Virus record (IMG/VR): IMGVR_UViG_3300009128_002067
Coordinates: 1-24,236 of that record
From: a virus
DNA length: 24,236 nt
Reading direction: 5' to 3' (one strand)
The translations under genes were made by a program, and so were the position numbers. Below are positions 1 to 24,236 of the stretch, in pieces; position 1 is the stretch's first letter, and every line of letters starts with the position of its first letter. A model generated the notes under the pieces. That model saw nothing but the letters and a program-made list of their open reading frames with translations, did no database searches and was not told the origin of the DNA.

Positions 1-1281
1 TCAGCATCGCTCCTCCTCCGCCAGCACGGCCCTAATCTCGTCGTCGCCAGCCGCTCGCAGCATGTCGAGGCAGTCGAGCGCGGCGGCCTTGTCGCCGTCG
101 CTCGGCGGCTGGGCCAGCGTCCCCCAGTAGGCGCGCAGCCTGTCGGGCAACGAGTCAGCCTCGGCCACCTCCGGCGCCCGCACCCGCTGTGCAGGCTCGA
201 TCGTTCGCTCGACCTTCACGCGGTGCGCGCGTTCACTGATCGCGGCGACTTCCGCATCCCAGGGACATGACGCGATGTGCTGCCGCTGCACGGAGAGGCG
301 CGTGCGGACTTCGGCGCCGTCCAGCGAGTTTAGTTCTGCGAGGCCGTCGCGGAACCGGCGCCAGCCGGGCGCCTCGCCATCGGCCGCAGCCCAGCGATAG
401 TCGAGCGTCACGAAGTCGCGGCAGTCGGACTCCATGAAAGCGACCCGAGCCGTCAGCGTGCCGTGGACTCCGGCGATCGTCTCGACATCGGCGCTCGCCG
501 GAGGCCACGTTTCGTCGACCCGCGCCTGCTCGCCGATGTCCACGACGTGCCAGCCCTTGCGGTCCGTCTCGCTGTAGTCGTTCCGCCACAGCGTGCCCGG
601 GTACCAGGCTCGCCCCCAGCCCTGTCGCTTGTGGATGTGCCCGAGCGCCACGTAGTCGGCACCGAGTGCGTCGAGGTCAGCGCGGCCGACTTCGATCTCC
701 TGGCCGGCGAGCACCTCGCCTCCGGCTGTCGTGCTCCCGGCGACATGCACATGAGCGGCCACGATGTGCGGGCTGCCCCAGTGTCTGCGGCTGCTCGCTG
801 TGATCTGACCGCTCCACGCCCGCAGCAGCGCGCGGAGAGCTCCGTCGCCGTCCTTGCGGGCGCCCTCGACGTCAGCAGCCCGGAGCCACGCCTTGCGCGG
901 GTAGGGCAGGCCCCACAGCCGCAGCAGGCCGGCAGGAGTCGGCACGACTCGCGCCTCGGCTTTCGTGATGACCATCACCGGCCACTGCTCACCGATGGCC
1001 TCGAGGCCCAGCAGGTCGCCCGCGTGGTCGTGGTTGCCCATGATGACGATGACCGGCCCCGCCTCCGTCATGCGAGCGATCGCCGGGTGCAGCACCTGGC
1101 GCTCTGCCGGCGTCGACCGGTGCGGCACGGTGTGGCCGTACAGGTCGCCCGAGATGATCCACGCGTCCGGGCACGGCCGCAGCTCGAGGCACCGGCTGAT
1201 CATGTCGTCGAGCGTCGCTGCCTGATCGGCGAGGCGCGGGCCGTCCGTGATGTGCAGGTCGCCCGTGTGGACGAGGCGCAC
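1..1281 (-). CDS. SbcD/Mre11-like metallophosphoesterase (DNA repair/recombination nuclease)
   Basis: The 426-residue product carries the calcineurin-like phosphoesterase motifs in order: GDLH with D8 and H10, SGDLYGH with D46, GNHD at 82-85, a His pair near 177-179, and GHIH at 214-217. A YPGTLWRNDYSE segment with a following KGW matches the usual SbcD ending of the nuclease core. These residues would bind the two metal ions that cleave DNA ends. About 180 residues follow the core. The GTG start at 1281 has a GGAGGG site inside the end of the upstream gene, and the stop is the first codon of the window. A partner ATPase (SbcC/Rad50) would be expected further left and cannot be seen. It is the last visible gene of the minus-strand left operon, behind a candidate annealing protein, which fits phage recombination or replication-end processing. 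The fold is clear; the exact role is inferred. Confidence 0.87.
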   Translation of the reverse strand: MRLVHTGDLHITDGPRLADQAATLDDMISRCLELRPCPDAWIISGDLYGHTVPHRSTPAERQVLHPAIARMTEAGPVIVIMGNHDHAGDLLGLEAIGEQWPVMVITKAEARVVPTPAGLLRLWGLPYPRKAWLRAADVEGARKDGDGALRALLRAWSGQITASSRRHWGSPHIVAAHVHVAGSTTAGGEVLAGQEIEVGRADLDALGADYVALGHIHKRQGWGRAWYPGTLWRNDYSETDRKGWHVVDIGEQARVDETWPPASADVETIAGVHGTLTARVAFMESDCRDFVTLDYRWAAADGEAPGWRRFRDGLAELNSLDGAEVRTRLSVQRQHIASCPWDAEVAAISERAHRVKVERTIEPAQRVRAPEVAEADSLPDRLRAYWGTLAQPPSDGDKAAALDCLDMLRAAGDDEIRAVLAEEERC

Positions 1282-1285
1282 GAGG

Positions 1286-2242
1286 TCAGCCCTCCAGCTC
1301 GCGCTCGTACTGAGCCATCTCCTCGGGAGTGAGCGCGCGCTGCTGGCCCCAGCCGCCGTCGTCCGGGCGCTGCTGCCGTCGCTGCTCCTGGCGGGGCGCC
1401 GGGCGCCTCTGCGGCCCCTGGACCGGCGGCGCGTCGACCACGTTGTCCGGGTGGGCCAGCAGGCCCGCGGGCGCGGGCTCGCGCTGGGGGGAGCCGTACA
1501 ACTGGCTCACGACGCCGAGTTCCTTCGCAGCCACCAGCCTCGCGATCTCGGGGTCCTCCATGTTCGGCTGCCAGGTCAGGCGGGGGAACACGAACGGCGC
1601 CCGCGCCTCGGCCGGCGGGTACGAGCCCTTGATTCCCAGCATCGCCCGCACCGCGCGGTTGTGCGCCTTGCTCTCGCAGAGGGCGGCGCCGTGCTGGCGC
1701 ATGCCGAGCAGCTGCTGCGCGGACTTCGGGACGACGCGCTTCTCGCCCTTCTTGTCGCCCCACTCCGTCTTGAGCGTCTCGGGGGCGCCGTCCCGCAGGT
1801 CGAGGCTCTTGCTCCGCGTGATGGTCCGGTCGATGCCGTCCATGCCCTTCATGGACACCGTGACCTCCCACTCCCAGACGAGCGGCTCGGAGCGGTCGTC
1901 CACGCGCTTGCTGCTGACGGTGCTGATGCCGGCGGCTGCGGCCAGCTGGTCCAGGCTCGCCCGGTGCAGCGCGAGGTTGCCGCCGTCGACCTTGTACCAG
2001 TAGCCGTTGCTCCTGGCCTTGTCCTGCTGGCCGTCGAAGTGGGCCGGCAGGCGGACGACGCGCAGCGCGAGGGCGTGGTCGGGCGGGATGTGGTCGATGA
2101 CGGTCAGCGGAGCCAGCACGTTGCAGCCTCGAGCCTCGGCGAAGCCGAGCGCGTCGGTGACGTGCGCCGCGTTGGTCTGGGGACCGTTGGGAAGGCCGAT
2201 CGAGGCGGGCTCGATCGTGACGAGTTCTCGGGATTCGGACAT
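1286..2242 (-). CDS. Putative single-strand annealing/recombination protein (RecT/Erf/Rad52-like pattern)
   Basis: 318 residues. I do not recognise the family with certainty. The central part (about 85-215) has features common in phage annealing proteins: a Gly-Asn-Leu-Ala-Leu strand followed by LDQLAAAAGI, a basic SKRVDD turn, a stretch of beta strands with VSMKGMDG, then ESKAHNRAVRAMLGIKGSY, the Ala/Arg-rich helix and Gly-Ile-Lys turn that precede a conserved PFVF segment. The last ~70 residues are Pro/Gln/Arg-rich and probably disordered (RRPAPRQEQRRQQR), ending in an acidic tip, as in proteins with protein-binding tails. The ATG follows an ACAGGAGCGACC ribosome site. It lies 4 bases upstream of the SbcD-like gene, and a nuclease next to an annealing protein is a classic recombination pair. 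That pairing is the main functional argument. Confidence 0.5.
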   Translation of the reverse strand: MSESRELVTIEPASIGLPNGPQTNAAHVTDALGFAEARGCNVLAPLTVIDHIPPDHALALRVVRLPAHFDGQQDKARSNGYWYKVDGGNLALHRASLDQLAAAAGISTVSSKRVDDRSEPLVWEWEVTVSMKGMDGIDRTITRSKSLDLRDGAPETLKTEWGDKKGEKRVVPKSAQQLLGMRQHGAALCESKAHNRAVRAMLGIKGSYPPAEARAPFVFPRLTWQPNMEDPEIARLVAAKELGVVSQLYGSPQREPAPAGLLAHPDNVVDAPPVQGPQRRPAPRQEQRRQQRPDDGGWGQQRALTPEEMAQYERELEG

Positions 2243-2271
2243 GGTCGCTCCTGTGCGGTCTGTGCGTTGTC

Positions 2272-2277
2272 AGTATA
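2272..2277 (-). promoter_or_regulatory. Extended -10 promoter for the recombination gene pair
   Basis: On the minus strand the sequence TGGTATACT contains a near-consensus -10 hexamer with an upstream TG, 30 bases before the ATG at 2242. No good -35 was found at 16-18 bases, which is tolerated for extended -10 promoters. It sits in the 92-base gap between two minus genes and would start the annealing-protein/SbcD transcript separately from the regulator genes upstream. Confidence 0.55.
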
Positions 2278-2334
2278 CCAGCGGTTCGCGCCGGGGTGGC
2301 TAGCTGCTGCGCAACTCCACGCTTCTCTCCTGTG

Positions 2335-2739
2335 CTAGTTCCGGAGCGCCTTGCGCCCGGCGGTGGTGATGTTGAGGGTGCCCCGGTCGACGTCACAGAC
2401 GAGCAGCCCCTGACTCGACAGCCTCGCTGCACGCCCGGCCACGTCGCTGAACACGGCGGAGGCCGTCTCGATCGGCGCTGCACGCTCGGCTCCAAGCCAC
2501 TTGAGGAACTCGCGGTCGCCAGCGCCCAGCACGGGAGCCATCACCGCGTGCAGCGGCTTGCCCAGCGCGCCGAGCACGGCGTCAACGTCCGTCGTGGTGA
2601 GCGGGCGCGTCCCGTGCTGCAACTTGCGGAGCAGCGTCGTGTGGCTCAGCCCCATCTCGGTCGACAGGGTGGTGCAGGACTTGCCCTCTTCGGTCATGAG
2701 GGCGAGCAGGCGAGCGCGGATCGTCTCGTCGAAGTTCAC
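2335..2739 (-). CDS. Two-domain DNA-binding regulator (XRE-type HTH plus winged helix-like C-terminus)
   Basis: 134 residues from a GTG that overlaps the stop of the upstream gene (GTGA). Residues about 20-45 form a helix-turn-helix (CTTLSTEMGLSHTTLLRKLQ) of the lambda-repressor/XRE kind. Residues 77-134 (FLKWLGAERAAPIETASAVF, then LSSQGLLVCDVDRGTLNIT and TAGRKALRN) resemble a winged helix with its hairpin. Such proteins bind operator DNA as dimers. It is translationally coupled to the 405-residue gene, so the two are made together from the promoter at 3977-4006. It could be an early-gene repressor or a transcription modulator; no target site could be assigned. The HTH is well supported, the winged helix less so. 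Confidence 0.7.
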   Translation of the reverse strand: MNFDETIRARLLALMTEEGKSCTTLSTEMGLSHTTLLRKLQHGTRPLTTTDVDAVLGALGKPLHAVMAPVLGAGDREFLKWLGAERAAPIETASAVFSDVAGRAARLSSQGLLVCDVDRGTLNITTAGRKALRN

Positions 2740-3953
2740 TGATCGTCTCCGGTGCGGGTGGTGATGCGGATGTCGACGTGCAAGCCGAGGGCGGCCAGCG
2801 CGGGGAGGCCTTCGGCGAGGGAGGACAGGACGCCCTGCGCGCTGAGCACGGTGGCTTCGCGGATGGTCAGGGGCGCAGGCTCCGGGCCGACTTCCTCCTC
2901 GACCCCTCCGGTCGGCCGGAGGGGTGTGATGGAGCGGACGGCTTCGGCCGCATTCGGGTAGTGGTCGGCTGGCGTCCGAACGACGCCGTCCTCGACCGTG
3001 AAGGAGCGGCCCAGGCTGCGTTCGGCCGCCACAGCCCACAGCCCTGAGCGGCGCGTGCCAATGGCGTTCAGAACTTCCTGTCGCAGGTTCGGCTCGCGGA
3101 ACCGCTCAAGATGCTCCGCCTCGGCGAGACAGTCGTCGTCCATCTCTGCGACGATCTCCAGCGCCCGCGCCAGCGACACGCGCGGCACCTGCTCCGGGGG
3201 CGTCAGGTCCGTCAGGGCGACCTCGGGCGCGGCCGGGCCCTCGGCGATGTCCTCGTGCTCGTCGCTCGCCGCTTCCCACAGAGCCAGCGCTTCCGAGTCC
3301 AGCCGCCGAACGCGCGAGATCAGCGCCTTCACCGCGTGGTCCGTCTCCTTGCCCGTCCGGTGCCGCCGGTAGTCGACAGCCTGGAGCAGCAGCCTCACGT
3401 CGACCGTCTCGGTCAGCCAGTTCCGGCAGGACCGCACCGTGTCCGTCAGGACGTGCAGCCAGGCCGCGCGCTTGTCGCCGCAGCCGTCAGACCACTTCCG
3501 GGCCGCCGCGATGTCGGACGCCTCGCAGTCCTTCCGCGGGTCCTTCTCGGTCGCGGGCTCGGGGGCAGCCGCAGCATCCTCGACGGACCGCCCGGAGCCC
3601 GGGCACCACAGCACGCCCTCGCCGCCGCCGTGCATGTCGAGCACGACCTTACCCGGGACGTGGGTGGACGCGACGAGCGCGACCTGCGACGAGCAGACGG
3701 GACAGGTGACCGTCTCGGGTGGTGCCTGCTCATGCTCGCTGGGCTGCTCGCCTTCGGGACGCTCCTCGCCCCCCTCGGCGTCCTCCGAGATGAGCACGTA
3801 CGAGTCCGGTACGTCGACCTCGCGCCCGGTCGTCACCCGGCGGATCTTCACCATGTTCGGGGACTCGCCCGGACCAACTACCTCGACGTCCTGCCCGCGC
3901 GCCGTCTTGTACTGAGCGCCCACCTGGGCCGCGCCCGCTTCGATCTGCCGCAT
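2736..3953 (-). CDS. Hypothetical phage protein with N-terminal SH3-like part and CxxC...H...C zinc-ribbon-like segment
   Basis: 405 residues, family not recognised. Residues about 15-57 look like a small beta barrel (DVEVVGPGESPNMVKIRRV, then GREVDVPDSYVLI). An acidic Glu/Pro linker (58-80) leads to C84-x2-C87, H108 and C117 in the context CPVC ... DMHGGG ... WCPGSG, a pattern often seen in small phage proteins and likely to bind zinc. The central and C-terminal parts are helical and charged, with an acidic spacer near 230-245. The ATG has a strong AGGAGG site 6 bases upstream and a promoter just before it. It is first in a two-gene unit with the HTH regulator, so a role in early regulation or nucleic-acid binding is possible but unproven. 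Confidence 0.7.
   Translation of the reverse strand: MRQIEAGAAQVGAQYKTARGQDVEVVGPGESPNMVKIRRVTTGREVDVPDSYVLISEDAEGGEERPEGEQPSEHEQAPPETVTCPVCSSQVALVASTHVPGKVVLDMHGGGEGVLWCPGSGRSVEDAAAAPEPATEKDPRKDCEASDIAAARKWSDGCGDKRAAWLHVLTDTVRSCRNWLTETVDVRLLLQAVDYRRHRTGKETDHAVKALISRVRRLDSEALALWEAASDEHEDIAEGPAAPEVALTDLTPPEQVPRVSLARALEIVAEMDDDCLAEAEHLERFREPNLRQEVLNAIGTRRSGLWAVAAERSLGRSFTVEDGVVRTPADHYPNAAEAVRSITPLRPTGGVEEEVGPEPAPLTIREATVLSAQGVLSSLAEGLPALAALGLHVDIRITTRTGDDQ
3012..3032 (+). repeat. 21-base exact direct repeat, copy 1
   Basis: Begins CAGGCTGCG and ends GCCGCCAC; identical to 19275-19295. It falls within the minus gene 2736-3953. Confidence 0.55.
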
Positions 3954-3976
3954 GTCGCCTCCTGTGCTGTGCGGAC

Positions 3977-4006
3977 AGCATAGCCGGGCCGGCGAAAGCG
4001 AGTCAA
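3977..4006 (-). promoter_or_regulatory. Sigma-70-like promoter of the left minus operon
   Basis: On the minus strand TTGACT (4001-4006) is followed after exactly 18 bases by TATGCT (3977-3982), 23 bases before the ATG at 3953. The same TATGCT hexamer recurs in two other minus-strand promoters here (4993 and 13167). Confidence 0.75.
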
Positions 4007-4034
4007 CAAAAGGCGCCGCACCGTCACTTTCCCG

Positions 4035-4259
4035 TTGACATGCTTATCGGGCGACTGGCGCGGGCCTGCCGCCGCGCGCGTCATCGGGCATGCGTCGTTC
4101 CCTGTGCCGTCGGTGCGGGTCGTGCAGTTGGGTCCGAACTGGGACGGCCGGCGGTCGAGTGCGATGGCCGCATGGAGCGACACGGTGATGGACGTCTCCG
4201 CAGGCGACTCGAGCAGCATATACGGCCCTGACGACTTCGAGCCGGAGCGGCAGTCGTGA
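4035..4259 (+). CDS. Small hypothetical protein, start uncertain
   Basis: An open frame of up to 74 residues (TTG at 4035), or 51 residues from GTG at 4104. Its product matches nothing I recognise; the end is acidic (YGPDDFEPERQS). Support for its being real is that its stop overlaps the GTG of the next gene (GTGA), the same coupling used elsewhere in the window, and that its third codon positions are GC-rich after about 4050. Against it: no ribosome site precedes any candidate start, and the first codons (ACA, TTA) are atypical. The TTGACA at 4035-4040 may instead be a promoter -35 element, although no fitting -10 was seen. Confidence 0.35.
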   Translation: MTCLSGDWRGPAAARVIGHASFPVPSVRVVQLGPNWDGRRSSAMAAWSDTVMDVSAGDSSSIYGPDDFEPERQS

Positions 4260-4429
4260 CCGACGTCCCCGCCACCCCCATGCGGCGCCCAGGACGGCCG
4301 CCCGTCGCCGACAAGCGCGTACAGCGTCCGTTCAAGGCGAACGCGGCGGAGTGGACGAAGGTCCAGGCTGACGCGCGGGCGGCTGGGCTGCCGGTCAGCG
4401 TCTACATCCGCCGCTGTCTCGGGCTCTGA
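4256..4429 (+). CDS. Small basic ribbon-helix-helix/MobC-like protein
   Basis: 57 residues from a GTG overlapping the previous stop. The basic N-terminus RRPGRPPVADKRVQ is followed by a strand-helix-helix pattern: FKANAAEWTKVQADARAAG, then LPVSVYIRRCL. This resembles the ribbon-helix-helix domain of small phage and plasmid DNA-binding proteins (MobC/Arc type). The same arrangement forms the C-terminal half of the protein at 13753-14031. The stop abuts, inside TGATCA, the stop of the convergent membrane-protein gene. Likely a small DNA-binding regulator; target unknown. Confidence 0.65.
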   Translation: MTDVPATPMRRPGRPPVADKRVQRPFKANAAEWTKVQADARAAGLPVSVYIRRCLGL

Positions 4430-4969
4430 TCAGTCAGGCTTCGGCAGCGCGTCGATCAGTCGAAGCCATAGCCCCAACTGCGTGATCCCGCCGAACAGCC
4501 CATATACCAAGGCAGCCCACCAGACGACGCCCGTCCCGAGCGCCGCCCCCACCGAGCCGGCCAGCGCCAGCGAGCACGCCACGACGATCCGCGCCTTCCG
4601 CGGCATGTAGTCGAGCAGCCGGAAGTGGCGAAGCACCGCGCCGAGCAGCGTCACGACGGCCAGCACGATCGCGGAAGCTCCCGCCGCCGCGCCGGAGAAC
4701 AGGACGCCGAGCGCCTCCTGGATCTCCTCGTCGCTCGGGTCTGGCAGCGGTGGCACGCTGCTGTCGTCGTCGTCCACGATGGTCGGGTCGAGGACAGCGG
4801 TCGGGCCGCCCTCGACGTACAGATCGACGGGGTCGCCGGACGGGCCGGGGTACAGCGCCTCGGCGGCGCTGTCATCGTCGTCACCAGCGGAGTCAGCTGT
4901 CGCCCACGGCGGGAACATCGCGAACAGGGCCAGGACGAGGACGAGCAGAGGGAGGTGGCGGGACTTCAT
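4430..4969 (-). CDS. Signal-peptide, multi-TM membrane protein; holin candidate
   Basis: 179 residues. Residues 1-25 form a signal peptide or first membrane segment (SRHLPLLVLVLALFAMFPPW) with a possible cleavage after ATA. Residues 27-82 are an acidic, Pro-rich extracytoplasmic linker that holds DDDDS twice (30-34 and 67-71). Three hydrophobic segments follow at about 90-113, 127-146 and 147-166, ending in a short charged tail. The size and late-gene neighbourhood fit a holin or another lysis or membrane-remodelling protein, but a signal peptide plus acidic linker is not typical of holins, and no endolysin gene is visible nearby. The ATG has an AAGGAGCGTCC ribosome site and its own promoter, divergent from the terminase unit. 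Membrane topology is well supported; function is a guess. Confidence 0.7.
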   Translation of the reverse strand: MKSRHLPLLVLVLALFAMFPPWATADSAGDDDDSAAEALYPGPSGDPVDLYVEGGPTAVLDPTIVDDDDSSVPPLPDPSDEEIQEALGVLFSGAAAGASAIVLAVVTLLGAVLRHFRLLDYMPRKARIVVACSLALAGSVGAALGTGVVWWAALVYGLFGGITQLGLWLRLIDALPKPD

Positions 4970-4992
4970 GGACGCTCCTTCGTGTTGCGGCG

Positions 4993-5022
4993 AGCATAGC
5001 CGAGTCGGCGCGTCACGCGGAA
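4993..5022 (-). promoter_or_regulatory. Promoter for the membrane-protein gene
   Basis: On the minus strand TTCCGC (5017-5022), 18 bases, then TATGCT (4993-4998), 23 bases before the ATG at 4969. The -35 is weak but the -10 and the spacing match the promoter at 3977-4006. It is back-to-back with the plus promoter at 5027. Confidence 0.5.
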
Positions 5023-5026
5023 TGAC

Positions 5027-5056
5027 TTGACGCGAGCACCGCTCAGGGCGGACGAT
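5027..5056 (+). promoter_or_regulatory. Leaderless-type promoter of the terminase unit
   Basis: TTGACG (5027-5032), 18 bases, GACGAT (5051-5056), 6 bases, ATG (5063). No Shine-Dalgarno site precedes the ATG. The same geometry recurs at 9061-9090 and 14836-14865, so transcription probably starts at or next to the start codon. Confidence 0.5.
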
Positions 5057-5062
5057 CAGTGC

Positions 5063-5260
5063 ATGAGCGCCCACGCTGACCGACGCCCGCAGGACGGGGC
5101 CATCTACCTCGACGCGCTGCACGAGAAGGCGTACACCGCGCAGGGCGGACGGTGGAGCAGAGCGGCGCACCTCGATAGCCTCGCCGCCATCTGGCCGGCG
5201 TTCGTCCCGCCGCCGAAGCGGGAGGAGATTGCTGAGGCTGTGCGGGCGGAGCGGGGCTGA
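5063..5260 (+). CDS. Small hypothetical protein preceding the terminase
   Basis: 65 residues, family not recognised. It is hydrophilic with a Trp/Pro-containing middle (HLDSLAAIWPAFVPPP) and a charged C-terminal helix (KREEIAEAVRAERG). The ATG at 5063 is chosen over an in-frame TTG at 5027 because that TTG reads as a -35 element and has no ribosome site. Its stop overlaps the ATG of the small terminase gene (TGATG), so the two are coupled. First gene of the packaging unit; it may assist packaging or regulate it, but nothing in the sequence decides this. Confidence 0.6.
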   Translation: MSAHADRRPQDGAIYLDALHEKAYTAQGGRWSRAAHLDSLAAIWPAFVPPPKREEIAEAVRAERG

Positions 5261-5700
5261 TGGCCTACAGCAAGAAGGAGAAGGCCAGAGCGATCGCCAT
5301 GCTCGCTGACGGCAAGTCATACCGGAACGTCAAGAACGCTACAGGGATCGGCATTTCGACCCTCGCAAGGTGGAAGAAACGCGAACCGTTCCGGAACGCA
5401 GTAGAACAGGCTCGACGGGAACTCGGCGACCTCGCGGCGGAGATCATCGACCGGTCGGGGCGGAAGCTGCTCGAGAAGCTCGACGACCCCGACTATGACT
5501 GGACGGTGCCGGAGCTCAACCGCGTGTTCGGCACCGCGGGGGACAAGGCTGTGCAGTTGAAGCGGATCGAGGAGCCGCAGAAGGTGGAGCACACGGTCGG
5601 CGTCATCTCGCCGGAAGACCTGGCAGAGCGGCGCGAGCAGTTGAGGCAGAGGCTGCTCGATGAAGGGCCGATCATGCAGCCGCCGACCACGCTGCAGTAG
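5260..5700 (+). CDS. Terminase small subunit (HTH DNA-binding)
   Basis: 146 residues. Residues 4-41 form a helix-turn-helix of the kind found in small terminases: KKEKARAIAMLADGKSYRNV, then GIGISTLARWKKR. The rest is helical and charged (RELGDLAAEIIDRSGRKLLE and LAERREQLRQRLL), fitting oligomerisation and contact with the large subunit. Small terminases recognise the packaging site on phage DNA and hand it to the large subunit. The ATG overlaps the upstream stop (TGATG), and the large terminase begins 3 bases after this stop. Identification rests on the HTH, the size and position directly before the large terminase. Confidence 0.8.
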   Translation: MAYSKKEKARAIAMLADGKSYRNVKNATGIGISTLARWKKREPFRNAVEQARRELGDLAAEIIDRSGRKLLEKLDDPDYDWTVPELNRVFGTAGDKAVQLKRIEEPQKVEHTVGVISPEDLAERREQLRQRLLDEGPIMQPPTTLQ

Positions 5701-5703
5701 GCC

Positions 5704-7266
5704 GTGCGCTCGCTCGCCGAGGAGATCGAGGAGTTCGAGCAACTCCAGCGCGCCAACCCGCTCGCCGCCTTCATGGCGAACCCTCCGTGCGTCGGAGGCT
5801 GGGGGGCGGCTTCCTGGCAGCGGGAGTTCTTCTACGACCAGCATCCGCAGATCAGCCTGTTGGGCGGCAACAAAATCGGTAAGAGCACGGCCCTCGCCGG
5901 GATCGTCTGGGCCTTCATGCTCGACATGCTGCCCGGCTGGCCGCTCCCGAAGGGGCGGCAGGGCGTCGTCGTCTACATGGCGGCCGACCTGGAGAACGCC
6001 TACGCCGACGATGTCTGCCGGAGCCTGCACGACTTCCACACGCCCGCCATCGTCGCGTCGAACTGCACGTATTCCGAGGAGCGGGGCTACTACACGGGCG
6101 GTCGGCGGATGCTCGTCACGAACCGGGCTCGCGTCGCGTTCCGGTCTGGGCTCCAGGACCCGCAGGCCGTCGCCGGGCTGTGGGGTGACCTGATCATCGT
6201 CAACGAGCTCCCGACGGCGCGACACTGGGGCGAGCTCATGCGGTCCTCGACGCGGACCGAGGAGGCTGCGCGGATTCGCGTCGGCTTCACGGCGCTCCCG
6301 CCGGAGACGGTGCGGCACAACGACGACCTGTCCTGGTACTGGGACGAGATCGACAACCCGCGCAAGGGGTGGAAGGAGTACGTCATCCCGCTCAGTGCGG
6401 AGACGACGCCGCACCGCAGCGACCAGAGCCGGGCCACGCAGATTCAGCGCACGAAGCCGTGGGAGGTGGCCCAGCGCATCCACGCCGCCCGCTACGGCCC
6501 GGCCCCCGGGCGCCGCCTCTCCAACTTCGACGACGAGCGCTGCATCTTCACGGGCGAGACGCTCGCGGACCTGCCAGGCCTGCGCCACGACGACCAGGTG
6601 ATGATCGGGCTGGGCTTCGACCACGGCGAGTTGACGGGCCGGCAGACCTGCATTCTCGGCGCGTGGGTCGAGCGGCCGGACGGGCCGCGGGCGTGGGCGA
6701 TCGACTGCTACGTGTCATCGGGGCGAACGACGACCGCTCAGGACGCCTCCGAGATCGCGAGCATGATCAGTCGGCACGGCCTGAGCCTGCTCAACGTCGA
6801 CCGGGCGATCGGCGACGTGAACTCAGCTGGCAAGAGCAGCCCCTTCGAGAAGGTCAACCACGAGTTTACGGCCGAGTTCAAGGCGCTGGCAGGTACGCGC
6901 TCGGCGCCGTTCACGCTCAAGAACGCCGACAAGCGCCCCGGCTCTGTGAAGTACGGGCTGCACGTCCTGAATGAGTCGTTCGGGCGTGAAGTCGACGGCT
7001 CGCCGGCCTTCATGGTGCACGAGCGGTGCACGCCGCTGCTCGCGTCCTTCCGCCGGTACAGCGAGAAGGCGCCGAAGAAGGAGCGGGACAAGCACGGCCA
7101 CCTGCTGGATACCAGCCGCTACCTGTTCGTCCCCATCCTCGAGACTGCGTGGCCGACCCCCGACCTGCGGTCGGCGAACGAGGCTCTCGCCGAGGAGGCG
7201 CGGGCGCCGTGGCTCGGGCAGGCGCCCGCCGACTGGTCTGTCAGTTCGTGGGACGGGAACGCTTGA
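5704..7266 (+). CDS. terL: Terminase large subunit (ATPase and nuclease)
   Basis: 520 residues, normal length for the family. The ATPase half has a Walker A at 54-62 (GGNKIGKST) and a Walker B-like strand LIIVNE at 164-169, where the usual Asp before the catalytic Glu is Asn. The nuclease half shows an RNase H-like set: D306 in GLGFDHGE, D366 in LLNVDRAIGD and D469 in HLLDTSRY. The enzyme pumps DNA into the prohead through the portal and cuts it. The start is GTG at 5704, 3 bases after the small-subunit stop; a ribosome site is weak, so coupling is likely. One copy of GCGTGAAGTC lies at 6984-6993. The final codons overlap a possible promoter for the next genes. Confidence 0.93.
   Translation: MRSLAEEIEEFEQLQRANPLAAFMANPPCVGGWGAASWQREFFYDQHPQISLLGGNKIGKSTALAGIVWAFMLDMLPGWPLPKGRQGVVVYMAADLENAYADDVCRSLHDFHTPAIVASNCTYSEERGYYTGGRRMLVTNRARVAFRSGLQDPQAVAGLWGDLIIVNELPTARHWGELMRSSTRTEEAARIRVGFTALPPETVRHNDDLSWYWDEIDNPRKGWKEYVIPLSAETTPHRSDQSRATQIQRTKPWEVAQRIHAARYGPAPGRRLSNFDDERCIFTGETLADLPGLRHDDQVMIGLGFDHGELTGRQTCILGAWVERPDGPRAWAIDCYVSSGRTTTAQDASEIASMISRHGLSLLNVDRAIGDVNSAGKSSPFEKVNHEFTAEFKALAGTRSAPFTLKNADKRPGSVKYGLHVLNESFGREVDGSPAFMVHERCTPLLASFRRYSEKAPKKERDKHGHLLDTSRYLFVPILETAWPTPDLRSANEALAEEARAPWLGQAPADWSVSSWDGNA
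6984..6993 (+). repeat. GCGTGAAGTC site 1
   Basis: One of seven exact copies of this 10-mer, here inside the large terminase gene and reading Arg-Glu-Val with the codons CGT GAA GTC. Confidence 0.5.
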
Positions 7267-7290
7267 TGTGCCGACCCGGCGTGGTAGGCT
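7263..7290 (+). promoter_or_regulatory. Possible promoter for the post-terminase small genes
   Basis: TTGATG (7263-7268), 16 bases, TAGGCT (7285-7290). It overlaps the stop codon of the large terminase. An orphan ribosome-site sequence, AGAAGGAGCGCCC, begins at about 7297, where the transcript would start, but no start codon follows it at a usual distance. Confidence 0.4.
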
Positions 7291-7368
7291 GACGCCAGAA
7301 GGAGCGCCCACCCTTCGACAGAGCGATGTCCGATCTGCGGCCGGTGGACGCCTGCACAGGAGCGACCC

Positions 7369-7473
7369 TTGACCGACACGAACATGGCGCAGGCCTTCAC
7401 AGACTTCGGCCGGTCTGCGCGTGACGCGGGGCAGCGGCTCGACATGCCGGAACTTCCGGCGCTGGAGGAGTGA
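7369..7473 (+). CDS. Small 34-residue hypothetical protein
   Basis: Starts at TTG 7369, six bases after an AGGAG ribosome site (ACAGGAGCGACCC), and ends in TGA overlapping the next ATG (TGATG). The product is polar and probably helical (AFTDFGRSARDAGQRL) and then PELPALEE. The ATG at 7384 is an alternative but lies too far from the ribosome site. Coupling to the DUF551 gene supports translation. Function unknown. Confidence 0.55.
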   Translation: MTDTNMAQAFTDFGRSARDAGQRLDMPELPALEE

Positions 7474-7868
7474 TGGGCTGGATCAAGACGAGCGAGAGGC
7501 TGCCGGAGCCGGCAAAGGACGTGATCGTGTGGGCCGCTGGCCATGCGACGCAACCGGCGCGCTCCATTGCCCACCGCGCAGGTGATTGGTCTGACGCCTC
7601 GGGGCTGCTCGACTTTCTGCCGACCCACTGGCGCCCGCTGCCCCAGCCTCCCGGCGCCGAGGGCGAGACGATCGAGGTGCGGATCGCGGTGGCGGTGGAC
7701 GAGCACGGCGATTGGAACGCCGTCGGGTGGCCGCTGACAGCGTTCAGCGGCAACCCGATGAACGAGGCGGTGGAGGGCGTGTCCACCGAGGCGGCGCATG
7801 CGGAGTGCTGGGTCACCGCCCGCGTCCCGCTGCCCCGCGTCGCCGAGGTCGAGGGAGATGTCGAGTGA
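7473..7868 (+). CDS. DUF551 domain protein
   Basis: 131 residues. Residues 1-60 match the DUF551 pattern: GWIKTSERLPEPAKDVIVWA at the start and THWRPLPQPP at 54-63, the hallmark ending of that domain. DUF551 proteins are small and common in phages and prophages; their function is unknown. The last half (VRIAVAVDEHGDWNAVGW onward) looks like a second beta-rich module ending in an acidic tail. The ATG is chosen over an adjacent GTG because it gives the TGATG overlap with the upstream gene. The stop again overlaps the next start (TGATG). Confidence 0.8.
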   Translation: MGWIKTSERLPEPAKDVIVWAAGHATQPARSIAHRAGDWSDASGLLDFLPTHWRPLPQPPGAEGETIEVRIAVAVDEHGDWNAVGWPLTAFSGNPMNEAVEGVSTEAAHAECWVTARVPLPRVAEVEGDVE

Positions 7869-8077
7869 TGTCCCCCGGCGATCACCTCCTCCACACCCTC
7901 CACGGTCAGCCCGCCCGCTCGCTGGTGGTCCGCGTCTACTACGATCGGCTGACCGTGAAGTGGACGAGGGCGATCGTGCAGGGGCACGGCGTGTCGCAGA
8001 TGGAGGTGGCGCCGCGCGACGTGGAGCCTGTCGGCGAGGGCGAGTGGGCGCTTGTGAGGGGAGGGGGGCTGAGATGA
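7868..8077 (+). CDS. Small hypothetical protein
   Basis: 69 residues, family not recognised. Alternating hydrophobic and charged residues (SLVVRVYYDRLTVKWTRAIV) suggest a small beta-sheet protein. It is coupled at both ends: its ATG overlaps the DUF551 stop and its TGA overlaps the next ATG (ATGA). A GTG one codon upstream is an equally possible start. Confidence 0.6.
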   Translation: MSPGDHLLHTLHGQPARSLVVRVYYDRLTVKWTRAIVQGHGVSQMEVAPRDVEPVGEGEWALVRGGGLR

Positions 8078-8262
8078 GGCTCCTGACGCGCCTCCGCCGC
8101 TGGTGGGCGCGGAACGATGAACTCGTGCACCTGGCCGACTGCGCCGGGTTCAGGGTGGGCGACAAGGTGAAGATCGGCGGCGTCGCGGGCCGCGTGGTCG
8201 CGGCTGACGCCGATGTGATCGTGGTCCGACGGATTCGGCCGTGGTGGAGGGTGTGGCGATGA
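8074..8262 (+). CDS. Small basic protein with SH3/KOW-like segment
   Basis: 62 residues. A basic, Trp-rich start (RLLTRLRRWWARND) is followed by FRVGDKVKIGGVAGRVVAAD, a five-strand-barrel pattern like small SH3/KOW domains, and another basic Trp-rich end (RRIRPWWRVWR). Such modules often bind nucleic acid or protein; no family assignment is possible. It overlaps both neighbours by ATGA. The two Trp/Arg clusters at its ends could also bind membrane or DNA. Confidence 0.6.
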   Translation: MRLLTRLRRWWARNDELVHLADCAGFRVGDKVKIGGVAGRVVAADADVIVVRRIRPWWRVWR

Positions 8263-8741
8263 GAGAGACTCCGATCTGCCACCTGACCATCGGGCCGCGC
8301 CAGTGGCATCGGACGGCCGACAACACGCTGGAACTGGACACGACGGCGCCGTGCCTGACCGGACGGTGCTCGGCGTGGACGGAGGACCACCGGTTCGGCC
8401 GATGCGGACTCATCCCGGCCGACGCCGACTTCGTTCCGGACGTCGGAACCGATCCGGTTCCTTCGGAGCCGTCCATCATGGACGATCCGGCATGGCAGGC
8501 GCTGGCCCCGCTGTCGACGCGGACGACCAACGCGCTCCGCGACCGGCTGCCGTACACGCTCTGGGGTGACGCCTGCGGCGCCCGTGACGTGACGGTGCGC
8601 GAACTATGCGAACTCACCCCGGCCCTGCTGCTCAAGATGCGGAACTTCGCCCGGACGTCGCTCAAGGAGGTCGTGGCCGCGTTGGACGAGCAAGGGCTCC
8701 GGCTGAGCACGTTCGACGAGTGGGAGGCACGACAGCGATGA
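8259..8741 (+). CDS. Protein with RNA polymerase alpha C-terminal-domain-like module and Cys-rich N-terminus
   Basis: 160 residues. Residues about 82-150 follow the bacterial RNA polymerase alpha-CTD: LSTRTTNALRDRL aligns with the LTVRSANCLK helix (R88 and N91 match the DNA-contacting Arg265 and Asn268 of E. coli), VTVRELCELTPALLLKMRNF matches the helix-turn before NLGKKSL, and ARTSLKEVVAALDEQGLRLS matches the final helices, with S134 in place of Ser299. About 14 extra residues separate the first two helices. The N-terminus has C7, C32, C37 and C49 with nearby His and may bind zinc. In the host enzyme the alpha-CTD contacts UP-element DNA and activators, so this could bind promoter DNA. The ATG overlaps the upstream stop (ATGA), and its stop overlaps the next ATG. 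Confidence 0.78.
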   Translation: MRETPICHLTIGPRQWHRTADNTLELDTTAPCLTGRCSAWTEDHRFGRCGLIPADADFVPDVGTDPVPSEPSIMDDPAWQALAPLSTRTTNALRDRLPYTLWGDACGARDVTVRELCELTPALLLKMRNFARTSLKEVVAALDEQGLRLSTFDEWEARQR

Positions 8742-9028
8742 ACCCCTGGACTCCCTGCACCTGCATCCCCTGCCGAACCCGGCGCGAGCGAGGCGTCAGG
8801 CTGGCTGTCGCGTCCGTGGTGTTCGGCTCGTCGTGTCAGGCACGGCTTGCGGCCACTGCCGCCCGCGCCATCGCGCTGGCCGCGGGCGGCGCCGCTACTC
8901 CCGAACTCGCCGTTGAGGTCGGCTTCGACATGACGGAGGCGGTCCTCGACCTGTGCAGGCAGACGAGCGAGATGGCGGCGGCGGTGAGCAAGGTCGAGGC
9001 GCCGGACATCATTAACAGGAGAGCGTGA
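8738..9028 (+). CDS. Small hypothetical protein with N-terminal CxC...C motif
   Basis: 96 residues, family not recognised. It begins NPWTPCTCIPCRTRRERG, three closely spaced Cys followed by basic residues, a possible metal-binding knuckle. The rest is Ala-rich and helical (ARLAATAARAIALAAGG and MTEAVLDLCRQTSEMAAAV). It overlaps the alpha-CTD-like gene by ATGA, so the two are probably made together. The helical body may mediate oligomerisation. Confidence 0.6.
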   Translation: MNPWTPCTCIPCRTRRERGVRLAVASVVFGSSCQARLAATAARAIALAAGGAATPELAVEVGFDMTEAVLDLCRQTSEMAAAVSKVEAPDIINRRA

Positions 9029-9029
9029 T

Positions 9030-9092
9030 ATGGCTGGAGTACGGCCGCGACTGAACACGCTTGCGCGCGACCGCTTCACGCGCGTACCGTGA
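9030..9092 (+). CDS. 20-residue open frame (possible leader peptide)
   Basis: ATG at 9030 follows an ACAGGAGAGCG ribosome-like site; the frame MAGVRPRLNTLARDRFTRVP ends at 9092, four bases before the next gene. It covers the promoter at 9061-9090. It may be a translated leader for readthrough transcripts or simply chance. Confidence 0.25.
   Translation: MAGVRPRLNTLARDRFTRVP
9061..9090 (+). promoter_or_regulatory. Leaderless-type promoter before the portal unit
   Basis: TTGCGC (9061-9066), 18 bases, TACCGT (9085-9090), 6 bases, ATG (9097). No Shine-Dalgarno site. The spacer contains CTTCACGC (9074-9081), eight bases shared with the spacer of the promoter at 14836. Confidence 0.5.
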
Positions 9093-9096
9093 CCCC

Positions 9097-9405
9097 ATGC
9101 CCACGCTGCTCGAACCGCTCAGGGGCCCGCGCGAGACGGTGTACGCCGACCGCCTGCAGGTCAACCGCTTCAACCGCGCCGAGTTCCTTGAGATCTTCGA
9201 GGAGTACATCGCCAGCAGGTACGAGCGGAACATCCGGCGCGGGCTGTACGGCGCCCGTGCGCTGCCCAACGCCTTCGCGATCGACCCCGAGAAGTTCGAG
9301 ACGCAGGAGGACGCCGCGTACGCCGCGATGCTGGCCGACGAGGCGCTGATGAAGTTCGCGAGCAAGAAGGGCTTCGACCTCGGCGACAGGCGGAGGCTGC
9401 AGTGA
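9097..9405 (+). CDS. Hypothetical protein upstream of portal
   Basis: 102 residues, family not recognised. Mostly helical and charged: NRAEFLEIFEEYIASRYERN, then AIDPEKFETQEDAAYAAMLA and a basic end (SKKGFDLGDRRRLQ). The ATG at 9097 is preferred to an in-frame TTG at 9061, which is the -35 element of the promoter. Its stop overlaps the portal GTG (GTGA), so it is coupled to the portal gene. Its place between the terminase block and portal suggests a packaging or portal-assembly accessory role, but nothing shows this directly. Confidence 0.65.
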   Translation: MPTLLEPLRGPRETVYADRLQVNRFNRAEFLEIFEEYIASRYERNIRRGLYGARALPNAFAIDPEKFETQEDAAYAAMLADEALMKFASKKGFDLGDRRRLQ

Positions 9406-12400
9406 GCACCGGCTACGACGGGCCAGCACCGGCCCTGACGCAGGATGCGGTCCAGCGCGTCGCGGCCAGCGGCCAGCCGGCCTCCTTCCTCCCAGGCGGC
9501 TTCGCCCTCGCCTCTGCGCGCAAGGCGAACGCCTGGGACGGCACGGAGCTGTTCGGCGGGACAGTCAAGCAGGACGCGAACCGCGCTCTCGACGCCCGGT
9601 CCTGGTTCGGCTCGCCCGGGCTCGTCGGCATTCAGGACAGGATGGTCGACGAGGAGCCGACGCTGCAGGCGATGCGGCTGGCGATCACGCTGCCCCTGCT
9701 CGGCGACGCCTGGCGCATGGAGGCGCCGACCGTCCCGACGCCGCAGGAGCAGGAGGCCACGGACTTCGCAGAGCTCGCCCTGTTCGAGCACCTCGACTGC
9801 GACGACGGCTGGCACGGCTGGATCGAGCAGGCCGTCCAGTACCAGTGGCGCGGCTTCCTGCCATCCGAGCTCTTCTGGCCGTACGACCGCGAGATGAAGC
9901 GGACGCTGCTGGGCCTGCGCCCGCTCATGCCGAAGACCGTCCGCGAGTGGTCCAGCACGCCTGACGGCTGGGAACTCAAGCAGTGGCCGGCTACCGGCGA
10001 CATGGCGAAGGGCCGCGGGTGGCGCGGCACCGTGCTCCAGCCGGACGAGTACATCAACCTCCGGTACATGCCGAAGGGCTCCTCGCCGGCCCCGATGGGC
10101 GCCTTCCGCCCGGCCTACGCCGACTGGATGGCCTCGAGCAACATGCGGGTGCTCGAGGCGCAGGGCTGGCAGCGCGCGGCGTACGGCGTGCCGACGATCA
10201 AGGTCGACCCGACCGCGCCCGGCTTCGATGACGCGCAGTCGACGATCGACGCTGTGAACCTGGCGGCGAAGAACTACCGGTCCGGCCTGCTCGCGGCGCA
10301 GATGATGCCGCCTGGCTACGAGATGATCTTCCAGGACTTCCCGTTCCGCGGGGAGGAACTCGGCAAGGCCATCCTCGCGAAGCGGCACTCGATGCTGATG
10401 GTGGTGCTCGCCACCTTCCTCCGCACCGGCGAGACGAAGGGCGCGCTTGCGCTGCATGATGGCCAGGTGGCGTTCTTCACGAAGTCGCTGCAGCAGGCGG
10501 CGAACAAGATCGCCCGCGTCCTGTCGCGGTACGTGGTCAAGCGGCTGATCGCCAAGAACTTCCCGGCGGTGCGTCGGTTCCCTGCCGTGAAGGCCCCCGA
10601 GATTCGGATTGGCGACCCGGCCGCGCTGGTCGAGGCCATCGTCGGCGCGCTCGACAAGGGCGCGGTCGTGGACTCGGACCGAGCCGTCGAGGACCGCATC
10701 CGAGAGGTGCTCTCCGCGCCCCCGCGCCCGGAGCCTGCCGCCGGACCGCTCGACCCCGACGAGGGCGGCGGCAAGACGGACAAGGGCGATCCCGAGGACG
10801 AGGTCGACGAGGAGACTGCTGAGGAGCAGGGGACGAAGCCGAAGGGTGACGACGAGCCGGAGGTCGAGGCGGGTGAGCGTCCCCTGTTCACTGCCGGCGG
10901 CATCCCGACATACCTGCGCTGGGACAACATCCGAGACAGCATCGTCGACCCGGAGGGACAGGCCGAACTTGACAGGCTGCTGACTGAGTTCAAGGAGCGA
11001 CACGACCCTGCCGGCGACCCTGCCGCCCCCCCCATCGTCGTGCTGGACGGCAAGGTAGTTGCCCGGGCCGCGGGGATGGATCTCCGCTCCGAGGTCGAGA
11101 ACGCGCCCGAGAGCCCCGCCAGCGTGCCCGAGGAGGAGCCGGAGCCGGTCGAGCCGACCGTCGACACCCCCGAGCAGGTCGACGCGAACGCGGCGAACGT
11201 GGGCGCGAGCGCGGAGGAGGGCGACCCCGAGGCGATCGAGCGGTACGCGGACGACCTCCTCTCCGCCTCGGACGAGGACCTCGACCGGCTCTCGGACGCG
11301 ATCGACGAGGCGGTCGCGGACCTCCTCGCCGCGGAGCGGCACTTGCGCGGCCCCAGCGCTCTGAGGTACGCGGAGCGCGTCAAGCGACTCAACGAGGACC
11401 AGCCGACGACCGGCCCACGAGGCCGAGCCCTCCGAGCCTGCGAGGAAGTCGTCCGCCTCTCCGAGACGGTCGATCGCACCTACGCCGGCAAGACGGAGCA
11501 GGTCCGCATCATCGACGACTGGCGCAAGCGCATCGCCGAGCCGTACGCGGCCGAGGTGTCGAAGGCTGCCGACCTGCCGGCGGTGGCCCGCGCCCCTGTG
11601 CCCGGACAGAAGGAACTCGTCGGCGCGCTGTCGGTGAACCTGCGAGCGGCCTACCGCTCCGGGCAGGCGTCTGTCCGCAACGAGATCGACCGCATCGAGG
11701 CCGACCCGGACCTGCGGAAGCGCATCGAGCGGGGTGATGCCGAGGTCGGAGGCGACGGCGACATGCCCGCGCCTCCCAGGCTGTCCGATCGGTGCGGCGA
11801 GGGCTGCGGCTGCACGCGTGAAGTCGACGCGTACTTCGTGGACATGACGCTGGCCGAGCGGATGACCGTTGCGGGCGCGTGCCCCCAGCCCGACGACTCG
11901 CTGCGCCTCGCCCGCAAGCGGACCGCCAAGGCGCCGACTCCGAACCCGGACCTGCCAGCGTCCGACATCGACGACATCGACCCCGAGGACTCGATCTACG
12001 CGGTGGCGCGGACGACGGTGGACGCGGCTGCTCGGCGCGTGTCGGACGCTACCGCCCTGGCCGCTCAGGGTGCGGGCGAAGCCGGCGTGCTCCCGGCGTC
12101 CTCCGTGCTCGCAGAGGCTGTCGCTGGGGCCGTGCTCGCGCTGGCCCCCAGCGGCGACAAGCACCAGGCGCAGGCGGACGTCAATGACATCTTCGGGCTC
12201 GGCCGGCGGCAGGAGCAGCGCGCCGAGGTCGATCCGGGCTGGACGTTCATGTACTCTGCGCTGCTCGAGAGCGCCAGCTGCGACTCCTGCCTCGGCCACG
12301 ACGGCGAGACGTTCGGCGCCGACCAGTTGGACGAGTACCGCACGCCCGCCTCGTGGTGCGAAGCCGTGCCACAGAGCCTGTGCAACTGCCTCACGATTGC

Positions 12401-12419
12401 GGTCCCGCCCGCCGGCTAG
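9402..12419 (+). CDS. Portal protein (Mu gp29-like) fused to MuF-type minor head protein
   Basis: 1005 residues, about twice a normal portal. Residues ~1-430 are a DUF935/Mu gp29-like portal: VDEEPTLQAMRLAITLPLLG, YQWRGFLPSELFWPY, and NMRVLEAQGWQRAAYGVPTI near 247-266, then an AILAKRHSMLMVV helix. Residues ~445-500 and ~560-610 are acidic Pro/Glu/Asp linkers. The last third has a Cys cluster (CGEGCGC near 799) and ends like MuF head-morphogenesis proteins: C960-x2-C963 in SCDSCLGHDGETF, a later WCEAV and LCNCL. The portal forms the ring at the packaging vertex; MuF proteins sit inside or at that vertex. The GTG overlaps the upstream stop (GTGA); its TAG shares the CTAG at 12416-12419 with the opposing gene. 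No frameshift or internal stop interrupts the fusion. Confidence 0.85.
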   Translation: MSTGYDGPAPALTQDAVQRVAASGQPASFLPGGFALASARKANAWDGTELFGGTVKQDANRALDARSWFGSPGLVGIQDRMVDEEPTLQAMRLAITLPLLGDAWRMEAPTVPTPQEQEATDFAELALFEHLDCDDGWHGWIEQAVQYQWRGFLPSELFWPYDREMKRTLLGLRPLMPKTVREWSSTPDGWELKQWPATGDMAKGRGWRGTVLQPDEYINLRYMPKGSSPAPMGAFRPAYADWMASSNMRVLEAQGWQRAAYGVPTIKVDPTAPGFDDAQSTIDAVNLAAKNYRSGLLAAQMMPPGYEMIFQDFPFRGEELGKAILAKRHSMLMVVLATFLRTGETKGALALHDGQVAFFTKSLQQAANKIARVLSRYVVKRLIAKNFPAVRRFPAVKAPEIRIGDPAALVEAIVGALDKGAVVDSDRAVEDRIREVLSAPPRPEPAAGPLDPDEGGGKTDKGDPEDEVDEETAEEQGTKPKGDDEPEVEAGERPLFTAGGIPTYLRWDNIRDSIVDPEGQAELDRLLTEFKERHDPAGDPAAPPIVVLDGKVVARAAGMDLRSEVENAPESPASVPEEEPEPVEPTVDTPEQVDANAANVGASAEEGDPEAIERYADDLLSASDEDLDRLSDAIDEAVADLLAAERHLRGPSALRYAERVKRLNEDQPTTGPRGRALRACEEVVRLSETVDRTYAGKTEQVRIIDDWRKRIAEPYAAEVSKAADLPAVARAPVPGQKELVGALSVNLRAAYRSGQASVRNEIDRIEADPDLRKRIERGDAEVGGDGDMPAPPRLSDRCGEGCGCTREVDAYFVDMTLAERMTVAGACPQPDDSLRLARKRTAKAPTPNPDLPASDIDDIDPEDSIYAVARTTVDAAARRVSDATALAAQGAGEAGVLPASSVLAEAVAGAVLALAPSGDKHQAQADVNDIFGLGRRQEQRAEVDPGWTFMYSALLESASCDSCLGHDGETFGADQLDEYRTPASWCEAVPQSLCNCLTIAVPPAG
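11816..11825 (+). repeat. GCGTGAAGTC site 2
   Basis: Exact copy of the 10-mer in the MuF part of the portal fusion, again reading Arg-Glu-Val with CGT GAA GTC. Confidence 0.5.
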
Positions 12420-12637
12420 CCTCTCGGCTTCACGGTCTGCGCGTACACCACGACGCCCTTCGGCTCGATCACCTTCCCGCCTCGAATCGCCGGCCCCTCC
12501 GGCAGAGCCTCGCTCCACTCGAAGGGGTGCAGGTCGGGCAGGAGGAACGGCTCCGCCTCCGTGAACCTCGGCGAGCCGCACCCAGGACACTCGTCGGCGC
12601 TGTGGAGTCGGCCGCAGTGCTGGCAGTAGTCGCTCAT
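12416..12637 (-). CDS. Small zinc-ribbon protein
   Basis: 73 residues from an ATG that overlaps the upstream stop (ATGA). The N-terminus SDYCQHCGRLHSADECPGCG gives two CxxC knuckles (C5/C8 and C17/C20), a compact zinc ribbon. The remainder is Pro/Glu-rich and ends in a beta-like GVVVYAQTVKPRG. Zinc ribbons of this size often act as adaptors or nucleic-acid binders. Last gene of a coupled minus island; its stop shares a CTAG palindrome with the portal gene stop. Confidence 0.65.
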   Translation of the reverse strand: MSDYCQHCGRLHSADECPGCGSPRFTEAEPFLLPDLHPFEWSEALPEGPAIRGGKVIEPKGVVVYAQTVKPRG

Positions 12638-12813
12638 GCCGCCTCCCGCTCCCGCCGTTTCTCCCTCGCCGCCTCGACCCGCGCGCACTCGCGGCACGGC
12701 TCGCCGTCGTTGTCCTTCTCGCGGATGCGCCGCCCGCAGGCTGTCTCCATCTCGTAGAAGGAGCGCCGGAAGACGCGGGTCGGCGTGTAGCGGACGACCT
12801 TGTGCAGGCTCAT
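12634..12813 (-). CDS. Small basic Cys-pair protein
   Basis: 59 residues. A basic N-terminal half (SLHKVVRYTPTRVFRRSFYE) is followed by C26 in TACGRRI and C40-x2-C43 in EPCREC, then a strongly charged helix (ARVEAAREKRREREAA). The three Cys could bind zinc together with a fourth ligand such as the His at position 4. Phages of high-GC hosts often encode such small proteins; functions are mostly unknown. ATGA overlaps on both sides. Confidence 0.6.
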   Translation of the reverse strand: MSLHKVVRYTPTRVFRRSFYEMETACGRRIREKDNDGEPCRECARVEAAREKRREREAA

Positions 12814-13016
12814 CGTCCGCTCTCCCGCCGGTACCGCCAACAGAGCTCCTCGTTCGGCGTCGGACACCCGGAGCACTTCGTCGCCAGCGTGTGGCAGGGC
12901 TCCTCCTCGGCCAGTGGGATCGAGCCGATGCCGTGCCGCTTCTTGTAGGCGGCCAGGTCGAAGCGGTCGACCTTCTTCACCTTCGAGGCTGTCGTGTAGA
13001 GGGTGATGTCAGCCAC
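12810..13016 (-). CDS. Small protein with four-Cys cluster
   Basis: 68 residues from GTG at 13016 inside the end of the 30-residue gene. The C-terminal third holds C-x6-C-x2-C-x7-C (EEEPCHTLATKCSGCP, then NEELCWRY), which could bind zinc or an iron-sulfur cluster. The pattern recalls, but does not match, the WhiB spacing (C-x2-C-x5-C). The first half is beta then basic (ADITLYTTASKVKKVDRFDL, AAYKKRHG). The start is chosen by overlap; an earlier in-frame ATG is possible. Function unknown. Confidence 0.55.
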   Translation of the reverse strand: MADITLYTTASKVKKVDRFDLAAYKKRHGIGSIPLAEEEPCHTLATKCSGCPTPNEELCWRYRRESGR

Positions 13017-13101
13017 GGGACACCCCGTCATGTACAGCGCACCCCGGGCACATGACCGCATCGAGGTCGATTCGGGTGGTAGTCTCAGGGGGCTGGGGCA
13101 T
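13009..13101 (-). CDS. Tiny 30-residue CxxC peptide
   Basis: ATG at 13101 has a good GGGAG ribosome site 6 bases upstream. The product starts PQPPETTTRIDLDAV and contains CPGC near its end. Its stop lies inside the next gene (GTGGCTGA), so translation is coupled. It is first in the minus island behind the promoter at 13167-13196. Confidence 0.45.
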   Translation of the reverse strand: MPQPPETTTRIDLDAVMCPGCAVHDGVSRG

Positions 13102-13166
13102 AGGGGACTCCCTTCGTCCTCCGCGCTCGGGCCCCGGTTGGCGCTTTGGCCGCGAGCGGTGCCCCC

Positions 13167-13196
13167 AGCATACCAGCCCTTGCCCGCGCGCGCGAA
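13167..13196 (-). promoter_or_regulatory. Promoter of the small Cys-rich minus island
   Basis: On the minus strand TGGTATGCT carries an extended -10 (TATGCT, 13167-13172), with a weak TTCGCG (13191-13196) 18 bases upstream. It overlaps the divergent plus promoter at 13180-13209, so the two may compete. Confidence 0.5.
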
Positions 13197-13209
13197 GCGT
13201 CGGTACTCT
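13180..13209 (+). promoter_or_regulatory. Near-leaderless promoter for the small plus gene
   Basis: TTGCCC (13180-13185), 18 bases, TACTCT (13204-13209), 7 bases, ATG (13217). Same spacing family as the SD-less promoters at 5027, 9061 and 14836, with one extra base before the start codon. Confidence 0.45.
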
Positions 13210-13216
13210 GTGGGCA

Positions 13217-13237
13217 ATGCGCGGCGAGGTGAAGTAG
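13217..13237 (+). CDS. Six-codon leader frame MRGEVK
   Basis: ATG at 13217, seven bases after the -10 hexamer, encodes MRGEVK and stops with a TAG whose last base begins the GTG of the next gene. Its own sequence supplies the AGGTG ribosome site for that gene. It may be a translated leader that couples initiation, or chance. Confidence 0.25.
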   Translation: MRGEVK

Positions 13238-13470
13238 TGGGCGGTCCTGGGAGCGGCAGGCGACCGAGCGACGACCCGCTCCCGGAAGGGATCGGCGTTT
13301 ACTGCGACGAGGCGGTGGCAGCTGCCAACGGCATGCACCCCGAGGCCGTCCGTGCGATCCGTCGTCGTCGAGGCATCCCGCCCGCGTCCGAGCCGCACCG
13401 ATCGAGGTGGTTGGAGGACCGGGGGTTCGACACCGTGCCGGAGTGGCCGATCGAGCACATCCCGGGCTAG
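13237..13470 (+). CDS. Small putative DNA-binding protein
   Basis: 77 residues from GTG, with AGGTG five bases upstream. It opens GGPGSGRRPSDDPLP, a Gly/Pro/Arg start common in phage terminase-small-like and HTH proteins. Residues about 20-45 (YCDEAVAAANGMHPEAVRAI, then RRRRGIPP) have helix-turn-helix spacing with a basic second helix. The C-terminal part contains paired Trp (SRWLEDRGF, VPEWPIEHIPG). It is the only plus gene between the two minus islands and ends in a CTAG shared with the opposing stop. A DNA-binding role is plausible but unproven. Confidence 0.55.
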   Translation: MGGPGSGRRPSDDPLPEGIGVYCDEAVAAANGMHPEAVRAIRRRRGIPPASEPHRSRWLEDRGFDTVPEWPIEHIPG

Positions 13471-13724
13471 ACACCGAGCAGGCTCCGCGTCTCTGCCGGC
13501 AGGCTCCAGATCAGGTACATCACGCGGCGGAAGCCCGACTTGAGCGGCAGCGCGATCAGCGGCTTGCCCTCATCGAGCGCGTCGAACCAGACGTCACAGT
13601 CGACGATCGTGCGGTAGGTCGGCTCCCCAGGCTGCTCGACCTCGATGATGACGCCGTTCGCCTGATACGTCGGTGCGTAGCCGAGTTCGCGGTAGGTCCG
13701 GCCGTGGCGGTGGAGGACGGTCAT
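13467..13724 (-). CDS. Small hypothetical protein
   Basis: 85 residues, family not recognised. Beta-rich centre (NGVIIEVEQPGEPTYRTIVD) followed by DALDEGKPLIALPLKSGF and a hydrophobic YLIWSLPAETRSLLGV end. No clear ribosome site precedes the ATG at 13724; it lies 28 bases after the upstream stop and is probably translated by re-initiation. Last gene of the second minus island. Could be a small enzyme-inhibitor-like fold, but nothing specific is visible. Confidence 0.55.
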   Translation of the reverse strand: MTVLHRHGRTYRELGYAPTYQANGVIIEVEQPGEPTYRTIVDCDVWFDALDEGKPLIALPLKSGFRRVMYLIWSLPAETRSLLGV

Positions 13725-13752
13725 TGCGGCCGGGCCGCTGGTCGTAGCGCAG

Positions 13753-14031
13753 TCACAGCCCGCACCGCTTCCGCATCCAGGCTGCGGCGGTCTCCCCCGC
13801 TTCGCGCGCCTGCCGCTTGACCTTGGCCCACTCCGCATCGCTGAACCCCCCGCGGGGCTTGCGCTTGTCGGCCAGGGCGGGGCGCCCGCGACGGCGCTGG
13901 GGCCAGTGGACGAACTCGGCGTAGCAGCCGTTCGCGCGGTGGGCCTCGTGGTCTCCGTCGTGCCCCTTGTCGAGGGCGCAGTAGATCCCGCCGGCCGGGT
14001 GGCGGGCGTTGCAGCGGTGTGCGGTCATCAT
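13753..14031 (-). CDS. Cys/His-motif protein with RHH/MobC-like C-terminal half
   Basis: 92 residues, ATG 14031 (a second ATG follows directly) with GGAGG upstream. The N-terminal half has a C...C-x-L-x2-GH-x2-D-x-H pattern (CNARHPAGGIYCALDKGHDG, then DHEAH), a zinc-binding motif typical of small proteins of high-GC phages. The C-terminal half, RRRGRPALADKRKPR then FSDAEWAKVKRQAREAG and MRKRCGL, matches the 57-residue protein at 4256-4429 residue for residue at most structural positions. So this looks like a metal-binding module joined to a DNA-binding domain of which the window has a second, free-standing copy. A stem-loop repeat lies just upstream. Confidence 0.68.
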   Translation of the reverse strand: MMTAHRCNARHPAGGIYCALDKGHDGDHEAHRANGCYAEFVHWPQRRRGRPALADKRKPRGGFSDAEWAKVKRQAREAGETAAAWMRKRCGL

Positions 14032-14043
14032 GCTTTCCTCCGT

Positions 14044-14079
14044 TGCCCGGCTTCGCCCCCGGGCTGGGCAGTGGGGTGG
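14044..14079 (-). repeat. Intercistronic stem-loop repeat, copy 1
   Basis: A 36-base unit containing GCCCGG (14045-14050), an 8-base loop and CCGGGC (14059-14064), followed by GGGCAGTGGGG. It abuts the stop codon of the minus gene at 14080. A near-identical copy stands in the same relation to the next upstream gene. There is no T-tract, so it may act as an mRNA end/processing or pausing element rather than a standard terminator. Confidence 0.6.
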
Positions 14080-14304
14080 TCAGGCGACGAGCGCGTTGGG
14101 GTCCGCGGACTCGATGAGGCGCAGCAGGTTGTCGAGCATGATCGCGCCCTGCGAGCCCTTGTCGACGTCGCCGCCGTCGAGGCGCTCGCGACACGCGCGG
14201 GCGTAGCTCTGCACGTCGTCGCTCGTGGTCGCCCCGAGGTCGACGTTGTCGACGGTGGCGCGGGCGGTGGTGATGTCGCTGAGGATGAGGTAGGTGCTGG
14301 TCAT
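14080..14304 (-). CDS. Small hypothetical helical protein
   Basis: 74 residues, family not recognised. Begins TSTYLILSDITTARATVDNV and continues with an acidic/polar helix (SYARACRERLDGGD) and a C-terminal helix (GAIMLDNLLRLIESADP). The ATG at 14304 follows GAGGGAGACAGAGACC. It is flanked on both sides by stem-loop elements, so its mRNA may be processed or its level tuned separately from its neighbours. Confidence 0.55.
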   Translation of the reverse strand: MTSTYLILSDITTARATVDNVDLGATTSDDVQSYARACRERLDGGDVDKGSQGAIMLDNLLRLIESADPNALVA

Positions 14305-14347
14305 GGTCTCTGTCTCCCTCGGGGCTCCGTGCCCATCTACTGCCTCA

Positions 14348-14374
14348 GCCCCGCCAGCGTGACCTGAGCGGGGC
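14348..14374 (-). other. Perfect 7-bp stem-loop in the leader of the 14080-14304 gene
   Basis: GCCCCGC (14348-14354), 13-base loop, GCGGGGC (14368-14374). It lies between the repeat copy 2 and the ribosome site of the minus gene starting at 14304, so two hairpins stand in tandem in a 113-base gap. No T-tract follows. Confidence 0.45.
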
Positions 14375-14380
14375 GAGGTG

Positions 14381-14417
14381 TGCCCGGCTTGGCCTCCGGG
14401 CTGGGCAGTGGGGGTGG
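14381..14417 (-). repeat. Intercistronic stem-loop repeat, copy 2
   Basis: A 37-base near-copy of 14044-14079 (two substitutions and one added G). GCCCGG (14382-14387) pairs with CCGGGC (14396-14401). The two substitutions fall in the loop, so the stem is conserved. It abuts the stop of the minus gene at 14418. Confidence 0.6.
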
Positions 14418-14714
14418 CTAGTGGTCGCCAGCGGGGCCGGCGCGGTAGCCGTCAGCCTCGACGCGGCAGACGCCGTTGTCCCAGATGACCGTGGTTTCGG
14501 TGGCGGTGAAGAAGACCACCGCGTCCAGCATCGCGCCCAGCGTCACGCCAAACTCGCGCTCGATGTAGGTCAGCGCGCTCTCACTCGCGCTCCACCGAAT
14601 CGGCGCCTTCCAGTCGCGGCCGATAGTCGCGCACTCGGGGGAAATGAACCGCCACGCGCGCTCCATCGGGTCAGTGGGAAGCGAGGCGGCGAAGGTGGCG
14701 GCGGAAGCGGACAT
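14418..14714 (-). CDS. Small hypothetical protein, first of the second minus island
   Basis: 98 residues from ATG 14714 with an AGGGAG site; an in-frame start further up would cross the promoter and is rejected. The product runs ATFAASLPTDPMERAWRFIS, IRWSASESALTYIEREFG and a beta-like AVVFFTATETTVIWDNGVCR, ending YRAGPAGDH. Family not recognised. The promoter 48 bases upstream is the best match to sigma-70 in this region, so this island is probably expressed on its own schedule against the direction of the structural genes. Confidence 0.6.
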   Translation of the reverse strand: MSASAATFAASLPTDPMERAWRFISPECATIGRDWKAPIRWSASESALTYIEREFGVTLGAMLDAVVFFTATETTVIWDNGVCRVEADGYRAGPAGDH

Positions 14715-14761
14715 GCTTTCTCTCCCTTTCCGGCGACGCTCCGTGCGTCGACCGTGAATAA

Positions 14762-14790
14762 ACAATACCCCGGCTTATCCGACGGTACAA
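14762..14790 (-). promoter_or_regulatory. Promoter of the second minus island
   Basis: On the minus strand TTGTAC (14785-14790), 17 bases, TATTGT (14762-14767), in an AT-rich patch that contrasts with the surrounding GC-rich DNA, 48 bases before the ATG at 14714. Confidence 0.65.
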
Positions 14791-14835
14791 GGGAAAAGTA
14801 GCCGCTCCGGCGCTTTTTCCAGCCGGTCGAGTCCC

Positions 14836-14865
14836 TTGCGCGACTTCACGCCCCCGCCGCACGCT
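14836..14865 (+). promoter_or_regulatory. Leaderless-type promoter of the capsid unit
   Basis: TTGCGC (14836-14841), 18 bases, CACGCT (14860-14865), 6 bases, GTG (14872). The -10 is poor on its own; the case rests on the geometry shared with 5027 and 9061 and the absence of a Shine-Dalgarno site. Confidence 0.45.
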
Positions 14866-14879
14866 GATCGCGTGAAGTC
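14842..14879. promoter_or_regulatory. Inverted-repeat operator candidate centred on the -10
   Basis: GACTTCACG (14842-14850) and CGTGAAGTC (14871-14879) are perfect 9-base half-sites 20 bases apart, centred on the CACGCT hexamer. The right arm overlaps the start codon. Each arm extends to the 10-mer GCGTGAAGTC found at five other places. It could be bound by a repressor or activator, or fold as a hairpin. Confidence 0.5.
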
Positions 14880-16167
14880 ACCCGACGACCACGCGCCTGA
14901 CGCGACTGAGACGCCCGCCGACCTCGCCGAACTGGACGTGTCGAACTACCGGCGCGGCAGCAAGGACGCGGGGCGGTGCGCTGACTGCTCGTACAGTCAG
15001 ATGGTCTGGGAGCGCGGCATCGGCGGCGAGGAGGGCCAGGGCTGTCGGCTCTACGACTTCTCGACGCTGTCCGGCGGCGGGTACAAGCCCTTCTTCGTCT
15101 GCGACGACTTCGAGCGCGGTATGCGCTGGGCGGAGGGCAAGTTCCGCTTCCGCGACATGCCGCTCGTCCAGGTCGGCGACCGCGAAGACGACGGGTCGGT
15201 GTGGAACGAGGTACTTCGCGTCGGCGTCGCGACCTCGCGTGAAGTCGGCGGCACGGCGGCGAGTGGGCAGGAGCGCGTCGACATCACGGAGGAGTGGATC
15301 GACTCCCTCGTCCGCGGCACCGAACAGGTGCTCGAAGAGGGCTGGTTCCCCGGCGGCATCCCGTTCCGCGACGACGCCGGCCACGGCGACAAGAGCAAGC
15401 CGGCGGTGGGCCGCGTCCTCGAGATCAAGAAGGCGTACGCCGAGGACGGTACGCCTCGCGCGCTGATCCGCGTCAACTGGACCGACCCTGACTTCGCGGA
15501 CGCCGTCGACAAGCAGCACGTCAGCGGCTGCAGCGTCGAGATGGACTTCGGGCTGCAGAGCAAGAAGGGGAAGGGTCGGATCGACGACTGGGCGATGACC
15601 GCCGTGGTCCCGACTAACTACCCGTTCATCCCCGGCATGGACGCGCTCGCCGCCTCCGAGGCCGGCGAACAGGAGAAGGACATGAAGACGATCGCCGTCG
15701 CCCTGAACCTGGCCGAGGACAGCGCCGAGTCCGCGCTGCTGGCCGAGATCGAACGACTCCGCGACCAGGCCGACAAGGTCGAGACGCTGGAGGAGAACGC
15801 CCGCGCCCTCGCCGAGGAGCGGGACGGTCTGCAGGCGAAGCTCGACAAGCACGAGGCCGACGAGCGCACCCGGCGCATCGAGCAGGCGTGCGTCGATGGC
15901 CGGATCGACGCGGGCGAGAAGGAGCGGTACGGCCGCGCCCTCGATGCGCTGTCCGCCGAGGACCTCGAGGCCTTCTTCCCGACGGGTCGCAAGAAGACCG
16001 AGCCGAGGACCGTCGAGACCACCGACGACAACGGCGACCCCGAGGCGGCGAAGCTGGCCGCTCTGAACGAGCGGGCGGGGGCGATCGCCAAGGAGCGCGG
16101 CATCGAGATGTCCGCGGCCTTCTCGCAGGCCCGCCGCGAGCTCAACGACACCACCAAGGAGGGCTGA
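14872..16167 (+). CDS. Capsid maturation protease with C-terminal scaffold (Mu gpI-like)
   Basis: 431 residues from GTG 14872. Order: an N-terminal Cys module (C36-x2-C39, C58, C77), a protease core with GWFPGGIPF, H171 in AGHGDKSKP, VGRVLEI, and S218 or S221 in HVSGCSVEMDF, which fits the His/Ser pattern of prohead proteases, and a charged coiled-coil scaffold from about 275 onward (EIERLRDQADKVETLEENAR, LAEERDGLQAKLDKHEADER). The scaffold guides capsid assembly and is cut away by the protease. The GTG is preferred to TTG 14836 because the latter reads as a -35 element. An internal start at 15682 probably makes the scaffold alone. The stop lies 3 bases before the decoration gene. Two GCGTGAAGTC copies flank its promoter and one lies inside. 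Confidence 0.82.
   Translation: MKSPDDHAPDATETPADLAELDVSNYRRGSKDAGRCADCSYSQMVWERGIGGEEGQGCRLYDFSTLSGGGYKPFFVCDDFERGMRWAEGKFRFRDMPLVQVGDREDDGSVWNEVLRVGVATSREVGGTAASGQERVDITEEWIDSLVRGTEQVLEEGWFPGGIPFRDDAGHGDKSKPAVGRVLEIKKAYAEDGTPRALIRVNWTDPDFADAVDKQHVSGCSVEMDFGLQSKKGKGRIDDWAMTAVVPTNYPFIPGMDALAASEAGEQEKDMKTIAVALNLAEDSAESALLAEIERLRDQADKVETLEENARALAEERDGLQAKLDKHEADERTRRIEQACVDGRIDAGEKERYGRALDALSAEDLEAFFPTGRKKTEPRTVETTDDNGDPEAAKLAALNERAGAIAKERGIEMSAAFSQARRELNDTTKEG
15237..15246 (+). repeat. GCGTGAAGTC site 5
   Basis: Exact copy inside the protease gene, about 360 bases downstream of the paired copies at its promoter; reads Arg-Glu-Val. Confidence 0.5.
15682..16167 (+). CDS. Nested scaffold protein from an internal start
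   Basis: In frame with the protease gene, ATG 15682 stands six bases after a strong AGGAG (15671-15675) inside a purine run, better than the site of the parent gene. The 161-residue product begins KTIAVALNLAEDSAESALLA and contains only the coiled-coil scaffold. This mirrors the nested scaffold genes of Mu (gpZ in gpI) and lambda (Nu3 in C), where extra scaffold is needed relative to protease. No experimental proof is possible from sequence. Confidence 0.65.
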   Translation: MKTIAVALNLAEDSAESALLAEIERLRDQADKVETLEENARALAEERDGLQAKLDKHEADERTRRIEQACVDGRIDAGEKERYGRALDALSAEDLEAFFPTGRKKTEPRTVETTDDNGDPEAAKLAALNERAGAIAKERGIEMSAAFSQARRELNDTTKEG

Positions 16168-16170
16168 TCG

Positions 16171-16548
16171 ATGGCCTACCAGACCCCTTCCGATCCCTAC
16201 GTCAAGAGCTTCCGCTGCGACGCGAACATGACGGGCAAGGAGTACTTCCTCGTCAAGCGCAACGGCGGCAACGACATGGACATCTGTGGCGCGGGTGAAC
16301 TCCCCTTCGGCGCGCTCACCGAGGACGTCCAGGACTGCTCGTCCACCGCGAAGAACCTGCCGGTGCAGATCGGTCGGCTCGTCGCGGTCGTCTGCGGCGG
16401 CGGCATCACCGCAGGCACGCTCGCCATGTCCGACGCGTCCGGCGAGGCCGTGACCTGGACGACCGGCAACTACTGGATCGGGCAGGCGGTGGACACCTAC
16501 GTCGATGGCGAGGTCGGCGTCTTCATCTGGGGCCCTGGCACCGACTAG
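16171..16548 (+). CDS. Capsid decoration (cement) protein, DUF2190-like
   Basis: 125 residues, beta-rich. It opens AYQTPSDPYVKSFRCDANMT and has the repeated Gly-rich strands expected of DUF2190-type head decoration proteins, with GEAVTWTTGNYWIGQAVDT near 90-108 and GEVGVFIWGPG at the end. Such proteins bind the outside of the capsid and stabilise it after expansion. The position between protease/scaffold and major capsid is the standard one. The stop is followed by 25 bases and the capsid start. Two Cys (C16, C39) and a VVCGG segment are unusual but not diagnostic. Confidence 0.72.
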   Translation: MAYQTPSDPYVKSFRCDANMTGKEYFLVKRNGGNDMDICGAGELPFGALTEDVQDCSSTAKNLPVQIGRLVAVVCGGGITAGTLAMSDASGEAVTWTTGNYWIGQAVDTYVDGEVGVFIWGPGTD

Positions 16549-16573
16549 GCCGCGAGCCTGAGGAGTTGAGAGC

Positions 16574-17527
16574 ATGACGAACCGTCCGACACACGACGCG
16601 ATCCTCACTCAGTACGCGCGGCTGCTGGGGCCGTCGCTCGGCATGTTCATCGCCGAGGACGTGTTCCCGGCCGTGGACGTGCCGAGTCAGCGCGGCAACT
16701 ACTTCGACGTCCAGGGCGGCTTCGCCGCCGCGTCGCCGGGCAACCGGGTGATCCGCGCGGACGGCCAGGAGCGGCCGGACACGATCAACATCAAGATCAG
16801 CGAGCAGACCGGCTGGTACGTCGAGCAGAACGGCGTCGGCGCCATCCTCGACGGCCAGACGGCGGACTACTACCGCAAGCTCGGCCTCAACGCCGAGGAG
16901 GCGGTGGTCGGCGTGCTGGCGCGGTACAACCGCATCCTGCGGGAGCGGACCGCGGAGGCGATCGCCTTCTCCACCACGGTCTTCACCGGCCACACCTCGA
17001 CGCTGTCCGGCTCCGACCAGTGGAGCGACTCGGCGAGCAACCCGGTGTCCGACGCGCAGGACGCCAAGGAGCACATCCGGCAGAACTGCGGCGAGGAGCC
17101 GACCGCTGCCGTGATGGGCGCCGCGGTGCACAAGAAGCTGCGCCAGCACCCGATGGTGGTCGAGTACGCCAGCCGGACCCGGCAGAGCGTGGGCCTCATC
17201 AACGACGCGATGGTGGCCGAGGCGCTGGACGTCGAGCGCATCTACGTCGGGAAGGCGGTCGCCAACTCGGCGGTCCCGAACCTGACCGCGAGCAACGCCG
17301 ACATCTGGGGCAAGCATTGCCTCTTCGCCGTGCTCCGCCAGAGCCCCTCGCCGATGTCGCCGCAGAGCTGCCTGCAGCGCTGGCGACTCGAGGGCTCCTC
17401 GGACGGCAGCATCAACCGCTACCCGCTGCCCGGCAACTACGTCGAGCAGATCGACCAGCTGTGGACCGACCAGTTCGCGGCGCCGACCACCGCCTGCGGC
17501 TACCTCTACGAGAACGCCGTCGCCTAG
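16574..17527 (+). CDS. Major capsid protein (HK97-fold, E-like)
   Basis: 317 residues, typical size without an N-terminal delta domain. It begins with a helix and FIAEDVFPAVDVPSQRGNYF, then polar loops (RVIRADGQERPDTINIKISE) and GWYVEQNGVGAIL, followed by the long spine-like helix around NAEEAVVGVLARYNRILRER. Later parts include AAVMGAAVHKKLRQHPMVVE and VGLINDAMVAEALDVERIYV, which match the P-domain region of these capsid proteins. It builds the icosahedral shell. AGGAG (16561-16565) lies eight bases before the ATG. The separate scaffold upstream explains the missing delta domain. Confidence 0.85.
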   Translation: MTNRPTHDAILTQYARLLGPSLGMFIAEDVFPAVDVPSQRGNYFDVQGGFAAASPGNRVIRADGQERPDTINIKISEQTGWYVEQNGVGAILDGQTADYYRKLGLNAEEAVVGVLARYNRILRERTAEAIAFSTTVFTGHTSTLSGSDQWSDSASNPVSDAQDAKEHIRQNCGEEPTAAVMGAAVHKKLRQHPMVVEYASRTRQSVGLINDAMVAEALDVERIYVGKAVANSAVPNLTASNADIWGKHCLFAVLRQSPSPMSPQSCLQRWRLEGSSDGSINRYPLPGNYVEQIDQLWTDQFAAPTTACGYLYENAVA

Positions 17528-17542
17528 TGAGAGGAGGGGCTC

Positions 17543-17764
17543 ATGGCCCAGTCCACCGGGAAGCTGCTCGAACTCCTCTTCGTGCGGAAGTTCATCCGCC
17601 TGGGCGACGTGGCGATCTCCACCGGCACGGGGGCGCCTTCGGGCGCCACCCACGCCCGGGAGCAGACCGTCGCGCTGTACCTGCGGGACGACGGCACCGC
17701 GTCCACCACGCTGTACGCGACCGATGACACCGGAACCACCTGGCGGCGGGTGACCTTCTCCTGA
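17543..17764 (+). CDS. Small structural protein, fibre-like
   Basis: 73 residues. The middle and end (ALYLRDDGTASTTLYATDDT, then TWRRVTFS) resemble short repeats seen in phage fibre and head-fibre proteins, where a Leu-Tyr pair alternates with Gly/Thr turns and a Trp. A basic start (TGKLLELLFVRKFIRLG) precedes it. GAGGAGGGG lies just upstream of the ATG. Its place after the capsid gene fits a head-surface or head-completion protein. Not assigned to a family. Confidence 0.6.
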   Translation: MAQSTGKLLELLFVRKFIRLGDVAISTGTGAPSGATHAREQTVALYLRDDGTASTTLYATDDTGTTWRRVTFS

Positions 17765-17787
17765 TCCGCCAACACCTAGGAGCGCCC

Positions 17788-18189
17788 ATGCCCGCCCTCT
17801 ACTTCGTCCGCGACGGACGCGAACTCCGGCACGACGGCTACCGCTACCCGGCAGGAGCCGAGGTGCCCGCTTCGCGCCTCAACTCCGACGCTCTCCGGCG
17901 CCTCTCCAGCCCTGACGGCTGCCTCCGCAAGGCGGAGGTGTCGGCTTCGGCCCCTCCGGTCGAGACGCCGAAGCCGGAGGCCGTCAAGCCGATCTTCGTG
18001 CATCCCGACTGGGACCCGACCGATCCGACCACGGTCTCCGGCGTTCCGGTGCGGGTGATCCCGGCGCTGCTCGCCAGCCTCGATGAGGGTGCGGTCGAAG
18101 CCGTGAAGAAGGCCGAGGAGGGCGCCGCGCAGCCGCGGAAGACCGTCCTGCGCCACTGCAACAAGCGCCTCGCCGAGTTTGGAGGCTGA
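17788..18189 (+). CDS. Hypothetical head-tail region protein
   Basis: 133 residues. Residues 1-60 look like a small beta domain (LYFVRDGRELRHDGYRYPAG) with a Ser/Leu-rich second part; a Pro/Val linker (SASAPPVETPKPEAVKP) leads to a helical end (VRVIPALLASLDEGAVEAVK, KAEE) and a basic tip. The ATG follows AGGAGCGCCC, the standard ribosome site of this genome. A head-tail connector or capsid-accessory role is inferred only from position between capsid and connectors. Confidence 0.6.
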   Translation: MPALYFVRDGRELRHDGYRYPAGAEVPASRLNSDALRRLSSPDGCLRKAEVSASAPPVETPKPEAVKPIFVHPDWDPTDPTTVSGVPVRVIPALLASLDEGAVEAVKKAEEGAAQPRKTVLRHCNKRLAEFGG

Positions 18190-18191
18190 GC

Positions 18192-18392
18192 ATGCTCGTC
18201 GTCGTACGCACGAACCTTGAGGGCGACTTCACAGCGGGTGGAGTGCGCGTGTACGAGGTGGAGGCGGGCGACGTGATCGAGGTGGACGACGCCAACGCCA
18301 GACGGCTGCTCCGACGCCGTCAGGTGTCCATGGTGTCAGCCGTCATCGACGTGCCCGAGCCGGAGGAAGCGCCCCCCGAAGCGCCGGGGTAG
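18192..18392 (+). CDS. Small hypothetical protein in connector region
   Basis: 66 residues, start ATG 18192 two bases after the previous stop, with GGAGG in the end of that gene. Beta-rich (LVVVRTNLEGDFTAGGVRVY, VEAGDVIEVDDANARRLLRR) then a Pro/Glu-rich acidic tail (PEPEEAPPEAPG). The N-terminal half looks like a small barrel or coiled sheet with a helix. It may be a minor head or connector component; no family match recognised. Confidence 0.55.
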   Translation: MLVVVRTNLEGDFTAGGVRVYEVEAGDVIEVDDANARRLLRRRQVSMVSAVIDVPEPEEAPPEAPG

Positions 18393-18395
18393 GCG

Positions 18396-18890
18396 ATGTC
18401 CTTCAACTCCACGATCGCGCTCGCCCTCCGGTACGCACCGCAGATCGGCACGCCCGACGCGGCGACTACGCCGACCCTCGCGCTCTGCACGGAGATGTGG
18501 GCGGACGCGACCACTCGCACCGAGGCAGCCTTCCGCAAGGCGTTGCTCGCCGACTCGGGTCAGACCGGGATGGCGCTCCAGCGCGCGAAGGAGATCGAGG
18601 CGCTCTACTGCTCGGGCTCGTGCCTGCTGTCGAAGGGTTCGATCGGGAAGGACGCCCGGGCGACCTCCGACATGCTGCTCAGGCGGGCCGACGATCTCTC
18701 AGCCGATCTCAAGGTCAACCGCCGGATGTGGCTGACCCAGGGCGCCTCGGCCGAGTCGTGGGGGACCAACCCCTTCGTCAAGAACCAGCAGGTCGACGAC
18801 GGCGACCCGGACTTCGACCACACCGCAGGCACGGGCGATGTCCCCTACGCGGACAACGACCTGTGGCCGTACAGCACGGACGACCTGTGA
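18396..18890 (+). CDS. Head-tail connector-like protein
   Basis: 164 residues, largely helical: NSTIALALRYAPQIGTPDAA, LALCTEMWADATTRTEAAFR, QRAKEIEALYCSGSCLLSKG and SDMLLRRADDLSADLKVNRR. The length, helicity and place two genes before the tail-assembly gene match adaptor (Ad1/gp6-type) connectors, which form the ring that joins portal to tail. The acidic end (DDGDPDFDHTAGTGDVPYAD) is probably flexible. The stop overlaps the GTG of the next small frame (GTGA). Function inferred from position and helical content. Confidence 0.55.
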   Translation: MSFNSTIALALRYAPQIGTPDAATTPTLALCTEMWADATTRTEAAFRKALLADSGQTGMALQRAKEIEALYCSGSCLLSKGSIGKDARATSDMLLRRADDLSADLKVNRRMWLTQGASAESWGTNPFVKNQQVDDGDPDFDHTAGTGDVPYADNDLWPYSTDDL

Positions 18891-19000
18891 TCCTCCGTCC
18901 CGCCAACAGAACCCCCTCCGCCCGCCGGTGTCTGCCGGCGCGGCTTGGGCGCTCCTCCGGCGCTCGGCGGGCGGCCGGGGCCTATGGGGACTGGTCGTGA
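18887..19000 (+). CDS. Small 37-residue coupled open frame
   Basis: GTG at 18887 overlaps the connector stop, and the TGA at 18998-19000 overlaps the GTG of the next gene. The product is basic and Pro/Arg-rich (ILRPANRTPSARRCLPARLG then SSGARRAAGAYGDWS). Double GTGA coupling at exactly the frame of both neighbours argues that it is translated, perhaps as a tiny connector protein or a translational bridge. Its composition could also arise by chance in GC-rich DNA. Confidence 0.4.
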   Translation: MILRPANRTPSARRCLPARLGRSSGARRAAGAYGDWS

Positions 19001-19641
19001 TCGCGCTGAGCATCAGGACGAACCCGGACGCGGGCACGTTGGCGCTCGGCTTCGTGCAGTGGTCGACGTCGATGAGCGACTTCCGGCCGGCGTTCGCGGA
19101 CGTCCGGTACATCTTCAACCGTCACCAGCGGCGGCACTGGGAGACGGAAGGCGCCTCGACCGGTCAGCAGTGGCCGGACAACTGGGCGCCCGAGGTCCCC
19201 TGGTTGGGCAGCGTGCCCTATCCGGAATGGAAGCGCCGCCTGCTCGGCTTCGTCGAGACACTGATTGTTTCCGGCAGGCTGCGTTCGGCCGCCACCGGTG
19301 GCGCGGGCTCACTGCAGCGAGAGACCGCCACTTCGATGGAGATGGGTGTTGACGAGCGTGCAGTCCCGTACGCCACAGCGCACCATCTCGGCGAGCGCGT
19401 GATGTCCGCCCTGTTCGGGCGTGAAGTCCAGTTGAAGCGGCGTGCAGTGATCAGGTTCGACGGGCGCCCCCTGCGCGGCAAGGGCGACGCCTTCGACGAC
19501 CGCGGCGCTACGTCGTTCGGCTACGCCACCCGTCAGGTGATTCAGGCCCACATCATCCGCCGGCAGCGTGAGGCCTTTGGGCACGACACGGCCCCCGCCG
19601 ACGCCACGATCGCCCGGCTGCGCTCCACGGAGACGCGCTGA
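18997..19641 (+). CDS. Phage virion morphogenesis / tail-completion protein (Mu gpG-like)
   Basis: 214 residues from GTG 18997, chosen because GGGGA lies six bases upstream and the preceding stop overlaps it. The sequence follows the virion-morphogenesis family: SDFRPAFADVRYIFNRHQRR, a GQQWPDNW turn, PYPEWKRRLLGFVETLIVSG, and the later AVPYATAHHLGERVMSALFG region. In Mu and related phages this protein completes the tail or head-tail joining. The C-terminal basic stretch (TRQVIQAHIIRRQREAFG) is typical of an extended tail. One copy of GCGTGAAGTC and one arm of a 21-base exact repeat lie inside the gene. Confidence 0.68.
   Translation: MIALSIRTNPDAGTLALGFVQWSTSMSDFRPAFADVRYIFNRHQRRHWETEGASTGQQWPDNWAPEVPWLGSVPYPEWKRRLLGFVETLIVSGRLRSAATGGAGSLQRETATSMEMGVDERAVPYATAHHLGERVMSALFGREVQLKRRAVIRFDGRPLRGKGDAFDDRGATSFGYATRQVIQAHIIRRQREAFGHDTAPADATIARLRSTETR
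19275..19295 (+). repeat. 21-base exact direct repeat, copy 2
   Basis: Identical over 21 bases to 3012-3032 and in the same orientation; the flanking bases differ at once on both sides. It lies in coding DNA here (gpG-like gene) and on the non-coding strand of the 405-residue gene there. Confidence 0.55.
19419..19428 (+). repeat. GCGTGAAGTC site 6
   Basis: Exact copy in the gpG-like gene, reading Arg-Glu-Val. Confidence 0.5.
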
Positions 19642-20210
19642 TGGCTATCTGCGGCGGCATCGGCGTCGTCGAGGCGGTGCGGGAGTTCCTGGAGGACGGG
19701 ACGCACGGCGGCGCCACGTCTCCGGCTGACACGTTCAACGACTTTCTGGCGACCTACCGGACGGACCACAGCCTGACCACGGACGACCTGCCGAACGTCG
19801 CCCAGTACGAGAAGATCTGGGCGCGCGGCAGCCAGGCGACGAAGTTCCCCTACTGCGCGATCGTCTGGGATGGTTCGACGGGTGAGGCTGTCGACGACGG
19901 CATCAACCAGCGCCAGTACGTGCACCGGCCCGAACTCGTCCTCGTCGTCACGCAGGAGAAGATCAAGGGCGACGAGCAGAAGGTGGTCGAGGCGGCCGTC
20001 CGCTACCATGACTGCTTTCGCGCCTTCTTCGCTCGCCGGCTGCCGAAGGGCGAGCAGGGCTGGACGCTCAACAACGGCGGCAGCGGCGCGGCTCAGAGCC
20101 GAATCCTCCGCTGTGAAGTCGAGGCGCAGGACAACCAGACCGACGGACTCACCCCACCGAACGCCTACGTGCTCGTCCGCCTGATGGTGCGGGCGCAGGA
20201 GGACTACTGA
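19641..20210 (+). CDS. Tail terminator-like protein
   Basis: 189 residues, coupled at both ends by TGATG overlaps. It has an N-terminal helix (CGGIGVVEAVREFLEDGTHG), a central strand-rich block (TKFPYCAIVWDGSTGEA, RPELVLVVTQEKIKGDEQ), a helix (VVEAAVRYHDCFRAFFARR) and a final strand (NAYVLVRLMVRAQEDY). The alternation and position immediately before the tail tube gene fit the tail terminator, which caps tube growth and binds the head connector. Family assignment is by position and fold pattern, not by clear motif. Confidence 0.65.
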   Translation: MAICGGIGVVEAVREFLEDGTHGGATSPADTFNDFLATYRTDHSLTTDDLPNVAQYEKIWARGSQATKFPYCAIVWDGSTGEAVDDGINQRQYVHRPELVLVVTQEKIKGDEQKVVEAAVRYHDCFRAFFARRLPKGEQGWTLNNGGSGAAQSRILRCEVEAQDNQTDGLTPPNAYVLVRLMVRAQEDY

Positions 20211-21580
20211 TGCCAGGCCCCACCGTTGACATCGGGCGCGAGCTCGTCGGCTTCATCGACCCGCAGACGGCGTTCAAGACGCCTGCCGGCCTCTTCCCTG
20301 TCGCGGCTGATGCGCTGCGACTGATCGGGGCGAACTGCGGGGGGCGCCCGATGCTCTCGTTCTTCGAGGACAAGCGCGGCACCTCCACGAAGGTCGGCAA
20401 GATCGACGAGAAGGAGGAGGCGAACCTCAGCCTCGACTTCTACGCCTACGTGACCACGGCGGGCACCGCGCCGGACTGGTGGGACATCCTGCTCTACGGC
20501 GGCTTCCAGGAGACGACGGGCGTCTCGACGACGGTCAGCGGCTCCGGCAGCACGGTGTCTCGGGTCGACGTGACCTCGTCTGCGGGCTTCACGGTCGGCG
20601 GGTGCGTGGAGATCAGCGGCGAGGTGCGCCGCATCACGGCGATCGACAGCGTCGGCACTGACATCGACGTGACGCCGGACCTGAGCACTGCTCCGGCGGA
20701 CACAACCGCGGTCACGGCCGGGCTGTCCGCCAAGCCCGACGACTCCCGGGCCGACACCCCGGACGCGATGACGGTGTGGATCGGCAACAACCGGAGCCTC
20801 GAGCGGTTCGTCGGCTGGTCCCCCGACTCGTTCAGCCTGCAGAACCCTGGCACCGGCGCGGCGAAGTGGTCGATCTCCGGCCCGGCGCGCGAGCGTCGGG
20901 TGCTGTACTCGACGACGCTCAACGATGCAGGTGGTATCGACGCGGTGGTTACCTCGATCACCGTCACCAGCGGCACCGCCTGCCCCTCGGACGTCTCGGC
21001 GACGAACCCGTACTTCTTCGAGATCGGTACCGAGGTGATCAAGGTGATCGCCGTCTCGGGTACGACATGGACGCTCGATACCCGGGGCGCTCGCGCCCAC
21101 GGCGGGGCGAACGCAAGCCACAACGACGGCGTCGAGATCTTCCCGGCGGTGCCCACCGGCACCTACGCGGGCAGCCCGGTGCCCGCGACGAGCGGTGACA
21201 TCATCTTCGACGCCGTTGACCTGTCGATGGACTCGGCGAACCTCGACTGCGGGATGGCGATCATCCCGCAGGAGGACGAGTTCGGAGATGCGAAGAAGAT
21301 GGCCGGCTACGTGTGCGACATGCGGTCGATCAAGCCCTCGGCCGAGGGGTCGAGCTACTACGACACGACGATGGCCCGGATGCAGGATGCGTTCGACCGG
21401 GCGTCGGTGCAGCTGTTCGCGCAGCGCGGCGACACCAGCGGCGCGATCGTGGCCTGGGAGTGCCCGACCTGCCGGATCGAGCAGGCCGACCTGGACCGGG
21501 GTGCCGATGAGGTCCAGGTGACGCTCACCGGAGAGGCGGAGGGGACCGAGGAGGACGAGGTCTACATCATGGTCGCGTAG
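20210..21580 (+). CDS. Major tail (tube) protein with inserted repeat-type modules
   Basis: 456 residues, longer than the usual 150-300. The core strands are seen at the start (DIGRELVGFIDPQTAFKTPA, EEANLSLDFYAYVTT) and end (ADEVQVTLTGEAEGTEEDEV). Two inserted modules stand out: about 113-170, with VDVTSSAGFTVGGCVEISGE and ITAIDSVGTDIDV, and about 244-311, with PYFFEIGTEVIKVIAVSG, then TLDTRGARAHGGANASHNDG. Both resemble the short beta modules common in phage tail proteins (a strand ending in an E-V/I-R pair, then a Gly-Thr turn and an AH-x-G end). Tail tube proteins polymerise into the hollow tail. The ATG overlaps the upstream stop. Confidence 0.75.
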   Translation: MPGPTVDIGRELVGFIDPQTAFKTPAGLFPVAADALRLIGANCGGRPMLSFFEDKRGTSTKVGKIDEKEEANLSLDFYAYVTTAGTAPDWWDILLYGGFQETTGVSTTVSGSGSTVSRVDVTSSAGFTVGGCVEISGEVRRITAIDSVGTDIDVTPDLSTAPADTTAVTAGLSAKPDDSRADTPDAMTVWIGNNRSLERFVGWSPDSFSLQNPGTGAAKWSISGPARERRVLYSTTLNDAGGIDAVVTSITVTSGTACPSDVSATNPYFFEIGTEVIKVIAVSGTTWTLDTRGARAHGGANASHNDGVEIFPAVPTGTYAGSPVPATSGDIIFDAVDLSMDSANLDCGMAIIPQEDEFGDAKKMAGYVCDMRSIKPSAEGSSYYDTTMARMQDAFDRASVQLFAQRGDTSGAIVAWECPTCRIEQADLDRGADEVQVTLTGEAEGTEEDEVYIMVA

Positions 21581-21608
21581 GCGGCCGAAGCGACAAGGAG
21601 CGCCCAGC

Positions 21609-21980
21609 ATGGAACTCAAGCGGTGGAGAACGCGAACCTGGACCATCTCAGACGAGGACGGCGAGAGCGCGACGGTACGGCACCGTCCACTCTCGCACGC
21701 CTGGCGCGAGCGCCTCGTCGAGTACGGGATCGAGGGCGAGAAGCGGGAGGCTCCCGCGGACCCCGAGGCGGTGCTTGCGCTGCTGAGGGAGCAGCGCGGG
21801 TTCTCAGTGGACCTGCTGACAGACCTCGTGATCGCCGTGGAGGGCCTGACGCTCGGCGGAGAGCCGCTGGACACCACCGCCGCGATCGAGGCGCTCGCCG
21901 GGGAGCCCGAACTCGTGGCGGAGTTCCTCCAACACCTCGGCCGCTCCTCCGACATCACGCCAGAGCAGGGAAAACGCTAA
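21609..21980 (+). CDS. Tail assembly chaperone, short form (G-like)
   Basis: 123 residues. Basic start ELKRWRTRTWTISDEDGESA, then helices (DPEAVLALLREQRGFSVDLL, TTAAIEALAGEPELVAEFLQ) as in lambda gpG-type chaperones that keep the tape measure soluble during tail assembly. AAGGAGCGCCC precedes the ATG. The zero frame ends CAG GGA AAA CGC TAA, with a canonical -1 slippery heptamer (GGGAAAA) two codons before the stop, so a fraction of ribosomes should read on into the longer form. Confidence 0.82.
   Translation: MELKRWRTRTWTISDEDGESATVRHRPLSHAWRERLVEYGIEGEKREAPADPEAVLALLREQRGFSVDLLTDLVIAVEGLTLGGEPLDTTAAIEALAGEPELVAEFLQHLGRSSDITPEQGKR
21968..21974 (+). promoter_or_regulatory. Programmed -1 frameshift site GGGAAAA
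   Basis: The heptamer reads X_XXY_YYZ as G_GGA_AAA in the chaperone frame, directly before CGC TAA. The -1 frame stays open from upstream of the site to 22435. Same arrangement as the lambda G/GT site. Confidence 0.82.
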
Positions 21981-22435
21981 GGGCGCTCCTCCACGTTCAG
22001 GCGGCGCCCGCCCTCACGCTCGACCGCTCTGAAGCCGCCAGGCGCAAGGCGGCTGGCTGTGACGGCTGCGCCCTGTGGGCGGGCTGCGAGGGAGTGCGTG
22101 CGAAGACGGGTGACCCGTATCCCGACGGCCACCGCCACGCCGGCAAGCCCCGCTGGCGCACGCCCGTCCTGTTTCCGAGGGCCCGGCCCGAGGGTGAGCA
22201 CGCCGAGGGTCGTCGACTTCACGCGTGCCCCCGTGACGTCACAGAGCCGTGGATGTCGACTGTAATGGGCCGGTGGATGGCTTCACGGGCGACGGGCATC
22301 CCGGTCGCCAGCAACCTCGACGACGCCGATCCACGGCTGATCCGGGCCGTGCAGATCCTTGAGCATGAGTGGGGCCTGATCGACCTGTGCAACCGTGAGG
22401 ATGCGAGCAAGGGCAAGGGGGGCGGCCGTGGCTGA
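21974..22435 (+). CDS. Frameshift extension (T domain) of the tail chaperone
   Basis: Read by -1 shift at 21968-21974, giving a 275-residue G-T fusion with the short form. The extension of 153 residues has C-x2-C-x4-6-C (GCDGCALWAGCEG), a Lys/Arg/Pro-rich middle, and a helical end (GRWMASRATGIPVASNLDDA, DPRLIRAVQILEHEWGLIDL) typical of chaperone T domains, which bind the tail tube protein and tape measure. Its stop overlaps the tape-measure GTG, and one GCGTGAAGTC copy lies inside on the other strand. No independent start or ribosome site was seen for the extension alone. Confidence 0.75.
   Translation, partial: TLRALLHVQAAPALTLDRSEAARRKAAGCDGCALWAGCEGVRAKTGDPYPDGHRHAGKPRWRTPVLFPRARPEGEHAEGRRLHACPRDVTEPWMSTVMGRWMASRATGIPVASNLDDADPRLIRAVQILEHEWGLIDLCNREDASKGKGGGRG
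22215..22224 (-). repeat. GCGTGAAGTC site 7 (minus orientation)
   Basis: Reverse complement copy (GACTTCACGC on plus). Unlike the four coding copies in plus genes, this one does not read Arg-Glu-Val, so the repeat is not just a protein motif. Confidence 0.5.
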
Positions 22436-24236
22436 CATCCTCAAGCTCGGAGTCCAGGTCGACGCGAAGGGTGCGCAGAAGGAACTCGACAAGACGGCTA
22501 CCGGCATGGGGCGCCTGAACGAGGCGGCCGACAAGGTGGCGAAGGTTGGGTTTGCTGCAGTGGCTGCCGGCGCGGCGGCCGCTACGGCAGCCATCGTCGG
22601 GACGGTCAAGGCCACCCTCAGCCTGTCGGAGGACTTGAACACGCTCGCCAAGCAGGCTCGCCAGGTCGGCGCGTCCGTGGAAGAACTCGACGTCGCACAG
22701 GGCGTGCTCGACCTGATGACAGAAGGCACCGTCTCTGCGGCGCGCGCCTTCCAGGATCTGCAGCGGAACCTGTCAGACGCTCGGGACGGCGTCGGCGAGG
22801 CGAAGGACGCGCTGGACAAGCTCGACCTCGACGCGAGCGCGCTGGAGGGGCTGACGCTGGCCGAGACGTTGGCCGTGGTCGGCGACCGGTTCGGAGTGCT
22901 CAGAGACGAGGCCGAGCAGACGCAGGTGGCCGTCGACATCTTCGGCCGGGCCGGGCGTGGTGTGGTGTCCGCGCTTCGGCAGGACGGGGACGCGATCCGA
23001 GAGGCGGCCGAAGCCATCGAGCGAACCGGAGTCGTCAGCGCGGACGCCGCACACAAGGCCGAGGTGCTCCAGGACTCGATCCTGTCGCTCAACCGCTCGG
23101 TGGACACGCTCAAGCGTGAGGCGCTCGTCCCGCTGATGCCGATACTGACGGGCGTGGCTGACTTTCTCGCCGACCTGGTCCAGGGCTTCCGCGGGACCGG
23201 CGAGGACGCGGAGACCCTCGGCGACATCGTACACACCGTCTTCATGGAGCAGATCCTGCCAGCCGTGTTCACCGTCGGCACTGAGGGGGACAAGGCTCTC
23301 AAGGGGCTCAGGGTGACGATGTTGAGCGTTGTCGCCACCGCCCAGGCGGTGGAGAACGCGATCCGGCTCCTCGACGCCTCAATGGAGATACTCGCATGGA
23401 AGGTCGGTCTCGGCGACGAGGAGGTGGTGACTGATCGCCTGATGGGAGCGATCAACGCGTACGGGCGGCTGGTCGAAACCGAGGACGCGCTTGCGCTTGC
23501 CATCAGAGACTTCGCCAACGCCGATGAGGAGGCGCTCGCGGCCTTCGGCGCACTCCTGGAGGCCATCCGACGCGCCTATTCGATGGAGATGCCCGAGTTC
23601 GGCTCGGCGATGGCCGACGCCAACCGGGAGGTTGACGGCCTCGGAGATAGCGCTGACGCTGCTGCAGACCGGGTCGACGCCCTGACGGCGTCGCTCAGCG
23701 GCTTCACGGCGGACGAGATCTACGCGTCAGCGGCCAGGGCACAGGAGCAACTGACCCTGATGTTCGCGGCGGGCCAGATCAGCGCTGAGGACTTCGCCAG
23801 GGCGTACGAGAAGATCGGCGACTCAGCCAACTACCTCGTCTCGGTCTTCGACCCTCTCCCCGAGCAGATCAGGGAGCAGGCCGCGGCCTTCGACGAGGCG
23901 ACCCACGCGGCGAACATCTACAACGCCACGATCACCAGCGTCGGCTCGGCCCTGTACGGCATCGGCAGGATCGCTCAGATCGTCGGCGATGCCGTCGTCG
24001 CCCAGCACGAGCGTGGCTCCGAGGCCGCTAACAACGCAGCTCGGACGTCCTTTGCCGTTCAGCAGGCCGCAGCCCTCGCCGAGGCGACCGTCAACTTGGC
24101 CGTCGCCATCTCCGAGGCGAACGCGAGTGCCCCGTACCCGTACAACGTCCCGGCCATCGTCGCGGCGTCCGTCACGGGCGGCGTCCAGATTGCCACCATC
24201 GCCGCCACGACCATCGCCGGAGCGGTCGCCGACGCC
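22428..24236 (+). CDS. Tail tape measure protein, 5' part
   Basis: GTG at 22428 overlaps the T-domain stop, and 603 codons remain open to the window edge with no stop, so the 3' end is missing. It opens ADILKLGVQVDAKGAQKELD, the usual tape-measure start, then Ala/Gly-rich hydrophobic helix (GFAAVAAGAAAATAAIVG), then long alternating helices (EDLNTLAKQARQVGASVEEL, AFQDLQRNLSDARDGVGEAK) and another hydrophobic end near the window limit (IAASVTGG-like, ATIAATTIAGAVA). Tape measures set tail length and are made after the chaperone that binds them, exactly as ordered here. Confidence 0.9.
   Translation, partial: MADILKLGVQVDAKGAQKELDKTATGMGRLNEAADKVAKVGFAAVAAGAAAATAAIVGTVKATLSLSEDLNTLAKQARQVGASVEELDVAQGVLDLMTEGTVSAARAFQDLQRNLSDARDGVGEAKDALDKLDLDASALEGLTLAETLAVVGDRFGVLRDEAEQTQVAVDIFGRAGRGVVSALRQDGDAIREAAEAIERTGVVSADAAHKAEVLQDSILSLNRSVDTLKREALVPLMPILTGVADFLADLVQGFRGTGEDAETLGDIVHTVFMEQILPAVFTVGTEGDKALKGLRVTMLSVVATAQAVENAIRLLDASMEILAWKVGLGDEEVVTDRLMGAINAYGRLVETEDALALAIRDFANADEEALAAFGALLEAIRRAYSMEMPEFGSAMADANREVDGLGDSADAAADRVDALTASLSGFTADEIYASAARAQEQLTLMFAAGQISAEDFARAYEKIGDSANYLVSVFDPLPEQIREQAAAFDEATHAANIYNATITSVGSALYGIGRIAQIVGDAVVAQHERGSEAANNAARTSFAVQQAAALAEATVNLAVAISEANASAPYPYNVPAIVAASVTGGVQIATIAATTIAGAVADA

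Follow-up and report, generated by a model that had tools for sequence, protein, structure and literature searches.

Bacterial transcription activation has a hub in the C-terminal domain of the RNA polymerase alpha subunit (alpha-CTD), and detached phage copies of this domain come in many architectures. Within the domain, Glu261 is the sigma-contact residue, and the other determinant residues have a DNA-binding role. Phage alpha-CTD proteins are not new, and the kind has barely been studied; our literature search found no experimental study of any of them. Phages of Ruegeria, Bacillus and Microbacterium were found to have the domain by tblastn with an alpha-CTD query, gp133 of CcrColossus carries an alpha-CTD protein annotation, and a protein of this type is named in an Erythrobacter phage paper (PMC9127768). 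When IMG/VR was scanned once with an alignment of alpha-CTDs, 35 loci were returned. The phage proteins are recurrent, contrary to the rarity that a first-pass annotation of the present locus had implied.

Thirty proteins were scanned for domains, a set that includes the 160-aa protein described here and three proteins from named phages. PF03118 (RNA_pol_A_CTD) was present in all of them, sigma region 4 in 13, and a Cro/C1-type helix-turn-helix in several; such fusions tie the phage domain generally to transcription. The IMG/VR set was partly picked by its Arg265/Asn268 pattern (E. coli numbering throughout) and thus cannot show that phages generally keep these residues, which are reported to be critical for DNA binding by alpha-CTD (PMC11434276). 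At L033 (3451-4207) and L036 (2231-2726), a pair of neighbouring phage genes code for alpha-CTD proteins, and His replaces Asn268 in the first of them. In gp23 of Ruegeria phage V16 (L004, 2932-3798) the alpha-CTD is N-terminal, and records annotate the protein as a helix-turn-helix protein or a pyrophosphatase. Among the matches listed for bacteria, 13 of 144 domain-bearing Pseudomonadota genomes had more than one alpha-CTD copy.

An alpha-CTD gene in a terminase operon

The window analysed here is an entire IMG/VR virus record, IMGVR_UViG_3300009128_002067 (24,236 bases; 69.6% GC). Its late unit includes genes for the small and large terminase subunits, a Mu-type portal, a head protease, a scaffold, a capsid protein, neck proteins and a tape measure. 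Relatives of the portal are nearly all in actinobacteriophages, while those of the capsid protein are found in proteobacterial genomes as well. The features discussed below are as follows.

5027..5065, + strand: leaderless-type promoter (motif TTGACG-N18-GACGAT-N6-ATG), presumed for the terminase operon including the alpha-CTD gene
8259..8741, + strand: gene for the 160-aa alpha-CTD protein (open frame with ribosome-binding site, ATGA overlaps and codon fit)
8277..8405, + strand: Cys/His-bearing N-terminal segment, a possible metal site (sequence)
8505..8720, + strand: alpha-CTD-like domain, residues about 83-154 (PF03118, profile alignment of residues 85-151, AlphaFold2, Foldseek)
8547..8582, + strand: 12-residue insert, about residues 97-108, separating the Arg265/Asn268 helix from the helix-hairpin-helix half (profile alignment)
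9061..9099, + strand: leaderless-type promoter (motif), downstream of the alpha-CTD gene's operon and before the gene that precedes the portal gene
14836..14874, + strand: leaderless-type promoter (motif) of the head maturation protease gene

The open reading frame at 8259-8741 is preceded by a Shine-Dalgarno-like GGAGGG and shares an ATGA overlap with each of its two neighbours. Its codon fit to the structural genes of the phage is 0.63, compared to 0.31-0.58 in the other five frames. As the first-pass annotation had stated, the gene belongs to the late unit of packaging and head genes: it sits in the terminase operon, between the large-subunit gene and that of the portal, and presumably shares its expression from the promoter at 5027 with terminase. 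Its neighbours are small packaging-region genes, and no recognised transcription factor is among them. A DUF551 protein (7473-7868; Pfam E 2e-12) is also encoded between the terminase and portal genes.

Elsewhere in the window, an SbcD-like metallophosphoesterase gene occupies the left end of the contig (1-1281, - strand), and small leftward reading frames (12416-14765, - strand) break the rightward late unit between the portal and head protease genes. A further leftward gene (2736-3953) features an AGGAGG ribosome site and a near-consensus promoter, TTGACT-18-TATGCT, at 3977-4006 (- strand); TATGCT is also present leftward near 4990.

Protein searches of phages, plasmids, IMG/VR and GTDB genomes returned no orthologue of the 160-aa protein, nor did a search of 200 Pseudomonadota genomes that was run without a positive control. 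No relatives of the phage's terminase or portal were found in IMG/VR. The major capsid protein has relatives in 11 viral loci, one of them a 5.4-kb contig with an identical capsid protein, and PF03118 was found in none of the 11. Searching DNA at codon level for the RN.G..SL motif turned up unrelated frames only. The gene is thus a real and divergent example of a phage gene of known type, without detectable orthologues.

Domain identity and predicted fold

The first-pass annotation had placed an alpha-CTD-like domain at residues 82-150 and suggested a profile search and a structure prediction as checks. PF03118, the sole Pfam family in the protein, matches residues 112-144 at 28 bits, above the curated cut-off of 23.8 (E 1.8e-6). 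Alpha-CTDs also rank first in a phmmer search of the PDB (E 0.0015), where two further matches with E of 1 or worse were dismissed as chance, and the NCBIfam matches are to RpoA models only, all at their C-terminal ends. The N-terminal dimerisation and assembly domain of RpoA is absent from the 160 residues, and sigma70 region 4 was not found in them.

Only the helix-hairpin-helix half (residues 112-144) reaches significance in Pfam. A profile built from 33 phage and 3 bacterial alpha-CTD segments, the 160-aa protein being left out, scores 31.9 bits over residues 85-151 and sets LSTRTTNAL opposite the Arg265/Asn268 helix. When the N-terminal half of the profile was scored alone, only 11 of 5000 shuffles were not beaten.

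AlphaFold2, given an alignment of 24 phage alpha-CTD segments, produced a model with block-mean pLDDT of 83-96 over residues 81-160 (above 90 over 111-150), except for the insert at 73. Helices at 87-105, 113-117, 121-126 and 132-144 follow the order of alpha-CTD. Foldseek matched the model to solved alpha-CTDs in the PDB with a probability of 1.00 and TM scores by target of up to 0.84; matches include 1lb2, 1z3e (1.00 each) and 9zum, and both 1lb2 and 9zum are DNA-bound. No E-value fell below 0.001 because half of the chain lies outside the match. A single-sequence AlphaFold model was poor (pLDDT 38.5), with a helix pattern that was still similar; the fold assignment therefore depends on homology in sequence. 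The structure prediction thus agrees with the first-pass assignment, with a model that was aided by the alpha-CTD alignment. Taken together, the sequence matches and the model indicate that residues about 83-154 are a genuine, divergent alpha-CTD domain that is stretched in the middle.

Conserved residues, insert and N-terminal segment

Counterparts of Arg265, Asn268, Asn294, Ser299 and Glu302 are kept. The Arg265/Asn268 pair and Ser299, which had been recognised in the first pass, stand in register in the alignment. Cys269 and Gly296 are changed to Ala and Lys298 to Thr, the Glu261 patch for sigma contact is lost, and the activator-contact patch 285-289 is mostly changed (TEVEL to TPALL). Special constraint on the DNA-binding face was not borne out: 5 of 8 DNA-contact positions are kept, relative to 22 of 45 in the rest of the domain (Fisher p 0.37, no enrichment).

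The spacing from Asn268 to Asn294 is 38 rather than 26, which makes the insert 12 residues long. Additional residues had been noted after the first helix, and they do lie there, but they number about 12 and not 14. AlphaFold2 models the insert as a prolonged helix (87-105) plus a loop. It is not unique to the 160-aa protein, as a prophage protein at locus L062 carries one in the corresponding position.

The Cys-bearing N-terminus described in the first pass is evident from the sequence, with four cysteines (C7, C32, C37, C49) and three histidines (H8, H17, H44). The segment has no Pfam match and low AlphaFold2 confidence, and a search with it gave two minor tail protein matches, both weak (E about 1) and attributable to chance. 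It is a possible metal site. The head protease has a Cys-bearing N-terminal stretch (14872-15110), GRCADCSY...GCRLYDF, that recalls this segment. Cys clusters outside the domain also occur in the alpha-CTD proteins of L037, L038, L040, L042, Finch and L062.

Promoters of the late unit

The pattern TTGNNS-N18-NACNNT-N6-RTG occurs three times in the whole window on both strands, at 5027, 9061 and 14836, compared to 0.075 expected by chance. A relaxed pattern, for which the chance expectation is 2, adds 13180-13219. At each of the three sites the initiation codon stands six bases past the -10-like element, the layout of leaderless genes that depend on the main sigma factor. The TTG starts that mechanical calling assigned to reading frames at 5027, 9061 and 14836 are really -35 elements. 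AT content in the 26 bases ahead of the -35-like element is 31-35%, barely more than the 30% of the genome, and therefore does not suggest a special alpha-CTD site at the three promoters. All three resemble leaderless promoters of the ordinary sigma-A type.

The promoter at 5027 precedes the alpha-CTD gene and the one at 9061 follows it. Because the protein is itself a product of the 5027 unit, the 5027 promoter cannot need it beforehand, and whatever the terminase unit encodes arrives together with the late proteins, not ahead of them. The alpha-CTD protein is therefore unlikely to be a late switch; feedback, or action at promoters other than these three, is conceivable. The first-pass annotation had called the nearby promoters unusual and, as an inference, had linked them to a protein that could redirect host polymerase or bind phage promoters. 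Redirection of host polymerase through these promoters is not supported, given their ordinary type without an AT-rich upstream element, a protein made from the 5027 unit and a lost sigma-contact surface; the protein may still bind DNA.

Possible roles of the protein

We propose that the 160-aa protein may be a small DNA-binding adaptor acting on host transcription, a reading to which we assign a probability of roughly 45%. An alpha-CTD domain would have been captured from the alpha subunit of a bacterial RNA polymerase or from another phage, stretched after its first helix, and placed behind a Cys-bearing segment. Through its retained Arg/Asn/Ser face the protein would most likely bind DNA, acting in trans on host RNA polymerase transcription either as an accessory or as a competitor for alpha-CTD partners, in an adaptor role rather than as a switch that turns on late promoters. 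The analysis establishes what the domain is, its predicted fold and the place of the gene in its operon; binding to DNA, a connection to polymerase and a metal at the N-terminus are inferred. We favor this reading because of the PF03118, PDB and NCBIfam matches, the fold match, the five conserved counterparts, and the fusions of the domain to transcription modules in other phages. Counted against it are the changes at Gly296 and Lys298, the lost sigma contact, the lack of enrichment among DNA-contact residues, the packaging-region neighbours and the lack of orthologues in which to gauge selection.

Several of these same points would suit a plain helix-hairpin-helix DNA-binding module that serves packaging or head assembly and has no dealings with RNA polymerase. 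The gene is located between those of the terminase large subunit and the portal, with presumed terminase co-expression; the Pfam match is confined to the helix-hairpin-helix half; and the sigma-contact surface, Gly296 and Lys298 are not retained. We nevertheless regard such a module as somewhat less likely than the adaptor, as the Arg265/Asn268 half is recognisable too in the shuffle comparison, phage relatives tend toward fusion with transcription modules, and the terminase-portal region holds unrelated small genes, such as that of the DUF551 protein. It is less probable still that the protein is a decoy of host alpha-CTD, sequestering either an activator of the host or an alpha-CTD-binding protein of another phage so that host genes are repressed or rivals excluded. 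An alpha-CTD fold that is kept in the model and detached from the polymerase-assembly domain speaks for a decoy, but the activator-contact positions are mostly changed and late expression with terminase is poor timing for host take-over. Finally, a chance resemblance in a protein of some other fold could be argued from the short match, the low confidence of the single-sequence model and the dependence of the good model on an alpha-CTD alignment. Agreement among the Pfam, PDB phmmer, profile and NCBIfam searches, together with the similar helix pattern of even the poor model, makes this highly improbable.

Beyond the adaptor reading, a broader and quite speculative scenario is that tailed phages repeatedly capture an alpha-CTD, fuse it to small clusters of Cys and remodel it by means of an insert, which would give a trans-acting factor that directs host polymerase through upstream DNA while making no contact with sigma. 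In this scenario the 160-aa protein would be an extreme member of the group. Whatever its role, so short an example would offer a simple test of trans action on promoters by a detached alpha-CTD.

Comparison with known alpha-CTD proteins

Relative to the alpha-CTD of RpoA (PF03118), the 160-aa protein shares the helix order, the Arg265, Asn268, Asn294, Ser299 and Glu302 counterparts, the hydrophobic core and the GL.L ending. It differs in having no alpha N-terminal domain, in its 12-residue insert and Cys-bearing N-terminus, in the substitutions G296A, K298T and C269A, and in the loss of the Glu261 patch.

CcrColossus gp133, Bacillus phage Goe8 c00050, Microbacterium phage Mazun gp26, Rhodococcus phage Finch and V16 gp23 likewise represent stand-alone or fused alpha-CTDs in tailed-phage genomes, and the Finch protein also includes a Cys-rich part. 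These named-phage proteins have other partner domains and genome places, and their identity to the 160-aa protein is only about 25-37% over the domain. The insert is absent from Goe8, Mazun and V16 (aligned) and from Finch (by eye). Fusions of sigma region 4 and alpha-CTD in IMG/VR (e.g., L043, L037 and L041) share the alpha-CTD domain; they add a promoter-binding module of sigma type, in many cases together with a Cro/C1 helix-turn-helix, whereas the 160-aa protein has neither. The zinc-ribbon protein of the L062 prophage (3147-3449) is similarly short, with an N-terminal Cys motif, CPDC, and an insert after the first helix. Its insert, however, is about 8 residues rather than 12, it keeps Gly296 and the Glu261 counterpart, and its gene adjoins integrase and recombination genes instead of terminase.
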